Made by a program: the position numbers and the translations under genes. From Rhodobacter viridis (GTDB taxonomy: Bacteria > Pseudomonadota > Alphaproteobacteria > Rhodobacterales > Rhodobacteraceae): 64,000 nucleotides of DNA. How positions within the stretch are numbered: the stretch's first letter is position 1; each line of letters opens with the position of its first letter. The stretch spans positions 496,001 through 560,000 of the forward strand of contig NZ_QJTK01000001.1 of assembly GCF_003217355.1 (NCBI RefSeq). The letters run 5' to 3'. Of the stretch, positions 1-64,000 are shown piece by piece. Under the pieces are notes generated by a model, which worked only from the letters and a program-made list of their open reading frames with translations, had not been told where the DNA came from and ran no database searches.

Positions 1-235
1 AGTTTTCCGGGTCCAGCACCACCCGCGATCCGAAGCGCTCGCGGAAGACCTTGAACGAGATCACCAGATCCGCTTCCATCAGTTCCGTGCCCGGGCGCGG
101 TCCCGGCTTGCGGGCGCGGATGCGCGCCGCCGAGTTCCAGGGCAGGAACTCCGGATACCGCGCGACATCGGCCACCAGCGCATACATCTGCGCCGCCGAA
201 TAGGGCATGAAACGCTGTTCAGTGTGCCGCGGCAT
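1..235 (-). CDS. RatA/COQ10-like START-domain protein, 3' end beyond the window
   Basis: The reading frame opens at an ATG at 235 and runs off the left edge, so only the first 78 residues are visible. The start [20 protein letters not shown], followed by a [13 protein letters not shown] segment, is typical of the RatA/COQ10 polyketide-cyclase-like family. In alphaproteobacteria these proteins are thought to bind ubiquinone or to act on the ribosome; the sequence does not decide which. It is divergent from hpt with about 80 bases between the two starts, so the promoters must be close together. Family call good, function open. Confidence 0.75.
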
Positions 236-316
236 CGTGCCCGTCTCCCTTTTCCCGCGCCTCTTCTTGCGATAAAGCAACTGAATTGCAAGGGCCGAGA
301 GGCCGCAGGAGGAACG

Positions 317-865
317 ATGTCGCAAAGCGGTTACGTAATCGACCAGATGATCTCGGCCAAAGCCATCGCGGCCCGCGTCGAGGCGCTGGGGGCCGAAATC
401 ACCGAGGCGTTCAGAGACACCGACCGTCTGGTCGTCGTGGGGCTTTTGCGCGGCTCCTTCGTCTTCATCGCCGATCTGATCCGCGAAATCGGCGTGCCCT
501 GCGAAGTCGATTTCCTCGAGGCTTCAAGCTACGGGAATGAAACCACCTCGACGCGCGAAGTTCGTGTTCTCAAGGACTTGCGCGGCACAATTGGCGGGCG
601 CGACGTGCTGGTTGTCGAAGATATCGTCGACACCGGCCATACGATTTCGAAAGTCATGGAGATGCTGCGGGCGCGCTCACCGCGGCGGATCGAATGCTGC
701 GCCATGCTCGACAAGCCCTCGCGCCGCGAAGTCGATGTGAAGGCGCGCTGGACAGGCTTCCAGATCCCCGACGAATTCGTCGTCGGCTACGGTCTCGATT
801 ATGCGCAAAACCACCGCAACCTGCCCTTCATCGGCACGGTGCGTTTCACCGAACCGCAGAAGTGA
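317..865 (+). CDS. hpt: Hypoxanthine phosphoribosyltransferase
   Basis: Purine salvage enzyme that joins hypoxanthine (and often guanine) to PRPP in the cytoplasm. The 182-residue product has the PRPP-binding loop [11 protein letters not shown] at about residues 99-109 and the GLLRGS segment near residue 42, both diagnostic of the family. The start at 317 follows a clear AGGAGG at 308-313. The frame is open back to 224, but that extension is not family-like. A convergent hairpin separates it from ccmG. Confidence 0.93.
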
Positions 866-866
866 C

Positions 867-906
867 ACGGCCTTCCGGGCCGGGGTCCGCCCCAGCCCGG
901 AGCCGT
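867..906. terminator. Hairpin between convergent hpt and ccmG
   Basis: Long GC-rich inverted repeat. ACGGC (867-871) pairs with GCCGT (902-906), TCCGGGC (874-880) with GCCCGGA (895-901), and GGGG with CCCC inside. It lies just after the hpt stop and just before the ccmG stop, so it probably acts on both transcripts. There is no clean T-run, so termination is inferred from position and stem strength. Confidence 0.6.
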
Positions 907-910
907 CTGG

Positions 911-1441
911 TTACTCGCCTTCGCCCGCCAGCAGCGGGTCCAGCTTTTCTGTGATCACATCCTCGGTCAGCGGCCCGGCGATACGGGTCACGATCCGCCC
1001 CTCGCCATCGACGACGAAGGTTTCGGGCACCCCGGCGACGCCCCAATCCAGCCCCATCTTGTTGCCCGGATCGGCCCCGAGCTTCGTGTAGGGGCTGCCC
1101 ATCTCGCCAAGGAAGGCCTGCGCCTTCTCGGGCGTGTCTTTCCAGTTCACACCCATAATCGCGATTCCGTCCTGCTTCAGACCGATCAGATTCGGATGCT
1201 CGACGCGGCAAGGCGCGCACCAGGAGGCCCAAAAGTTCACCAGCTTCATCTTGCCATCGCGCAGATCGGCGTCGGTGAACGGCACCTCGGCCCCCAGCTG
1301 CACGAGCTGCACGGGCGGCGCCTCTTTCCCTGCAAGCGCGGTCGGCATGTCATTCGGGTCGTTCTGCTGCATGGCAAAGTAGCCTGCGCCAACAAAGCCC
1401 GCCATCACGATGAGCGGAAGAAACATCAAGGGTTTAGCCAT
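911..1441 (-). CDS. ccmG: Periplasmic thiol:disulfide oxidoreductase of cytochrome c maturation (HelX)
   Basis: Membrane-anchored thioredoxin-fold protein that keeps apocytochrome c cysteines reduced for haem ligation. The 176-residue product has one N-terminal membrane segment (about residues 5-24), then a periplasmic thioredoxin domain with the active site WCAPC at 74-78 and the Gly-Val-Pro-Glu cis-proline region near residue 145. It is the last gene of the ccm block; its ATG overlaps the end of ccmD by 8 bases, which implies coupled translation. Length and context match R. capsulatus helX. Confidence 0.95.
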   Translation of the reverse strand: MAKPLMFLPLIVMAGFVGAGYFAMQQNDPNDMPTALAGKEAPPVQLVQLGAEVPFTDADLRDGKMKLVNFWASWCAPCRVEHPNLIGLKQDGIAIMGVNWKDTPEKAQAFLGEMGSPYTKLGADPGNKMGLDWGVAGVPETFVVDGEGRIVTRIAGPLTEDVITEKLDPLLAGEGE

Positions 1442-1592
1442 CGGTCTTCATCCGTTCCTCTTGCGCTTTGAGCGCCCGTTTCACCTTCGCGCCGCGCATC
1501 AGCGTCACCAAGATCAACCCAGCGAGCAGCGCCAAAGTCGCCCCCCAGGAGCCGAGGATCGTGACGGTGTATTTTCCGAACTCCGGCATCAT
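1434..1592 (-). CDS. ccmD: Haem exporter subunit CcmD (orf52/HelD)
   Basis: A 52-residue protein starting Met-Met, with one hydrophobic segment (about residues 12-31) followed by a basic, charged tail. This is the standard CcmD layout. CcmD associates with the CcmABC transporter and is needed to release holo-CcmE. The start overlaps the ccmC stop in an ATGATG string, and the stop overlaps the ccmG start. The length equals the orf52 described in the R. capsulatus hel cluster. Confidence 0.93.
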   Translation of the reverse strand: MMPEFGKYTVTILGSWGATLALLAGLILVTLMRGAKVKRALKAQEERMKTDG

Positions 1593-2317
1593 GCCATGCG
1601 CTCCCTTTGTTCCAGCGCCTTCAGCCGGCGGGACCGGATTTCCGTGCGGGTGCGCAGCAACAGCAGCGTCACGAACAGCATCCCGAAGCCGCCGATCGAC
1701 AACACCAGAGGTTGCCAATAAACATCCGCAATGTGCTGCTCCTTGTCGAGGCTGAGCGTCGACCCCTGATGCAGTCCCTGGTTCCAGAAGATCGCCGCAT
1801 AGCGCGAGAGCACCGCGAAGACCGAGCCCACCAAGCACAGCACGCCGGTCAGATCGGCGGCGGTATCGGGGTTCTCGATCGCCTCCCACAACGCCATGTA
1901 GCCCAGATAGAACAGGAACAGGATCAGGAACGAGGTCAGGCGCGGGTCCCATTCCCACCAGGTGCCCCACATCGGCTGCCCCCAGAACGCCCCGGTGATC
2001 AGTGCGATCAGCGTCATCACCATGCCGATCGGCGCCGCGGCCTTTGCCGCCAGCGCCGAAACATGGTGGCGCCGGATCAGCCAGATCAGCGAGGCGACGA
2101 GCATCATCACCCAGATGTTGATCGCCAGCGTCGCGGCGGGGACGTGAACGTAGATCACCTTCACCGTCGCGCCGAACTCGGCCGCGACCGGGGTGAAGAA
2201 AAAGCCCCAGACAAGCCCCGGCACCAGGGTCAAAACCGTCGCCCCCACGACCCAGGGCAGAAGCCAGCCCGAAGTCTGCATGAATTTGACCGGGTTTGCA
2301 TATTCCCAGATCGACAT
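1589..2317 (-). CDS. ccmC: Haem-handling membrane protein CcmC (HelC)
   Basis: Integral membrane protein that loads haem onto the chaperone CcmE. The 242-residue product has several transmembrane helices and the tryptophan-rich motif WGTWWEWD at about 117-124. His58 and His183 sit where the conserved family histidines are expected. The start at 2317 is preceded by GGAGG at good spacing. An upstream in-frame ATG at 2383 would add 22 unlikely residues. Confidence 0.95.
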   Translation of the reverse strand: MSIWEYANPVKFMQTSGWLLPWVVGATVLTLVPGLVWGFFFTPVAAEFGATVKVIYVHVPAATLAINIWVMMLVASLIWLIRRHHVSALAAKAAAPIGMVMTLIALITGAFWGQPMWGTWWEWDPRLTSFLILFLFYLGYMALWEAIENPDTAADLTGVLCLVGSVFAVLSRYAAIFWNQGLHQGSTLSLDKEQHIADVYWQPLVLSIGGFGMLFVTLLLLRTRTEIRSRRLKALEQRERMA

Positions 2318-2403
2318 GGGCTTTCGTCCTCCCTCTCCTGTCCCGTCGGACATGTCACGCTTTGCCACGGCCCGGATTGACACGCATCAAGCCGCGGCCC
2401 GTC

Positions 2404-3060
2404 TCACCGCAAATTGACGCGAATGGCCGCCGCCGAGGCAAAGGGCACCAGCGCCACGGTGGCGGCGGTGATCCCCGCCAGCATCGTCAGCGGCACCTCG
2501 ATCGCCATCCCCTCGGCGCCGCGCCGCACCAGCTCGGCCCCGAAAATCAGCGTCGGCACATAGAGCGGCAGCACCAGCAGCGACAGCAGCAAGCCGCCCC
2601 GCTTCAGCCCGACCGTCAACGCCGCCCCGAAGGTGCCCAGCACCGAAAGCGCCGGGGTGCCCAGAAGCAGCGAGACCTCGAGCCAAAGATAGGCCGGGCC
2701 CGGCAGGTGCAGCAGCACGGCAAAAAGCGGCGCCGCCAGCACGAGCGGCAGGCCGGTGGTGATCCAATGCGCCAGCGCCTTGATCGTCACCACGGCTTCC
2801 AGCGGGATCGGCGCGGTCGCGAGAAGATCGAGCGAGCCATCCTCGAAATCGAGCGCGAAGATCCGGTCCAGCGACAGCAGGCAGGCGAGCAGCGCCCCCA
2901 GCCAGAGGATGCCAGAGGCGATGCGGGCAAGGATTTCCCCCTGCGGGCCGACGCCGAACGGTACCAGCGTCACCACGATCAGGAAAAATGCCAGACCCAG
3001 CCCGAAGCCGCCGCCAGCACGGATCGCCAATCGCAAATCCCGGGCAAGAAGCGCAATCAC
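2404..3060 (-). CDS. ccmB: Haem exporter permease CcmB (HelB)
   Basis: Six-helix membrane permease that forms the CcmAB ABC transporter powering release of holo-CcmE. It has 218 residues, the usual CcmB length, with long Leu/Ala-rich helices throughout. The start is a GTG at 3060 that overlaps the ccmA stop in GTGA, so translation is probably coupled to the ATPase gene. A gap of 86 bases separates it from ccmC. Confidence 0.93.
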
Positions 3061-3701
3061 AGGAAGGCTCCGTCGAAATCGTGATCGAAGGCGCCGCGAT
3101 GGCCGCCCGCCTCGGGCGGACGCGCCTTGAACGGGCCAAGGTCGAGCACCTCGGCCTCGGCAAGGCCCAGATCGATATGCGTCGCCATCAGCGCTGCGCC
3201 GCCCACCGCCAGATGCGCCCGCACCGCTTCGGCAAAAAGTGCGACCGAAGCCGCATCGAGCGAGACGGTCGGCTCGTCGAGCACCCAGACCGGCCGCCCG
3301 GTGACCAGCAACCGCGCCAGACCCAGCCGCCGCTTCTGCCCGGCCGAGAGGCTCATCGCCGCGCGATGCTCGAGCGCGCGCAGGTTCATCCGATCAAGCG
3401 CCGCCTCGACCGTGTCGGTCGCATAGATCGCCGCCCAGAATTGCAGATTCTCGCGCACCGTAAGCGTCGCCTTCAGCCCGTCGGCATGCGCCGCATAGGC
3501 CATCGTTTCGGGCGGCATGGAAATTCGCCCGGCCAGCGCCGGTTGCAAACCGGCCAGCGTGCGCAACAGCGTCGTCTTGCCGATCCCGTTCGGCCCGCGC
3601 AGCACCAGCGCATGGCCCGCCGCCAGAGAAAAGCTCACCCCCTCCAGCACGGCAAGACCGCCGCGGCTGACGGTGAGATTTTCGACGGCAAGCAGCGTCA
3701 T
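3057..3701 (-). CDS. ccmA: Haem exporter ATP-binding protein CcmA (HelA)
   Basis: ABC ATPase of the CcmABCD complex. The 214-residue single domain has Walker [10 protein letters not shown] at about 36-44, the signature [15 protein letters not shown] near residue 125 and Walker B with VLDEPT. It overlaps ccmB downstream and orf124 upstream by four bases each, which makes one tight translational unit with the rest of the cluster. Confidence 0.94.
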
Positions 3702-4072
3702 GCCGTCGGGACCTCGCCCGGCATCGGCAGAAGGGCCGCGGCAACGCGGCGGCCCTCGGACAGAAGCACATTGTAATGGCGCGCGGCCGCGGGCGTCGAC
3801 ATCGGCTCCGCCATCACCCCAAGCGCTTCAAGGTCAACCTGCAAGCCCTTGGGAAGATGGGCGATATCCGCACCCATCCCGCAAAGCAAAAGATCCACCT
3901 GCCCGGCCAGCGCGCGCAGAGGCGCCAAATCATCAAAGCCGGTCCAGACCGCGGCAGCCTCGGCGCGGATCAGCAGACCGCCCCGATGCACCGCCCCGGC
4001 GACGCGAAAGAAGCCGGGGCCGTAGCCGTCGATCGGCAGCGCCGATCCGTAGCCCGCCTCACGGCTTTGCAT
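3698..4072 (-). CDS. Mth938-like domain protein (orf124) between secF and ccmA
   Basis: A 124-residue soluble protein of the Mth938-like fold (DUF498 group), with the core pattern [16 protein letters not shown] and a helix that ends in ARHYNVLL. Its length matches the orf124 reported upstream of helA in R. capsulatus. Members of this family include mitochondrial NDUFAF3; the biochemical role is unclear. The ATG at 4072 lies inside the last codons of secF and the stop overlaps the ccmA start, so it physically links the sec and ccm genes. Confidence 0.82.
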
Positions 4073-5075
4073 CTTGCGCCCCGTTCGAGAAGAACTTGTC
4101 CGAGGGGTCTTTCTTTTGCTTGTTGCGATCAAGGCCGATGAACAGAACGATGTTCTTCGCGACATAGACCGAGGAATAGGTGCCGGTGAACACGCCCCAG
4201 ACCATCGCGAAGACGAAGCCGCGGATCACGTCGCCGCCCCAGATCAGCATCGGCACCAGCGCCAGCAGCGTCGTCATGCCGGTCATCACGGTGCGCGAGA
4301 GCGTCTCGTTGACCGAGAGGTTCATCACGTCGCGCAGCGGCATCGTCTTGTATTTCACAAGGTTTTCGCGCAGCCGGTCGAACACCACCACGGTGTCGTT
4401 GATCGAGTAGCCGGTGATCGTCAACAGCGCCGCCACCGTCGTCAGGTCGAACTTCAGCTGCAGCACCGCGAAAAGCCCGACCGTCAGCAACACGTCATGG
4501 ATCAGCGCCACCACGGCCCCAAGGGCGAATTGCCACTCGAAGCGGATCCAGATGTAGAACATGATCGCGACGGTCGCGGCCAGAAGCGACCAGATCGCCG
4601 TCCAGACCAGCTCGCCCGAGACCTTCGGGCCCACCGATTCAAACGAAGTGATCTTCAGAGCCGGATCGACGGCGGTCAGCGCGGTCTCGATCTTGTTGAC
4701 CAGCTCCTGACCCTGCGCGCCCTGACCCTGCGCGCCTTGGCCCTGCGCTCCTTGGGCGGTCTCCTGCATCTGGATGCGGATCATCGCCACATGCTGATCG
4801 GCCCGGAAGCTTGGGTCGCGCACTTCGGAAATGATCACATCGCCCAGATCCAGCGGCTCAAGCGCGGACCGATACTCGCCCACGTCGATCGCGGTCGCGG
4901 ACTCGGTGCGGATCGTCGTGCCACCCTTGAAGTCGATGCCGAAGTTCAGCCCGATGATGAACGGCAGCACCACCGAGGCGATCATCAGAGCGACAGCCGC
5001 GCCAAAGGTGGCGAACTGCCAGTGGAAGAAGTCGATATTGGTCTTTTCAGGAACCAGTTTCAGACGGAAAGCCAT
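4059..5075 (-). CDS. secF: Protein translocase subunit SecF
   Basis: Inner-membrane partner of SecD that drives late steps of Sec translocation with the proton motive force. The 338-residue product has an N-terminal helix, a periplasmic domain starting with the FGIDFKGGT signature, and five C-terminal helices that include IHDVLLTVGLFAV and the SINDTVVVFDRLREN motif. The start at 5075 follows GGAGGA. An in-frame ATG at 5120 would overlap secD. A Gln-Gly-Ala repeat sits in the periplasmic domain. Confidence 0.93.
   Translation of the reverse strand: MAFRLKLVPEKTNIDFFHWQFATFGAAVALMIASVVLPFIIGLNFGIDFKGGTTIRTESATAIDVGEYRSALEPLDLGDVIISEVRDPSFRADQHVAMIRIQMQETAQGAQGQGAQGQGAQGQELVNKIETALTAVDPALKITSFESVGPKVSGELVWTAIWSLLAATVAIMFYIWIRFEWQFALGAVVALIHDVLLTVGLFAVLQLKFDLTTVAALLTITGYSINDTVVVFDRLRENLVKYKTMPLRDVMNLSVNETLSRTVMTGMTTLLALVPMLIWGGDVIRGFVFAMVWGVFTGTYSSVYVAKNIVLFIGLDRNKQKKDPSDKFFSNGAQDAKP
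4704..4757 (-). repeat. 15-bp tandem repeat inside secF
   Basis: About three and a half imperfect copies of a 15-base unit (CCTGACCCTGCGCGC on the plus strand) encode a Gly-Ala-Gln-Gly-Gln array in the SecF periplasmic domain. The unit is a multiple of three, so copy-number change would keep the frame. It falls in a region that is normally of variable length in SecF. Confidence 0.75.
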
Positions 5076-5085
5076 GGGTTCCTCC

Positions 5086-6750
5086 TCAGATGACAATGGA
5101 CTTGGGACGACGCCAGCCATACCAGACGACGATCATCAGCCGCACCACCCAGATCGCCGTGAAGATCGAGGCGGTAATGCCGATCAGCGTGGTCACGGCA
5201 AAGCCGCGGACCGGTCCCGCACCCAGAACGAACAGGATCGCCGAGGACAGGAAAGAGGTCACGTTCGCGTCGATGATCGCCGACATTGCCTTGTCGAACC
5301 CAAGCTCGATCGCGCGCACGGGCGACTTGCCCGCGCGAATTTCCTCGCGCATGCGCTCGTAGATCAGCACGTTGGCATCGACCGAGGTGCCGATGGTCAG
5401 CACGATCCCGGCGATGCCGGGCAGTGTCATGGTGCCGCCAATCGCGCCCATCACCGCGAAGATGAAGGCGATGTTGATGAACAGTGCCACCGCCGAGAAG
5501 AAGCCGAACAGCCCGTAGGAGGCGATCATGTAGATCACCACGGCGGCGAAGCCGACAATCGAAGCGATCATCCCGGCCTTGACGCTGTCGGCGCCCAGTT
5601 CCGGCCCGATCGTGCGTTCCTCAAGGAAGGTCATGCCCGCGGGCAGAGCCCCCGCGCGCAAGAGCAGCGCCAGATCGGTCGCCTCCTGCACCGAGAACCG
5701 GCCGGTGATGATGCCCGAGCCGCCCGCGATATGCGCGCGGATCGAGGGCGCCGAGATCACCTTGCCATCCAGCACGATGGCGAAGGGCTCCCCGATGTGG
5801 TCGGCGGTGTAATCGCCAAAGGCCCGCGCACCGCTCACATTGAAGCGGAACGACACAGCCGGAGCGCCATTGTCATCCGTCGCCGGACGCGCATCGGTCA
5901 GATCGTCGCCGGTGACGACGGGAACCTCGTCAAGAACATAGTAAAGCCCCTTGCGCTCGGCATCGGGCAGCAGTTCGTTGCCCGAGGCGACCGGCGTATT
6001 GGGGTTCGAACTGGTGCCGACGACCGGGTTGAAGGTCAGCTTGGCAGTGGTGCCGATCAGATCCTTCAGCTCCTGCGCCGAGCCGATGCCGGGCACTTCG
6101 ATCAGGATCCGGTCGGTGCCCTGCCGCATGATCGTCGGCTCGCGCGTACCCGCCGCATCGACGCGACGGCGCACGATTTCGAGCGACTGCTGCATGGTGC
6201 GGTCATCCGTTGCGGTCTTTTCCGCTTCGGACAGCCGGAACACCAGCGTGTCCCCCTCGCCCGTCACCTCGTAGTCGGACTGCCCGACGCCGGTCAGGCT
6301 GACGACCGGACGGGTCAGGGTCCGCGCGACCTCGACCGCTTTCGCGATCTGGTCCTTTTGACCGATCTGGATGCGCAGCTCGCCTTCGGGCGAGGGCACA
6401 CGCCGAATAGAGCCTATGGTGGCGCGTTCCGCCGCCAGAACCTTGCGCGCCTCGGGCCAAAGCGAATCCATCCGGGCCTTGTAGACCTCGTTCAGATGCA
6501 CCTCGGCCAGAAGATGCGCACCACCGCGCAGATCAAGCCCGAGATTGACCAGCGCCGACGGCGCCCAATCGGGCCAGGCGGCTTTCGCCGCCTCCTGCGC
6601 TTCGGTCAGGGCCCCGTTTTTCTCGAAGGCCGTGACGGCGTCATTGTGCCCTTCGACGCGGGCATAGAAAAGGTTGGGCGCCGCCGTGACCAATGCCGCA
6701 AGGCACAGACCCAGAATGACGAGACGCTTCCAAAGCGAAATCTGCAGCAT
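5086..6750 (-). CDS. secD: Protein translocase subunit SecD
   Basis: RND-type membrane protein that works with SecF and YajC at the SecYEG channel. It has 554 residues: an N-terminal helix, the LGLDLRGGAHLL start of periplasmic domain P1, a P1 head, then six helices that include the GTSVDANVLIYERMREE motif. Length is normal for alphaproteobacteria. It is followed 10 bases later by secF and preceded by yajC, the standard order. Confidence 0.95.
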   Translation of the reverse strand: MLQISLWKRLVILGLCLAALVTAAPNLFYARVEGHNDAVTAFEKNGALTEAQEAAKAAWPDWAPSALVNLGLDLRGGAHLLAEVHLNEVYKARMDSLWPEARKVLAAERATIGSIRRVPSPEGELRIQIGQKDQIAKAVEVARTLTRPVVSLTGVGQSDYEVTGEGDTLVFRLSEAEKTATDDRTMQQSLEIVRRRVDAAGTREPTIMRQGTDRILIEVPGIGSAQELKDLIGTTAKLTFNPVVGTSSNPNTPVASGNELLPDAERKGLYYVLDEVPVVTGDDLTDARPATDDNGAPAVSFRFNVSGARAFGDYTADHIGEPFAIVLDGKVISAPSIRAHIAGGSGIITGRFSVQEATDLALLLRAGALPAGMTFLEERTIGPELGADSVKAGMIASIVGFAAVVIYMIASYGLFGFFSAVALFINIAFIFAVMGAIGGTMTLPGIAGIVLTIGTSVDANVLIYERMREEIRAGKSPVRAIELGFDKAMSAIIDANVTSFLSSAILFVLGAGPVRGFAVTTLIGITASIFTAIWVVRLMIVVWYGWRRPKSIVI

Positions 6751-6773
6751 GGCGGCGCGGCCCCGATGTCAGG

Positions 6774-7109
6774 TCAGTTGTTCGCGGCCGGTTCGGTCTT
6801 CGACAGAACCTGAACCACGGCGCTGCGGATCATCCGCACCTTGATATCCTTGGCGATCTCGACTTCGACTTCACCATCTTCGCGCAGATGCACGATCTTG
6901 CCGATGATGCCAGCCTGCGTCAGCACCATGTCACCGCGGCGCAGCGCATCGACCATCGACTTGTGTTCCTTGGCCTTCTTCTGCTGCGGACGGATCAACA
7001 GGAAATACATGATCACGAAGATCAGGATCAGCGGCACGAACTGGCCGAAGGCGGCCATGCCACCAGCGGCGGCAGAGGCATCCTGAGCATAGGCGGGAGT
7101 GACGAACAT
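6774..7109 (-). CDS. yajC: Preprotein translocase accessory protein YajC
   Basis: Small single-span membrane protein of the SecDF-YajC complex. The 111-residue product has the helix FVPLILIFVIMYFLLIRPQ near residues 24-42, then a basic stretch and a small cytoplasmic SH3-like domain with the GDMVLTQAGIIGKI pattern. It is the first gene of the yajC-secD-secF unit, with short gaps. Confidence 0.93.
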   Translation of the reverse strand: MFVTPAYAQDASAAAGGMAAFGQFVPLILIFVIMYFLLIRPQQKKAKEHKSMVDALRRGDMVLTQAGIIGKIVHLREDGEVEVEIAKDIKVRMIRSAVVQVLSKTEPAANN

Positions 7110-7239
7110 GGCATGGTCCTTTCGTTAGGGCCGTGAGGGCAAAGCCCCGGTTTTCGGCGCGCACCCTAGCCGCGCCCCCCCGCAATGGCAAGCGGGCGGG
7201 CGCTCACGTGGGTGTCAGAGAGGGCAAGCTGCCCCGGCT

Positions 7240-8403
7240 TCAACGGGCCGGAAGCGCGCGCTCGACCAATCGGGCGAAGAAGCTGGCCCCGATCGGCGCC
7301 GCCTCATCGTTGAAATCGAAGGCGGGATGGTGCAGCCCTGCCCCCGGCCCGGTGCCGAGGAACAGATAGGCCCCGGGACGCGCCTCGAGCATGTAGGAGA
7401 AATCCTCGGCGCCCATTTCGCGCCCGGCGTCATCCTTCACCGCCTCTGGCCCCGACACCTCGCGCGCCACATCGGCGGCAAAGCGGGCCTTGTCCCCATC
7501 GTTCACGGTCGGCGGATAGCCCTTGTCGTAGCGGATCTCGACATTGACGCCAAAGGCCGCGGCCGTGCCTTCGACGATCTCGTGGAAGCGACGCTCGACC
7601 ATCGCCCGGACATCGGGCGTAAAGGAGCGGATCGTGGCGCAGAACCAGCCGGTTTCCGGGATGATGTTGTTCGCGGTGCCGACATGGATCTGCGTCACCG
7701 AGACGACCAGTTCGTCCATCGCGAAGAGGTTGCGGCTGACGATCGTCTGCAGCGATCCAACCATCGCGGTGATCGCCGGGATCGGGTCGATGCATTCATG
7801 CGGCGTCGCCCCATGCCCGCCGCGGCCGGTGACGGTGACCCAGGCGGTATCGACCGCCGCCATCAGCGCGCCCTGCGTGGTGTGGAAATGGCCAAAGGGC
7901 AGGTTCGGCGCATTGTGGATGCCGTAGACCTCGGTGATGTCGAAGCGCTCCATCACGCCCTCTTTCACCATGACCTCGCCGCCGCCGCCGTCTTCCTCGG
8001 CGGGCTGGAAGAGCAGCGCCACGGTCCCGGCAAAATTCCGCGTCTCGGCCAGATACTTGGCCGCACCGAGCAGCATCGCGGTATGGCCGTCATGGCCGCA
8101 GGCGTGCATCTTGCCCGCGTGCTCCGAGGCGTAATCCACCCCGGTGATCTCGTCGATCGGCAGCGCATCCATATCGGCGCGCAGACCGATCACCGGCCCG
8201 TCCTGCCGCCCCTTGATCAGCGCCACGATCCCCGAGGTGGCGATGCCTTCGTGGATCTCGTCGACCCCGATCTCGCGCAGCCGCTCGGCCACATAGGCGG
8301 CGGTCTTCGGCAGCTTGAATTCCAGTTCGGGGTGACGGTGCAGCCACTGCCGCCATTCCTTCATCTCGGGGGCAAGGGCGGCAATGCGGTTGATCACGGG
8401 CAT
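7240..8403 (-). CDS. M20-family amidohydrolase (hippurate hydrolase-like)
   Basis: Zinc aminoacylase/carboxypeptidase-like enzyme of 387 residues that probably removes acyl groups from N-acyl amino acids. It has the metal-binding HACGHDGHTAMLL motif near residue 103 and PAEEDGGGG near residue 140, with the dimerisation lid domain in the middle. The start MPVINRIAALAPEMKEW matches the family. The open frame upstream to 8466 is not used in relatives, and the Shine-Dalgarno is weak. Substrate unknown. Confidence 0.88.
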   Translation of the reverse strand: MPVINRIAALAPEMKEWRQWLHRHPELEFKLPKTAAYVAERLREIGVDEIHEGIATSGIVALIKGRQDGPVIGLRADMDALPIDEITGVDYASEHAGKMHACGHDGHTAMLLGAAKYLAETRNFAGTVALLFQPAEEDGGGGEVMVKEGVMERFDITEVYGIHNAPNLPFGHFHTTQGALMAAVDTAWVTVTGRGGHGATPHECIDPIPAITAMVGSLQTIVSRNLFAMDELVVSVTQIHVGTANNIIPETGWFCATIRSFTPDVRAMVERRFHEIVEGTAAAFGVNVEIRYDKGYPPTVNDGDKARFAADVAREVSGPEAVKDDAGREMGAEDFSYMLEARPGAYLFLGTGPGAGLHHPAFDFNDEAAPIGASFFARLVERALPAR

Positions 8404-8465
8404 GGTGGACTCTGGGTTTTGGAAAGCGATAGGGAAGTAGATGGACCTGCAGGGGGCACAAGGCA

Positions 8466-9296
8466 ATGGCGAAACCGACCGATCCGGGGATCTTCGTGGA
8501 CACCGACAGCGTGGGGGCCGAGACCGAGCGGCTGGCGGCGATCATGGCCTGTCTGCGCGATCCCGACACCGGCTGCCCCTGGGACATCGAGCAGGATTTC
8601 GCCACCATCGCCCCCTATACGATCGAGGAGGCGCATGAGGTCGCCGATGCGATCGAGCGGCAGGCCTGGGGTGAATTGTCGGGCGAATTGGGCGATCTGG
8701 CGCTGCAGGTCGTCTACCACGCGCAGATGGCGGCCGAGGCCGGGCATTTCGATTTGCTGACGGTGCTGCGCGGGATCAACGCCAAGATGATCGCGCGTCA
8801 TCCGCATGTGTTCGGCGACGAAAGCCGTGTGAAGAGCGCCGCGCAACAGACGGAAGATTGGGAGAAAATCAAATCCGCCGAGCGCGCGGCGAAGGCCGAG
8901 GCGGGCGTTCTGGACGGCGTCGCGCTGGGGCTGCCCGCGCTGACACGGGCGCTGAAGCTGCAAAAGCGCGCGGCGCGGGTGGGGTTCGACTGGCCGTCGA
9001 CCGCCGAGGTGGTGGCAAAGATCGTCGAGGAGGCCCACGAGCTGGTCGAGGCCCGCGATGAACTTGGGCCGGAGGAAATCGCCGAGGAATATGGCGATCT
9101 GATGTTCGTGATGGTGAACCTTGGGCGCCATCTCGGGCTCGATGCCGAAGCCTGTCTGCGGGCGGCGAATGGCAAGTTCACCCGGCGTTTCGCCTTCATC
9201 GAGGCGGAGCTGGCAAAGGCTGGCAAGCGGCCCGCGGACAGCGATCTGGCCGAGATGGATGCGCTTTGGGATGCGGCCAAGCGCACGGGATTGTGA
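8466..9296 (+). CDS. mazG: Nucleoside triphosphate pyrophosphohydrolase MazG
   Basis: House-cleaning enzyme that hydrolyses NTPs to NMP and pyrophosphate. The 276-residue product has two MazG domains. The first contains PDTGCPWDIEQDFATIAPYT and EEAHEVADAIE (about residues 40-60). The second, C-terminal, domain has EEAHELVEARDE and EEYGDLMFVMVN, the EExxE-EExxD metal-binding pattern. It is convergent with the downstream TauE-type gene, only 15 bases away. Confidence 0.94.
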   Translation: MAKPTDPGIFVDTDSVGAETERLAAIMACLRDPDTGCPWDIEQDFATIAPYTIEEAHEVADAIERQAWGELSGELGDLALQVVYHAQMAAEAGHFDLLTVLRGINAKMIARHPHVFGDESRVKSAAQQTEDWEKIKSAERAAKAEAGVLDGVALGLPALTRALKLQKRAARVGFDWPSTAEVVAKIVEEAHELVEARDELGPEEIAEEYGDLMFVMVNLGRHLGLDAEACLRAANGKFTRRFAFIEAELAKAGKRPADSDLAEMDALWDAAKRTGL

Positions 9297-9311
9297 GAGG
9301 TTTTCCGGGGC

Positions 9312-10127
9312 TCAGAGCAGGGCTTTGCGCAGCATGTTCAGCGCGACGAGCATCAGAAAGCCCGCGAAGATGCGTTTGAGCGGTTTCGGATCGAGCCGAT
9401 GCGCCAGCGCCGCGCCCCAGGCGGCGGTGATGGCCGTGGTGGCGCCGATCACGACCAGCGCGGGCAGGTTGATCGAACCGACGGTGTAGGGGGGCGCCCC
9501 CTCGACCGGCGTCAGCAGGAAAGCCACCGTCGAGGGCACCGCCATGATCGCGCCGAACCCGGCCGAGGTGGCCACAGCGCGGTGGATCGGAATGCCGTGC
9601 AGCGTCTGCATCGGCGTCGAGATCGAGCCGCCGCCGATCCCGAGCAGCACAGACACAGCCCCCATCAGCGGCCCGAACCACAGGCGGAACCCCTGCCCCG
9701 GCATCCCCTCGGCGATCCGCCAGCTTTGCTTGCCAAAGGCCATGTACAGCGCGATCGCCATGACGAGCGTGCCGAAGATGATCGTCAGCGCATGGGTGTC
9801 GAGCCGCGACACCAGAAAGACGCCGAGCAGCGCACCGCCCGCGACATAGGGCGCCCAGTCGCGCAAAAGCTGCCATTCGACCGCTCCCTTGCGCGCATGC
9901 GCGGTGACCGAGCGGGTCGAGGTGATGATGATCGTCGCCATCGAGGTCGCGACGCAGACCCGCATCAACCCGTCGGAGCCATAGCCCAGACCGTTGAAAA
10001 GATAGAAGAAAGCAGGCACGAGAACGATGCCGCCGCCGACCCCAAGAAGCCCCGCCAGTACCCCGGCAAAGGCGCCGACGGCCAGCAGGATCGCCACGAG
10101 CGGCAGGATCGTCGTCAGATGCTCCAA
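9312..10127 (-). CDS. TauE/SafE-family permease
   Basis: Predicted eight-helix permease of the sulfite/organosulfur exporter family. The paired motifs LLGVGGGIVLVPAFF near residue 26 and LLGIGGGSISTPM near residue 165 are the repeated halves of the TauE fold. No ATG lies near the family N-terminus. The best start is a TTG at 10127 with GGAG eight bases upstream, which overlaps the dusA stop by 13 bases. Substrate not determinable. Confidence 0.82.
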   Translation of the reverse strand: MEHLTTILPLVAILLAVGAFAGVLAGLLGVGGGIVLVPAFFYLFNGLGYGSDGLMRVCVATSMATIIITSTRSVTAHARKGAVEWQLLRDWAPYVAGGALLGVFLVSRLDTHALTIIFGTLVMAIALYMAFGKQSWRIAEGMPGQGFRLWFGPLMGAVSVLLGIGGGSISTPMQTLHGIPIHRAVATSAGFGAIMAVPSTVAFLLTPVEGAPPYTVGSINLPALVVIGATTAITAAWGAALAHRLDPKPLKRIFAGFLMLVALNMLRKALL

Positions 10128-11170
10128 TCCTGGATCTCCCGCGTGACTTCGGCCAAGGCCTGATCGTAAAGCTTGAGCCCCGCACCCGGCCGCGTCGCGC
10201 CTTCCGACAGAACACGCCGCCAACCGCGGGCCCCGGGGCGACCATGAAAAAGGCCCAGCATGTGCCGGGTGATCTGATGCAGCCGCCCGCCCCCGGCCAG
10301 ATGATCGGCGATATAGGGTTTCATCGCCTCGGCCACGTCCACGGCCGAAAGCGTCTCGCCCCGCCCCCAAAGCGCGACATCGGCGCCCGCGAGCACCTGC
10401 ATCGGCTCCTGATAGGCGGCGCGACCGACCATCACCCCGTCCATCCCGGCCGCCAGATGTGCCTCGACCTGCGCCAGCGTGGTGACACCGCCGTTCAGGC
10501 TCAGATGCAGATGCGGAAATTCGCGCTTCATCGCATGGACAAGCGGGTAATCGAGCGGCGGGATCTCGCGGTTTTCCTTCGGGCTGAGGCCCTGCAACCA
10601 GGCCTTGCGGGCGTGCAGCGTGAAACGGGTCACCCCCGCCGCCGACACCCGGCGCAGAAAATCGGGCAGAACCTCCTCGGGGTTCTGGTCGTCGACGCCG
10701 ATCCGGCATTTCACCGTGACCTCGACGGCGGCCGCGGCCTGCATCGCCTCCACACAGCGCGCGACCAGATCGGGCGTCTTCATCAGCACCGCCCCGAAGG
10801 CCCCCGACTGCACCCGATCCGAGGGGCAACCGACATTCAGATTGATCTCGTCATAGCCCCAGTCGCGCGCGATCCGCGTCGCCTCGGCCAATTCGGTCGG
10901 GTCCGAGCCACCAAGTTGCAGCGCGACCGGATGCTCGACCGCGCTGAAATCGAGCAACTGCGGCCGCTTGCCGTGGATCACCGCCGGGGCGGTGACCATC
11001 TCGGTGTAAAGCAGGGCGTTGCGCGACATCGTGCGATGAAAGACGCGACAATGACGGTCAGTCCAGTCGAGCATCGGCGCAACGGACAGGCGCGCCTGCA
11101 GGGCCACACCCTCAAGCGCTTGTTTTTCCTTCACAACACACGAAGGCAAAGGAGAGGGCTCTTGCTGCAT
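10115..11170 (-). CDS. dusA: tRNA-dihydrouridine(20/20a) synthase DusA
   Basis: FMN-dependent enzyme that reduces uridine 20/20a in the tRNA D-loop. It has the TIM-barrel start LSVAPMLDWTDRHCR, the NVGCPSDRVQSG motif with the catalytic cysteine, the FMN-site segments VTVKCRIGVD and LNGGV, and a C-terminal helical domain beginning near ITRHMLGLFHG. The chosen start gives 351 residues; upstream in-frame ATGs exist to 11302, so the N-terminus is uncertain. The 3' end overlaps the TauE-type gene. Confidence 0.92.
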   Translation of the reverse strand: MQQEPSPLPSCVVKEKQALEGVALQARLSVAPMLDWTDRHCRVFHRTMSRNALLYTEMVTAPAVIHGKRPQLLDFSAVEHPVALQLGGSDPTELAEATRIARDWGYDEINLNVGCPSDRVQSGAFGAVLMKTPDLVARCVEAMQAAAAVEVTVKCRIGVDDQNPEEVLPDFLRRVSAAGVTRFTLHARKAWLQGLSPKENREIPPLDYPLVHAMKREFPHLHLSLNGGVTTLAQVEAHLAAGMDGVMVGRAAYQEPMQVLAGADVALWGRGETLSAVDVAEAMKPYIADHLAGGGRLHQITRHMLGLFHGRPGARGWRRVLSEGATRPGAGLKLYDQALAEVTREIQDWSI

Positions 11171-11402
11171 TGACCTAGGTTTCCGCTTCTTCCGCATCCG
11201 ACAGCCGAAACCGAGGATCGACCGAAAGGCCGGGGTTCCAACGGGCGGCTTCGCCAAGCGCCTGCCCGGGCGGGACAGGGGCGCTCGCGTCGGCGCTGTC
11301 ATACTGAAGAATGGAAAAATCGTCCATCGCGATCAACGATGGCGCATGTCTTGCAGGCCGCGACGACCGACCCGTTTCGAAAGAACAGCGACCGGAGCGC
11401 CC

Positions 11403-11422
11403 CAGGATCCAGAGGGATCCTG
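11403..11422. terminator. Inverted repeat downstream of cheD
   Basis: CAGGATCC (11403-11410) is followed after AGAG by GGATCCTG (11415-11422), 22 bases beyond the cheD stop. It may end the chemotaxis transcript, but no T-run follows on the minus strand. The remaining 11171-11402 stretch up to dusA shows no gene. Confidence 0.35.
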
Positions 11423-11444
11423 AAACGCTCCTCCGCGTCGAGCC

Positions 11445-11960
11445 TCAGAACAATTCGACCCCGTTGCCCGCGGCCATGACCGGCGGCGTCTCGACCACCT
11501 TGGTCTCGCCCAGAAGCCGCTGCCGCGCCCGCCCGGTTCCCGGCCAGAACTCGACCCGTCGTGCCTGCGTGCCCCCAAGACTTTGGCCGGTGCATTCAAT
11601 CCCTTCACGGCGCAGGAAATCGAGCACGAATTCCGCATTCTTCTGGCCGATGTCGGTCAGGCCCGCGATCATGCGACCGCCTCCGAAAACCTTTGCTTTC
11701 AGACGCTTGCGACTGGCACCATCCTTGATCAGCGCGTTGATCAGCAACTCCATCGCGTTGACACCGAACCGTGCCGAGTTCAGCGACGCCCCAGCCCCAT
11801 CGGGCAGCAGAAAGTGGTTCATGCCGCCAACCTGACTGGCCTCGTCATAAAGACATGTCGCCACGCAGGAACCGAGGATCGTCGAGATCGACGCCTCTGC
11901 CCCCTTGGCCGTGATGAACTCGCCTTGCGCGATATGGAGGGTCTTGTGATGTCCTGCCAT
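11445..11960 (-). CDS. cheD: Chemoreceptor glutamine deamidase CheD
   Basis: Deamidates glutamines on chemoreceptors so they can be methylated. The 171-residue protein carries the CheD core: GSCVATCLYD with the catalytic cysteine near residue 30, and the conserved GGMNHFLLP with the catalytic histidine about 18 residues later. The ATG at 11960 starts two bases after the cheB stop. The order receptor-cheB-cheD implies a functional adaptation module, though no cheA, cheR or cheW is in view. Confidence 0.92.
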   Translation of the reverse strand: MAGHHKTLHIAQGEFITAKGAEASISTILGSCVATCLYDEASQVGGMNHFLLPDGAGASLNSARFGVNAMELLINALIKDGASRKRLKAKVFGGGRMIAGLTDIGQKNAEFVLDFLRREGIECTGQSLGGTQARRVEFWPGTGRARQRLLGETKVVETPPVMAAGNGVELF

Positions 11961-11962
11961 GA

Positions 11963-13009
11963 TTATTCCCCCCGTGAAGATTTGAATTGCATCTGACTGC
12001 CGGAACACAGTTGCAAGACAGACTGTGCCATCTTTCCGATCGGAACCGGCTTTTCCGCCGCGCCGATTTCGAGTGCCGCCCGTGGCATCCCGAAAACGAC
12101 GCAAGTCGCTTCATCTTGCGCCAGACAGCGCGCCCCGGCCTGTCGCAGGTGTTTCATCGCCTCCGCCCCGTCGCGCCCCATCCCGGTCAACATCACCGAA
12201 ACGATCTTCTGCGCGATCGGCACCGCAGATTCGAAGAGGACTTCGACCGAGGGGCGATGGCCATTGCGTTTGTCCGTGGCCACAAGCTTGCAGCGCGGCT
12301 GATCGGTCGGGGTGAGCGCCAGATGGTAATCCCCGCCCGGCGCCAGATAGACCGTTCCGGGCAAGAGAGGGGCGCCGTCGCGCGCCAGTTCGACCGTCGG
12401 CACCATGCGGCCATCAAGGCGTCGGGCAAAACTCGCCAGAAATCCCTCGGGCATGTGCTGGGTGATGAGCGTCGGCGGACAATTGCGCGGATAACCCGAC
12501 AGCAGAGTTTCCAGCGCATCCACCCCACCGGTCGAGGAGCCGATCAAGACAAATTTGCCGTTCCATTTGAAATCCTCGGCCGGCGCGATCTGCGCGCGCG
12601 GACCGGGGCTGCGCAGACGGGCGCTGGCCGCAGCGACCAGCAACTCGGCGAGGTTCAGGAACGTATCCGAGAGCCGATCAAAGCTCGGCTTCCCGACGCA
12701 TTCGACCGCGCCAAGCGACAGGGCCTCCAGCGCCGCAGCGGAGCCCTTCTGCGTTTCGGTCGAGATCATGACGACCGGCATCGGGCGCAATCGCATCAGC
12801 TTCTCGAGGAATTCGAGCCCGTTCATCCGCGGCATCTCGACGTCAAGCGTCAGTACATCGGGCGACAAAGCCTTGATCTTTTCGCGCGCCTCAAAGGGAT
12901 CGCTCGCCTCGCCGACAACGACGATGCGGGGATCCGCGGCCAGCTTGGTCCGAATCAGAGCCCGAATGGTCGGGGAATCATCGACGATCAGAACGCGTTT
13001 CGGTGTCAT
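11963..13009 (-). CDS. cheB: Chemotaxis response regulator and methylesterase CheB
   Basis: Removes methyl groups from (and deamidates) chemoreceptors when phosphorylated. The 348-residue protein has an N-terminal receiver domain (VLIVDDSPTIRALI; phospho-acceptor Asp in LTLDVEMPRMNG near residue 57) and a C-terminal CheB_methylest domain. The catalytic triad regions are GSSTGG (Ser near 168), TQHMPEGF (His) and GMGRDGAEAM (Asp). It lies between the receptor gene and cheD, 46 bases after the receptor. Confidence 0.95.
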   Translation of the reverse strand: MTPKRVLIVDDSPTIRALIRTKLAADPRIVVVGEASDPFEAREKIKALSPDVLTLDVEMPRMNGLEFLEKLMRLRPMPVVMISTETQKGSAAALEALSLGAVECVGKPSFDRLSDTFLNLAELLVAAASARLRSPGPRAQIAPAEDFKWNGKFVLIGSSTGGVDALETLLSGYPRNCPPTLITQHMPEGFLASFARRLDGRMVPTVELARDGAPLLPGTVYLAPGGDYHLALTPTDQPRCKLVATDKRNGHRPSVEVLFESAVPIAQKIVSVMLTGMGRDGAEAMKHLRQAGARCLAQDEATCVVFGMPRAALEIGAAEKPVPIGKMAQSVLQLCSGSQMQFKSSRGE

Positions 13010-13055
13010 CTCATTATCCGGTTATTAAGACTTGGCGCCCACTTTCGGTCCAGGT

Positions 13056-16000
13056 TCAGAAATCGACCCATTCGCCCCCATCTTCGGAAATGGCCAATGA
13101 GCCGTTGTTTCGGGGGGTTGGTCGGGACACCGGCTTCGGTGTCGGTTTCGCCGCCAGCGCGGGAGGCGGCGCGGCAGCAGGCAGCTTCACGACTTCCGCT
13201 GTCGGGGCCGTGGCGCGGAACCGCGACGTGGTCGCCGTCAAGGCCTGCACCCCCCGGCTGAGAGCCTGTGCGGCCGCCGTGGTTTCCTCGAACATCGCGG
13301 CATTCTGCTGTGTCACCTGATCGAGTTGGATCATCGCGGCATTGATTTCCGACAGACCGCTCGATTGCTCGCGTGCCGAGGCCGCGATCCGCGACACACG
13401 TCCGGCAATGTCATTGACCGAAACAAGAATGCCATCCAGCGCCTGCCCGGTCTGTCCGACAAGGTCGACCCCGACTTGAACATGATCAGACGAGGCGGTG
13501 ATCAGGGTCGAAATCTCTTGCGCGGCGGCCGACGAGCGCTGGGCAAGGGCCCGCACTTCGGAGGCGACGACGGCAAAGCCGCGACCGGCTTCGCCCGCGC
13601 GGGCGGCCTCGACCCCGGCATTGAGCGCCAGCAGGTTGGTCTGAAAGGCGATATCCTCGATCACGCCAATGATGCGTGAAATCTTTTGCGAGGAGTCCGC
13701 GATTTCCCCCATTGCGGATACCGCCTGTTGCACGACCCGCCCCGAGCCCTCTGCGCCGATGCGGGCACGTTCAACCACTTGGTCCGCCTCGGAAATACTC
13801 GCAGACGCCGCGCCGATCGACGAGGTCAGCTGATCGAGCGCGGTCACCGTTTCCGCAAGCGTCGCGGCTTGCCGCTCCGTGCGCTGGCTCAGATCCGACG
13901 CGGCATTGGTGATTTCATTCACTTCGCCATCGATGCTTTGCGCATTTTCGATCACCACCAGCATCGCCGCCGCAAGGGTGCTCGCCGCATTGTTGAAGTC
14001 GGTGCGCAGCTGTTCGTATTCGGTCGGGAAGGTCCTGTCGATCCGGATGCCAAGATCCCCCCGCGCCAACTCCTCGAGCCCGATCCGCAGCGCCTCGACC
14101 ACCCCGAGCTGCTCGGCCAGCATGGTCTCGTTGCGTGCACGCGCGACATCCAGCGCCGATTGCGCCGCGGTGATATCATTGGCGATCAGAACAATCTTGA
14201 GCATGTTGCCCGCACGGTCGGGCACCGGGGTCACGCTGCCCTCGGCCATCACCCGCCCGCCATCGGCGCGGATCAACTCGAACCGGCCGATCACCGGATC
14301 GAGGCGCTCGAGCCGCGACCAGAACCCGGCCAAAGCGCCTTCGCCCTCGATCAGACCAGCGTGACTGCGCCCGATCAGACCCGCTTCGGTCTCGCCCAAG
14401 GCTTCCAGAAGATTGGCATTGCCGCGCGTCACCCGCCCCGCGGGCGAGAATTCAAGCATGAGCTGCGTGCTGTCGAGCGCATTCAAAAGCGCCCGGGTCA
14501 TCCGCAATTCGGTCACATCCCGCCACTCGACGACAAAGCCGAGCTGGGCGCCATCGGGCATGCGGATTTCGGAAAAATCTACGCCATACCGACCTTCGCC
14601 CACCGCCACATCGCGGCGGAACGGCAGTTGCGACGGGTCTTTTAGACGCGCCTCGATCTCGGCCGTCAGCGGGTAGAGCGCGACAAGCGAACGCCCCACC
14701 AGATCCTCGGCCTGCAGATCGGGCTGGCGGATCCGGAAATCCTCCATTTTTGCGGCAACGAGTTTCACCAGCGCCGTATTGACGTAAGTGATCGTCAGAT
14801 CGGCCGTCACCACCATCAGCGCGGCAGAGGAATTGCGAAACGCCGTGCCTTGCACCGTCGCGGCGTGGCGCGTCGCTTCGGAGGCGGCCAATTCGCCGCG
14901 CAGCGCGTCGATCGCCTGCGCGATCTCGCCGACTTCATCCTTCAATGCGGTTCCAGGAACGGTGATCGCATGATTGCCACGGCTGATCAGGTTCACGGCC
15001 CCCGCCAGGCGGTGCAACGGACGAGCAATCCCGAGTGCCATCCAGGTCGAGATCGCGGCCAGAACCGCCACCAGCCCCGCCGCATCAATGCCAAGCTTCC
15101 GGGCGAGCACACGCGCGGGCGCGAAGAGTTCACGGTCGGACTGTTCGACCACCAGCGCCATCGGACGGCCGAACAGCGTCAGCGGTGCATGGACCGCCAG
15201 AACCGAACCGCCGTCGATGCCGGCCTCTTCGATGCGACCGGTTTGTCCAGCCAAAGCCGCGGCAACGGCGGAATTGTCGACCTTGGCGCCGGGTTGCACG
15301 GCCACCTGACCAGCGGGCCCCGGCCGCAACGTCGATTGCAGCTGCCCCGACTCATCCACGAGATAGGTTTGCCCGCTGTCGCCCAGAGATTGCGGCGCGG
15401 CAATCATCTGCATCAGCGGATCAAGACGCACGGCAAAGGCCAGCACGCCCAGCGAAAGACCCTCGGTGCTGTGCACCGCCTGCGCAAGATAGACGACAGG
15501 CTCTCCCGCCGCGCCCACCGTCGTGAAGTCCGAAATCGCGGGCGCATCATCCTGTCGCCCGAGCGCCTGCGCGAAGACCTGGCCTAGCGGTGTTGCCTGC
15601 GCCGCCGGGTCGGTCAGATCGGCCGCGAATTCCGGCCCCTTGCCCATCGAATAAAGCACCCGCCCGCGCGGATCGATGAAGAACAGATCGGCCAGACCGC
15701 GCTCCTTGGACAGCGTCACGAAGCCCGGATGCGCGCGCCGGTGAATGATGCCGAAATCATTGATATCGCCCGCGAAGTCGAGCTTCCAGCGCTCCCCCTC
15801 GGGGTTCGGGTTGGTCTCGACCCAGGCGTGGCGCAGATTGTCGGCCGCCCCCTCGCCCAGCATTTTCCACGCGCCCGAGAAATCGCGCATCAGCCGGGCC
15901 GTGCCCTGGTTGACGGCCATCGCGCGCAACTCCGATTGCACCTGATCTGCCCAGCCCTTCGCCCTCTGCGCGCGCGTCTCCAGCGCATATTCCAGCCGCT

Positions 16001-16136
16001 GGCTGCCCTGTTCCAAAAGCAGCGACCGCGCTTCGCGATAGGAGGACACCCCCATCACCGCAAGCGCGCCGACCGCAACGGCCACGAGCATCAGAGGAAG
16101 CTTCAAGCGCAGCTTGAGGCTTTTTAGAAAGGGCAT
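13056..16136 (-). CDS. Methyl-accepting chemotaxis protein with sensory and PAS domains
   Basis: A 1026-residue chemoreceptor. It has an N-terminal membrane helix (about residues 14-30), a large periplasmic region to about 345 and a second helix (LVAVLAAISTWMALGIA) that leads into a HAMP domain. Two PAS-like domains (about 435-540 and 555-670) and a further HAMP-like region follow, then the signalling hairpin with tip EDIAFQTNLLALNAGVEAAR. The last residues, EWVDF, resemble the xWxxF tether for CheR/CheB. The start at 16136 gives the family-like MPFLKSLKLRL; an in-frame ATG lies at 16196. First gene of the receptor-cheB-cheD unit. Confidence 0.9.
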   Translation of the reverse strand: MPFLKSLKLRLKLPLMLVAVAVGALAVMGVSSYREARSLLLEQGSQRLEYALETRAQRAKGWADQVQSELRAMAVNQGTARLMRDFSGAWKMLGEGAADNLRHAWVETNPNPEGERWKLDFAGDINDFGIIHRRAHPGFVTLSKERGLADLFFIDPRGRVLYSMGKGPEFAADLTDPAAQATPLGQVFAQALGRQDDAPAISDFTTVGAAGEPVVYLAQAVHSTEGLSLGVLAFAVRLDPLMQMIAAPQSLGDSGQTYLVDESGQLQSTLRPGPAGQVAVQPGAKVDNSAVAAALAGQTGRIEEAGIDGGSVLAVHAPLTLFGRPMALVVEQSDRELFAPARVLARKLGIDAAGLVAVLAAISTWMALGIARPLHRLAGAVNLISRGNHAITVPGTALKDEVGEIAQAIDALRGELAASEATRHAATVQGTAFRNSSAALMVVTADLTITYVNTALVKLVAAKMEDFRIRQPDLQAEDLVGRSLVALYPLTAEIEARLKDPSQLPFRRDVAVGEGRYGVDFSEIRMPDGAQLGFVVEWRDVTELRMTRALLNALDSTQLMLEFSPAGRVTRGNANLLEALGETEAGLIGRSHAGLIEGEGALAGFWSRLERLDPVIGRFELIRADGGRVMAEGSVTPVPDRAGNMLKIVLIANDITAAQSALDVARARNETMLAEQLGVVEALRIGLEELARGDLGIRIDRTFPTEYEQLRTDFNNAASTLAAAMLVVIENAQSIDGEVNEITNAASDLSQRTERQAATLAETVTALDQLTSSIGAASASISEADQVVERARIGAEGSGRVVQQAVSAMGEIADSSQKISRIIGVIEDIAFQTNLLALNAGVEAARAGEAGRGFAVVASEVRALAQRSSAAAQEISTLITASSDHVQVGVDLVGQTGQALDGILVSVNDIAGRVSRIAASAREQSSGLSEINAAMIQLDQVTQQNAAMFEETTAAAQALSRGVQALTATTSRFRATAPTAEVVKLPAAAPPPALAAKPTPKPVSRPTPRNNGSLAISEDGGEWVDF

Positions 16137-16267
16137 TCCGGATCTCCAGCTCAGCGCCCGGGCGGGCATGACGAGGCCGTGCCCCGGGGCACTCACTGGA
16201 ACATGACCGGAACTTTTGAAGATTCACTTAAACGAAACGGGCCCTTGCGTTCTTTTCTTGCGCAAGA

Positions 16268-17029
16268 TCACACCGCCAGCCGCGCCCGCAAGAGGCCGAG
16301 CCGACGCGCGAATTCCGAACTGCGCAAGGCCCCTTCGGCGATCCGCTCGGGTGCGGCCACCGCCCGCCGCAACACGCCCGCCGCCTGCCACCCGCTGAGC
16401 GCCGCGACGCGCGCGGCCGAGGGAGCCGAGCGCAACGCAGCCTGCGCGGCCATCAACCGCGCCTCGCCCTCGCGCGCCAGCGCGGCAAGCCGGGCGGGGT
16501 CGGCGTCTGCCAGCATCAGCCGCCCACGCGCTGTCAATTCTGGCAGCGCGATCAACCAGTTGGCCAAACCCGTCGCGGCCCCGTGCGCATGCAGCGCGGC
16601 CTCGAACCCGGCATCAAAACAAGCGCCAGCCGCAGCACAGATCGCGCCCGAGGTGGCATCCAGATAGTCCCACAGCCGCGCTTCATCGGCAAAAGCCTCG
16701 CCATGGCAGTCCGCCCGACGCGCCTCGGCCGCGGCGATCAGGCCGCGCAGCGCCTCTTCGGGCAAGGCCTGCAAAGCCGGACCGATCTCGTGCGGGACGG
16801 GCTTGCCCTGCTTGGACTGCACGGCAAGCGCATCGATCCACCATTGCACCCGCATCTCGGCCACCAAGGGCTCGGCACTGGCCCAAGGCGCCTGCGCAAT
16901 CGCCAGATTGGCGGCGTAAAGCGCGAAAAGCGCGGGCCGATCCGCGGGCGGCGAGGCCATCACCGCAGCAAAACGGTCCGGGTCCCCGGCCGCGAGCCGC
17001 TCGGCACACAGCGAAAGCGCGTCCGTCAT
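16268..17029 (-). CDS. Squalene/phytoene synthase-family protein (NDUFAF6-like)
   Basis: A 253-residue all-helical protein of the trans-isoprenyl diphosphate synthase superfamily. The expected DxxxD substrate motifs are poorly kept: the first helix reads MRVQWWIDAL and the second LWDYLDATSGA. This is the pattern of the NDUFAF6 branch, whose mitochondrial member assists complex I assembly, rather than of carotenoid phytoene synthase. The start overlaps the cimA stop by four bases, so it is co-translated with a biosynthetic gene of unrelated function. Function inferred. Confidence 0.72.
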   Translation of the reverse strand: MTDALSLCAERLAAGDPDRFAAVMASPPADRPALFALYAANLAIAQAPWASAEPLVAEMRVQWWIDALAVQSKQGKPVPHEIGPALQALPEEALRGLIAAAEARRADCHGEAFADEARLWDYLDATSGAICAAAGACFDAGFEAALHAHGAATGLANWLIALPELTARGRLMLADADPARLAALAREGEARLMAAQAALRSAPSAARVAALSGWQAAGVLRRAVAAPERIAEGALRSSEFARRLGLLRARLAV

Positions 17030-18648
17030 ACCGGTTGCGCCCCGTCGCGAATGAGCTTCCAGATGATGGCGTCGAGCAACGCCTCGAACGACGCATCGAC
17101 GATGTTCGGGCTGACCCCCACCGTCGACCAGCGCTGCCCCTGCGCATCCTCGCTGTCGATGATGACGCGGGTCACGGCCTCGGTGCCGCCCTGGGTGATG
17201 CGCACGCGGAAGTCGACCAGCTTCATCTCTTCGATGCAGCGCGTATAGGGGCCCAGATCCTTGACCAGCGCCTTGGAGAGCGCGTTCACCGGGCCGCGGT
17301 CATGCCCTTCGGCGTCCATGCTTTCCGAGACCGAGAGCATCTTCTGCCCGCCGATCTTCACCACGACAACCGCTTCCGAGACCGAAACCATCTGGTCATA
17401 GCGGTTCTTGCGCCGCTCGACGATCACCCGATAGCGTTTGATTTCAAAGAATTGCGGGCAAAGCCCCAGCACGCGCCGCGCCACCAGCTCAAAGCTCGCC
17501 TGCGCACCGTCATAGGCATAGCCGCGATCCTCGCGCGCCTTGATCTCGTCAAGGATCTGCACCAGCCGCGGGTCCTTCGGGTCGATCTCGATCCCCATCG
17601 CGGCGAGCCGCGCCCGCAGGTTCGACTGCCCGGCCTGATTGGACATCGGAATGAGCCGGCTGTTCCCGACCGTTTCCGGCGCGATATGCTCGTAGGTCGA
17701 GGGGTCTTTCAGGATCGCCGAGGCATGCAGACCCGCCTTGTGTGCAAAGGCCGAAGCGCCCACATAGGCGGCCGAGCGCAGCGGCACCCGGTTCAGAATA
17801 TCATCCAGACGGCGCGAAAGCCGCGTGATGCCCGTCAACTTCACCTCGGAAACGCCTGTTTCAAAATGGCTTTTGTAAGGCTCTTTCAAAAGCAGCGTCG
17901 GGATCAGCGAGGTCAGGTTGGCATTGCCGCAGCGCTCGCCAAGCCCGTTCAGCGTGCCCTGCACCTGCCGCGCGCCCGCGTCGATCGCGGCCAGCGAATT
18001 CGCCACCGCCGTGCCGGTGTCGTCATGGCAATGGATGCCGAGATGATCGCCCGGCACCCCCGAGGCGATCACCGCGGCGGTGATCGTGCCCACTTCGGCG
18101 GGCAGCGTGCCGCCGTTCGTGTCGCACAAGATCACCCAACGCGCCCCGGCCTCGTAGGCGGTGCGGCAGCACAGCACCGCATAACCCGGGTTCGCCTTGT
18201 AGCCGTCGAAGAAATGCTCGGCGTCGAACATCGCCTCGCGCCCCTGCGCCACCATATGGGCGACGGAAGCGCGAATGTTTTCAAGGTTTTCCTCAAGCGT
18301 GATGCCAAGCGCGGCGGTCACATGGTAGTCATGCGTCTTGCCGACAAGACAGACGCCGGGCGTCCCCGCATTCATCACCGCCGCCAGCACGTCATCGTTG
18401 GCAGCCGAGCGACCGGCGCGTTTCGTCATGCCAAAGGCCGTGAAGGTCGCCCGCGTCTGCGGCCGGGCGGCAAAGAAATCGCTGTCGGTCGGGTTTGCCC
18501 CCGGCCAGCCGCCCTCGATGTAATCGACGCCGATATCGTCGAGCGCCTCGGCGATGGCGATCTTTTCCGCGACCGAGAATTGCACGCCCTGCGTCTGTTG
18601 CCCGTCGCGCAGCGTGGTGTCGTAGAGGTAGAGGCGTTCCTTGGCCAT
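17026..18648 (-). CDS. cimA: (R)-citramalate synthase
   Basis: Condenses pyruvate with acetyl-CoA to give citramalate, the first step of the threonine-independent isoleucine route. The 540-residue product begins with the DRE-TIM-barrel signature YDTTLRDGQQTQGV. It contains the metal-binding GIHCHDDTGTAVANSLAA and NLTSLIPTLLLKE segments that set CimA-type proteins apart from LeuA, and a C-terminal LeuA-dimer regulatory domain. The ATG at 18648 overlaps the cysS stop (TGATG). Confidence 0.92.
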   Translation of the reverse strand: MAKERLYLYDTTLRDGQQTQGVQFSVAEKIAIAEALDDIGVDYIEGGWPGANPTDSDFFAARPQTRATFTAFGMTKRAGRSAANDDVLAAVMNAGTPGVCLVGKTHDYHVTAALGITLEENLENIRASVAHMVAQGREAMFDAEHFFDGYKANPGYAVLCCRTAYEAGARWVILCDTNGGTLPAEVGTITAAVIASGVPGDHLGIHCHDDTGTAVANSLAAIDAGARQVQGTLNGLGERCGNANLTSLIPTLLLKEPYKSHFETGVSEVKLTGITRLSRRLDDILNRVPLRSAAYVGASAFAHKAGLHASAILKDPSTYEHIAPETVGNSRLIPMSNQAGQSNLRARLAAMGIEIDPKDPRLVQILDEIKAREDRGYAYDGAQASFELVARRVLGLCPQFFEIKRYRVIVERRKNRYDQMVSVSEAVVVVKIGGQKMLSVSESMDAEGHDRGPVNALSKALVKDLGPYTRCIEEMKLVDFRVRITQGGTEAVTRVIIDSEDAQGQRWSTVGVSPNIVDASFEALLDAIIWKLIRDGAQPV

Positions 18649-20030
18649 CACAGCGCCTCCAGCTTCGCCGCGTCAAAGCCCGCGCCGGGCAGAAGCTCGA
18701 CGCCCGCTTTCGACATCCGCACCTCGACCCCCGCCGCCATCAGCGCGGATTTGAGCGCATCGACCGGGGCGAAGTCCTTGGTTTCCATCGCTTTCGCGCG
18801 CAGCTCGGCAAGCTTCGCGGCAAGCTCCGACAGGTCAACCTCGGGCGCCTTGGCCCAGTCGCCCATCTCGTCCAAGAGCAGACCCAGCATCTGCGCCGAG
18901 CCCTTGAGCAGCGCAGGCTCGCCCGTCAGACCATGCAGCACCGCAAGCGCGCCCGCGGTGTTCAGATCATCGGCCAGCGCCTCCAGCACGCCGGGCGCAA
19001 CCTCATGCGAGGGCGCAACCCCCGCCGTCAGCGCCCGCCATTTGCGAAGCGTCGCCTCGGCCTGCGCGGCCTTCTCGGCGGTCCAGTCCATCGGCTTGCC
19101 GTAATGCGTCTGCAGGAAGACAAAGCGGATCACTTCGCCCGGGATGCCCTGATCGAGCAGATCCCGCACGGTGAAGAAATTGCCCAAAGACTTGGACATC
19201 TTCTTGCCCTCGACCTGCAGCATCTCGTTGTGCAGCCAGACATTCGCGAAGCCACCCTCGGGATGGGCGCAGCAGCTTTGCGCGATCTCGTTTTCATGGT
19301 GCGGGAATTGCAGGTCGATCCCGCCCGCGTGAATGTCGAAAGACGCGCCCAGCAGTTCGTAAGACATTGCCGAGCACTCGATATGCCAGCCCGGACGACC
19401 GCGACCCCAGGGGCTGTCCCAACCCGGCAGGTCCGCATCCGACGGCTTCCAGAGCACGAAATCCATCGGGTCTTCCTTGAAGGGCGCCACCTCGACGCGC
19501 GCGCCGGCGATCATGTCATCGACCGACCGGCCCGAAAGCGCGCCATACTCGGTGTAGCTGCGCACCCGGAACAGCACATGGCCGTCCTTGGCATAGGCGT
19601 GCCCCTTGGCGATCAGATCGGCAATCATCGCGATCATCGCGCCGATATAGTCGGTCGCCCGCGGCTCGTGATCGGGGCGCAGCGCCCCAAGCGCGTCCAT
19701 GTCGGCGTGATACCAGCCGATGGTTTCCTCGGTCCGGGCGCGGATCAGCTCTTCCAGCGTGCCGGGGGCGCCCGCCTCTTTGCGCGAAAGGGCCGTCGCG
19801 TTGATCTTGTCGTCGACATCGGTGAAATTGCGCACATAAGTCACGTGACCCGTGCCATAGACATGGCGCAGAAGCCGGTAAAGCACATCGAACACCACGA
19901 CCGGCCGCGCATTGCCCAGATGGGCGCGGTCATAGACGGTCGGACCGCAGAGATACATCCGCACATTCCTCGGATCGAGCGGGCGGAACGCTTCCTTGCG
20001 GCGGGTCTTGGTGTTGTGCAGACGGATCAT
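18648..20030 (-). CDS. cysS: Cysteinyl-tRNA synthetase
   Basis: Class I synthetase of 460 residues that charges tRNA-Cys. It shows the N-terminal [19 protein letters not shown], in which HLGN replaces the usual HIGH tetrad (common in this enzyme). The zinc ligands are the Cys of CGPTVYD, a Cys in [10 protein letters not shown] and the HHENE stretch. The KMSKSLGN loop is also present. The start at 20030 is chosen from the family start [11 protein letters not shown]. Translationally coupled to cimA. Confidence 0.95.
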
Positions 20031-20097
20031 CGGCTTCCTCGCAACTTTGTCGTTGCGGATTAGCGCAAATGCGGGCGCGAGGGAACAGCAGAACCGC

Positions 20098-20892
20098 TTA
20101 GGCGGCCGCGGCCTGACGCTGGGGGGCAAAGGGCTCGATCGTCAGCGAGGCGCCTTCGAAGATGCAAAACGACCCGGGCGGAACCGCGATCCAGTCGCCC
20201 TCGCCATCCTCGAGCGGCTCGGACACGACGGCCCGGCCGCGCCGGGTGTCGGACCAGCGGTGATAGAGTGTCGGCGCCAGTTCGTCCGACGCATAGCGCA
20301 CCGCGTAAAGCCGTTTGCCATCGGAAAAGGCCGCGGTCAGGCGCATGTGCGGCCCCTGCCCGCGCTCGCGCGACAAGGCTTCAAGCCGCGCCGTCGCCCG
20401 TTCGAGCGCAGGCTTGGGATCGTCATCCAGCCCCTCGGACAGCGCGAGCAGAAACAACGCCTCGCTGTCGGTCGCGCCCTTGCGATGCGGGTAAAGGTGA
20501 TCGGGGATCAGCATCTCGCCCGCGCGGCGAAAGGCGCTGTAGCCGCCGATCTGGCCGTTGTGCATGAAGCTCCAGCGGCCGACGACGAAAGGATGGCAGT
20601 TGTTGCGGCTGGTCGCGGTCCCGGTCGAGGCCCGCACATGGGCCAAAAAGAGCGGCGATTTCACCTGCGCAGTCAAGGACTTGAGGTTGGGGTCTGACCA
20701 GGCGGGCATGACATCGCGGTAAAGCCCGGGCTCGGGGCGCTCGCCATACCAGGCCAGACCGAAGCCATCGGCGTTGATCGACGTGTGACATTGCGTGGCG
20801 CAATGGCTCTGGTGGATCAGCGAATGCCCCGGCTTCGAGACGATATCCTCAAGAAAGATCGGTTCCCCGACATAGGCTGCCCAACGGCACAT
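20098..20892 (-). CDS. Class II glutamine amidotransferase (EgtC/YafJ-like)
   Basis: Ntn-hydrolase of 264 residues that begins [11 protein letters not shown], so Cys2 becomes the N-terminal nucleophile after Met removal. It has the [10 protein letters not shown] and FLAHVRAST segments and the HNGQIGGY oxyanion-hole region typical of the YafJ/EgtC group. No ergothioneine genes are nearby, so a specific pathway cannot be assigned. It stands alone between alaS-DUF1330 and cysS on the same strand. Confidence 0.85.
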
Positions 20893-20980
20893 TTTCTTGC
20901 CCCAAACAGGCGGTTGGCTCCGCCCCGGTTGGCGTTGACATGATGCTGTTACAGTAACGCAATCCGGGACGGGGCGAAAG

Positions 20981-21271
20981 TCAGGCGTTCTCCTCGACGA
21001 TCACGAGATCGCGTTCCGAGGCGCCTTTGGCATGCGCAAGCGCGGCCTGATAGGCGTCCGAATGGTAGCAGGCGACGGCGGCCTCAAGGCTCGGGAATCG
21101 CGCGACAACATTGCGCGCGCGATCATTGCCTTCGAGCTGCACATAGCGGGTGGCGCGGGCGAGGAAGACCCCGCCATGCGCCGCAATCGCCGGACCCGCG
21201 GCTGCGGCATATTTGCCGTAAGCCTCGGCGTCGAGCACCTTCACATGGGCAATCCAGAGCGCCGAGGGCAT
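20981..21271 (-). CDS. DUF1330 dimeric alpha/beta-barrel protein
   Basis: A 96-residue protein of the DUF1330 ferredoxin-like fold. It starts PSALWIAHVKVLDAEAYGKY and continues with the ARFPSLEAAVACYHSDAYQ stretch found in the family. The biochemical role is unknown. The ATG overlaps the alaS stop (TGATG), so it is co-transcribed with and coupled to alaS. Confidence 0.85.
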   Translation of the reverse strand: MPSALWIAHVKVLDAEAYGKYAAAAGPAIAAHGGVFLARATRYVQLEGNDRARNVVARFPSLEAAVACYHSDAYQAALAHAKGASERDLVIVEENA

Positions 21272-23925
21272 CACAGCGCCTCCAGCATGGCTTTGACCGC
21301 GGCTACGGCCTCGTCGGATTTGGCCGGATCAGCCCCGCCCGCCTGCGCCATGTCCGGGCGACCACCGCCACCCTTGCCCCCAAGCGCCGCCGCCGCGATC
21401 TTGACGATCTCGACCGCGGAAACGGTGCCGGTCTTGTCCGCCGTCACCCCCGCCGCACAGGCCGCCTTGCCGCCGGTATCGGCCACGACGAGCACCGCGC
21501 CCGAGCCGACCTTTTCCTTGAGACTGTCGACGAGCGCCGGAAGATCCTTGCCGGACACCCCCGAAACCACTTGAGCAATGAAGCGCAAGCCCTTGATTTC
21601 CAGAACTTCCGGGCCACCGGCTGCACCGCCGCCCATGGCCAGTTCGCGACGCAGCTGCGCCACTTCATTGGCCAGCGCCTTGCGTTCCTCGGCCAGCGCC
21701 TTGACCCGATCGGCCACTTCCGCGGGCGAGGTCTTCAGCATCGCCGCCACGTCCGACAGCCGCGCGTTCTGCGCCTTCAGCCAGTCGAGCGCCGCCTGAC
21801 CGGTCAGCGCCTCGAAGCGCCGAACCCCCGCCGAAGACGCGCTTTCGCCAAGCGCCACGAAGGCGCCGATGTCGCCGGTGCGCTTCACATGCGTGCCGCC
21901 GCACAGCTCCAGCGAATAGGTCCGCCCGTCATGCCCCTTGCCCGAGCCAAGCTGCTCGCCCATCGAGACGACGCGGACTTCATCGCCATATTTCTCGCCA
22001 AAGAGCGCCTGCGCCCCAAGGCCGCGGGCATCGTCGGGCGTCATGATCCGGGTTTCGACCGGGGTGTTCTGCCGGATGAAGGCGTTCACCTCGGCCTCGA
22101 CCGCCACCAGTTCCTCGGCCGTCATCGCCTTGCCGTGGCTGAAGTCGAAGCGCAGCCGGTCCTCGGCGTTCAGCGAGCCCTTCTGCGCGACGTGATCGCC
22201 AAGCGCGCGGCGCAGCGCCTCGTGCAGCAGGTGGGTGGCCGAGTGGTTCGCCCGAATGGCCGAGCGCCGCGCATGATCGACTTCCAGCTTCGCGGGCTGA
22301 CCCTTGGCCACCTTGCCCTCGACGACCTCGCCGATGTGGATGAACACACCCGCGACCTTTTTCGTGTCGGTGATGCGGATCTCGGCGCTGTCGGTGCGGA
22401 TGATGCCGTGATCGCCGACCTGACCACCGGATTCCGCGTAGAACGGCGTCTGGTTGACGACGATCTGCACCGTGCCCGTGGCCTCGGCGACCTCAGTGCC
22501 CTCGATCACCAACGCCTGGATCTGCCCCTCGGCGGTTTCGGTGTCATAGCCGAGGAATTCGGTGACGCCCGCGCGTTCCGCAATCTCGAACCAGACCTTG
22601 GCATCCTTGGCCTCGCCCGAGCCCGACCAGCTCGCCCGCGCTTTCGCCTTCTGTTCGTCCATCGCGGCATCGAAGCCCGCGGTGTCGACGGTCCGGCCCT
22701 TTTCGCGCAAAGCATCCTGCGTCAGATCGAGCGGGAAGCCATAGGTGTCGTAAAGCTTGAACGCAGCATTGCCCGGCAGCTCCGCCCCTTCGGGCAGCGC
22801 GGCGAGTTCGTCGTCCAAAAGCTTCAGACCGCGTTCCAGCGTGACCTTGAACCGGGTTTCCTCGAGCTTCAGCGTTTCCTCGATCAGCGCCTGAGCGCGG
22901 ACGAGTTCGGGATAAGCCGCCCCCATCTGCCGCACCAGCGCCGGAACCAGCTTGTGCATCACCGGATCCTTCGCGCCGAGCATGTGCGCGTGACGCGCGG
23001 CCCGACGCAGGATGCGGCGCAGCACATAGCCGCGCCCGTCGTTCGAGGGCATCACGCCGTCGGCAATCAGGAATGAGGTCGAGCGCAGGTGGTCGGCGAT
23101 GACGCGGTGATGCACCTTGCCCGCCCCGTCCGGATCGGCCGAGGTCGCATGCGCCGAAGCCTCGATCAGCGCCCGCATCAGATCGGTGTCGTAATTGTCG
23201 TGCTTGCCTTGCAGCAGCGCGCCGATCCGTTCCAGCCCCATGCCGGTGTCGATCGACTGCATCTCCAGTTCAACCATCGAGCCGTCTTCAAACTGCTCGT
23301 TCTGCATGAAGACGTTGTTCCAGATCTCGATGAACCGGTCGCCGTCCTCGTCCTTCGAGCCGGGCGGGCCACCCCAGATGTGATCGCCGTGATCAAAGAA
23401 AATCTCGGTGCAGGGGCCGCAAGGACCGGTCGGCCCCATCTGCCAGAAGTTGTCCTTGGTGGCGATGCGGATGATGCGCTCGTCGGTCAGGCCCGAGACC
23501 TTCTTCCAGATCGTCGCCGCCTCGTCATCGGTGTGATAGACGGTGACCAGCAGTTTGGATTTCGGAATGTCGAAATCCTTGGTCAGCAGCTCCCAGGCAT
23601 AGGTGATCGCCTTTTCCTTGAAGTAATCGCCAAAGGAAAAGTTGCCGAGCATCTCGAAGAAGGTGTGGTGGCGCGCGGTATAGCCGACGTTGTCAAGGTC
23701 GTTGTGCTTGCCGCCCGCGCGGACGCATTTCTGCGCCGTCGTCGCGCGGACGTAATCGCGCTTTTCCACCCCGGTGAAGCAGTTCTTGAACTGCACCATG
23801 CCCGAGTTGGTGAACATCAGCGTCGGGTCGTTGCGGGGAACCAGCGGAGAGCTTTCCACCACGCGGTGACCGTTCTTTTCGAAGAAGGCAAGGAAGGTGG
23901 ACCGGATGTCGTTCAGACTGGGCAT
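21271..23925 (-). CDS. alaS: Alanyl-tRNA synthetase
   Basis: Class II synthetase of 884 residues. It has the aminoacylation domain (motif 1 region near [20 protein letters not shown], motif 2 [22 protein letters not shown]), and the editing domain with [12 protein letters not shown] and the [15 protein letters not shown] zinc/editing motif. The C-terminal DHHA1 domain carries [16 protein letters not shown]. Length agrees with E. coli AlaRS. The start at 23925 matches the family; the 33 in-frame codons upstream are not conserved-looking. The Shine-Dalgarno AAGG is modest. Confidence 0.96.
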
Positions 23926-23990
23926 GGGCAAGCCTTTTTTGCGGATTTCCCCCCGTTTAGCGGCCCGGCCCCGCCCTGTCCAGAAAGCAA

Positions 23991-24015
23991 AACGGCCGGG
24001 GATGACCCGGCCGTT
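23991..24015 (-). terminator. Rho-independent terminator of recA
   Basis: Perfect 10-bp stem AACGGCCGGG/CCCGGCCGTT with a five-base loop. On the minus strand it is followed by TTTGCTTT. It lies about 50 bases past the recA stop and before alaS, so it ends the recA transcript and isolates alaS. Confidence 0.88.
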
Positions 24016-24064
24016 CTCCTGCACCCTTCTGGTGCTGCTGCGCGCGGCAGCGGGCCTTGCGGCC

Positions 24065-25132
24065 TTATTCTTCGGTCAGGTCTTCCTCGCTCGGCGTGAC
24101 GCCGAAATCGAGCCCGTGGCTTGCCCGGATCTTGTCTTCGATTTCATAAGCGATGTCGGGATTGTCGCGCAGGAATTGCTTGGCATTCTCGCGGCCCTGC
24201 CCGATGCGCTCGTCGCCATAGGAATACCAGGACCCCGATTTCGCCACGACCCCGGCTTTGACGCCCAGATCGACCAGCTCGCCAACCTTGGAAATGCCCT
24301 CGCCATACAGGATGTCGAATTCGACCTCGCGGAAGGGCGGCGCCACCTTGTTCTTCACCACCTTGACGCGGGTCTGGTTCCCGATCACCTCGTCGCGGTC
24401 CTTGATCGATCCGACGCGGCGAATGTCAAGACGCACGGAAGCATAGAATTTCAAGGCATTGCCGCCCGAAGTTGTCTCGGGCGAGCCGAACATCACGCCG
24501 ATCTTCATGCGGATCTGGTTGATGAAGATCACCATGCAGTTCGAGCGCCCGATCGAGGCGGTCAGCTTGCGCATCGCCTGAGACATCAGACGCGCCTGCG
24601 CACCAACCGTCGCATCGCCCATGTCCCCCTCGATCTCGGCCTTCGGCGTCAGCGCCGCGACCGAGTCGACAACGACCAGACTCACCGCGCCCGAGCGCAC
24701 CAGCGTGTCGACGATCTCCAGCGCCTGCTCGCCGGTGTCGGGCTGCGAGATCAGCAGCTCTTCGAGGTTCACGCCGAGTTTCTTCGCATAATAGGGGTCA
24801 AGCGCATGTTCCGCGTCGACAAAGGCGCAGACGCCCCCCTTTTTCTGCTCTTCCGCGATGCAATGCAGCGTCAGCGTGGTCTTGCCCGAGCTTTCCGGCC
24901 CGTAGATCTCGACGATGCGCCCCTTCGGCAGACCGCCGATGCCAAGCGCGATATCGAGGCCAAGCGACCCGGTCGAGGTCGCCTCGATCTCCGGCGGCGG
25001 GTTGTCGCCGCCCAGCTTCATGATCGAGCCCTTGCCGAACTGCCGTTCGATCTGCGCAAGGGCCGATTCCAGCGCCTTTTGCTTGTCTGCCTTGCCTTTG
25101 TCATTCATCTCGAACAAGCCCGTCGTTGCCAT
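24065..25132 (-). CDS. recA: Recombinase RecA
   Basis: Strand-exchange protein and LexA co-protease of 355 residues. Walker [10 protein letters not shown] lies at about 78-86, Walker [11 protein letters not shown], the L1 region [13 protein letters not shown] and the L2 region [14 protein letters not shown] are in order, and the C-terminus is acidic (SEEDLTEE). The start [17 protein letters not shown] follows in-frame upstream sequence that is not RecA-like. A LexA-type box lies about 60 bases upstream and a strong terminator follows. Confidence 0.97.
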
Positions 25133-25192
25133 CTGTCGTCCCCTTATCCCATAGGGCGCGCGCCGCGGCAATCGACCGGGCACATCGCATTC

Positions 25193-25207
25193 GTTCCCCT
25201 CTTGTTC
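25193..25207. promoter_or_regulatory. LexA (SOS) box upstream of recA
   Basis: GTTC-CCCTCTT-GTTC fits exactly the GTTC-N7-GTTC direct-repeat operator bound by LexA in Rhodobacter and other alphaproteobacteria; on the recA strand it reads GAAC-N7-GAAC. It lies 61-75 bases upstream of the recA ATG, where a promoter would be. LexA control of recA is inferred. Confidence 0.85.
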
Positions 25208-25375
25208 TCATGATATGAGTACATTTGAAGAACATTGCAATCAAATTCGCACCAATGAGCTTGCGCTAACATGGTTAAGAATTGGTTTAAGCGCGTTCCG
25301 AAACCAGATCCGGGCGGCTTTACCCAGACCTGTGCTTTCAGTAAGACGGGGCAAACCGTCGGGAGACTTTGGCAA

Positions 25376-25969
25376 ATGCTGATTTTCTGGGAGCAAAGGC
25401 TGGTGTTTCTGGCAACACCGAAGGCGGGTTCGACAGCCGTCGAGGTGTCGCTCGAATCGCTCGCGAGCGTGTCGATGCAGCGCCCTGCCCCGATGAAGCA
25501 CATGAGCGCCACCGAGTATCATCAAGTTCTGGCGCCCTGGCTTGCTGCCAAGGCGGGCGCGCCCTTTACCACCGTTGCGCTGATGCGCGAGCCGATCGGT
25601 TGGCTGCGCTCATGGTATCGGTTCCGCACCCGCGACGATATCGAGGACCCCGATCATCCGATGGCAGGCAAGAGCTTCGACGCCTTTGCGCAAGATTACA
25701 TGGCGGCCAAACCGCCGCCGCATGCGGATATCGGCTCGCAATCTGCGCATCTCTGCGCGGCCGATGGCACGCCGCGGGTCGACCGCATCTTCCGCTACGA
25801 GGAAATTGGCTCCTTCGTGCATTTCCTCGAAGACCGACTCGATTGCGCCATCACGCTGTCGCGGGTGAACGTGCCTCCGGCCGCGGATGTCGAACTGCAG
25901 CCGGAAACCGAGGCGGCGCTGAAACGCGCCATGGCCGCAGATTTCCGGCTTTACGACAGCCTCGCCTGA
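25376..25969 (+). CDS. Sulfotransferase-like P-loop protein
   Basis: A 197-residue protein beginning MLIFWEQRLVFLATPKAGST. The TPKAGST loop is the 5'-PAPS binding motif of sulfotransferase-fold proteins, and MREPIGWLRSWYRFR matches the 3'-phosphate-binding segment. Close relatives in Rhodobacteraceae are often labelled gamma-glutamyl kinase, which the sequence does not support. The start at 25376 follows GGGAGA; the earlier in-frame ATG at 25271 gives an extension without family character. Divergent from recA. Substrate unknown. Confidence 0.7.
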   Translation: MLIFWEQRLVFLATPKAGSTAVEVSLESLASVSMQRPAPMKHMSATEYHQVLAPWLAAKAGAPFTTVALMREPIGWLRSWYRFRTRDDIEDPDHPMAGKSFDAFAQDYMAAKPPPHADIGSQSAHLCAADGTPRVDRIFRYEEIGSFVHFLEDRLDCAITLSRVNVPPAADVELQPETEAALKRAMAADFRLYDSLA

Positions 25970-25977
25970 ACCGGGCC

Positions 25978-28305
25978 TCAGGAGGCCCGGGCCCGGCGGG
26001 CGATCTGGTTTTGCACCGTCGCCGTCAACTCGCTGAGCGAGAAGGGTTTCGGCAGGAAGATCGAGTTCGGGGTCGGCGGACGGCCGTCGCGGAACACGTC
26101 CTCGGCATAGCCCGAGACGAAGACGACGGCGGTCTCCGGGCGGCTTTTCAGCGCCTCGGCCACCCAGGTCGGGCCATCCATGCCGGGCATGATCACGTCA
26201 GTGACAAACACGTCGAACTGCAACTGGTCATCTTCGAGGATCCGCAGCGCCTCCTCGGCATTTTCGGCTTCGAAAACCGTGTAGCCACGCAGCTTCAACG
26301 CGCGCGAGGCGAAGGCCCGCACCGGGGCCTCGTCCTCGACCAGAAGCACCATCGCGGCGGAGTTCTCTTCGAGGCTCGGCAATTCCATCGTCGGCAGCGC
26401 CGGCTCCTGCTCGATCTCGGACGGGCGATCATGCGCTGGCAGGAACAGCGTGAAACAGGTCCCCGACCCCAGAACCGAGTCACAGAAGATGTAGCCGCCG
26501 GTCTGCTTCACGATCCCGTAGGCGGTCGAGAGGCCAAGCCCCGTGCCTTCGCCCGGTTTTTTCGTCGTGTAGAAGGGCTCGAAGATCTTGCCGAGCTTGT
26601 CGGCCGGGATCCCGACCCCTTCATCGGTGACCTTGACCACGACGTAATTGCCCTTCGGCACCGCGGCGCGGTCGCGTTTCAGATCCTCGATCAGATGCAG
26701 GTTTTCGGTCTCGATCCGGATCTCGCCGCCGCCCGGCATCGCGTCGCGCGCGTTGACGACGAGGTTCATGATCACCTGTTCCAGCTGCCGCTTGTCGGCC
26801 CGGATCGGTGCAAGGTTCGGGTCATGCGTCAGCGTCAGCACGACCTTTTCGCCGGTCAGGCGATTGAGAAGATGCGTCAGATCCGAAAGCGTATCGCGCA
26901 GATCGATGATCCGCGGCTTCAGCGTCTGCTTGCGCGAGAACGCCAGAAGCTGACCCACCAGCGAGGCCGCGCGATTCGCGTTCTGGCTGATCTGATCGAG
27001 ATCGGTGTAATCCGGGTCGCCCTTGTCGTGGCGCAGCATCAGAAGATCGCAATGACCCGAGATCGCCGTGAGCAAGTTGTTGAAATCATGTGCAACCCCG
27101 CCGGCGAGCTGGCCAATGGCCTGCATCTTCTGGCTCTGCACGAACTGGCCTTCGAGCGTCTTCAGCTGCGTTGCATCCGACAGCACGGCAATCAGCCCCG
27201 GCCGCCCCTCTTCGACGACACGCGCCAGCGTCACTTGCAAGAACACCTCGCGATCGCCGCGACGGGCCCGCAGCACTTCGGGACGTCGATCGGTCCGACC
27301 GGCGACCGCATCGACGACCCAGTCATCGACCGGACGCCCCAGCCCCTCGAACAGCTCCGAGAGCTTGGTCGAGGCCGGGATCTGCCCCAGCAGCCCCCGC
27401 GCCGCGCGGTTCACCTCGATCACCCGGCCATCGACGGTCAGACGCATCAGCGCCACCGGCAAGGCCTCGAACGACACCGGATCGGTGCTCGGCGCACGGC
27501 CCGGCGCCACCGGCATCAGATAAATCTCGTCGCGCCCGCCCGCGCCGTCGATCTGCGCCACCATGCAGCGCAAGGGCCCCTCGATCGTCGCGATCTCCTG
27601 CTCCTCGCCCGAGCGGATCGGCAATTCGGTGAAGATGCGGTCGAGCGTGCGGACACGCTCGCCCACCAGTCGCCGCAAGGCTTCGTTCATGAACAGGATC
27701 GTGCCCGATTTCGAGGCCGTCAGCATCGGCAGCGAAATGCTTTCTGCACCGCGCCCGCCGACCGGACGTTCGGTCATGTCCTCGAGCCGCCACAGAAACC
27801 CGCCGCCCTCGATCTGATGCACCGAAAGCCGCACATGGCCCCGCCGCGTCACCAGATCCTCGCGCGCCGCGCCAAGCGCCGCCGCCTTCGACTGCAGCCG
27901 CGTCAGCATCCCGCCCGGATTGGCAAAAATCTCGCCCAGGGCGCGGGTCAGGGTCTGCCCCCCGCGCGAGCCGAAGCGCTCGATCGCGGCGCGGTTCTGA
28001 TAGCCGATCTCGCCCTCGCTGTCGGTGGTGAAGGAGGGCGAGGCATCATGCACGATGAAGGCGGAAATCGCATTGGCGACCTGCGTGCGCCGCCGCGCCA
28101 GATAGCGCTGCGCGAGCTTCGCCAAGGCCGAAAGCAGCAGGAAACTGCCCGACATCGACAATAGCAGCGTCATCATCACGCGGTCCTGCACGAAATAGCC
28201 CGCCGCCCCGGCCGCAAGGCCAAGGATGAGCAACCACACCGCCCCGGGCGCGATCAGGGCCGCTGAACGGCCGAGGGGCTCCATGGGCTGATCGGGGTGT
28301 GCCAC
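25978..28305 (-). CDS. cckA: Hybrid sensor histidine kinase CckA
   Basis: Membrane hybrid kinase of 775 residues. Two helices (about residues 17-60), then PAS-like domains (about 85-180, 185-270 and 285-375), then HisKA with the phospho-acceptor in GGVAHDFNNLL, HATPase_c (NLVVNARDAMPGGG, DEGVGIP, GTGLGLSTAYGIV) and a C-terminal receiver with VTDVIMPGMDG. Architecture and sequence are those of CckA, which phosphorylates CtrA through ChpT. In R. capsulatus this pathway controls motility and gene transfer agent release and maturation. Convergent with the sulfotransferase-like gene, nine bases apart. Confidence 0.92.
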   Translation of the reverse strand: MAHPDQPMEPLGRSAALIAPGAVWLLILGLAAGAAGYFVQDRVMMTLLLSMSGSFLLLSALAKLAQRYLARRRTQVANAISAFIVHDASPSFTTDSEGEIGYQNRAAIERFGSRGGQTLTRALGEIFANPGGMLTRLQSKAAALGAAREDLVTRRGHVRLSVHQIEGGGFLWRLEDMTERPVGGRGAESISLPMLTASKSGTILFMNEALRRLVGERVRTLDRIFTELPIRSGEEQEIATIEGPLRCMVAQIDGAGGRDEIYLMPVAPGRAPSTDPVSFEALPVALMRLTVDGRVIEVNRAARGLLGQIPASTKLSELFEGLGRPVDDWVVDAVAGRTDRRPEVLRARRGDREVFLQVTLARVVEEGRPGLIAVLSDATQLKTLEGQFVQSQKMQAIGQLAGGVAHDFNNLLTAISGHCDLLMLRHDKGDPDYTDLDQISQNANRAASLVGQLLAFSRKQTLKPRIIDLRDTLSDLTHLLNRLTGEKVVLTLTHDPNLAPIRADKRQLEQVIMNLVVNARDAMPGGGEIRIETENLHLIEDLKRDRAAVPKGNYVVVKVTDEGVGIPADKLGKIFEPFYTTKKPGEGTGLGLSTAYGIVKQTGGYIFCDSVLGSGTCFTLFLPAHDRPSEIEQEPALPTMELPSLEENSAAMVLLVEDEAPVRAFASRALKLRGYTVFEAENAEEALRILEDDQLQFDVFVTDVIMPGMDGPTWVAEALKSRPETAVVFVSGYAEDVFRDGRPPTPNSIFLPKPFSLSELTATVQNQIARRARAS

Positions 28306-28417
28306 TGGCTTCTTCCTGCGCAGAATCGTCTCCTCGCATTGCGGGTCAATTCGGTTAAAGCCTGCTTAACAAGACTCAGCTTCAACCCAAAGGTGTATCA
28401 CAAAGTTCTCGTTACGT

Positions 28418-29587
28418 TCACAGGCGTCGCAAGAGCGCCGCGAAGAAGCCATCGCCCCCCTCGCGCGGGCTCAGGCGACGCCGACTGAGCAGCGCGAAAC
28501 CACCGCGCTCCAGAAAGGCATCTACCCTTGCGTCATTCTCGACCGCAAGCAGCGAGCAGGTCATGTACAAAAGCTGCCCGCCCGGGGCAACATGGCGTGC
28601 GGTCGCCGTCAGGATTTCGTCTTGCAGCGCCGTCAGCTCCGCAAGCCGCGCCGGGGTCAGCCGCCATTTCGCTTCCGGCGTCCGCCGCCAGGTGCCCGAG
28701 CCTGAACAGGGCGCATCGACCATCACCAGATCGAAGAGCCCCGAGACCTTGCCCGGATCGGCGAGCGTGATCCGCGCCCCGGCCCGCGCCGCCCGCGGAG
28801 CAATGTCCCTCATCCGCGCCGCATCCACATCATGCGCGGTGATCGCGGCACCCGGATGCGCCGCGGCCAGCGCCAGCGCCTTGCCGCCACCGCCCGCACA
28901 ATAATCCAAAACCCGCGCCCGCTGCGGCAGGGATATCCCCTCCAGCACCGCCTGCGAGGCGACATCCTGCAGCTCGACAAGCCCGCGCATGTAGGCCTGC
29001 GAAGCCGACACCCGCCGTGCCCCCGAAAGCACCCGCAAGGCAGTCCTCGCCAGCGGATGCGGCTCCGCCGCGATCCCGTCATCCGCCAGCGCCGCAAGGG
29101 CCTGCGCGAGCGTTCCCTTGGTCAGGTTGACGCGCAGAAAGACTGGCGCGCGCACCTGCATCGCTGCCGACACCTCGGCGAAATCCGCGCCCAGATCGGC
29201 GCGAAGCTGCTCAAGAAGCCACTCGGGCCAGTCGCGCGCCACGAGATCCTCGGCCGCGGGCGCGGCGGACGCGAGAACGGCCAGTTCCTCGGCACCCAGC
29301 GGCGCGGGCGCATGGCCCTCGCCGGTGAAGACCGTCGCCGGATCGATCGCCTCTGCCCGGCACATGCCCAGCATCAGACCCCGCCCGCTCGCCCCGCCGC
29401 CAAGCGCCGCATAGCTGCCCCGACAGCGCAACGCATCATAGACATGGTCGCGCACGGCCGCCCGATCCCCCGATCCTGCGAAGCGGTTCGCCCGGCCCCA
29501 GTTCGTCAGCGCACGCTCGGCCGGCTCGCCCGCCGCAATGGCGTCAAGCAGCGAAATGGCAGCGGCAATCCGGGCAGCGGGGGTCAT
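28418..29587 (-). CDS. RsmB-family rRNA/tRNA cytosine-C5 methyltransferase
   Basis: SAM-dependent m5C RNA methyltransferase of 389 residues. The N-terminal part contains an NusB-like helical region (RALTNWGRANRF). The catalytic part has the SAM-binding LDYCAGGGGKALALA, motif IV with DAPCSGSGTWRRTPE and motif VI YMTCSLLAVEND, which carries the catalytic cysteine. RsmB (16S C967) is the closest well-known member, but paralogues are common, so no gene symbol is given. The start at 29587 is preceded by GGAG. Confidence 0.88.
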   Translation of the reverse strand: MTPAARIAAAISLLDAIAAGEPAERALTNWGRANRFAGSGDRAAVRDHVYDALRCRGSYAALGGGASGRGLMLGMCRAEAIDPATVFTGEGHAPAPLGAEELAVLASAAPAAEDLVARDWPEWLLEQLRADLGADFAEVSAAMQVRAPVFLRVNLTKGTLAQALAALADDGIAAEPHPLARTALRVLSGARRVSASQAYMRGLVELQDVASQAVLEGISLPQRARVLDYCAGGGGKALALAAAHPGAAITAHDVDAARMRDIAPRAARAGARITLADPGKVSGLFDLVMVDAPCSGSGTWRRTPEAKWRLTPARLAELTALQDEILTATARHVAPGGQLLYMTCSLLAVENDARVDAFLERGGFALLSRRRLSPREGGDGFFAALLRRL

Positions 29588-29631
29588 GGGCACTCCTTTG
29601 CTCAACACCTAACCGCCTTGACGCAAAACGA

Positions 29632-29657
29632 AAAGGCCCCGCCGCAGCAGAGCCTTT
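29632..29657 (-). terminator. Rho-independent-like terminator between actP and rsmB-like gene
   Basis: AAAAGGC (29631-29637) pairs with GCCTTT (29652-29657). Read on the minus strand, the hairpin is followed by TTTTCGTTTT. It lies between the actP stop and the rsmB-like start on the same strand and would end the actP message. Confidence 0.6.
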
Positions 29658-29691
29658 CGAAACGATTCAGGAAAACTCGAAGTTCCGATTT

Positions 29692-29779
29692 TCCTTGGCA
29701 AAATACGCACTCTCATACTTTTGGGGGGTGCGGGGGGCGCAGCCCCCCGCGGGTCGCCTCGGGCTGCGCCCGAGGCGAA
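29692..29779. repeat. Double GC hairpin downstream of actP, probable dispersed repeat
   Basis: Two adjacent inverted repeats: GCGGGGGGCGCAGCCCCCCGC (29732-29752) and GCCTCGGGCTGCGCCCGAGGC (29756-29776). They are preceded by GGCAAAATACGCACTC and TTTTGGGGGGTG. The G-rich palindrome next to a ttggcaaaata-type string recalls intergenic repeats scattered through Rhodobacteraceae genomes, and a related copy lies at 38846-38894. Confidence 0.5.
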
Positions 29780-29782
29780 ACC

Positions 29783-31441
<1,659 letters not shown>

Positions 31442-31446
31442 CTACC

Positions 31447-31740
31447 TCAGTTGCGCAGAACGTCTTTGAGCATCCGGTCGAACTCGCCATTGGCGCGCCG
31501 CGAATAGATGCCGGTAAGAAGGAACGAGAGCGCCAGAACCCCGAAGCCCGCGATCAGCCCAAGGCTCCACGAGCCCAGAAGCGGCGCGGCAAAGGCCGCA
31601 GGTTGCAGGATCGCGAAAGCGATATAGGCCACATAGACCACGCAGATCAGCGCCGTCAGCGTCAGCGAAAATCGGTTCCGCCGAGCCACGAGCGCCTTGA
31701 ACTCGGGCTTGGCGAGGATCTTCTGGTGAATGTCTGTCAT
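31447..31740 (-). CDS. yjcH: DUF485 membrane protein (YjcH)
   Basis: A 97-residue protein with two membrane helices (about residues 26-48 and 58-80) and an N-terminal LAKPEFKALVARRNRFS that fits DUF485. It is almost always encoded directly before actP, as here, and is assumed to aid the symporter. An AGGAGG lies just upstream of the ATG (rc of CCTCCT at 31744-31749). Confidence 0.9.
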   Translation of the reverse strand: MTDIHQKILAKPEFKALVARRNRFSLTLTALICVVYVAYIAFAILQPAAFAAPLLGSWSLGLIAGFGVLALSFLLTGIYSRRANGEFDRMLKDVLRN

Positions 31741-32033
31741 CCCGTCCTCCTCTTAATGACGGGTCTCGGTAGCGCCGCGTTAACGATCCGCAAAGCGTCG
31801 CGGCAGCGCAGCGTAATATTCTTGCGCGACCGCCGCGGCGCCCCCGGCGAAATCCGGGGCAAATGTTGCAAAACCTTTCACAAAGTTAATCTCATGTTGC
31901 AGAGCCGCAAAGTTGCTGCCCAAATAACGCGCACTTCGAGGGTGTCGACGGCCGCAAACCCCCACCCATTCGCTGAGCGCGATTCGGCTATGCGCTTGCC
32001 GCATTGCAGAACCAGCCCGACCTTGGTCGCAGA
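31741..32033. promoter_or_regulatory. Upstream region of yjcH-actP, no gene seen
   Basis: This 293-base gap holds no convincing gene. It is richer in A/T near 31860-31930 (TTGCAAAACCTTTCACAAAG) than its surroundings and must contain the promoter for yjcH-actP. A 74-codon open frame on the minus strand has no recognisable features and no good ribosome site. Confidence 0.4.
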
Positions 32034-33251
32034 TTACTGCCGCAGCAGGCGCGCCTCGGCAGCGTCGGCCTTGGCCCAGCGTTGCACGCCCTCGGTGATC
32101 GCCTTCACCATCTGCGCGCGCCAGCTTTCGTCATGGAGCCGCGCCCGGTCGATGTCCGAGGACATGAACCCAAGCTCCAGCAGTGCCGAGGGAATGTCGG
32201 GCGAGCGCAGCACGGCGAAATCCGCCCCCTGCACCGGATGACGGTGCATGCGCAGCCCCTCGCCCTTGATCGCGCCCGCCAGCACCTGCCCGAAGCGCAC
32301 CGCGCGCGGCTGGGTTTCCGTGCGCGCGAGATCCATCAGCACCCCTGCGACCGCATCATCATGCCCGGCCAGATCGACACCCGCCAAGAGATCGGCGCGG
32401 TCGTGCCGCTCGGCCAGTTTCTGCGCCGCGCTGTCCGAGGCCGTCTCGTCAAACAGATAGACGGTCGAGCCCATCGCCTCGCCCTCGGGCAGCGCATCGG
32501 CATGCAGCGACAGAAACAGATCGGCCCCGGTTTCATGTGCCAGCGTCAGACGGGTTTCGAGCGGCACGAAGACGTTTTCCTCGCGCGTCATCGTCACCTC
32601 GATGCCCGCGCGGGTCAGCGCTTCCTTCAGTTCGCGCGCGAAGGTCAGCACCAGCACCGCCTCGGAATAGCCGTCGTCCTCGGCACCGGGGTCGATGCCG
32701 CCATGCCCGGGATCAATCACCACCCGCAGGGGCGCCGAGCCGTCCTGCCGCCGATGCGGCGCGGCCACCGGCGCCGGCTGCGGCAGATCCCAGAGCGCCG
32801 ATTGCGCGGCACCATCATGGGCGACGAAGTCTGTCGCCTCGACCCGTTCGAGCACCAGATGCAGGTTCGGCGTCTCGCCGGTGCGCTCCTCGGCCGAGAC
32901 GAGCTTCACCGGACCGTTCAACTCGGCGACAAAGCGCGACCAGCCCGGCCGGAACGCCCCCCAGCGGATTTCGCCCAATAGCCCGCGCTGCGCGTAATCC
33001 TTTGGATTGGCGGCGGAAAAATCGACCTCGCGGAAGTCGACGACGAGCCGCGGCGGGTTGTCGAGCAGGAAGGCGCGGAACGGCACCGGCTGGCTCAGGC
33101 CCAGCGTCACCTCGGTCACGAAGGCCGAGGGTTGCGCAATCGCGGTGCGGGCGGGCTCAAGCCGCGCCAGCGCCGAAAGCTCCGGCCCCTGCGCCAGCGC
33201 AGGAGCCCCAAGCGCCAAAAGCGCCGCGAGGACGAGGGAAAGACGTGCCAT
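32034..33251 (-). CDS. N-acetylmuramoyl-L-alanine amidase (AmiC type)
   Basis: Periplasmic peptidoglycan hydrolase for daughter-cell separation, 405 residues. A signal peptide (residues 1-20, ending PALAQ) is followed by an AMIN septum-targeting domain (about 35-140) and an Amidase_3 zinc domain (about 175-400). The zinc ligands are His in IDPGHGGIDPGA, Glu in the YSEAVLVL region and His in LFLSLHADA; the catalytic Glu lies in SALLELGFMS. The start at 33251 gives the signal peptide directly. Confidence 0.92.
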   Translation of the reverse strand: MARLSLVLAALLALGAPALAQGPELSALARLEPARTAIAQPSAFVTEVTLGLSQPVPFRAFLLDNPPRLVVDFREVDFSAANPKDYAQRGLLGEIRWGAFRPGWSRFVAELNGPVKLVSAEERTGETPNLHLVLERVEATDFVAHDGAAQSALWDLPQPAPVAAPHRRQDGSAPLRVVIDPGHGGIDPGAEDDGYSEAVLVLTFARELKEALTRAGIEVTMTREENVFVPLETRLTLAHETGADLFLSLHADALPEGEAMGSTVYLFDETASDSAAQKLAERHDRADLLAGVDLAGHDDAVAGVLMDLARTETQPRAVRFGQVLAGAIKGEGLRMHRHPVQGADFAVLRSPDIPSALLELGFMSSDIDRARLHDESWRAQMVKAITEGVQRWAKADAAEARLLRQ

Positions 33252-33307
33252 GCCTGCTCCGTTTTTCGTCACTATAGCGCAAGCGGCCGGGCACGGGAAT
33301 CCCCCGC

Positions 33308-34447
33308 TCAGCGCGACGCCATGAAACGGGTCAGGCGGTCGAGCCCTTCCTCGATATCGGCCGTCGCGCGGGCATAGGAAAAGCGCAGGGTGGTGGCGCC
33401 GCGTACCGGGTCGAAATCGAGCCCCGGCGTCACCGCAACCCCCGCCTTTTCAAGCACTTCCGCGGCAAAGGCGCGGCTGTCCGTGGTCAGGTCCGAGACA
33501 TCGGCATAGATATAGAAGGCCCCATCCGGCGGCGCGATTTTCGTGAAGCCCGCCTTCGGCAGCCGATCCAGCATCAGCGCCCGGTTCGCCGCATAGACGG
33601 CCCGGTTCGCCTCCAGCTCCTCGGTCGCGTCAAGCGCGGCAAGGGCTGCGATTTGCGACGCATGCGGCGGGCAGATGAACAGGTTCTGCGCCAGCCGCTC
33701 GACGGTGCGGATATGGGCTTCGGGCACCACCATCCAGCCCAGCCGCCAGCCGGTCATGCTGAAGTATTTCGAAAACGAGTTGATCACATAGGCCTCGTCG
33801 CCGATTTCCAGCGCCGAAACCGCGCGGTCTTCGTAATGCAGACCGTGGTAGATCTCGTCGGACACGAAGGCCAGATCGCGCTCGGCCGCGGTGGTCATCA
33901 GCGCGGCAAGCTCGGCCCGGCCCAGCATCGTGCCGGACGGGTTGCCGGGCGAGGCGACGATCAGCCCCTGCACATCGGCCGGGATCTCGGAGGGCACCGG
34001 CTGATAACGGTTCTCGGCCCGGGTCAGGATATCGACCGGCGTCACCGACATCGCGCGCAGGATCTGCCGATAACTCGGATAGCCCGGCGCCCCGAGCGCC
34101 ACCCTGTCGCCCGCATCAAAAAGCGCCGAGAAGGCCAGGATGAAGGCCCCCGACGAGCCGGGCGTCACCACGACGCGATCGGGGTTCAGATCGACGCCAT
34201 ACCAGCGCTGGTAAAGATCGGCGATGCCCCGGCGCAGCTCGGGCAGGCCAAGCGCGACCGTATAGCCAAGGCTGTCACGCTCCAGCGCCGCCGCCATCGC
34301 CTGACGCGCCAAGGCGGGCGCGGGCGTCGAGGGCTGGCCCACCTCCATGTGAATGATGTGGCGGCCCGCCGCCTCGGCCGCGCGGGCGGCTTCCATCACA
34401 TCCATCACGATGAAGGGATCGACTTGTCCCCGGTTCGAAAATCGCAT
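33308..34447 (-). CDS. Class I/II PLP-dependent aminotransferase
   Basis: Fold-type I aminotransferase of 379 residues. It has MEVGQPSTPAP near the N-terminus, the VASPGNPSGTML phosphate/substrate segment and the Schiff-base lysine in NSFSKYFSMTGWRLGW near residue 230. The C-terminal Arg for the carboxylate lies in TLRFSYARA. The start MRFSNRGQVDPF at 34447 is the family start. Substrate is not clear; relatives include aspartate- and valine-pyruvate-type enzymes. Divergent from the DsbA-family gene. Confidence 0.85.
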   Translation of the reverse strand: MRFSNRGQVDPFIVMDVMEAARAAEAAGRHIIHMEVGQPSTPAPALARQAMAAALERDSLGYTVALGLPELRRGIADLYQRWYGVDLNPDRVVVTPGSSGAFILAFSALFDAGDRVALGAPGYPSYRQILRAMSVTPVDILTRAENRYQPVPSEIPADVQGLIVASPGNPSGTMLGRAELAALMTTAAERDLAFVSDEIYHGLHYEDRAVSALEIGDEAYVINSFSKYFSMTGWRLGWMVVPEAHIRTVERLAQNLFICPPHASQIAALAALDATEELEANRAVYAANRALMLDRLPKAGFTKIAPPDGAFYIYADVSDLTTDSRAFAAEVLEKAGVAVTPGLDFDPVRGATTLRFSYARATADIEEGLDRLTRFMASR

Positions 34448-34598
34448 CGCTTCCTCCGTGGTTTGGCGGCGGCCATAGGCCCGGCGGCGGCGCGGGTCAA
34501 TGGCGAAACCGTGCAACCCCGGTCTGCTTTTCCCTTGCACCCCGCGTCGGGTTTGGCCACTCTCGCGCCGACTTGATACGGCCCCGAAAGGACCCCGG

Positions 34599-35345
34599 AT
34601 GAAACGCCTCTCGCTTGCAGCCCTCGCGCTTGCCGCCAGCTTCGGCACGCCCGCCGCAGCGCTTGATCTGTCCACCATGACGCCCGCGGAAAAGGCCGCT
34701 TTCGGCGAAGCGGTGAAAAGCTACCTGATGGAGAACCCCGAGGTTCTGGTCGAAGCGATCAACAAGCTCGAGGAACGTCAGCAGGCGGCGCAGGCCGACA
34801 ATGACAAGGTTCTGGTGCAGACCAACGCCGACGACATCTTCCATTTCGCGGGCGACTGGGTTGGCGGCAATCCCGATGGCGACGTGACGATGGTCGAATT
34901 CATCGATTACAAATGCACCTATTGCAAGAAGGCCTATGAGGTCGTCGACGAGGTGCTGAAGAAGGACGGCAAGGTCCGCTTCGTGGTGAAGGAATTCCCG
35001 ATCCTCTCCGATCAGTCGGTGCTGGCGGCCCGGTTCGCTCTCGCCACGCGGATGGTCGCGGGCGACGCGGCTTATGAAAAGGTGCACAACGCGCTGATGG
35101 TGTTTCGCGGCGACATCACGCTCGACAGTCTGAAACGGCTGGCGGCGGATGAAAAGATCGACGCCGAGGCGGTGATCACGAAGATGAACACCGAAGAGGT
35201 GACGGCGGTTCTGCGCGCGAATGCGCAACTTGCCGAGCGGATGGCGATTTCGGGCACGCCCGCCTTTGTCGTCGGCGGGCAACTGCTGCGCGGCTATGCG
35301 CCCGCCGAGGCGATGGCGCAGATCATCGCAGACGAGCGCGGCTGA
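34599..35345 (+). CDS. DsbA-family periplasmic thiol oxidoreductase
   Basis: A 248-residue secreted protein with a signal peptide ending GTPAAALD, a helical N-terminal region (TMTPAEKAAFGEAVKSYL) and a thioredoxin/DsbA domain with active site CTYC in EFIDYKCTYCKKAYE near residue 110. The cis-Pro loop is ISGTPAFVVGG. The extra N-terminal helix resembles the Com1/ScsC group of DsbA-like proteins. The start is preceded by AAAGGA and a strong terminator follows. Confidence 0.88.
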   Translation: MKRLSLAALALAASFGTPAAALDLSTMTPAEKAAFGEAVKSYLMENPEVLVEAINKLEERQQAAQADNDKVLVQTNADDIFHFAGDWVGGNPDGDVTMVEFIDYKCTYCKKAYEVVDEVLKKDGKVRFVVKEFPILSDQSVLAARFALATRMVAGDAAYEKVHNALMVFRGDITLDSLKRLAADEKIDAEAVITKMNTEEVTAVLRANAQLAERMAISGTPAFVVGGQLLRGYAPAEAMAQIIADERG

Positions 35346-35365
35346 GCGTCGCCACAAAGGTTTCG

Positions 35366-35388
35366 AAAGGGGGCTTCGGCCCCCTTTT
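35366..35388. terminator. Bidirectional terminator between dsbA-like gene and CoA transferase
   Basis: AAAGGGGGC-TTCG-GCCCCCTTTT is a nine-pair stem with a stable tetraloop, T-rich on the plus strand and A-rich ahead of the stem so that it also works in reverse. It sits between two convergent stops. Confidence 0.88.
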
Positions 35389-36491
35389 CAGTTTGCGCTC
35401 CAGCGCACCAGCGCCTCGGCGGCGCTGAGGCGGCTCCGCGCCGATCCCGCCCCGATCGCGCCCGGCGTGCGCGAAAGCTTCGGCGCGGGCGCAGGTTGCG
35501 TCAGCCCCTCATGCGCAAGATAGGTGCCGCGGGCGCGGTTGTGCGGATGGGCGGCGGCCTCGGCGAGGCTCAGGACGGGGGTCGCACAGGCGTCGCTGCC
35601 GTCGAAGATCGCCTCCCACTCCGCCCGGGTGCGCTCGGCAAACCGTGCCGCCAGCGCCGCATGCAGTGCGGGCCAGTTGGCGCGATCGCCCCGGTCGGGC
35701 AGCTCGCCCGGGGCAAAGCCCGCAAGGCGCTGAAACTCGGCCCAGAATTTCTCCTCGAGCGGGCCAATGGCGAAATGCCCGCCGCAGGCGCAGCGATAGA
35801 CGTTGTAATGGGGCGCGCCGCCATCGAGCAGATTGCCCCCGCGCGGCGCCTGCCAGAGCCCCTGCCCGGCCATGCCGGAAATCATCCCCATCAGATGCGC
35901 CACCCCATCGGTGATCGCCGCATCGACCACCTGCCCCTGCCCGGTCGCGCGGGCGCTCAGGATCGCGGCCAGCATCCCGAAGGCGAGATAAAGCCCGCCA
36001 CCGCCGAAATCTCCGACCAGGTTCAGCGGCAGAACCGGCGTCTCGGTCGTGCCGATCGCGCCAAGCGCCCCCGAGAGCGCGACGTAATTGATGTCATGCC
36101 CCGCGGTTTGCGCCAGTGGCCCGCTTTGACCCCAACCGGTCATGCGGCCGTAAACGAGACGCGGATTTTCGGGAAAGTCATCCGGCCCAAGCCCCAGACG
36201 TTCCATCGCGCCCGGGCGCATCCCCTCGATCAGCGCATCGGCGCGCAGGATCAGGCTGCGCGCGACCGCCTTGCCCTCGGGGGTTTTCAAATCAACTTCC
36301 AACACATCGCGACCACGGTCGAGCGGATCGGTCGCCATGCCCAGCACATGCGCCGCAGCGCCCTGCGCCCCCGGACGGGCAAGCCGGATCACCTCGGCTC
36401 CCATGTCGGCCATCAGCTGTGCGGTGAAGGGCGTCGGGCCAAGGCCCGAAATCTCGACGATGCGCAATCCCGCCAAGGGGCCTTTGGTCAT
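35388..36491 (-). CDS. Family III CoA transferase (alpha-methylacyl-CoA racemase-like)
   Basis: CaiB/BaiF-superfamily enzyme of 367 residues. The start GPLAGLRIVEISGLGPTPF and the GHDINYVALSGALGAIG segment, which carries the catalytic histidine region, fit alpha-methylacyl-CoA racemase better than formyl-CoA transferase. The C-terminal LSLAEAAAHPHNRARGTY is typical. It likely epimerises 2-methylacyl-CoA during branched fatty acid or sterol breakdown. Start at 36491 by homology to the family N-terminus. Confidence 0.85.
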   Translation of the reverse strand: MTKGPLAGLRIVEISGLGPTPFTAQLMADMGAEVIRLARPGAQGAAAHVLGMATDPLDRGRDVLEVDLKTPEGKAVARSLILRADALIEGMRPGAMERLGLGPDDFPENPRLVYGRMTGWGQSGPLAQTAGHDINYVALSGALGAIGTTETPVLPLNLVGDFGGGGLYLAFGMLAAILSARATGQGQVVDAAITDGVAHLMGMISGMAGQGLWQAPRGGNLLDGGAPHYNVYRCACGGHFAIGPLEEKFWAEFQRLAGFAPGELPDRGDRANWPALHAALAARFAERTRAEWEAIFDGSDACATPVLSLAEAAAHPHNRARGTYLAHEGLTQPAPAPKLSRTPGAIGAGSARSRLSAAEALVRWSAN

Positions 36492-36572
36492 GCAATCCTC
36501 CGCCTGAAAAGGCCGGGGGCTTTGCGCCTCCGGATCCAGGCAGCGTATTGCCACCAAGGAAAAGCGGAAGCG

Positions 36573-36833
36573 TTACGCTGCGTCAGCAGGCGCGGCAGCA
36601 GCCGGGTCGGGGCGGTGATGCTCGTTGAAATATTCCCATTCGCCGACCTTGCGGCCATCGGGCAGCTTGCAGCTCGCATCGCCCCCCGGGGTCATCTCGT
36701 TGAGCAGAACCTCGCCACCCTGTTCGACGCAATAGGCCGAGGCCGGGTTCGCCATGCCGATCGGCTTGTCGGCAGAAGGGGCAGCTTCGGTGCAGGCGGC
36801 AAGCGCAAGAAGCAACAGCGGAAGATATTTCAT
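36573..36833 (-). CDS. DUF333 lipoprotein
   Basis: An 86-residue putative lipoprotein. A short signal ends in the lipobox LAAC (Cys14), then a DUF333 domain with the typical PASAYCVEQGGEV and DGRKVGEWEYF patterns, then an Ala/Pro tail. The family is annotated as haemolysin-like, but no activity is established. It stands between the CoA transferase and the ABC-F gene. Confidence 0.85.
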   Translation of the reverse strand: MKYLPLLLLALAACTEAAPSADKPIGMANPASAYCVEQGGEVLLNEMTPGGDASCKLPDGRKVGEWEYFNEHHRPDPAAAAPADAA

Positions 36834-36922
36834 CGTGACCTCAATGGAACAGCGGACGAGTCAACGCGAGCATCCCACAGAGATCCGCCCGGGGCCAGCG
36901 ATGATTGCGCCCGCGCGATGGG

Positions 36923-38734
36923 TCACGAGGACGCCTTGTCCTCCAGTGTCAGCCATTCTTCCTCGGCCGCGGCCAGCGCCGCTTCACGCTCGACAAGCAT
37001 CTCGGAGGCCTTGGCGAATTTCACCGGTTCGCGGGTGAACAGATCGGGGTCCGACAGCAGCTCGTGCAGCTTGCCGATCTCGCGCTCGAGCTTTTCGATG
37101 ATCCCGGGCAGCGCCTCGAGCCGATGTTTCTCGGTGAAGGTCAGGCCCGCCTTCTTGACCACCTCTTTCGGGGCCTCGGCCGCCTTTTTCGGCGCGGCTT
37201 TCTCGGCCGCAGGCGGGGCCTCGGTCAGGGCCTTCTGCGTCTGATAGTCGGTCCAGCCGCCCGCATAGACCGTGGCCTTGCCGTCGCCCTCCATCGCGAT
37301 CGTGGTCGTCGCCACGCGGTCGATGAAATCGCGATCGTGGCTGACCAGAAGCACGGTGCCGTCATACTCGCCCAGAATATCCTGAAGCAGATCAAGGGTT
37401 TCGACGTCGAGATCGTTCGTCGGCTCGTCGAGCACCAGCAGGTTCGAGGGCTTGGCCATGATCCGCGCCAGCAGCAGCCGCGCCCGCTCGCCGCCCGAGA
37501 GGGAGCCGATCGGCGCGCGGGCCTGTTGCTCGTCAAACAGGAAGTCCTTCAGGTAGGCCACGACATGCTTGGGCTGGCCGCGCACCATCACCTGATCGGC
37601 GCGCCCCGAGACCCGCATCTCGGGATCGTTCACCAGCCCGTCCCAGAGCGTCATCGAGAAATCGAGCGTCGAGCGGGTCTGATCGAAAACCGCCATGTCC
37701 AGATTGGTGCCCTGCGTGACCGTGCCCGCATCGGGGGCGAGTTCCCCGGTCAGCATCTTCAGAAGCGTCGTCTTGCCGACGCCATTCGGGCCGACAAAGG
37801 CGACCCGGTCGCCGCGCAGCACGCGCAGATCGAAATTCTTCACGATGGTCTTCGCGCCGAAGCTTTTCACCAGCCCCTTCGCTTCGATCACCCGCTTGCC
37901 CGAAACCGGACCGCTTTCGAGTTCCATCAAGGCCGTGCCCTGACGGCGGATCTGCCCGGCCCGCTCGGCCCGCAGCGCCTGCAGCGCGCGGACCCGGCCC
38001 ATGTTGCGCTTCCTGCGCGCCGAAATCCCCTCGACCGCCCATTTCGCTTCCGCCTTGATCTTGCGGTCGAGCTTGTGGCGCGCGTCGTCTTCCTCGGCCC
38101 AGGTGGTTTCGCGCCATTCCTCGAAATGCTCGAAGCCCTTTTCCAGCCGCCGCACCTCGCCCCGGTCGATCCAGAGCACCGCCTGCGTCAGATGCCGCAG
38201 AAAGGCGCGGTCGTGCGAGATCAACACGTAAGCCGTGCGGGTGTCGCGCAGATACGCCTCAAGCCAGCCGATCGCCTGAATATCGAGGTGGTTGGTGGGT
38301 TCGTCGAGCAGCATCAGCTCGGGCGACTCAGCCAGAAGCTTGGCCAGCGCGGCGCGGCGGCGCTCGCCGCCCGAGGCAGTCGCAACCGGCGCGTCGGGGC
38401 GGAACTTCAGCCCCTCGGCCACCATCTCGATGCGATAGCGCTCGGCCTCGGCCAGCCCCGAGGCGGCGTAATCGCCCAAAGTGGCAAAGGCCGACAGATC
38501 CGGCTCCTGCTCCATGTAGCCGACGCGGGTGCCCGTCGGCACGACCCGGCTGCCCTGATCGGGTTCGACAAGACCGGCCATCACCTTCATCAGCGTCGAC
38601 TTGCCCGAGCCATTGCGGCCCACAAGCGCGACGCGGTCGCCCTCCTGCACGGTCAGGTCGAGACCATCATAAAGGGGATTGCCGCCGAAAGTCAGCGAGA
38701 TCGAGGAAAGCTGGAGAAGAGGTGCGCGTGCCAT
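36923..38734 (-). CDS. ABC-F family ATPase (Uup-like)
   Basis: Soluble twin-ABC protein of 603 residues without membrane segments. Walker A motifs are GRNGSGKST (about residues 38-46) and GPNGVGKTT (about 315-323). The signatures are ASGGERRRAALAK and LSGGERARLLLAR, with LLDEPTNHLD and LDEPTNDLD Walker B motifs. A C-terminal coiled coil (about 535-600, ALPGIIEKLEREIGKLHELL) fits Uup, linked to DNA precise excision and ribosome function. Confidence 0.9.
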   Translation of the reverse strand: MARAPLLQLSSISLTFGGNPLYDGLDLTVQEGDRVALVGRNGSGKSTLMKVMAGLVEPDQGSRVVPTGTRVGYMEQEPDLSAFATLGDYAASGLAEAERYRIEMVAEGLKFRPDAPVATASGGERRRAALAKLLAESPELMLLDEPTNHLDIQAIGWLEAYLRDTRTAYVLISHDRAFLRHLTQAVLWIDRGEVRRLEKGFEHFEEWRETTWAEEDDARHKLDRKIKAEAKWAVEGISARRKRNMGRVRALQALRAERAGQIRRQGTALMELESGPVSGKRVIEAKGLVKSFGAKTIVKNFDLRVLRGDRVAFVGPNGVGKTTLLKMLTGELAPDAGTVTQGTNLDMAVFDQTRSTLDFSMTLWDGLVNDPEMRVSGRADQVMVRGQPKHVVAYLKDFLFDEQQARAPIGSLSGGERARLLLARIMAKPSNLLVLDEPTNDLDVETLDLLQDILGEYDGTVLLVSHDRDFIDRVATTTIAMEGDGKATVYAGGWTDYQTQKALTEAPPAAEKAAPKKAAEAPKEVVKKAGLTFTEKHRLEALPGIIEKLEREIGKLHELLSDPDLFTREPVKFAKASEMLVEREAALAAAEEEWLTLEDKASS

Positions 38735-38845
38735 GCGCTTCCGCTAGCCGGGCGGCGCAAAAAGGTCAACGGTGACGAGGGCGCCGCCCGCCGCGACGGG
38801 CTGCTGCGCAAGTTTCCGCACATTCCGGAAATCCCGAATGTGCTT

Positions 38846-38894
38846 TCATCTTGCCCCAAATATCCCGGGGGTAAGGGGGCAGAGCCCCCTACCC
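38846..38894. repeat. Intergenic repeat with terminator-like hairpin after olsB
   Basis: TCATCTTGCCCCAAATATCC is followed by a hairpin AGGGGGC-AGA-GCCCCCT (38874-38890) with flanking GGGT/ACCC. The stem overlaps the olsB stop codon. Its form (a CTTGCC-AAATA lead and a G/C palindrome) is like the element at 29692-29779 and like dispersed repeats I associate with Rhodobacteraceae; copy number cannot be tested here. Confidence 0.55.
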
Positions 38895-39647
38895 GGCCAC
38901 CAGCCGCAGCGCGCGGGCGCGCTCGGGCGGAATCGCGCCGATTTCAAGCCCGGTAAAGACATGCAGCGTGCCCAGATCCTCGTCGACGACGGCATGATCC
39001 GAGACCCAGCCTCCCATGCCCAGATAGCTGCGCAGCAAAGGCGGCATCTTCAGCATCGCCTGTTTCGGATCGCCCTTGCGGCCCAGCAACTTGCGCGCAT
39101 AGCGGATCACCTTCGGCGCCTTCACCCGCACCCGCCAGCGTTTCGGCGCCAGATGGCGCTCGGCCAGCACCGCGAAAGCATCGGCGCAGCTGTCAAAATC
39201 GGTGGTCAGGAACGACGAGCAGCCAAACAGCATCTCGATTCCCTCGGCATCGACAAGCCGCGTCACCGCCCCCCAGGCGAGGCGCAGGATATCAGGGTCG
39301 CGGCAGTCGGGATCGACGCAGAACCGCCCCATCTCCAGCATCCGCCCGGAATAGGCCGAGAGCGGCGTCAGGTCGTAAAATTGCGCCGAATAGCTGCGGT
39401 AAAGTTCGCGCCCGCTCTCGATCGGCAACAGCCGGAAACAGCAGACGAGCCGCCCGCTTCCCGTCTCCTCGACCAGCACATGGCGGCAGGCATCGTCGAA
39501 GGCATCGGCATCCAGCGCCTCACCCACGTCCATGCCGCGTCCGCGCGCCGAAACGAAGGCCCGCCAGCGCAACGCCTGCGCTGCCTGCACATCCGCCTGC
39601 GATTGCGCGAGTCGTGCCGCATAGCGGCCTCTCGAGAGCGAAAACAT
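38889..39647 (-). CDS. olsB: L-ornithine N-alpha-acyltransferase (lyso-ornithine lipid synthase)
   Basis: GNAT-like acyltransferase of 252 residues. It has the family start YAARLAQSQADVQAAQALRW, the LVCCFRLLP core, the EMGRFCVDPDCRDPDILRL segment and the GCSSFLTTDF motif seen in OlsB. It transfers a 3-hydroxyacyl group from ACP to ornithine; OlsA, not in view, would add the second chain. In R. capsulatus, ornithine lipids affect steady-state c-type cytochrome levels. Start at 39647; the ATG at 39740 is less likely. Confidence 0.85.
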   Translation of the reverse strand: MFSLSRGRYAARLAQSQADVQAAQALRWRAFVSARGRGMDVGEALDADAFDDACRHVLVEETGSGRLVCCFRLLPIESGRELYRSYSAQFYDLTPLSAYSGRMLEMGRFCVDPDCRDPDILRLAWGAVTRLVDAEGIEMLFGCSSFLTTDFDSCADAFAVLAERHLAPKRWRVRVKAPKVIRYARKLLGRKGDPKQAMLKMPPLLRSYLGMGGWVSDHAVVDEDLGTLHVFTGLEIGAIPPERARALRLVAG

Positions 39648-39736
39648 GGGGCCCCCCAGGATCTGTCTCCCTGATCCTACGGCAAAGACCTGACAGCGAA
39701 AAGACACTCGGCTGCGACCGAGCGCCCCGTCCGCGA

Positions 39737-40174
39737 TCATTTGTCGAGCAATTTGCCCGCCGACAGGCGCCCGAACGAGCCCAGAAGCTCGCGGATCAGG
39801 CCGATGCCCTTGATGTTGCTCTTCGTCACGCGACGCGACAGCACCACGACCTCGCCCCGCTCCAGACCGAAGCGCTCGACATTCTCGACGACGCCCTTGT
39901 CGTTGAAGGTGATCGCCACGACCTGCCGGTCGATTTCCTGCGGCGCCCGCGCACCGTAGTATTTCCAGCGCGAGCCGACATAGAACCAGCCCGACCCCTG
40001 CAGCACCCCCATCGAGGACGGGCGGCCGATCACATCCGTGACCTCCTCGCGCGAGCTCTTGCCGACTTCGATCTTTGCCAGATCGTCTTCGGTGGGCACA
40101 TAGCCGTGGTTCTGGTAGATCGCAGTGCAGCCCGCCACGAAAAGCACCGCCGCAACGGTGACAAATCGCGCCAT
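39737..40174 (-). CDS. bamE: BamE/OmlA-like outer membrane assembly lipoprotein
   Basis: A 145-residue lipoprotein with lipobox FVAGC (Cys16) and the SmpA/OmlA domain: the IEVGKSSREEVTDVIGRPS helix, the GSGWFYVGSRWKYYG strand region and the VVAITFNDKGVVENV strand. It should act with BamA in beta-barrel insertion. It is divergent from the DUF177 gene, sharing a 141-base promoter region. Confidence 0.88.
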   Translation of the reverse strand: MARFVTVAAVLFVAGCTAIYQNHGYVPTEDDLAKIEVGKSSREEVTDVIGRPSSMGVLQGSGWFYVGSRWKYYGARAPQEIDRQVVAITFNDKGVVENVERFGLERGEVVVLSRRVTKSNIKGIGLIRELLGSFGRLSAGKLLDK

Positions 40175-40315
40175 GCGGCGAATTCCGGACGTGCTGCTCA
40201 AGCCTACCCCCTCTTGCCTCGTGACCTCGGGCCTTCTATCCCGATTACAACAGGATGCGGCCGCCCTCAAGCGCCCTCGACCGTCCCTCACCCGCTTGCG
40301 ATCCCGGAGACCGTG

Positions 40316-40882
40316 ATGACCGACACCGAAACCCTGCCTTTCAGCCATATTCTGCGCCCGTCCGAACTGGCCGCGCGCAAGCCCACGCGCTTCGATATCA
40401 CCCCCGATGCGGCGACCTGCACGGCGATTGCCGACTGGGCGGGGATCGAAGGGCTCGAAGCGCTGCGGCTGAAAGGAACGCTGACGCCGAGCGGGCGGTC
40501 GGACTGGACGCTCGACGCCGACTTCACCGCCCGCGTCGTGCAGTCTTGCGTGCTGACGCTGGCGCCGGTCACCACCGATCTGCGCGAAACCGTGACCCGG
40601 CGCTATCTGGCGCAGATGCCCGAGCCGACGGGCGACGAGATCGAGATCCCCGAGGATACCGACAGCGAACCGCTGCCCGATCGCTTCGATCTGGGCGCCG
40701 TCGCGCTCGAAACGCTTGAACTCGCGCTGCCGCTCTATCCGCATGCGCCGGGCGCGGCGCTTGGCGCACATGAGGCCACGCCCCCCGGGGCCGCGCCGAT
40801 CCGCGACGAGGACACCCGCCCCTTTGCCAATCTGAAAAGCCTGCTCGGCGGCAAGGACGACACGGAAAGCGACAAGTCCTGA
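40316..40882 (+). CDS. DUF177 (YceD) protein
   Basis: A 188-residue protein of the DUF177/YceD family, with the typical VVQSCVLTLAPVTTDL central segment and an acidic patch (GDEIEIPEDTDSEPL). YceD precedes rpmF in most bacteria and is linked to 23S rRNA processing. Here rpmF follows after a 187-base gap. The start at 40316 is in context GTGATGAC. Confidence 0.88.
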   Translation: MTDTETLPFSHILRPSELAARKPTRFDITPDAATCTAIADWAGIEGLEALRLKGTLTPSGRSDWTLDADFTARVVQSCVLTLAPVTTDLRETVTRRYLAQMPEPTGDEIEIPEDTDSEPLPDRFDLGAVALETLELALPLYPHAPGAALGAHEATPPGAAPIRDEDTRPFANLKSLLGGKDDTESDKS

Positions 40883-41069
40883 GCGCGGCTTTTCGGCCCG
40901 GTTTTGACGGCGCCGAAAAAAGCTGCAAAAAGGGCTTGCAACGGGGCGGAACTCCAGTATGTTCCCGGCCTCATTCGAACGCAGGGTTCGCACCCGGTCC
41001 GCCGCTGGCTGCCGTGACGAAACCCCAGGAAAAACAGGGCCTTGCGCCCCCAGAACCGAGGTTAGACAC

Positions 41070-41276
41070 ATGGCCGTCCCGCAGAACCGAGTCACGCGCT
41101 CCCGTCGTAACATGCGCCGCGCGCATGACGCCCTTGTGGCCGCCAACCCGGCTTCGTGCCCGAACTGTGGCGAACTGAAGCGCCCGCACCACGTCTGCGG
41201 CGCCTGCGGCCACTACGACGACCGCGAAGTGGTTGCGCAAGCGACCGAAGTCGATCTGGACGACGACGCGGCGTAA
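41070..41276 (+). CDS. rpmF: 50S ribosomal protein L32
   Basis: The 68-residue L32 with the conserved start [20 protein letters not shown] and a zinc-ribbon C30-P-N-C33 / C43-G-A-C46. The acidic C-terminus is normal for the group. It sits between the DUF177 gene and plsX, the common order for the fatty-acid cluster. Confidence 0.97.
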
Positions 41277-41324
41277 GCCGGTCCCTCCGCCATGGTCAAA
41301 CTGTTCAAACAGGAGAAGACCACG

Positions 41325-42491
41325 GTGGGAGCAGAAGCTGACGTTACGTCAAGTCGCGGCCGCACTGCAGCCGCCCAAGCGCCGGACATGTCCGGCGCTT
41401 TGATTTCCGGCGTCCCGGTTTCCGCCCCGCTCGTGCTGTCGATCGATGCAATGGGGGGCGACCGGGGCCCCGCGGCCGTCCTTGACGGGATCGCCCTTGC
41501 GCGCCGGAAATATCCCGATCTGCACTTCCTCGTGCATGGCCCCGAGGCCGAGCTTGCGCCGCTGGTGAAGGCCCGCAAGCTGAAGTCCTGCGTGACGATC
41601 CGTCACGCGACCGGCGTGGTGACGATGCACGACAAGCCCGCGGCGGTGATGCGCGGCGGCAAGGACACCTCGATGTGGTCGACGATCGATGCGGTGCGCG
41701 ATGGCGCGGCGCAGGTCGCGGTGTCTTGCGGCAATACGGGCGCCCTGATGGCGGTCTCGATGCTGCGACTGCGCAAGATCCCGGGCGTGAACCGCCCCGC
41801 CATCGCCTCGTTCTGGCCCTGCAAGAATCCCTCCGGCTTCAACGTCATGCTCGACATGGGCGCGGATGTGAAAGCCGAGGCCCGCGATCTGCTGACCTAT
41901 GCGCTGATGGGCTCTTCCTATGCCCGCAACGCGCTTGGCCTTGACCGTCCGCGCGTCGGGCTGCTCAATGTCGGCACCGAAGAGCACAAGGGCCATGCCG
42001 AACTGAAGACCGCCGCCGAGATGATCGGCGCGATGCAGGAGCCCGGCGGCTATTATTTCGTCGGCTTCGTCGAGGGCACCGATCTGCCCGGATCGCGCGT
42101 CGATGTCATCGTCACCGACGGTTTCACCGGCAATATCGCGCTGAAGACCGGCGAGGGCACGGCGAAATTCGCGGGCGAATTGATGCGCGAGGCTTTCACC
42201 TCGAGTCTGCTCGCCAAGGTCGGGGCGCTGCTCGCCTCGGGTGCGCTCAAACGTCTCAAGGCGAAGATCGATCCGCGCCGGGTGAACGGCGGTGTTTTCC
42301 TTGGTCTGAACGGCACTGTGGTCAAGTCTCACGGGGGTGCGGACGGCACCGGCGTTGCCGCGGCCATCGACCTTGCGGCCCGTCTGGCGGGTCTGGGCTT
42401 CGCAGAACGTCTCGCGGCGCGGGTTGCCCTTGCGTCAGCAAACGGTCAGGATGCAGCCTCGGTGGAGGCAGGAGTCGAGAACTCGAAATGA
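41325..42491 (+). CDS. plsX: Phosphate acyltransferase PlsX
   Basis: Makes acyl-phosphate from acyl-ACP for phospholipid synthesis. The family core starts LVLSIDAMGGDRGP, and VSCGNTGALMAVSMLRL, GFNVMLDMGADVKAE and VIVTDGFTGNIALKT are present. The N-terminus is uncertain. A GTG at 41325 has AGGAG at good spacing, the ATG at 41292 has none, and a later ATG at 41388 lies inside a perfect palindrome. The core begins only about 35 residues after the chosen start. The stop overlaps the fabH start. Confidence 0.9.
   Translation: MGAEADVTSSRGRTAAAQAPDMSGALISGVPVSAPLVLSIDAMGGDRGPAAVLDGIALARRKYPDLHFLVHGPEAELAPLVKARKLKSCVTIRHATGVVTMHDKPAAVMRGGKDTSMWSTIDAVRDGAAQVAVSCGNTGALMAVSMLRLRKIPGVNRPAIASFWPCKNPSGFNVMLDMGADVKAEARDLLTYALMGSSYARNALGLDRPRVGLLNVGTEEHKGHAELKTAAEMIGAMQEPGGYYFVGFVEGTDLPGSRVDVIVTDGFTGNIALKTGEGTAKFAGELMREAFTSSLLAKVGALLASGALKRLKAKIDPRRVNGGVFLGLNGTVVKSHGGADGTGVAAAIDLAARLAGLGFAERLAARVALASANGQDAASVEAGVENSK
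41377..41400. promoter_or_regulatory. 24-bp perfect palindrome at the 5' end of plsX
   Basis: AAGCGCCGGACA is followed directly by its complement TGTCCGGCGCTT, then TGATTT. As RNA it would fold into a ten-pair stem with a CATG loop. It could attenuate transcription from rpmF into plsX, hide or expose the ATG at 41388, or bind a dimeric repressor. Function unknown. Confidence 0.55.
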
Positions 42492-43462
42492 CGATCAGAG
42501 CGGTGGTCCGCGGTGTGGGGCATTATCTGCCCGCCCGCGTGGTGGAGAATGCCGAGTTCGAGGGCAAGCTCGACACGACGGACGAATGGATCCGGTCCCG
42601 GACCGGGATCGAGCGGCGCCATTTCGCCGCCGAGGGGGAAACCACCTCGCAACTGGCGATCAAGGCGGCCGAGGCGGCTCTGGCCGATGCGGGCCTGACG
42701 GCCGATCAGATCGACGCGATCGTGGTCGCGACCTCGACGCCGGATTACACCTTCCCCTCCGTCGCGACGATGGTGCAGGCGGGCCTCGGCAATACCAATG
42801 CCTTTGCCTATGACGTGCAGGCGGTCTGCGCCGGTTTCGTCTTCGCGCTGACCAATGCGAACGGGATGATCCTGTCGGGTCAGGCGAAGCGCGTGCTGGT
42901 GATCGGCGCCGAGACCTTCTCGCGGATCATGGACTGGGCCGACCGCGGCACCTGCGTGCTCTTTGGCGATGGCGCGGGCGCGCTGATCGTGGAGGCGACC
43001 GAAGGCGCGGGCACGGCAGAGGATCGCGGGATTCTCGCGACCGACCTGCATTCGGACGGCCGCTACCGCGAGCTGCTTTATGTCGATGGCGGCGTCTCGA
43101 CGAATGGCCAGTCGGGCCATCTGCGCATGCAGGGCAATGCCGTCTTCAAGCATGCCGTCTCGAAATTGGCCGAAACCGCGCATACCGCGCTCGACAAGGC
43201 CGGGCTGAGCGCCGAAGACGTGACCTGGATCGTGCCGCATCAGGCCAACCTGCGCATCATCACCGCCACCGCGGAACGGATGCAGGTGCCGATGGAGCGC
43301 GTCGTGGTGACGGTGCAGGATCACGGCAACACTTCTGCCGCATCGATTCCCCTCGCGCTCTCGACGGCGCATGGGCGCGGCCAGATCAAGGCAGGCGATC
43401 TGATCGTGACCGAGGCAATCGGGGGCGGTCTGGCCTGGGGATCGGTCGTCCTGCGCTGGTAA
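42488..43462 (+). CDS. fabH: Beta-ketoacyl-ACP synthase III
   Basis: Starts fatty acid synthesis by condensing acetyl-CoA with malonyl-ACP. The 324-residue product has the catalytic triad: Cys114 in QAVCAGFVFAL, His in WIVPHQANLRII and Asn in DHGNTSAASIPLAL. The start overlaps the plsX stop by four bases (ATGA). Confidence 0.95.
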   Translation: MTIRAVVRGVGHYLPARVVENAEFEGKLDTTDEWIRSRTGIERRHFAAEGETTSQLAIKAAEAALADAGLTADQIDAIVVATSTPDYTFPSVATMVQAGLGNTNAFAYDVQAVCAGFVFALTNANGMILSGQAKRVLVIGAETFSRIMDWADRGTCVLFGDGAGALIVEATEGAGTAEDRGILATDLHSDGRYRELLYVDGGVSTNGQSGHLRMQGNAVFKHAVSKLAETAHTALDKAGLSAEDVTWIVPHQANLRIITATAERMQVPMERVVVTVQDHGNTSAASIPLALSTAHGRGQIKAGDLIVTEAIGGGLAWGSVVLRW

Positions 43463-43573
43463 ACGCGCGATTACGGTGGAAAAACTCGTATCAACCTTGC
43501 CGTGCAAGTCATTGATATTGACTCGGGAAATACTTGCCCCCATCGTGATGAAAATCACTCCGGGGGGATTGAA

Positions 43574-43876
43574 ATGTCAGAAAAAACCCTGACCCGCATG
43601 GATCTGAGCGAAGCCGTGTTCCGCGAAGTCGGGCTCAGCCGCAACGAATCCGCTCAGCTGGTCGAGACCGTGCTGCAGCACATGTCCGATGCGCTGGTGC
43701 GCGGCGAGACGGTGAAGATCTCGTCCTTCGGCACCTTCTCGGTGCGGGACAAGACCTCGCGCATGGGCCGCAACCCGAAGACGGGCGAGGAAGTTCCGAT
43801 TTCGCCGCGTCGGGTGCTGTCGTTCCGGCCCTCGCATCTGATGAAAGACCGGGTTGCCGAAGGCAATTCGAAATAG
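43574..43876 (+). CDS. ihfA: Integration host factor subunit alpha
   Basis: A 100-residue DNA-bending protein of the HU/IHF fold. It has [16 protein letters not shown] and the beta-arm [17 protein letters not shown], with the intercalating proline in NPKTG. The start follows GGGGGG. ihfA after fabH and before a MerR-type gene is the usual alphaproteobacterial order. In R. capsulatus IHF is known to act in photosynthesis and hydrogenase control. Confidence 0.95.
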
Positions 43877-43930
43877 GGCCGGTTCAACCGGTTCACGGGA
43901 TAGGCCCGAGCAGGGGATGAACGCGCCGCG

Positions 43931-46546
43931 ATGACGAAGTCAGCCGAGGCCTTCCGCACGATTACCGAGGTGGCCGAGCTTCTCGAAACCCCGACGCATG
44001 TCCTGCGGTTCTGGGAGAGCAAGTTTCCACAGATCAAGCCGGTGAAACGCGCCGGGGGTCGGCGCTATTATCGCCCGGCCGATGTGGCGCTGCTGGTGGG
44101 GATCAAGCACCTGCTGCAGGTCGAGGCCTTGCCGATCAAGGAGGCGCAGGCCCGGCTGAAGTCGCAAGGCACGAAGAAGGTCACGGCCCTTGGCGCCGAG
44201 ATGCTGAGCGCCAACCTGCCGCGCGAACCGATGCCGGTGGCGGAAGACACGCTTGCCGATGGCCTCGCCCCCGAGATCGAGGACGCGACCGAGGCTCTTC
44301 TGACCGCGGCCGAGCCGTCGCTCGACGCGGTCGAGATCGTCTCGGAGCCGGACCCGAGTGCGGCGTTCGAAACCTCCCCGGTCGGGGAAGAGACCACGCC
44401 CGAGGTCCTTGAAGAGCAGCCTGAGCCCAGACACGACGCGGCTGTCGCGCTCGACACGGCCCCCGAAGAGCTCGCGCCCGAGGATCGGCTCGAGCTGATT
44501 CCCCCGGCACCGGTCGCGGCGGCGGAGATCGCCTTCGAGACCGCACTGGCCGAGGCAGACATCACCCCGCGCGAGACCGTCGATGCCCTCGCCCCGGAGA
44601 CGCCGCCTGCGCCGCTGCTGGCCGAGATCGACGACACGCCGACGCCCGAGGCCGACGCGCCGGGCGAGACCATTGATCTTGCCGCGCCCGAGCCGATCTT
44701 CGACTCGGCCTTCGCGACAGAGGATATTGCGGTCGAAGCGGCGCTCGACGCTCTTGAAACCGAGACTGCCGACGCGCAGGAGATTGCTTTCGAGGCCCTG
44801 CCGGACGAAGAGGACCTCGCGCCTGAAGAGACGTTCGATCTCTCCGCTCCGGAGGCCAGTCCCGCCCCGGAGGCGGTGTTCGAGGCAGCCATTGCCGAGG
44901 ACGAGGCCGCGGAGTCGCTCGACGCACCGGACCTCGGCTTCGAGCCGGTGCCCGATGCCGCGGACACCGCCCCGGAAGATATCGCGGCTTTCGTCGTCGC
45001 CGAAACCACCGTAACTTTTACCGTCGACACGTCTTTCGGTGCCGCGGACTGGTCCACGCCGGAGGCTCAGGAGGTCGCGACTGAAGCGGCGCCCGAGGAT
45101 ATCGCCGATTTTGTCGAGCCGGAGGCGGACGCCCCGCCCGCCACCGTCGCGCAGCTTGCCGAACCCGAGCTGACCGAGACCCTCGCCCCGGAACCGCAGG
45201 CGGAACCGGACGCCCCTGCCCCGCTCGATGAGATCGCGGCAGAGGCCGAAACCCAACCCGTCACGACCGAACCGGAGCCGAGCGCCGAAGAGCTCGAGCG
45301 GCTCGACGAAGCGCGGCGGGCCGAGCGCGCCCGCATCGAAGCCGAGCAGCGCGCGCTGGAAATAGCACAAGCGGCGGTCGAAGAAGCCCGGCGCGAGGCC
45401 GAGGCGGTGCGGGCCGAATTGCAGCGGCTGCGGCGCGAGGCCGAGCTGGCCCGGGCCGAAGCCGCCCGCGCCAAGGCCGAGGCCGAATTGGCCGCGCAGG
45501 TCGCCGCGGCGGCTCTCGCACAGGCCGCGGCCGAGGCCGAGGCGCTTGACCGTGGCTTGCCCTTTGCCGACGACCTGACCGAGCCTGCCCCGTTGCCGAA
45601 CCCCGAGCCGGAACCGGAACCCGAGGGGATGGCGCTGCCCGAGCCGGAGCCCGAAGGTGCCTTCGCGCCCGAAGCTGAACCCGCGCCGGAGCCGGAACCG
45701 GAACCAGCACCGGAGGTTGAAGCGCGGCAGGAGCCGGAACCTTTCCCGACCTTCCGCTCGCGCCATGTGCCCGAAACTGCGCCCGAGCCCGCCACAGCGC
45801 CGGAGCCGGAGCCCGAAACCGTTCCCGAAACCGCCGAGGTGATCGAGGACGACGAGGGCTTTGCCGATCTCGCCTATCGCTTCATCGCGCCGCGGCCGAT
45901 GTCGCGCCCCGCGCGGATCGAGGCAATCGTCGAGCCCGAGCCGGAACCGGAACCCGAGCCGGAACCGCAGCTGCCGATCCAGGGCTCGCTGTTCGATTAC
46001 ATTGCGCCGCCGCCGAAGGCGACGCCGGTCCCCGAACCTCTGCCCGAGCCGGAGCCGATCCTTGCCGCCGAGGCGCCGATCGAGGCCCTGAGCGACACGG
46101 AACCGGCGATCCTGCACGCGCCCGAACCGGAGCTTGCCGCGGCCCCCGCGCCCGCGCTGCAAGCTGAGCCGGAGCCGCAGCTGCCCAAGCCCGCCCGGTT
46201 CGTGCCGCAGGTCGAAGCCGAAACGATCCTCGTTTACGAGCCCGACGCGGTCGAGGAGCCCGAGGCCGAAATCCTGGCCGAACCGGTTTCGGAATTCGAT
46301 CCGCTCGACCGGGTGGTCTCGCTGATCCTGAGCGGCACCGCGCCGCTGCAGGTCGAGCTTGCCACGGCCGGGCAGATCGATCCGACGGCGAATCCCCTGG
46401 GCGCGCTGCGCGAGGATCTGACGCAATTCGCCCCGGATGATCTTTCGCCGATCGAGCGGATGCGGCTTCTGTCGGCGCACGACCGTCTGGTGCGACTGCA
46501 AAGCCGCCTGGCGCAGCCGCCGCGGCCGGTTCCGGCGCGGCGCTGA
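43931..46546 (+). CDS. MerR-family HTH protein with a giant acidic Pro/Glu-rich tail
   Basis: An 871-residue protein. Residues 1-75 are a MerR-type winged helix ([34 protein letters not shown]), the usual gene after ihfA. Residues about 85-425 are very acidic and Ala/Pro-rich. Residues about 425-525 form a continuous Ala/Glu/Arg coiled coil. Residues about 530-775 are Glu-Pro repeats, and 780-871 return to ordinary sequence ([39 protein letters not shown]). The long open antisense frame here is a by-product of codon bias. Target genes unknown; the tail could be a spacer or scaffold. Confidence 0.85.
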
Positions 46547-46637
46547 GGATGGCCAGCGCGCTCGCTTGCAAGCCCGTGCAAAAAGATGCGTTTTGCCGCT
46601 TGCACCCGACCGCGCAATGGCCCTATATGCCCCTCGT

Positions 46638-46715
46638 CGGGCCGTGGCGCAGCCTGGTTAGCGCGTCCGTCTGGGGGGCGGAAGGTCGTGAGTTCGAATC
46701 TCACCGGCCCGACCA
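46638..46715 (+). tRNA. tRNA-Pro (anticodon GGG)
   Basis: The 78-base gene has acceptor stem CGGGCCG/CGGCCCG, a D arm with AGCCTGGTTAGCGC, and anticodon stem TCCGT/GCGGA around the loop CTGGGGG (anticodon GGG). The T arm is GTGAG-TTCGAAT-CTCAC, then discriminator A and an encoded CCA. It would read CCC and CCU. A terminator follows after two bases. Confidence 0.95.
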
Positions 46716-46717
46716 TA

Positions 46718-46755
46718 AAGAAGCCGTCTGCTCCTTCCGGAGTGGGCGGCTTCTT
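46718..46755 (+). terminator. Terminator of tRNA-Pro
   Basis: AAGAAGCCG (46718-46726) pairs with CGGCTTCTT (46747-46755), with a further inner CTCC/GGAG helix, followed by CATTTGA. It is directly after the tRNA CCA. Confidence 0.82.
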
Positions 46756-46787
46756 CATTTGAACGAAACAGAATTGCCGGGGTCCCG

Positions 46788-47867
46788 ATGATGCAAGGCG
46801 TTCTTCCCGACAGTGCCTTGCGCGCGATGATCGCCCGCGGCGAGATTGCCGCCGAGCGTCCGATCACCCCTGAACAGGTCCAGCCAGCAAGCCTTGATCT
46901 GCGCCTTGGCACCGTCGCCTATCGCATCCGCGCCTCGTTTCTGGCGGGCCGGGGCCAGCGGGTCGACACCAAGCTGGCCGAGCTCGAGATGCACCGGATG
47001 AGCCTTGCCGATGGCGCGGTGCTGGAAAAGGGCTGTGTCTATCTCGTGCCGCTGATGGAACATCTGGCCCTGCCGATGGGGCTGACGGCGGTCAGCAATG
47101 CGAAAAGCTCGACCGGGCGGCTGGATCTGCTGACCCGGGTGATCACCGATGACGGCACGGAATTCGACCGCATTCCAGAGGGTTACACCGGGCCGCTCTA
47201 CGCCGAGATCTGCCCGCGCTCGTTTTCGGTGCTGGTGCGGCCGGGAATGCGGCTCAATCAGATCCGCTTTCGCGCGGGTCAGGCGGCGCTGAGCGATGCG
47301 GAACTGAAACTGTTGCATGCGGCCGAACCGCTCGTCAGCGGCGAGGCGGTGATCGACCATGGCTTGGGCTTCTCGGTCGATCTGCGCCCCGAGACGGGCG
47401 ATCTGGTGGGCTACCGCGCGAAGCCGCATACCGGGGTGATCGACCTTGACCGGATCGCGCATTACCCCGCCAGCGCCTTCTGGGAAGAGGTGCGCACGCG
47501 CGAGGGGCGGATCATCCTCGACCCCGGCGCGTTTTACATTCTGGTGAGCCGCGAGGCGGTGGTGATCCCGCCCGATTTCGCCGCCGAGATGGCGCCCTAT
47601 CTGGCCATGGTCGGGGAATTCCGCGTCCATTACGCGGGCTTCTTCGATCCGGGCTTCGGTCATGGCGCGGCGGGCGGTGAAGGCTCGAAAGGCGTTCTGG
47701 AAGTGCGCTGCCACGAGGCGCCTTTCGTGCTGGAGCACGGGCAGGTCGTGGGTCGGCTCGTCTACGAGCGCATGGCCGGGCGGCCGGAGCGGCTTTACGG
47801 CGCGGGGATCGCCTCGAACTATCAGGGGCAAGGCCTGAAGCTCGCCAAGCATTTCCGGGCCGGGTGA
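46788..47867 (+). CDS. dcd: dCTP deaminase, double-domain alphaproteobacterial form
   Basis: Converts dCTP to dUTP for thymidylate synthesis. At 359 residues it is about twice the E. coli enzyme. The N-terminal half has QVQPASLDLRLGTVAYRI and NAKSSTGRLDLLTRVITDDG, and the second half repeats the fold (GYRAKPHTGVIDL, IPPDFAAEMAPYLAMVGEFRVHYAGFFDPGFG). The tandem arrangement is usual in Rhodobacterales. Two ATGs begin the frame at 46788 and 46791; no strong Shine-Dalgarno is visible. Confidence 0.85.
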   Translation: MMQGVLPDSALRAMIARGEIAAERPITPEQVQPASLDLRLGTVAYRIRASFLAGRGQRVDTKLAELEMHRMSLADGAVLEKGCVYLVPLMEHLALPMGLTAVSNAKSSTGRLDLLTRVITDDGTEFDRIPEGYTGPLYAEICPRSFSVLVRPGMRLNQIRFRAGQAALSDAELKLLHAAEPLVSGEAVIDHGLGFSVDLRPETGDLVGYRAKPHTGVIDLDRIAHYPASAFWEEVRTREGRIILDPGAFYILVSREAVVIPPDFAAEMAPYLAMVGEFRVHYAGFFDPGFGHGAAGGEGSKGVLEVRCHEAPFVLEHGQVVGRLVYERMAGRPERLYGAGIASNYQGQGLKLAKHFRAG

Positions 47868-47913
47868 GCGGCGCCTGTCCGAGGCACCTGTCTCCCGCAA
47901 GGGGGAAATACGA

Positions 47914-47939
47914 AAGGCCGGGACGCTTGCCCCGGCCTT
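47914..47939. terminator. Bidirectional terminator between dcd and guaB
   Basis: AAGGCCGGG (47914-47922) pairs with CCCGGCCTT (47931-47939) around an eight-base loop. It lies between two convergent stops, with an A-run on the left that becomes T-rich for the guaB transcript. Confidence 0.82.
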
Positions 47940-47959
47940 GCTCATGTCTGGTTCCCCGA

Positions 47960-50442
<2,483 letters not shown>

Positions 50443-50710
50443 CGTGTGTCCTGCCTCAACTTTGGGCTGCAAATTGGTTTGGTTCAACTTGCGTCATATT
50501 TGTTTAAAATCTTGCAGAAGAACTATGGCAAAGAAAGGGCAAAACCGCAGCGGACGGCTTGTCGCAGGATTTGGCGCGGCCAGCCCGGGCCGACCGTTGG
50601 CGAGGCCTGCCCGGGAAATGCAACGATACAAGGCTTTCGCCGCGCCTTGACCGCCGTTTGTTAAGAAACTGTTTACCATATTAGCCGCTAATGGTCCCAG
50701 GGAGGACCAA
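50443..50710. promoter_or_regulatory. Divergent intergenic region, no gene seen
   Basis: This gap separates the TDT gene (minus) and the small gene at 50711 (plus). It is A/T-rich near 50476-50520 and 50655-50690 (TTGTTAAGAAACTGTTTACC), which suits promoters for both. A TTGACC at 50647 is a possible -35, but no good -10 is paired with it. Confidence 0.35.
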
Positions 50711-50875
50711 ATGCGCAACAAACGGAAACAATACCCGCCCTCGCCAAAAGCCGCCGTTCTGGCCGTTTCGGCATCGTCAATGGCGCCAGCGCCGCAGCTT
50801 TGGCTATCAGTTCTGCTGCCCTTGCTCTGGCTTGGCGGCGTGGCGATTGCGGCGCTCCCGCACGCGCTGCCGTAA
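50711..50875 (+). CDS. Small predicted single-span membrane protein
   Basis: A 54-codon frame with a very strong AGGGAGG site eight bases before the ATG. The product starts MRNKRKQYPPSPKAAV (basic head) and ends in one hydrophobic helix, LWLSVLLPLLWLGGVAIAAL, then PHALP. This head-and-helix layout suggests a tail-anchored small membrane protein. I recognise no family. It lies alone between the TDT gene and the FadL-like porin. Confidence 0.55.
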   Translation: MRNKRKQYPPSPKAAVLAVSASSMAPAPQLWLSVLLPLLWLGGVAIAALPHALP

Positions 50876-51050
50876 GGCCATCCGCCGCAAACGACTCAAC
50901 CCTGAATTGCATGCCATGCATCGGTGTGGAGAAGCTGGCAAACCCGGCACGCCGGATCCGGTTTGGGTCGACCCAGCGTCCGACCGCGCTTTGTCGGGCA
51001 AAACCAAACCGTTGAGTTCACATGATTTCGTGGCAGTTCGGCAACATGAC

Positions 51051-51082
51051 CTTACGGTAAGCTCACGCGGACGTGACGTAAG
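51051..51082. promoter_or_regulatory. Interrupted inverted repeat upstream of the fadL-like gene
   Basis: CTTACG (51051-51056) pairs with CGTAAG (51077-51082), and TCACG (51063-51067) with CGTGA (51072-51076). The element ends about 14 bases before a plausible -35 (TTGATT, 51096) and -10 (TAGGGT, 51118), so it may be an operator. The rest of 50876-51169 has no gene. Confidence 0.4.
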
Positions 51083-51169
51083 GCCGCAGCCCGAATTGAT
51101 TCACCTTAACAGCGTGATAGGGTCAGCCTCGGGAGAAGAGTTCCACACACTCTAGGGATGAGAATCAAC

Positions 51170-52276
51170 ATGAAAAAAATACTGATGACGGCCAGCGCCC
51201 TCGCCCTTGGCGCCACTGCCGCCACCGCGGGGGGGATCGAACGGTCCAGCCAGTCGACGGCGATCCTGTTCGAGAAAGGCAACTATGCCGAGTTCAACGT
51301 CGGCGGCTTCCGGCCTGAGGTGTCGGGCTCGGTCGCGGGCGGTCTTGTCAACTCCGGCGACATGGCCGGCGACTACGGCACCTACAGCTTCGGCTACAAA
51401 CGTGCGCTGAACGAGAAGATCGATTTCGCGCTCGTGTTCGAAAATGCAATCGGCGCCAACGTGGATTACGCGGCCGGGACGCTCTATCCGATTTCGGGCT
51501 CGACGGCGACGATCGACAACATGTCGCTGACCGCGATGATGCGCTACAAGCTGCCGCAGAATGTCTCGATGATCGGCGGGGTCCGGGCGCTGCGCACGAA
51601 TGGCGTCGTCAGCCTGCCGGCCGTCGCCTCGTATCAGATGAGCTCCTCGACCGAGACGGACTTCGGCTATCTCGTCGGCGTGGCGTGGGAAAAACCCGAA
51701 ATCGCCGCCCGGGTCGCGCTGACCTACAACTCGAAGATCACGCATGACTTCGACGCCAACGAAAACTTCGTGCATCCGCTGGCCGGACCGCTGTCCTTCG
51801 ACACGACCTTCAGCACCACGATCCCCGAGTCGGTGAACCTCGAATTCCAGACCGGCGTCGCCAAGGACACGCTGGTGTTCGGCTCGGTGCGCTGGGTGCA
51901 TTGGAAGCAGTTCGAGATTTCGCCCGAAATCTACACCAGTCCGGCCTTTCTCGATCAGGACCCGCTCGTCGCCTACAAGAGCAACACCACCACCTATTCG
52001 CTCGGCGTCGGGCGCAAGTTCAACGACAAGTGGTCGGGGGCCGTGGTGCTTGGCTACGAGGGCAGCAGCGGGCAAACGACCGGGAACCTCGGGCCGACCG
52101 ACGGCTTCCGCTCGATCGCGATCGCGGGCACCTATCAGGCGAGCGACAACGTCAAGGTGACCTGCGGCGTGCGTTATGTCGATATCGGCGATGCGACCAC
52201 CAACGCGCCGGTCAGCGGCAAGTTCTCGGACAACTCGGGCTGGGGCGCGGGCGTGCGCGTCGGCATCACCTTCTGA
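51170..52276 (+). CDS. FadL-like outer membrane porin
   Basis: A 368-residue outer membrane beta-barrel with a signal peptide MKKILMTASALALGATAATA, long alternating strands and a C-terminal Phe. The N-terminal GGIERSSQSTAILFEKGNYAE fits the OmpP1/FadL family, which takes up long-chain fatty acids and other hydrophobic compounds. The second ATG (51170) gives a clean signal peptide. Followed by a strong terminator. Confidence 0.85.
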   Translation: MKKILMTASALALGATAATAGGIERSSQSTAILFEKGNYAEFNVGGFRPEVSGSVAGGLVNSGDMAGDYGTYSFGYKRALNEKIDFALVFENAIGANVDYAAGTLYPISGSTATIDNMSLTAMMRYKLPQNVSMIGGVRALRTNGVVSLPAVASYQMSSSTETDFGYLVGVAWEKPEIAARVALTYNSKITHDFDANENFVHPLAGPLSFDTTFSTTIPESVNLEFQTGVAKDTLVFGSVRWVHWKQFEISPEIYTSPAFLDQDPLVAYKSNTTTYSLGVGRKFNDKWSGAVVLGYEGSSGQTTGNLGPTDGFRSIAIAGTYQASDNVKVTCGVRYVDIGDATTNAPVSGKFSDNSGWGAGVRVGITF

Positions 52277-52302
52277 TCCTTCGAGGTCTTCCGAAATCCT
52301 GC

Positions 52303-52328
52303 AAAGGCCCGCCTGCGTGCGGGCCTTT
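52303..52328 (+). terminator. Terminator of the fadL-like gene
   Basis: AAAGGCCCGC, a six-base loop and GCGGGCCTTT, 27 bases after the stop. Ten perfect pairs with A/T ends. Confidence 0.88.
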
Positions 52329-52390
52329 CGCATTGTGTTTGGCACAAGTTCCGGGTGGTCCGCCCGCCCTGCCCCGGCTAGGTTTGCGCC

Positions 52391-53305
52391 ATGACCACCA
52401 GCCGCATCCCCCCGCTCGCCTGGGCGCTTCTGGCCGCCCTTGCCCTGATCTGGGGCACCTCGTTCCTGTCGAACCGCGCCGCGCTGACCGGCACCGGCTT
52501 CCTGACCACCGTCACCATCCGCGTCACCGGAGGCGCCGCTCTGCTATGGCTCTGGGTGGCCATCCGCCGCCTGCCGCTGCCGCAAGACCCGCGCTACATC
52601 CTGCGCTTCCTGATCATGGGGGCGCTGAACAATGCCATTCCCTTCTCGCTGATCGTCTGGGGCCAGCAGCATATCGACAGCGGTCTGGCCGCGATCCTCA
52701 ACGCCTCGACCGCGCTGTTCGGCGTCCTTGTCGCCGCCGCGGTTTTCCCCGACGAACCGCTGACGCGGCGCCGCCTGGCGGGTGTGGGGCTCGGCTTTGT
52801 CGGCGTCGTCCTGGCCATCGGCCCCGAGGCGCTGACCGGCTTCACCCTCGCCTCGGCCGCGCAATGGGCGATCATCGGCGCCTCGATCACCTATGGCTTC
52901 GCGGGCGCCTATGCGCGAAAAGCGATCGTCGGCCTTGCCCCCGAGGTCGCGGCGGCCGGCATGCTGACAGGTGGCGTGGTCTGGCTCGCCCCGGCGATGC
53001 TGATCGTCGAGGGCGTACCGAGCTTTCACTACGCCCCGCAGGTCTGGGCCGGGCTGATCTGGCTCGCGCTTGGCTGCTCGGCGCTGGCCTATCTGATTTA
53101 TTACCGGATCCTGAAACTTGCCGGAGCGGGCAATCTCTCGCTCGTCACCCTGCTGATCCCGCCCGTCGCCATCGTCGCCGGGGCGCTCGTTTATGACGAA
53201 CGCCTCGGCCCGCATGCGCTTGTCGGTTTCGCCGTGCTGGCTGCGGGGCTTTGGCTCACCAATTCGCGGCCAAAACCGCGTGACGCCGTGCGCGCCCCGC
53301 GCTAA
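52391..53305 (+). CDS. EamA/DMT-family transporter
   Basis: A 304-residue membrane protein with ten helices in two EamA repeats. ALIWGTSFLSNRAALTG begins the first and YGFAGAYARKAIVGLAPEVAAAG the second. Such proteins export amino acids or other metabolites; the substrate is unknown. Followed 25 bases later by the P-loop gene on the same strand. Confidence 0.87.
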   Translation: MTTSRIPPLAWALLAALALIWGTSFLSNRAALTGTGFLTTVTIRVTGGAALLWLWVAIRRLPLPQDPRYILRFLIMGALNNAIPFSLIVWGQQHIDSGLAAILNASTALFGVLVAAAVFPDEPLTRRRLAGVGLGFVGVVLAIGPEALTGFTLASAAQWAIIGASITYGFAGAYARKAIVGLAPEVAAAGMLTGGVVWLAPAMLIVEGVPSFHYAPQVWAGLIWLALGCSALAYLIYYRILKLAGAGNLSLVTLLIPPVAIVAGALVYDERLGPHALVGFAVLAAGLWLTNSRPKPRDAVRAPR

Positions 53306-53330
53306 ACCGAGGCCGAAACAGGGGGTAAGC

Positions 53331-54191
53331 ATGATCTACGCAAACCGCGCCGAATGGCTGGCGGCCAGCCGCAAACGGGTGCTGTTCTTCGGCATGTCGG
53401 GGCTGGGCAAGACCTATCTCGCGAACATGCTGCGCGCCTCGCCCACGGGCTGGTTTCACTACTCGGTCGATTACCGCATCGGCACGCGCTACATGGGCGA
53501 ATATATCGCCGACAACTTCAAGCGCGAGGCGATGAAGAACCCCTTCCTCGCCGAACTGCTCTTGTCGGATTCGGTCTATATCGCCTCGAACATCACCTTC
53601 GACAACCTTGCGCCGCTCTCCACCTATCTGGGCAAGCCGGGGTCCGAGGCGAAGGGTGGGCTGACCTTCGAAGAGTACATGATCCGCCAGAACCAGCACC
53701 GCGGCGCCGAACAGGCCGCGCTGATGGACACGACCTATTTCATCGAGCGCTCGCAGGCGATCTACGGGCTGCCGAATTTCGTCTGCGACTGCGGCGGCTC
53801 GATCTGCGAGGTGGTCGACCCCGAGAACTCCGCCGATCCGATCATGAAGGAACTCTCCGAGCATCTGCTGATGGTCTGGATCGAGGGCAGCGCCGAGCAC
53901 ACCGACGAGCTTGTCCGCCGCTTCGACCGCGCGCCGAAGCCGATGTATTACCAGCCCGCGTTTCTGGACAAGAAATGGCTGCAATACCGGGTCGAGCGTG
54001 GCCTGCGCGAAGACGAGGTCAACCCCGACGACTTCATCCGCTGGACCTATCGTCAGGCGCTCGATCACCGGCAGCCGCGCTACGCGGCGATGGCGCGCAA
54101 CTGGGGGATCAAGGTGGCTGCGTCAGATGTCGCCCTTGTGCGTGACGAGAAAGACCTTACATCGTTGATTGCCTCGGCTCTTCCGGCCTGA
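53331..54191 (+). CDS. P-loop ATPase of unknown function
   Basis: A 286-residue soluble protein starting [20 protein letters not shown] with Walker A GMSGLGKT at 21-28. It shows a Cys-rich [14 protein letters not shown] segment near residue 155, then [20 protein letters not shown], and ends in a helical region. The P-loop is at the very N-terminus, as in small kinases. I recognise no named family; similar ATPase annotations exist in Rhodobacteraceae. The start is preceded by AGGGGG. It precedes metA by 40 bases, but a link to methionine synthesis is not shown. Confidence 0.7.
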
Positions 54192-54231
54192 GGCCCTGTT
54201 TCAACTTCGCCTGACAAGTATCGGAAAGACA

Positions 54232-55152
54232 ATGCCCATCACGCTCCCTGCCACGCTGCCCGCCTTCGACATCCTGTCGCAGGAAGGCGTGATGGTGATG
54301 ACGCCCGAGCGTGCGGCGCGGCAGGAAATCCGGCCGCTGCGGATCGGGTTGCTCAATCTGATGCCGAAGAAGATCCAGACCGAAAACCAGTTCGCCCGGC
54401 TGATCGGCGCGACGCCGATCCAGATCGATTTCCAGCTGATCCGGATGACCGAGCATCAGACGAAGAACACCGCCGCCGAGCACATGGCCGAATTCTATCG
54501 CCCCTTCGCCGAGATCGAGGCCACGGGCGAGAAATTCGACGGGCTGATCGTCACCGGCGCCCCGATCGAGCACCTCGCCTTCGAGGAGGTGACCTATTGG
54601 GACGAACTGCAGCGCGTCTTCGACTGGACGCAAAGCCATGTCTTTTCGACCTTCGGCGTGTGCTGGGGCGGCATGGCGATGGCCTATCACTTCCACGGCG
54701 TGGCGAAGCACATGCTCGACGCCAAGGCGTTCGGCTGTTTCCGTCACCGCAATCTCGCGCCGACCTCGCCCTATCTGCGGGGCTTTTCCGATGACGTTCT
54801 GGTGCCGGTGAGCCGCTGGACCGAGATGAAACAGGACGAGCTGGACCGGGCAGGCCTGCGCACGCTGATCGCGGGCGACGAGACCGGGCCTTGCCTCGTC
54901 GAGGACACCTGCCACCGCGCGCTTTATGTGTTCAACCACTTTGAATACGACAGCACGACGCTGAAGGACGAATATGATCGTGACGCGGCGGCCGGCAAAC
55001 CGATCAACGTGCCCGCGAACTACTATCCCGACGACAATCCCTCCCAGACGCCGACGAACCGCTGGCGCAGCCACGCGCATCTGCTTTACGGCAACTGGGT
55101 GAATGCGATCTATCAGGACACGCCCTACGATCTGGCGCAGATCGGCCGCTGA
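54232..55152 (+). CDS. metA: Homoserine O-acyltransferase MetA, predicted acetyl-CoA specific
   Basis: First committed step of methionine synthesis. The 306-residue product has the catalytic Cys144 in [12 protein letters not shown], the His region in FNHFEYD and the Glu in LKDEYDRD. At the acyl-selectivity position (TGAPIEHL, Glu113) it has Glu rather than the Gly of E. coli MetA; Glu is reported for acetyl-CoA-using MetA enzymes. So the product is probably O-acetylhomoserine. The start at 54232 matches the family. Confidence 0.9.
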
Positions 55153-55208
55153 TCCGCCCCGGATAGCCCTTGCGGTTGAGGGGCTTCGCAGGCTAAGAGC
55201 ACCGCACC

Positions 55209-55284
55209 GGGTGATTAGCTCAGTTGGTAGAGCGCCTCGTTTACACCGAGGATGTCGGGAGTTCGAGTCTCTCATCACCCACCA
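55209..55284 (+). tRNA. tRNA-Val (anticodon UAC), site of island integration
   Basis: The 76-base gene has acceptor GGGTGAT/ATCACCC, the D arm AGCTCAGTTGGTAGAGC, and anticodon stem CCTCG/CGAGG around the loop TTTACAC (anticodon TAC). The T arm is GGGAG-TTCGAGT-CTCTC, and CCA is encoded. The gene is intact, but its last 23 bases are the left copy of a 34-bp repeat that recurs at 63107. Confidence 0.95.
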
Positions 55285-55295
55285 TCGCAGCCCGT
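55262..55295 (+). repeat. attL core, 34-bp direct repeat
   Basis: It runs from TTCGAGTCTCTCATCACCC in the tRNA T arm and acceptor, through ACCATCGCAG, to CCCGT beyond the CCA. The copy at 63107-63140 is identical over all 34 bases and differs on both flanks, as expected for a recombination core. Confidence 0.93.
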
Positions 55296-55340
55296 TGATT
55301 TCCATAAGGAATTGCCGATAAAGGCAAATCCGCGCCTCTA

Positions 55341-55364
55341 CTGGTACATAGAGGTGGTACATAT
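55341..55364 (+). repeat. Left copy of CTGGTACATAGA / TGGTACAT integrase arm-site candidate
   Basis: CTGGTACATAGA-GG-TGGTACAT contains two direct GGTACAT units. A near copy, with TGATACAT as second unit, lies at 63021-63042 near the other end in the same orientation. The second unit here reaches the integrase ATG at 55363, so binding could also repress the integrase. Confidence 0.65.
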
Positions 55365-56958
55365 GGGAATCAAAATGCCAGCCCCGGTTCTGATCGGCTC
55401 GACCTACTATCTGCGCGTTCATGTGCCCACTGACGTGGCCCGGAAGGTGCGCGGCAAGAGCGTTTCGGTGCCGGTGGGCGGCACGTCCTGCGCAGTACGG
55501 ATCAATGGCCCGGTGAAGGTGTCACTGCGCACCAAAGACCCCAAGGAAGCCAAGACCCGCTTCGCCGTCGCTCTCGCGGCTTTGGAAGCGCATTGGGAGA
55601 CCGTGCGCAAGGGGCCGCAGCCGCTGACCCACAAGCAGAGCCTCGCCTTGGCCGGGGCGCTGCGGGCGGTCTGGGTCGACGCTTTCGATGAAGAACCGGG
55701 ACGCCCGGAACGCTGGCAGAATGTGCAGGAGGTCAATGCAGCTGCCAAGGCGGGAAGAATGTCGATGCCGTTGATCGGCAAGGACGCGCAGCTTGAGGCC
55801 AGCCTGAACGCACGCTTCGGCCGGATCATGGACGCCTTTCTCGCGCACAAGGGCATCCTCCTTGCGCCCGAGTCACGGCTGCCCCTGCTTCGGCATATCG
55901 CCGATGCCATGGACGATGCTGCGAAGGTGAACGAAGCGAAAGCGCTTGGCGACTATTCCCAGCAGGGCAAGGCATCGCAATATCCCGCGCTGGAACTGCC
56001 GATCACCAAACCCGCGCCCGAACCGTCAAAGCAACCGCCCAAGCTGACCTTCTCGGGCGTCATCGACCTATGGGTTGCAGCCAAGGCGAAAGGCCGGAAT
56101 GCGGCCCCGGTACGCCCAGACACCGAACGCAAGTACCGCCGGGAATGCGCCGAGTTCGTTGCCTTCCGTGGTTCAGATGACATGACCACGGTCACTGCAC
56201 GCGAGGCCGAGGCTTGGCTGAATGCCATGCTGACTGAGGCGAAGCTGTCGAACAATTCCATCCGCCAGCGGTTGCAGAATGTCCGCTCGGTGGTCGAGCA
56301 CGGGCGGCGCCAAAGCCTTGGCGAATTATTCCCGATGGGCAATCCGTTAGAGTTCGTGCAGTTGCCCGAGGCGGCCCCGGTGGCGAGCGATCTGCGCACC
56401 CTGACGCTGGCCGAGGCCGAGGCGATCCTGCGCGCCGCCCGTACCGAAACCCGGCCGGAACTGCGCTGGCTGCCGTGGCTGTGCGCGTATTCTGGCGCAA
56501 GGGTCAACGAGGTGGCGCAACTGACGCCCGGCGATTTCTTCAAGGTCGGCGAGGACTGGTTCTATCGGCTCACAACGATGGGCGGCAAAACGCTGAAGAA
56601 CCGGCACAGCGAGCGCCGAGTGCCTGTTCACCCCGATCTGGTCACCGAGGGTCTGATCGTCTTCGTCGAGAGCCACAGGGAACACCCGGAGGAACGCCTG
56701 TTCCCGCGCCGGTCACAGGGGAACGTGGCCACATGGGTGCGCGAGAAGGTCGGCCTGACGCGCCCCGAACTCGCCCCGAGCCACGGCTGGCGCCACCTCT
56801 TCGAAGACAAGGCGCTGGTCGCCGGAATGCTGGACGCCGCCCGGCTCTATCTGACCGGCCGCTCTGGTGGCGGGTCTGCCGCTGGTTATGGAAAGAGCGA
56901 GGTCATGCTGCCGGGGCTGGCGGCCGAGATGAGGAAGGTGGGGCCTTTTGTTGGCTGA
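55363..56958 (+). CDS. int: Tyrosine-type site-specific integrase
   Basis: Phage-integrase-family recombinase of 531 residues. The N-terminal PVLIGSTYYLRVHVPTDVARK is a DUF6538-like head found in alphaproteobacterial integrases. A core-binding domain (about residues 235-330, LWVAAKAKGRNAAPVRPDTE) and the catalytic domain follow. Catalytic residues are Arg in YSGARVNEVAQL, Lys near MGGKTLKNRHSERRV, His/Arg in SHGWRHLF and a Tyr in the AAGYGKSEV tail. It lies directly inside attL. Start at 55363 or the internal ATG at 55375. Confidence 0.92.
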   Translation: MGIKMPAPVLIGSTYYLRVHVPTDVARKVRGKSVSVPVGGTSCAVRINGPVKVSLRTKDPKEAKTRFAVALAALEAHWETVRKGPQPLTHKQSLALAGALRAVWVDAFDEEPGRPERWQNVQEVNAAAKAGRMSMPLIGKDAQLEASLNARFGRIMDAFLAHKGILLAPESRLPLLRHIADAMDDAAKVNEAKALGDYSQQGKASQYPALELPITKPAPEPSKQPPKLTFSGVIDLWVAAKAKGRNAAPVRPDTERKYRRECAEFVAFRGSDDMTTVTAREAEAWLNAMLTEAKLSNNSIRQRLQNVRSVVEHGRRQSLGELFPMGNPLEFVQLPEAAPVASDLRTLTLAEAEAILRAARTETRPELRWLPWLCAYSGARVNEVAQLTPGDFFKVGEDWFYRLTTMGGKTLKNRHSERRVPVHPDLVTEGLIVFVESHREHPEERLFPRRSQGNVATWVREKVGLTRPELAPSHGWRHLFEDKALVAGMLDAARLYLTGRSGGGSAAGYGKSEVMLPGLAAEMRKVGPFVG

Positions 56959-57100
56959 GCGGATGGAACGGATCTACAGAAAATAGGGGCTCGAGTTCTT
57001 ACCAGTGGTATGATACGACATTCGAGCGGCAAATCGCTGTGCGGATCACATCCCCGCAGCACCCTCTAGGAAACGCGAAAGTTCGACGAAGGCTTCGGAA

Positions 57101-58249
57101 ATGAAAGTTGCTGGCCTCTTTGCGGGAATTGGTGGGCTTGAGCTTGGCCTCGCGCGCGCGGGGCACCATTCCGTTCACCTGTGCGAAATATGGGAGCCAG
57201 CGCGCGCCGTTCTTCAGAAGCAGTTTCCGGGCGTGCCGCTTTCTCCAGACATCAGCAAGCTTGAGGATCTGCCTGAAGATACCGAGATTCTGGCGGCAGG
57301 TTTCCCCTGCCAGGACTTGAGCCAAGCAGGTCGGACGCATGGGATCGAGGGCTCGCGTTCTGGCCTTGTGTCCAACGTTTTTCGCCTCATCGACAAAAGG
57401 CGCGTGCCGGTAGTTGTCTTGGAGAACGTGTCCTTCATGCTCCAGCTCAATCGCGGACAAGCGATGACGCGACTTGTGGAGGCGTTTGAGGAACGAGGCT
57501 ATCGCTGGGCCTATCGCGTCGTCAATTCGCTGGCATTCCTGCAACAGCGTCGGGAGCGGGTCTTCCTTGTCGCCACTCTGAATGACATTGATCCGCGCGA
57601 TGTTCTGTTTGCGGATAACGCCGAGTGGCCCGAACAAACGACGTCGCTGGAGACCCACGCCCACGGGTTTTACTGGACTGAAGGCACCCGGGGCCTCGGC
57701 TGGGCGCCAAACGGGATTCCGACACTGAAAAACGGGTCGACAGTTGGTATTTCATCACCGCCCGCAATCCTGCTTCCGAATGGCAACATCATCAAGCCGG
57801 ACATTCGAGACGCCGAGAGGCTTCAGGGCTTCGAACCTGGCTGGACGGCCGCCGCAGAGTCGGTTGACAGAAGCTCTTTCCGTTGGTCCCTGGTCGGAAA
57901 TGCGGTGACGGTCCCAGTTGCCGAATGGCTGGGCAAGCGCTTGGCTGAGCCGGGGAAATGCGACAGAGAACGCGAGCGGCCCTTGGCAGATAACACCCGC
58001 TGGCCAAAGGCTGCCGCCGGATCCGACCTCGGACGGCTTGCGGTAGAAATTGGAAGCGCACCGCTCTATCGGGAACGCGCCGATCTGCACGAGTTTCTGA
58101 ATTTCCCCGGCACACCACTCTCAAGCAGAGCGACACGGGGCTTTCTTAAGCGTGCAGAGAGCAGCTCGTTGCGGTTCGCCCCGGGCTTCTTGGATCGCGT
58201 TCGGGCTCATCTGGACACGATGGAGCCGCTGTCAATCGCCGCTCAGTGA
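57101..58249 (+). CDS. DNA (cytosine-5) methyltransferase
   Basis: Type II C5 methyltransferase of 382 residues. It shows motif I LFAGIGGLELGLARAG, motif IV GFPCQDLSQAG with the catalytic Cys near residue 73, motif VI ENV, motif VIII QQRRERVF, a short target-recognition region (about residues 195-240) and motif X LVGNAVTVPVAEWLG. It overlaps tail-to-tail with the endonuclease candidate. Recognition site not predictable. Confidence 0.93.
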   Translation: MKVAGLFAGIGGLELGLARAGHHSVHLCEIWEPARAVLQKQFPGVPLSPDISKLEDLPEDTEILAAGFPCQDLSQAGRTHGIEGSRSGLVSNVFRLIDKRRVPVVVLENVSFMLQLNRGQAMTRLVEAFEERGYRWAYRVVNSLAFLQQRRERVFLVATLNDIDPRDVLFADNAEWPEQTTSLETHAHGFYWTEGTRGLGWAPNGIPTLKNGSTVGISSPPAILLPNGNIIKPDIRDAERLQGFEPGWTAAAESVDRSSFRWSLVGNAVTVPVAEWLGKRLAEPGKCDRERERPLADNTRWPKAAAGSDLGRLAVEIGSAPLYRERADLHEFLNFPGTPLSSRATRGFLKRAESSSLRFAPGFLDRVRAHLDTMEPLSIAAQ

Positions 58250-59088
58250 TGTACGAACCGGGTGGCGTAGAGTTGCGCAATCCGAAGGATCATTGAATCG
58301 TAATAGAGATTGTCGCCGGGCTGTGGAGCGGGCGGTGCAGTCACGAGTGAGACCGGATGGCCGTCATTTCTGCAATCGACAAGAACAGCCGCCAGCGCAT
58401 CGAACCCCTCGCGACCTGTTGCCGAACGTCTCGGAAGCTCGCCAACCTTCTCAAGCACCCGCTCAGTGACGCCTGGTTGACGATGGATGTTGAATGGGCG
58501 TGCACCTGATGCGTCTGGAGCCTTGCCGGGACTGATGAAGCTGTCCGCAAAGTTCACGACCACCAAACCCACCGCGATTGCCTCATCCGTGGCACCATGA
58601 ATCGTCAGATGCGAGGAATTGAGTTCGTCAAACAGCCTCGGCCGCGCTTTCACATGTTCAGTCATGCACGCCTTGGCTTCAAGCGCGACCAGAACGGATC
58701 CGACGGGCGCTTGTCTGAGTGACGGCAATTCGTTGAGCTGTGCCTGTTCTTCAGGGGTCAGCACGATGCCGTAGGGTTCAGCCAAGGCGTCAAATGTCGG
58801 AAGGCTGCTCTTAGGAGAAGCCGCGCCAACGCACAGAACGAGATCGAGATCCTTTTTCCGGTTTTGCTGAAAATCTCGCATCTCGTGATTGATGCCGAAA
58901 TACACTTTCCCCTCGGACACGTGTTTGCGAAGCAGCGGACAGTTCAGGAGCAGGTCGAGCATGACCAGCCAGCACGCCTTTTTGGAATGGTCATCGCTGC
59001 GACTATGATATTGCCACATTGACCCGTCAGCTTTGCTCTTGACCGATGGGATACTCAAAGAACGGGCAAAAGCTTCGGGGCCAATCAT
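58243..59088 (-). CDS. Type II restriction endonuclease candidate (PD-(D/E)xK)
   Basis: A 281-residue protein without a named family that I can give. A possible nuclease core is visible: Asp in DLDLVLCVGA (near residue 80) and the Glu/Lys pair in VLVALEAKACMTEH (near 135), giving D-x(n)-ExK. RPRLFDELNSSHLTIHG follows. The gene is convergent with the methyltransferase; the two stops overlap by seven bases, the usual R-M neighbourhood. No C-protein gene is seen. Confidence 0.68.
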   Translation of the reverse strand: MIGPEAFARSLSIPSVKSKADGSMWQYHSRSDDHSKKACWLVMLDLLLNCPLLRKHVSEGKVYFGINHEMRDFQQNRKKDLDLVLCVGAASPKSSLPTFDALAEPYGIVLTPEEQAQLNELPSLRQAPVGSVLVALEAKACMTEHVKARPRLFDELNSSHLTIHGATDEAIAVGLVVVNFADSFISPGKAPDASGARPFNIHRQPGVTERVLEKVGELPRRSATGREGFDALAAVLVDCRNDGHPVSLVTAPPAPQPGDNLYYDSMILRIAQLYATRFVHH

Positions 59089-59201
59089 GAAAATCTCTCG
59101 GCTTGTTCAGATTCAAGCACATACAACCAGAGATGGCCCGATTCCAAAAGCAGATTGCGCACAGTGGCCTGAGCTGTCGACTCGTGACCTGGTTCAACCG
59201 A

Positions 59202-59229
59202 GCGGCCGGGGTGTTGCTGCCCCGGCCGC
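59202..59229. repeat. Perfect GC hairpin between the two island operons
   Basis: GCGGCCGGGG, eight bases, CCCCGGCCGC. No T-run follows on either strand. It lies between the endonuclease start and the next terminator, so it may be an operator or a structural element. Confidence 0.5.
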
Positions 59230-59244
59230 CTCATGTGTGGCGAT

Positions 59245-59285
59245 GAAAACGCCCAAATAGGTGTTCTTACTACATGGGCGTTTTC
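59245..59285. terminator. Terminator after the ParB-like gene
   Basis: GAAAACGCCCA (59245-59255) pairs with TGGGCGTTTTC (59275-59285), an 11-pair stem with A/T ends and a 19-base loop. It lies four bases beyond the stop of the ParB-like gene and would work in both directions. Confidence 0.8.
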
Positions 59286-59289
59286 GTGC

Positions 59290-60162
59290 TCAGAACTGGG
59301 GTTCTGGGTCGTCGTCTTCCGCGCGAAGGGTCAGCGCTTCTTCACTCGCCTTGCGCAGCGCGGCCCAGTCATCTACGGCTTCCTCGCTGCCGAGAAGATA
59401 ACCGAACATGTGCTTGATCGTGTTCTCGCCCAAGGCCACGCAGATCGCTTCCCAGATCGCCTGTTCTTCTCGCAGGATCAACCGATCCGGGTTCTTGCGG
59501 CGATCAAGCAGATCGCGCAGATCCCCCGCCAGTTTGTCGATTTCGGCATTGCGCTGGGCCTCGCTCAGCTGCCAGACCTCATCTTCCGCGCCGGGGACGC
59601 GCGTTCGCCTGTCCCATGCCCAAGAGCCGGTGATCTCGATGCCCTCCTCATGCATCACCTTGAACCGTGCCCGCATGTTGTCCACGGTGCTGCCCGCAAC
59701 GTCTGCCCAGGCGGCGATCTCTCGGACCTTGTAGCGGGGCTTCTCCGGCTCGCGCACAAGCCGCCATGCGGCGTCCATTCGTTCCACCTGAGAGAGCCCC
59801 CGCGTCCGCTTCGAGTTCGCCTTGAGCGCCGCTCCGAGGGCCTCCCTGCGGCCCATGCCGATCAGAATAATGGCCGGGATCGGCTGCGACCACTGAACCG
59901 AACGATAGGCGGCCAGCCGGTGCGCACCGTCGAGCAGGATCAGCACGCCCTCGGCCCCGATCTCGTCGGCTTGCGTTTGCCAAAGGAGCACCGGATCGAG
60001 CGCGCCCCCGGTGTTGCGGATCGTGCTGGCAAGATCGGCCGCGTGAACCCCATCCGTGCCCCCGGAGCGGAAGCTGAATTCAGCGCTCTCGGTGATCTGG
60101 TCGAGGCTCACGCTCGTGGCGACGGAGCCCGGTTTCGCCGTGATCGGTTGCATCATCGTCAT
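59290..60162 (-). CDS. ParB/Srx N-terminal domain protein
   Basis: A 290-residue protein. The N-terminal domain (about residues 15-110) has the ParB/sulfiredoxin pattern LILLDGAHRLAAYRS, where ParB has the nucleotide-binding GxxRxxA box. It continues with LKANSKRTRGLSQVERMDAAW and a helix-turn-helix (YKVREIAAWADVAGSTVDNM, about 150-170), then a charged helical C-terminus. No ParA partner is present, so classical partition is unlikely. The start at 60162 overlaps the RNase H-like stop (ATGA). It is the last gene of a three-gene unit. Confidence 0.78.
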   Translation of the reverse strand: MTMMQPITAKPGSVATSVSLDQITESAEFSFRSGGTDGVHAADLASTIRNTGGALDPVLLWQTQADEIGAEGVLILLDGAHRLAAYRSVQWSQPIPAIILIGMGRREALGAALKANSKRTRGLSQVERMDAAWRLVREPEKPRYKVREIAAWADVAGSTVDNMRARFKVMHEEGIEITGSWAWDRRTRVPGAEDEVWQLSEAQRNAEIDKLAGDLRDLLDRRKNPDRLILREEQAIWEAICVALGENTIKHMFGYLLGSEEAVDDWAALRKASEEALTLRAEDDDPEPQF

Positions 60163-60701
60163 GCGGGCTCTCCTTTGATAAATTTCACGTTGCGCGTCTT
60201 TCGTTGCCCACGCGCTTTCACGGCAAGCCGGTGAGCCTCCTCCTGAAGCGGGCCGCCAGAATGCCCGCTCGCGTGCAGAAATGTGACATTCAGGCCGTTG
60301 CAAAGTTCGATGATCTCCTGCCACAGATCGACGTTTCCGATCTTCTCGCCTTTGCCGTTGCACCACCCCTTGGCAATCCATCCGGGCAGCCACTCGGTCA
60401 TGCCCCTGACGATGATCTGTGCGCCGCAAACAATGAAGATCGGCAGCGCTTCGTCGAGCTTGATCTGTTTCAGCCCCTCAATCACCGCCACCATGTCCAT
60501 GCGGTTGTTGGTAGTCTGGGCATCACCGCCGGTGCGGTCCATGCGTTTCGCAAGTTCGCCGTCGATGTAGCGGCACAGGATTGCGGCGTGACCGCCGACT
60601 TCGCTTTGGGTTTGGCAAGAACTGCCGGTGTAGATCACGATGCAGGTGGGCACGGGCGGCAGGGCCGCAGTCATTGCTTTGTTCAAAGGTTCGTCCTTCA
60701 C
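60159..60701 (-). CDS. RNase HI-fold protein with a degraded active site
   Basis: A 180-residue protein that aligns along its length with RNase HI: IVIYTGSSCQTQ, TTNNRMDMVAVIEGL, IIVRGMTEWLPGWIAKGW, NVDLWQEI and ASGHSGGPLQEEAHRLA. The four catalytic acids of E. coli RNase HI (D10, E48, D70, D134) correspond here to Gly, Asp, Gly and His, so hydrolysis as in RNase H is not expected. The fold may be kept for nucleic-acid binding. It overlaps both neighbours by four bases. Confidence 0.8.
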   Translation of the reverse strand: MKDEPLNKAMTAALPPVPTCIVIYTGSSCQTQSEVGGHAAILCRYIDGELAKRMDRTGGDAQTTNNRMDMVAVIEGLKQIKLDEALPIFIVCGAQIIVRGMTEWLPGWIAKGWCNGKGEKIGNVDLWQEIIELCNGLNVTFLHASGHSGGPLQEEAHRLAVKARGQRKTRNVKFIKGEPA

Positions 60702-61357
60702 TGGAGTTGAGAAATCGCGGTGGCGAGCCGCTGTTTCGCCTCGGTCGCGGCCTTGCTGTCGCGCGCGTCAAGATCTGCCAGACGCAGCCCGATGGCCCCG
60801 AAAGCGGTCATCAGCTTGCGCCCGAGAATGGCCGCCGCCTTGGGCGTCATCTCGCGGTAGATGCGGACCTGCTGGCCCGTCCGGTGATCGTAGCGCAGCC
60901 CGACATGGCGGCTCGACAAGGCCCGAACGCGCCGGGCGATCTGGACCCGCAAGGCGTCATCGGTGCGAAACCGCAACGGCCGGTCGTGCCACATCAGCAC
61001 CATAGCCAGAACCGTCGCGATCACCGTGGCCGGTGAAACGTCCTGCGCAATGGACACGATCTCGTTTGCGGCGCTGCGCTCATAGCGGTTGCCGATGCGG
61101 CGGCTGGCGGTGGCCCCGGCCTCGGCGACGATGCTGGCCCAGATCTCCTCCATCAGGGGCCAGGTCTCGTTGGTGGGGTTTCTGGCGATCCGCGCTTCGA
61201 TCCGCGCGAGATAAGGCGCCAGTTCGGTTTTGGTAACGCCGCTCTGATCGGGCGCACCGTGCCGCCGAAGCGTTCTCTTGTGGCGGCGGCAATGGGGGGA
61301 GAAGTCGGATGCGGCGGGGCTGCCGCAGTTCGGAACGGTGCAGATGCGCGCGGTCAT
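60698..61357 (-). CDS. Cys/His finger protein of unknown function
   Basis: A 219-residue protein. The N-terminus ICTVPNCGSPAASDFSPHCR continues to RHKRTLRRHG, giving C-x4-C-x12-C-x2-H, like the small zinc fingers at the head of phage and HNH-associated proteins. The rest is mostly helical and basic, with ALRVQIARRVRALSSRHVGL and a conserved-looking TPKAAAILGRKLMTAFGAIG near the end. No known catalytic motif. First gene of the operon with the RNase H-like and ParB-like genes. Start at 61357; the frame is open to 61477. Confidence 0.65.
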   Translation of the reverse strand: MTARICTVPNCGSPAASDFSPHCRRHKRTLRRHGAPDQSGVTKTELAPYLARIEARIARNPTNETWPLMEEIWASIVAEAGATASRRIGNRYERSAANEIVSIAQDVSPATVIATVLAMVLMWHDRPLRFRTDDALRVQIARRVRALSSRHVGLRYDHRTGQQVRIYREMTPKAAAILGRKLMTAFGAIGLRLADLDARDSKAATEAKQRLATAISQLQ

Positions 61358-62130
61358 GGCGTGACCTCGCGGCTGCCGGGTCGAGAGGGGGTGTTGTGGT
61401 TCAGGTGGATCTCCTTGGATTTGTAGCCACCCCCAGAGAGACAGGGACGGTTGGCTATGCGATTGCGTCTGGGTCATGGCGCCGATTTTCGTGCGGTGCC
61501 TCCAATGGCGAGGTGGAAATGTCGCGCCGGACGCTCGACGGGTGGTTTCGCCCCTGCCGGGGCATCATCAGCGGGGCGGCCTCAGCCCCGGACCTCGCTG
61601 AAACCGCTCTCACGGCTTGCCCTTCACGCATTGGATTGCGACCATCGGGCCAGAGGCATCCACCCCCGTCTATCTTGCGGTGGCCCCGTGACGTGGGTCA
61701 GACGCGCCAGCCATCCGGGCCGACCTCGGCCGCCGCGAAGTCGGAAAGAGCGGTGCCCGACGCGGAAAACCCGGCGGGCGATGGGGAGTTTGAAGCAGTG
61801 CCGAGGGCCGCAGCATCGCCCGGAAATCAGGCTATCTGCGGGAAGAGCCGCTGCGCGGTGGGCAGGGCTGGTTGCGGTTCGGTCGTTGCGGTCGGCCTGT
61901 TCCAGAAGGAAGGAGCCGTGGGGGTGCACCGGGCATAATGCGCCCGGGGAGCATGCTTATGACGCAGCACGCTCCAGCGCGCAAGAACTATTTTTCAACA
62001 AAATCATGGCGTTGACGCAAAAAATAGAAAATCTACTGCGAAAACGCCCGATAGCTCTTTGGCATCATGGGGTTGGCCGGTCGCGCCGCTGCGCCTGTGC
62101 CCGGATTTGCGCCCGAGCCCGGCCTGTCGC
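61358..62130. other. Island stretch without a convincing gene
   Basis: About 770 bases between the finger-protein start and the resolvase stop. Long frames exist on both strands (for example 61451-62182), but they lack ribosome sites, domains and plausible composition. Notable items are a CCGGGC/GCCCGG hairpin at 61929-61947 and an unusually A/T-rich patch at 61983-62056 (TTTTTCAACAAAATC, GCAAAAAATAGAAAATC) that stands out in this GC-rich DNA. It could hold the operon promoter, an origin-like or recombination site, or gene debris. Confidence 0.5.
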
Positions 62131-62712
62131 TCATGCCTCGGTCGTTGTTTCCGCGGCTGTCCCATCGCCAAGAATACGATAGACGCTGGCCCGACCGATT
62201 CCCAAACGCTTGGCGATCTCGGTGCCGCCGATGCCTTCCGCGTGCAGCCGCAACACCTCGTCGGCCTTGGCGCGGGCGGTGGGGGCACGGCCCTTGTATT
62301 TTCCTTCGGCCTTCGCCTTGGCGATCCCCTCGCGCTGGCGCTCCAGCATGATCTCGCGCTCGAACTCGGCCACGCCGCCGAGGATCGTCAGCATCAGCTT
62401 GCCGGTGGGCGTCGCGGTGTCGATGCCCATGGACAGGATGCGCAGCGCCACGCCCTTCGCCTCAAGCTGCCCCAGAATGCCCACCAGATGCGCCACAGAG
62501 CGCGCCAGACGGTCAAGCTTGGTGACGACGAGCGTATCCCCTTCCCGCGCGAAGGCCAGCGCCTCGGCCAGCTGCGCGCGGCTGACGACGTCAACCGAGG
62601 AAACCTGCTCAACAAAGATCCTCTTGCAACCGACGGCATCCAGATCGCGCCGCTGGGCGTCGAGCCCGGCTTTCTGGTCGAGGGTCGAGGTGCGGGCATA
62701 TCCGATCAGCAT
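62131..62712 (-). CDS. Serine recombinase (resolvase/invertase family)
   Basis: A 193-residue small serine recombinase. The catalytic Ser9 lies in YARTSTLDQKAGLDAQ, the active-site arginines in LVVTKLDRLARSVAHL, the long E helix in EFEREIMLERQREGIAKA and a C-terminal helix-turn-helix in GGTEIAKRLGIGRASVYRIL. It resembles Tn3-type resolvases, but no transposase or inverted repeats are seen. It faces away from the right end of the island. Confidence 0.92.
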   Translation of the reverse strand: MLIGYARTSTLDQKAGLDAQRRDLDAVGCKRIFVEQVSSVDVVSRAQLAEALAFAREGDTLVVTKLDRLARSVAHLVGILGQLEAKGVALRILSMGIDTATPTGKLMLTILGGVAEFEREIMLERQREGIAKAKAEGKYKGRAPTARAKADEVLRLHAEGIGGTEIAKRLGIGRASVYRILGDGTAAETTTEA

Positions 62713-62727
62713 GGGGCCTCTCCAAGT

Positions 62728-62823
62728 CGTCTCACAATGTCTTAGACGTTCTCAGCCACACCGTCCCAAATGTCAACGACAACTTCTGTGAGACGCAATT
62801 CGGGCGAGGCCGAGACGTCTCAC
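62728..62823. repeat. TGTGAGACG repeats upstream of the resolvase
   Basis: CGTCTCACA (62728-62736), its inverse TGTGAGACG (62787-62795) and the palindrome GAGACGTCTCAC (62812-62823) lie within 100 bases of the resolvase start. Spaced, inverted and clustered, they could be resolvase (res) subsites or operators. Confidence 0.5.
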
Positions 62824-63020
62824 TAGACCATGCCCTGCGAGACGCGCCCGGCAGTGGAGGACGCGGGCCGTGCTGATCGGGCCGGTAGTTCTGGCGAGGA
62901 TCGCTAACCGGGAAAGGTCAAGCAGACGCGGACCCCACCGGGGGGAACCACGCGGCATCCGCTGTCGAGGGCTGACCTCTCAGATTTTTCCGCCGAAATC
63001 CTCGGGCAAGCCTTTGACGA

Positions 63021-63042
63021 CTGGTACATAGACCTGATACAT
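63021..63042 (+). repeat. Right copy of the integrase arm-site candidate
   Basis: CTGGTACATAGA-CC-TGATACAT matches the left copy at 55341 in 19 of 22 positions and has the same orientation. It lies 64 bases inside the right att core. Confidence 0.65.
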
Positions 63043-63106
63043 CCGAACCATCCGAGGCGCCGGAAAATCCTTTGAAATCAATGTATCGTCAGGTGAGCGG
63101 GCGGAC

Positions 63107-63140
63107 TTCGAGTCTCTCATCACCCACCATCGCAGCCCGT
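63107..63140 (+). repeat. attR core, 34-bp direct repeat
   Basis: Identical to 55262-55295. Only the 3' part of tRNA-Val is present here (from the T arm onward), so this is the remnant end and the functional tRNA gene is at the left side. Confidence 0.93.
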
Positions 63141-63142
63141 GA

Positions 63143-63191
63143 GACCTGATCCTGACGACGCCCCCCGCAATGCGATCTGCGGGGCAGGTCT
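63143..63191 (+). terminator. Displaced terminator of tRNA-Val
   Basis: An inner stem CCCCGCA/TGCGGGG (63163-63169 and 63178-63184) and an outer stem AGACCTG/CAGGTCT (63143-63149 and 63185-63191) are followed by TTTTG. It begins three bases after the att core, where the terminator of an uninterrupted tRNA-Val gene would be. Confidence 0.78.
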
Positions 63192-63272
63192 TTTGTCGGA
63201 CCGGGGCCGAAGCGGCCGGATCGCAGTCGCCTGCCCCCTTGCCCGCGCGCAGCAGGAATGAGACAAGCGCGC

Positions 63273-63890
63273 ATGACCGAAATCATCGCCGAAAACCCCG
63301 TCGAACATACTTTGCTGGATGACGCCCAGGGCCTGGCCTATGGCACAACGATGGCCGCTTTCGGCATCGTGCTGCTGACCCATCTGGGCTTGGTGACCGG
63401 GCAGACAGCGGGGCTTGCGGTGCTGATTTCCTACGCCACCGGCTGGGGCTTCGGGCCGGTCTTCTTCGCGATCAACATCCCCTTCTACTGGTTCGGCTAT
63501 CGCCGCATGGGGCTGGCTTTCGTGATCAAGACCTTCCTCTCGGTCGCGGCGCTCTCGGCCTTGGCGGCCTTCTTGCCCGGCTATGTCAGCTTCGCCAACG
63601 TCAACCCGATCGTCGGCGCGGTGATCTTCGGCTTCCTCTCCGGCTCGGCGCTGCTCGCGCTCTTCCGCCACGGGGCGAGCCTTGGCGGTGTCGGCATCAT
63701 GGCGCTCTATCTGCAAGACAGGACCGGCTTTCGCGCCGGCTGGACGCAGCTGATCTTTGATGCCTGCGTCTTCGGCATCGCGCTCACCCTGCGTGACTGG
63801 AAGACGGTCGCGATTTCGGCACTGGGCGCGCTCGTCATCAACATCGTCATTGCGATGAACCACCGCCGTGACCGCTATATCGCGACCTGA
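63273..63890 (+). CDS. YitT-family membrane protein
   Basis: A 205-residue protein with five to six helices. The start HTLLDDAQGLAYGTTMAAFG and the central LVTGQTAGLAVLISYATG, plus a second glycine-rich HGASLGGVGIMALYLQ, fit the YitT/DUF161 family. Function is unknown; some members are treated as transporters. The start at 63273 is preferred over 63258 because of family length; the ribosome site is weak. Paralogous to the next gene. Confidence 0.82.
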   Translation: MTEIIAENPVEHTLLDDAQGLAYGTTMAAFGIVLLTHLGLVTGQTAGLAVLISYATGWGFGPVFFAINIPFYWFGYRRMGLAFVIKTFLSVAALSALAAFLPGYVSFANVNPIVGAVIFGFLSGSALLALFRHGASLGGVGIMALYLQDRTGFRAGWTQLIFDACVFGIALTLRDWKTVAISALGALVINIVIAMNHRRDRYIAT

Positions 63891-63929
63891 TCCGTTGACA
63901 GGACAGCAATTGTGACGCATATTCACGTC

Positions 63930-64000
63930 ATGAGTGCTGACCCATCTGCCCGCCGCTACACGCCCTTCGAAGATGCCCAGGGCCTTGTGCTCGCCTCGGC
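63930..64000 (+). CDS. Second YitT-family gene, cut by the window edge
   Basis: An ATG at 63930 opens MSADPSARRYTPFEDAQGLV and continues to the window end. FEDAQGLVLAS aligns with LDDAQGLAYGT of the preceding gene, so this looks like a tandem paralogue. Only about 23 codons are visible. Confidence 0.55.
   Translation, partial: MSADPSARRYTPFEDAQGLVLAS

What the first reader, a model, noticed from the sequence alone, without database searches (positions are those of the whole stretch)
55262..63140. Compact 7.9-kb island in tRNA-Val with exact 34-bp att repeats
Both ends are visible: the 3' end of an intact tRNA-Val and a second identical 34-base copy, with an integrase immediately inside. The cargo is a restriction-modification pair and an unnamed three-gene operon, without transfer or replication genes. 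This is the size and layout of small defence or satellite islands.
Basis: seen in the sequence. Interest (0 to 1): 0.75.

Follow-up and report, generated by a model that had tools for sequence, protein, structure and literature searches.

The report
Small mobile defence island in tRNA-Val
A 7.9-kb mobile DNA island sits in a valine tRNA gene of a Rhodobacter and carries a probable restriction-modification pair on a three-gene mobile chassis (integrase, orphan ParB-like protein, resolvase) that recurs at other tRNA genes of related bacteria with different, often anti-phage, cargo and has no name that I could find.

Summary
tRNA-Val(TAC) is intact, and its 3' end recurs as an exact 34-bp repeat (55262-55295 = 63107-63140). 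A close relative has a related island at the same site with type I restriction; R. capsulatus DSM 1710 is empty there. The 14 best ParB relatives in an order-wide sample all lie within 6 kb of a tRNA gene, with an integrase in each locus and, in 12, a small serine resolvase within 1.2 kb; weaker hits mostly lack this. Sixteen of 21 loci are bounded by a repeat of the tRNA 3' end (4.3-11.1 kb); the smallest holds only integrase, ParB and resolvase. Nine of 17 elements carry a recognised or candidate defence gene. I found no description of this chassis. The window's RNase HI-like protein has lost three of four catalytic acids (the fourth is E to D) yet shows dN/dS 0.41. Transfer and the role of ParB are inferred. 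New variant of a known kind: compact tRNA-borne defence islands.

The parts
55209..55284 (+). tRNA-Val (anticodon TAC), intact; integration target
   Evidence: Rfam tRNA 70.5 bits
55262..55295 (+). left att repeat (attL), 34 bp identical to the right copy
55340..55362 (+). left arm-like repeat ACTGGTACATAGAGGTGGTACAT, probable integrase arm site
   Evidence: 20 of 23 bp shared with 63020-63042 (D5); present at both ends of the G009 island
55363..56958 (+). tyrosine integrase, 531 aa (DUF6538 N-terminus, phage-type integrase)
   Evidence: R380, R477 and Y509 in 21 of 21 aligned relatives, K412 in 20 and H474 in 18; dN/dS 0.11 against G009
57101..58249 (+). DNA cytosine-5 methyltransferase, 382 aa; cargo
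   Evidence: Pfam 3e-44; PADLOC type II MTase 1.1e-152
58243..59088 (-). putative restriction endonuclease, 281 aa, convergent with the methyltransferase; cargo
   Evidence: no family hit; 53-54% identical relatives on Rhizobium and Sinorhizobium plasmids, the Rhizobium one beside vsr and dcm; 'DLDLV..ALEAK' looks like a PD-(D/E)xK core (recalled motif)
59290..60162 (-). orphan ParB-like protein, 290 aa; shared chassis gene
   Evidence: PHROG ParB 7.6e-05; family profile hits ParB/Spo0J/Noc structures, best 5.6e-08
60159..60701 (-). RNase HI-like protein, 180 aa; catalytic D10, E48, D70, D134 read G, D, G, H
   Evidence: Pfam 8.5e-19; residues; dN/dS 0.41 against another altered copy
60698..61357 (-). 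zinc-finger plus helical protein of unknown function, 219 aa
   Evidence: dN/dS 0.16-0.20; AlphaFold mean pLDDT 77.9, no PDB match at E<=0.001
61541..61760 (.). conserved non-coding block upstream of the operon
   Evidence: 95.5, 94.5 and 85.8% identical in three other islands, slower than synonymous sites of the next gene; no Rfam match there; not folded better than shuffles (z 0.26)
62131..62712 (-). small serine recombinase (resolvase/invertase), 193 aa; shared chassis gene
   Evidence: Pfam Resolvase 1.4e-42 plus HTH_7
62713..62860 (-). probable res site: repeated GAGACG/CGTCTC motifs upstream of the resolvase
   Evidence: seen in the sequence and partly conserved in three relatives; inferred
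63020..63042 (+). right arm-like repeat ACTGGTACATAGACCTGATACAT
63107..63140 (+). right att repeat (attR)

Best explanation
It is an integrated, non-self-transmissible mobile island. Its integrase joins an excised circle to the 3' end of tRNA-Val, restoring the tRNA and leaving the 34-bp repeats (SHOWN: ends, catalytic residues, an empty and a differently filled site in relatives; INFERRED: present-day activity). It belongs to a family of compact islands whose recurrent chassis is tyrosine integrase + orphan ParB-like protein + small serine resolvase, and which carry exchangeable cargo, often anti-phage systems (SHOWN by sequence). Here the cargo is a probable type II restriction-modification pair that would cut incoming DNA and penalise loss of the island (INFERRED from families). 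The most likely role of the ParB-resolvase pair is upkeep of the excised or incoming circle: the resolvase turns multimers into monomers at the res-like site, and ParB, a probable CTP-dependent DNA clamp, segregates the circle or represses the element's genes (INFERRED). RNase HI may help an R-loop step in members where it keeps its catalytic residues; here it probably acts, if at all, as a binding protein (INFERRED). Transfer must be by a helper such as a transducing phage or by natural DNA uptake (INFERRED).
For: Repeats and intact tRNA. Same site with different cargo, or empty. The best place in each of the 14 top-scoring other genomes of an order-wide ParB search, picked by ParB similarity alone: tRNA in 14 of 14, 1.0-5.8 kb from ParB; integrase in 14 of 14; resolvase in 13 of 14 loci, in 12 of them 0.1-1.1 kb from ParB. 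A 15th strong hit, from the class search, has tRNA-Phe + integrase + ParB + resolvase. Control: 14 of the next 20 weaker class hits, tRNA in 1 of 14, integrase or resolvase in 0 of 14. Both ends found in 16 of 21 loci. Cargo-free minimal element L186. Defence cargo.
Against: No reads or PCR show excision. ParB and resolvase roles rest on family membership; no parS site was identified. The other 16 places of the order search mostly lack the chassis: tRNA in 3 of 16, resolvase in 4, integrase in 3. L066 has integrase, RNase HI-like, zinc-finger and resolvase genes but no ParB and no tRNA beside its integrase. Eight of 17 elements have no recognised defence gene: none or unknown cargo in seven, glycosylation genes in L190. 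There was no matched control for cargo.
Confidence: 0.62

Rival explanations
1. The island is a phage satellite, moved by a helper phage that it hijacks; ParB, resolvase and the zinc-finger protein are its replication and packaging-control genes.
For: Size and tRNA site fit. An IMG/VR contig (L253) has resolvase, zinc-finger, ParB and integrase genes next to small and large terminase, portal, protease-capsid and head decoration genes. Paracoccus phages have a ParB-like gene near terminase with methyltransferases ('ParB-Tls locus', PMC6536676, passages).
Against: No terminase, capsid or replication family among the window's seven genes, nor among the cargo proteins of other elements that I scanned; short ORFs were not scanned. 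In L253 the phage genes lie beyond the integrase, and a 16-bp repeat (4697 and 16964) suggests a separate neighbouring element. The ParB gene has no hit in 50,697 phage records.
Confidence: 0.2
2. The excised form is a true low-copy plasmid with an unrecognised initiator (the zinc-finger protein) and origin (the conserved non-coding block); ParB partitions it and the resolvase resolves dimers.
For: Plasmid-type stability genes; block conserved beyond synonymous sites; RNase HI-like gene in some members.
Against: Clear zinc-finger relatives were found in 6 of 28 loci scanned; the order search gave only three marginal further hits (E 4e-4 to 8e-4) and the plasmid search one. No plasmid hit for ParB or the block. 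The minimal element L186 has no candidate initiator.
Confidence: 0.15
3. The island is an immobile relic: the RNase HI is probably inactive and the right flank is rearranged.
For: Catalytic residues altered; right flank not the one of three relatives.
Against: Integrase, resolvase and zinc-finger genes are open and under purifying selection (dN/dS 0.11-0.28); the repeats are exact; arm repeats conserved.
Confidence: 0.15

Closest known systems
Phage defence elements of Vibrio (Hussain et al. 2021, Science 374:488; not read, seen only as cited in PMC12595487, of which I saw passages)
   Same: Small islands with recombinase, defence cargo and no transfer genes
   Different: Known to me only by recall and that citation; an orphan ParB + serine resolvase core is not something I recall or found described for them
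tRNA/tmRNA genomic islands as catalogued in Islander (PMC4383910, start of abstract seen)
   Same: Tyrosine integrase, restored tRNA, displaced tRNA fragment marking the far end
   Different: A catalogue by integration site; as far as I saw it does not define this gene core
Tycheposons and other small tRNA-borne elements (named in PMC11389934, passages seen; gene content recalled)
   Same: Compact, tRNA-targeted, tyrosine recombinase, hitchhiking transfer suspected
   Different: Different hosts and core genes; no ParB-resolvase pair that I know of
Orphan ParB-like proteins surveyed in PMC12704722 (passages seen)
   Same: ParB-CTPase fold without ParA, a divergent branch enriched on mobile elements
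   Different: The main text has no occurrence of resolvase, recombinase, integrase or RNase H
ParB-Tls locus of Paracoccus phages (PMC6536676, passages seen)
   Same: ParB-like protein together with DNA methyltransferases in Rhodobacterales mobile DNA
   Different: Lies beside phage terminase in full prophages, often fused to a methyltransferase; the window island has no terminase, and its ParB is a separate protein

Membership tests
tRNA-targeted integrative genomic island | intact tRNA, integrase, direct repeat of tRNA 3' end at far end | tested here: met
tRNA-targeted integrative genomic island | empty or differently occupied site in relatives | tested here: met
tRNA-targeted integrative genomic island | excises as a circle | not testable with these tools
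   needs PCR or reads
ICE / IME | relaxase or conjugation genes | tested here: not met
   no such family among the seven genes; an oriT was not looked for
Phage satellite (PICI, cfPICI, P4-like) | replication, packaging-hijack or capsid genes | tested here: not met
   none among the seven genes; the zinc-finger protein is of unknown function
Phage satellite (PICI, cfPICI, P4-like) | induced and packaged by a helper phage | not testable with these tools
   needs induction experiment
Type II restriction-modification | cognate methyltransferase and endonuclease side by side | tested here: inconclusive
   methyltransferase certain; endonuclease inferred from context and a relative beside vsr and dcm; its single-sequence model was poor (pLDDT 43.4)
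Tyrosine recombinase | catalytic R-K-H-R-Y | tested here: met
   (motif recalled)
Ribonuclease HI (active enzyme) | DEDD acidic residues | tested here: not met
   G, D, G, H in the window protein (positions recalled)
ParB-CTPase fold | profile match to solved ParB proteins | tested here: met
   CTP binding not tested
Small serine resolvase | Resolvase catalytic domain plus HTH_7 | tested here: met
   res site inferred only

The most novel reading that the evidence does not exclude
An undescribed family of minimal mobile elements, whose whole core is integrase + orphan ParB clamp + serine resolvase (down to 4.3 kb), inhabits tRNA genes across Rhodobacterales and is a general vehicle for anti-phage systems. 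Its accessory RNase HI has repeatedly been turned into a non-catalytic but selected protein, pointing to a non-enzymatic RNase H function in mobile DNA.
Probability: 0.45. Interest if true: 0.72.

Novelty: new variant of a known kind. Interest (0 to 1): 0.56.

Why it matters
Small islands without transfer genes carry much of bacterial anti-phage immunity, and how they persist and move is open. A shared three-gene chassis, with a cargo-free natural minimal form, would give a tractable model: which of ParB and resolvase is needed for excision, upkeep or capture. It also gives a handle (the ParB gene) for finding such islands and new defence genes in the cargo slots, and a set of naturally altered RNase HI proteins with which to ask what an RNase H fold does without catalysis.

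Tried and rejected
Structured RNA for the conserved block: not supported (no Rfam match there; z 0.26; only 2 of 62 pairs with double changes in 4 sequences).

Fold of the zinc-finger protein: no PDB match at E<=0.001. Fold of the endonuclease: single-sequence model too poor to search; no relatives confirmed among viral contigs or in 294 other genomes sampled from the family.

Block and ParB in plasmids and phages: no match for the block in plasmids or for ParB in plasmids and phages. DNA 59200-63140 against phages matched 8 records, only over short stretches of the resolvase gene, in Mycobacterium and Streptomyces phages. Exact block pattern in viral contigs: none. Block in 390 order genomes: besides the window only short weak matches (23-59 bases) in 10 genomes.

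The idea that most ParB hits in the class belong to this family: rejected for the 14 that I looked at.

Papers: eight searches gave nothing in the listed titles and abstract openings that names an integrase-ParB-resolvase island family. Passages of seven papers were seen; PMC8224337 (Rhodobacteraceae prophages) and PMC11476347 (Sinorhizobium tRNA hot spots) do not contain the words ParB or resolvase in their main text, and PMC3710099 uses RNase HI, ParB and resolvase in other contexts in the passages shown. The library holds only open PMC papers, so this is weak evidence of absence.
Full report
CHECK OF THE OBSERVATION. ARAGORN finds tRNA-Val(TAC) at 55209-55284. The repeat finder and a direct comparison give 34 of 34 identical bases at 55262-55295 and 63107-63140; extended leftwards, 37 of 38. 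The span from the end of the tRNA to the end of the right repeat is 7,856 bp, G+C 62.2%; G+C per kilobase lies mostly between 0.60 and 0.70 in the window, with the lowest values, 0.593 and 0.580, over the restriction genes. Seven genes fill it: integrase, cytosine methyltransferase, putative endonuclease, ParB-like, RNase HI-like, zinc-finger protein, serine resolvase.

IS IT MOBILE? The window lies in G000:C1; 18 genomes of the genus, this one included, were used. Four of the 18 have metA followed directly by tRNA-Val: G000, G009, G011, G014. G009 (largest contig 3,738,958 bp, the size I recall for R. capsulatus SB1003; recalled, not shown) carries an 11.1-kb island there. It shares with the window the integrase (90% aa), ParB (69%), RNase HI-like (49%), zinc-finger (94%) and resolvase (97%) genes, but has hsdR, hsdS and hsdM instead of the type II pair, in a different slot. 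G014 has an integrase beside a right repeat on one contig and metA-tRNA-Val followed by other DNA on another; that these are two ends of one element is inferred. G011, whose contig size matches the record of R. capsulatus DSM 1710, is empty: from base 51 of the tRNA its sequence aligns 93.8% over 6.8 kb with G014's right repeat and what lies outside it. So the site is empty, or filled with different cargo on the same chassis.

A CAVEAT ABOUT THE RIGHT END. The DNA outside the window's right repeat (YitT gene) is not the flank of G009, G011 or G014. The block upstream of YitT in G011 lies about 200 kb away and reversed in the window genome, and the flank of the G011 site gave no substantial match in it. 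A chromosomal rearrangement has its breakpoint at or near the island's right end. The 11 repeat bases beyond the tRNA (TCGCAGCCCGT) correspond to the island side in G009 (CGCAGCCCAT), where the shared core is only 23 bp; this may reflect an earlier tandem insertion, but I could not settle it.

ANATOMY. The integrase keeps R380, R477 and Y509 (21 of 21 aligned relatives), K412 (20) and H474 (18) (catalytic motif recalled). Arm-like repeats lie inside both ends and are found at both ends in G009. The methyltransferase is certain; its partner has no family, but relatives of 53-54% identity exist on Rhizobium and Sinorhizobium plasmids, the Rhizobium one beside vsr and dcm, so a type II restriction pair is the best reading. 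Upstream of the resolvase lie repeated GAGACG/CGTCTC motifs that look like a res site (inferred). A 220-bp block upstream of the operon is 95.5, 94.5 and 85.8% identical in three other islands, while synonymous sites of the neighbouring zinc-finger gene differ by 15, 33 and 55%. It is not folded better than shuffled sequence, so I call it a conserved DNA element, perhaps the ParB site, operator or origin.

THE RNASE HI-LIKE PROTEIN. Of 12 uninterrupted relatives that lie beside ParB or other chassis genes, four keep D, E, D, D (L065, L177, L178, L179) and eight do not (window, L066, L067, L190, L259, L260, L261, L263); L190 and L259 look the same in the segments shown, and L260 and L261, which differ mainly by D/E exchanges, are alike, so the eight are not eight independent events. 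A thirteenth, L069, is interrupted by a stop. Window and L066 share the altered first motif, so much of their divergence probably follows the loss; their dN/dS is 0.41 (bootstrap 0.27-0.60, no replicate at or above 1), with no stops. That argues for a retained role without the usual catalysis, though constraint is weaker than on the integrase (0.11). The ParB and RNase HI-like genes have higher synonymous divergence from G009 (dS 0.78, 0.92) than zinc-finger and resolvase genes (0.17, 0.19), so this pair may be exchanged as a cassette.

THE CHASSIS ELSEWHERE. A five-sequence ParB profile, built from genus islands, was run against 390 genomes of the order: 28 genomes had a match, the window's own included, in 30 places besides the window. 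I took the best place in each of the 14 top-scoring other genomes. Each fetched stretch (9-18 kb) holds exactly one tRNA gene (14 of 14), 1.0-5.8 kb from ParB. An integrase is present in 14 of 14, next to the tRNA in 12 and at the other end in L178 and L185. A small serine resolvase is present in 13 of 14 (not seen in L183, cut by a contig end), 0.1-1.1 kb from ParB in 12 and 8.1 kb away in L179. These 14 come from 12 genera by handle. The remaining 16 places were examined too, some on short contigs: tRNA in 3, resolvase in 4, integrase in 3, an RNase HI-like neighbour in 4; I read many of these as ordinary ParB genes. A 17-sequence profile against 318 genomes of the class matched 88, the window's own included; apart from the window one hit is strong (G604, 2.9e-41) and the rest are 1.2e-12 or weaker. 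G604, of another family, has tRNA-Phe, integrase, ParB and resolvase, and a 21-bp tRNA repeat. As a control I took 14 of the next 20 places in that list: 1 of 14 has a tRNA and none an integrase or resolvase match; four of these stretches were shorter (4.8-13.7 kb) because of contig ends. Fisher's test for tRNA, 15 of 15 against 1 of 14, gives 2e-07.

ENDS AND CARGO. In 21 loci tested, 16 have a 16-34 bp repeat of the tRNA 3' end at 4.3-11.1 kb: window, L065, L067, L068, L069, L178, L180, L181, L182, L184-L190; none in L073, L074, L177, L179, L183. In L068 the repeats bound one element and the ParB lies beyond them with a second integrase, a likely tandem. Leaving L068 aside and adding L177 and L179 (one end only) gives 17 elements. 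Nine have a recognised or candidate defence gene: type II pair (window), type I (L065, L067), MmeI-like (L177), type ISP (L180), Mrr (L185), DRT2 (L179), and two PADLOC candidate systems, HEC-01 (L069) and PDC-M55-like (L189). Three have no recognised cargo: L178, L182, L186. Four have cargo of unknown function: L184, L187, L188 and L181 (GHKL ATPase with a weak TmtA match). L190 carries GtrA-like, methyltransferase and glycosyltransferase genes. I had no matched control for cargo. L186 (4.3 kb) holds integrase, ParB and resolvase plus two short ORFs, so these three are the candidate minimal core.

A LEAD TO PHAGE-LIKE ELEMENTS. One IMG/VR contig has resolvase, zinc-finger (39%), ParB and integrase genes like the window's, next to terminase, portal, protease-capsid and decoration genes. 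A 16-bp repeat that reads, in reverse, like a tRNA 3' end occurs at 4697 and 16964, one copy inside an integrase ORF, and no tRNA was found on the contig, so the two parts may be neighbours rather than one element. A ParB-like gene near terminase is known from Paracoccus phages (PMC6536676, passages). This keeps the satellite reading open.

HOW IT LIKELY WORKS. Shown: site, ends, gene content, exchange of cargo, constraint on the core genes. Inferred: integrase-driven excision and insertion; host protection by restriction; ParB and resolvase as keepers of the circular form, or ParB as regulator; helper-dependent transfer. The finding is a new variant of a known kind: compact tRNA-borne defence islands are known, while this core was not named in the papers I could find. 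I saw passages of PMC12595487, PMC11389934, PMC12704722, PMC6536676, PMC8224337, PMC3710099 and PMC11476347; other papers were seen only as listings with abstract openings.

Noticed in passing
63141-64000 and L255 (G000:C1:345000-361000): The right flank of the island is rearranged: the block upstream of YitT in G011 sits reversed about 200 kb away in this genome, beside a gene that reads by eye like a sugar epimerase; a large inversion or several events may share a breakpoint with the island end.
   Followed up: partly
61541-61760: Non-coding block more conserved than synonymous sites in four islands, unexplained; a 33-base piece has a weak inverted match (E 0.001) near the resolvase of L178.
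   Followed up: partly
L066 6975-7760: In the R. capsulatus DSM 1710 island the place of ParB is taken by a reading frame with a CxxC zinc-ribbon-like motif; its C-terminal 142 aa had no Pfam hit, and no tRNA lies next to the integrase.
   Followed up: partly
L253 (IMG/VR contig): The same chassis with the zinc-finger gene lies next to terminase, portal and capsid genes and two further integrase genes.
   Followed up: partly
L259, L260, L261, L263: RNase HI-like and ParB-like genes are neighbours also where the full chassis is not seen; their acidic residues are partly replaced (for example D, D, E, E).
   Followed up: partly
L179 11221-12738: A DRT2-type reverse transcriptase lies between the ParB/RNase HI genes and an integrase at tRNA-Leu.
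   Followed up: no
14263-14358: ARAGORN calls a tRNA-Gln of 96 bases on the minus strand, unusually long; possibly a false call.
   Followed up: no
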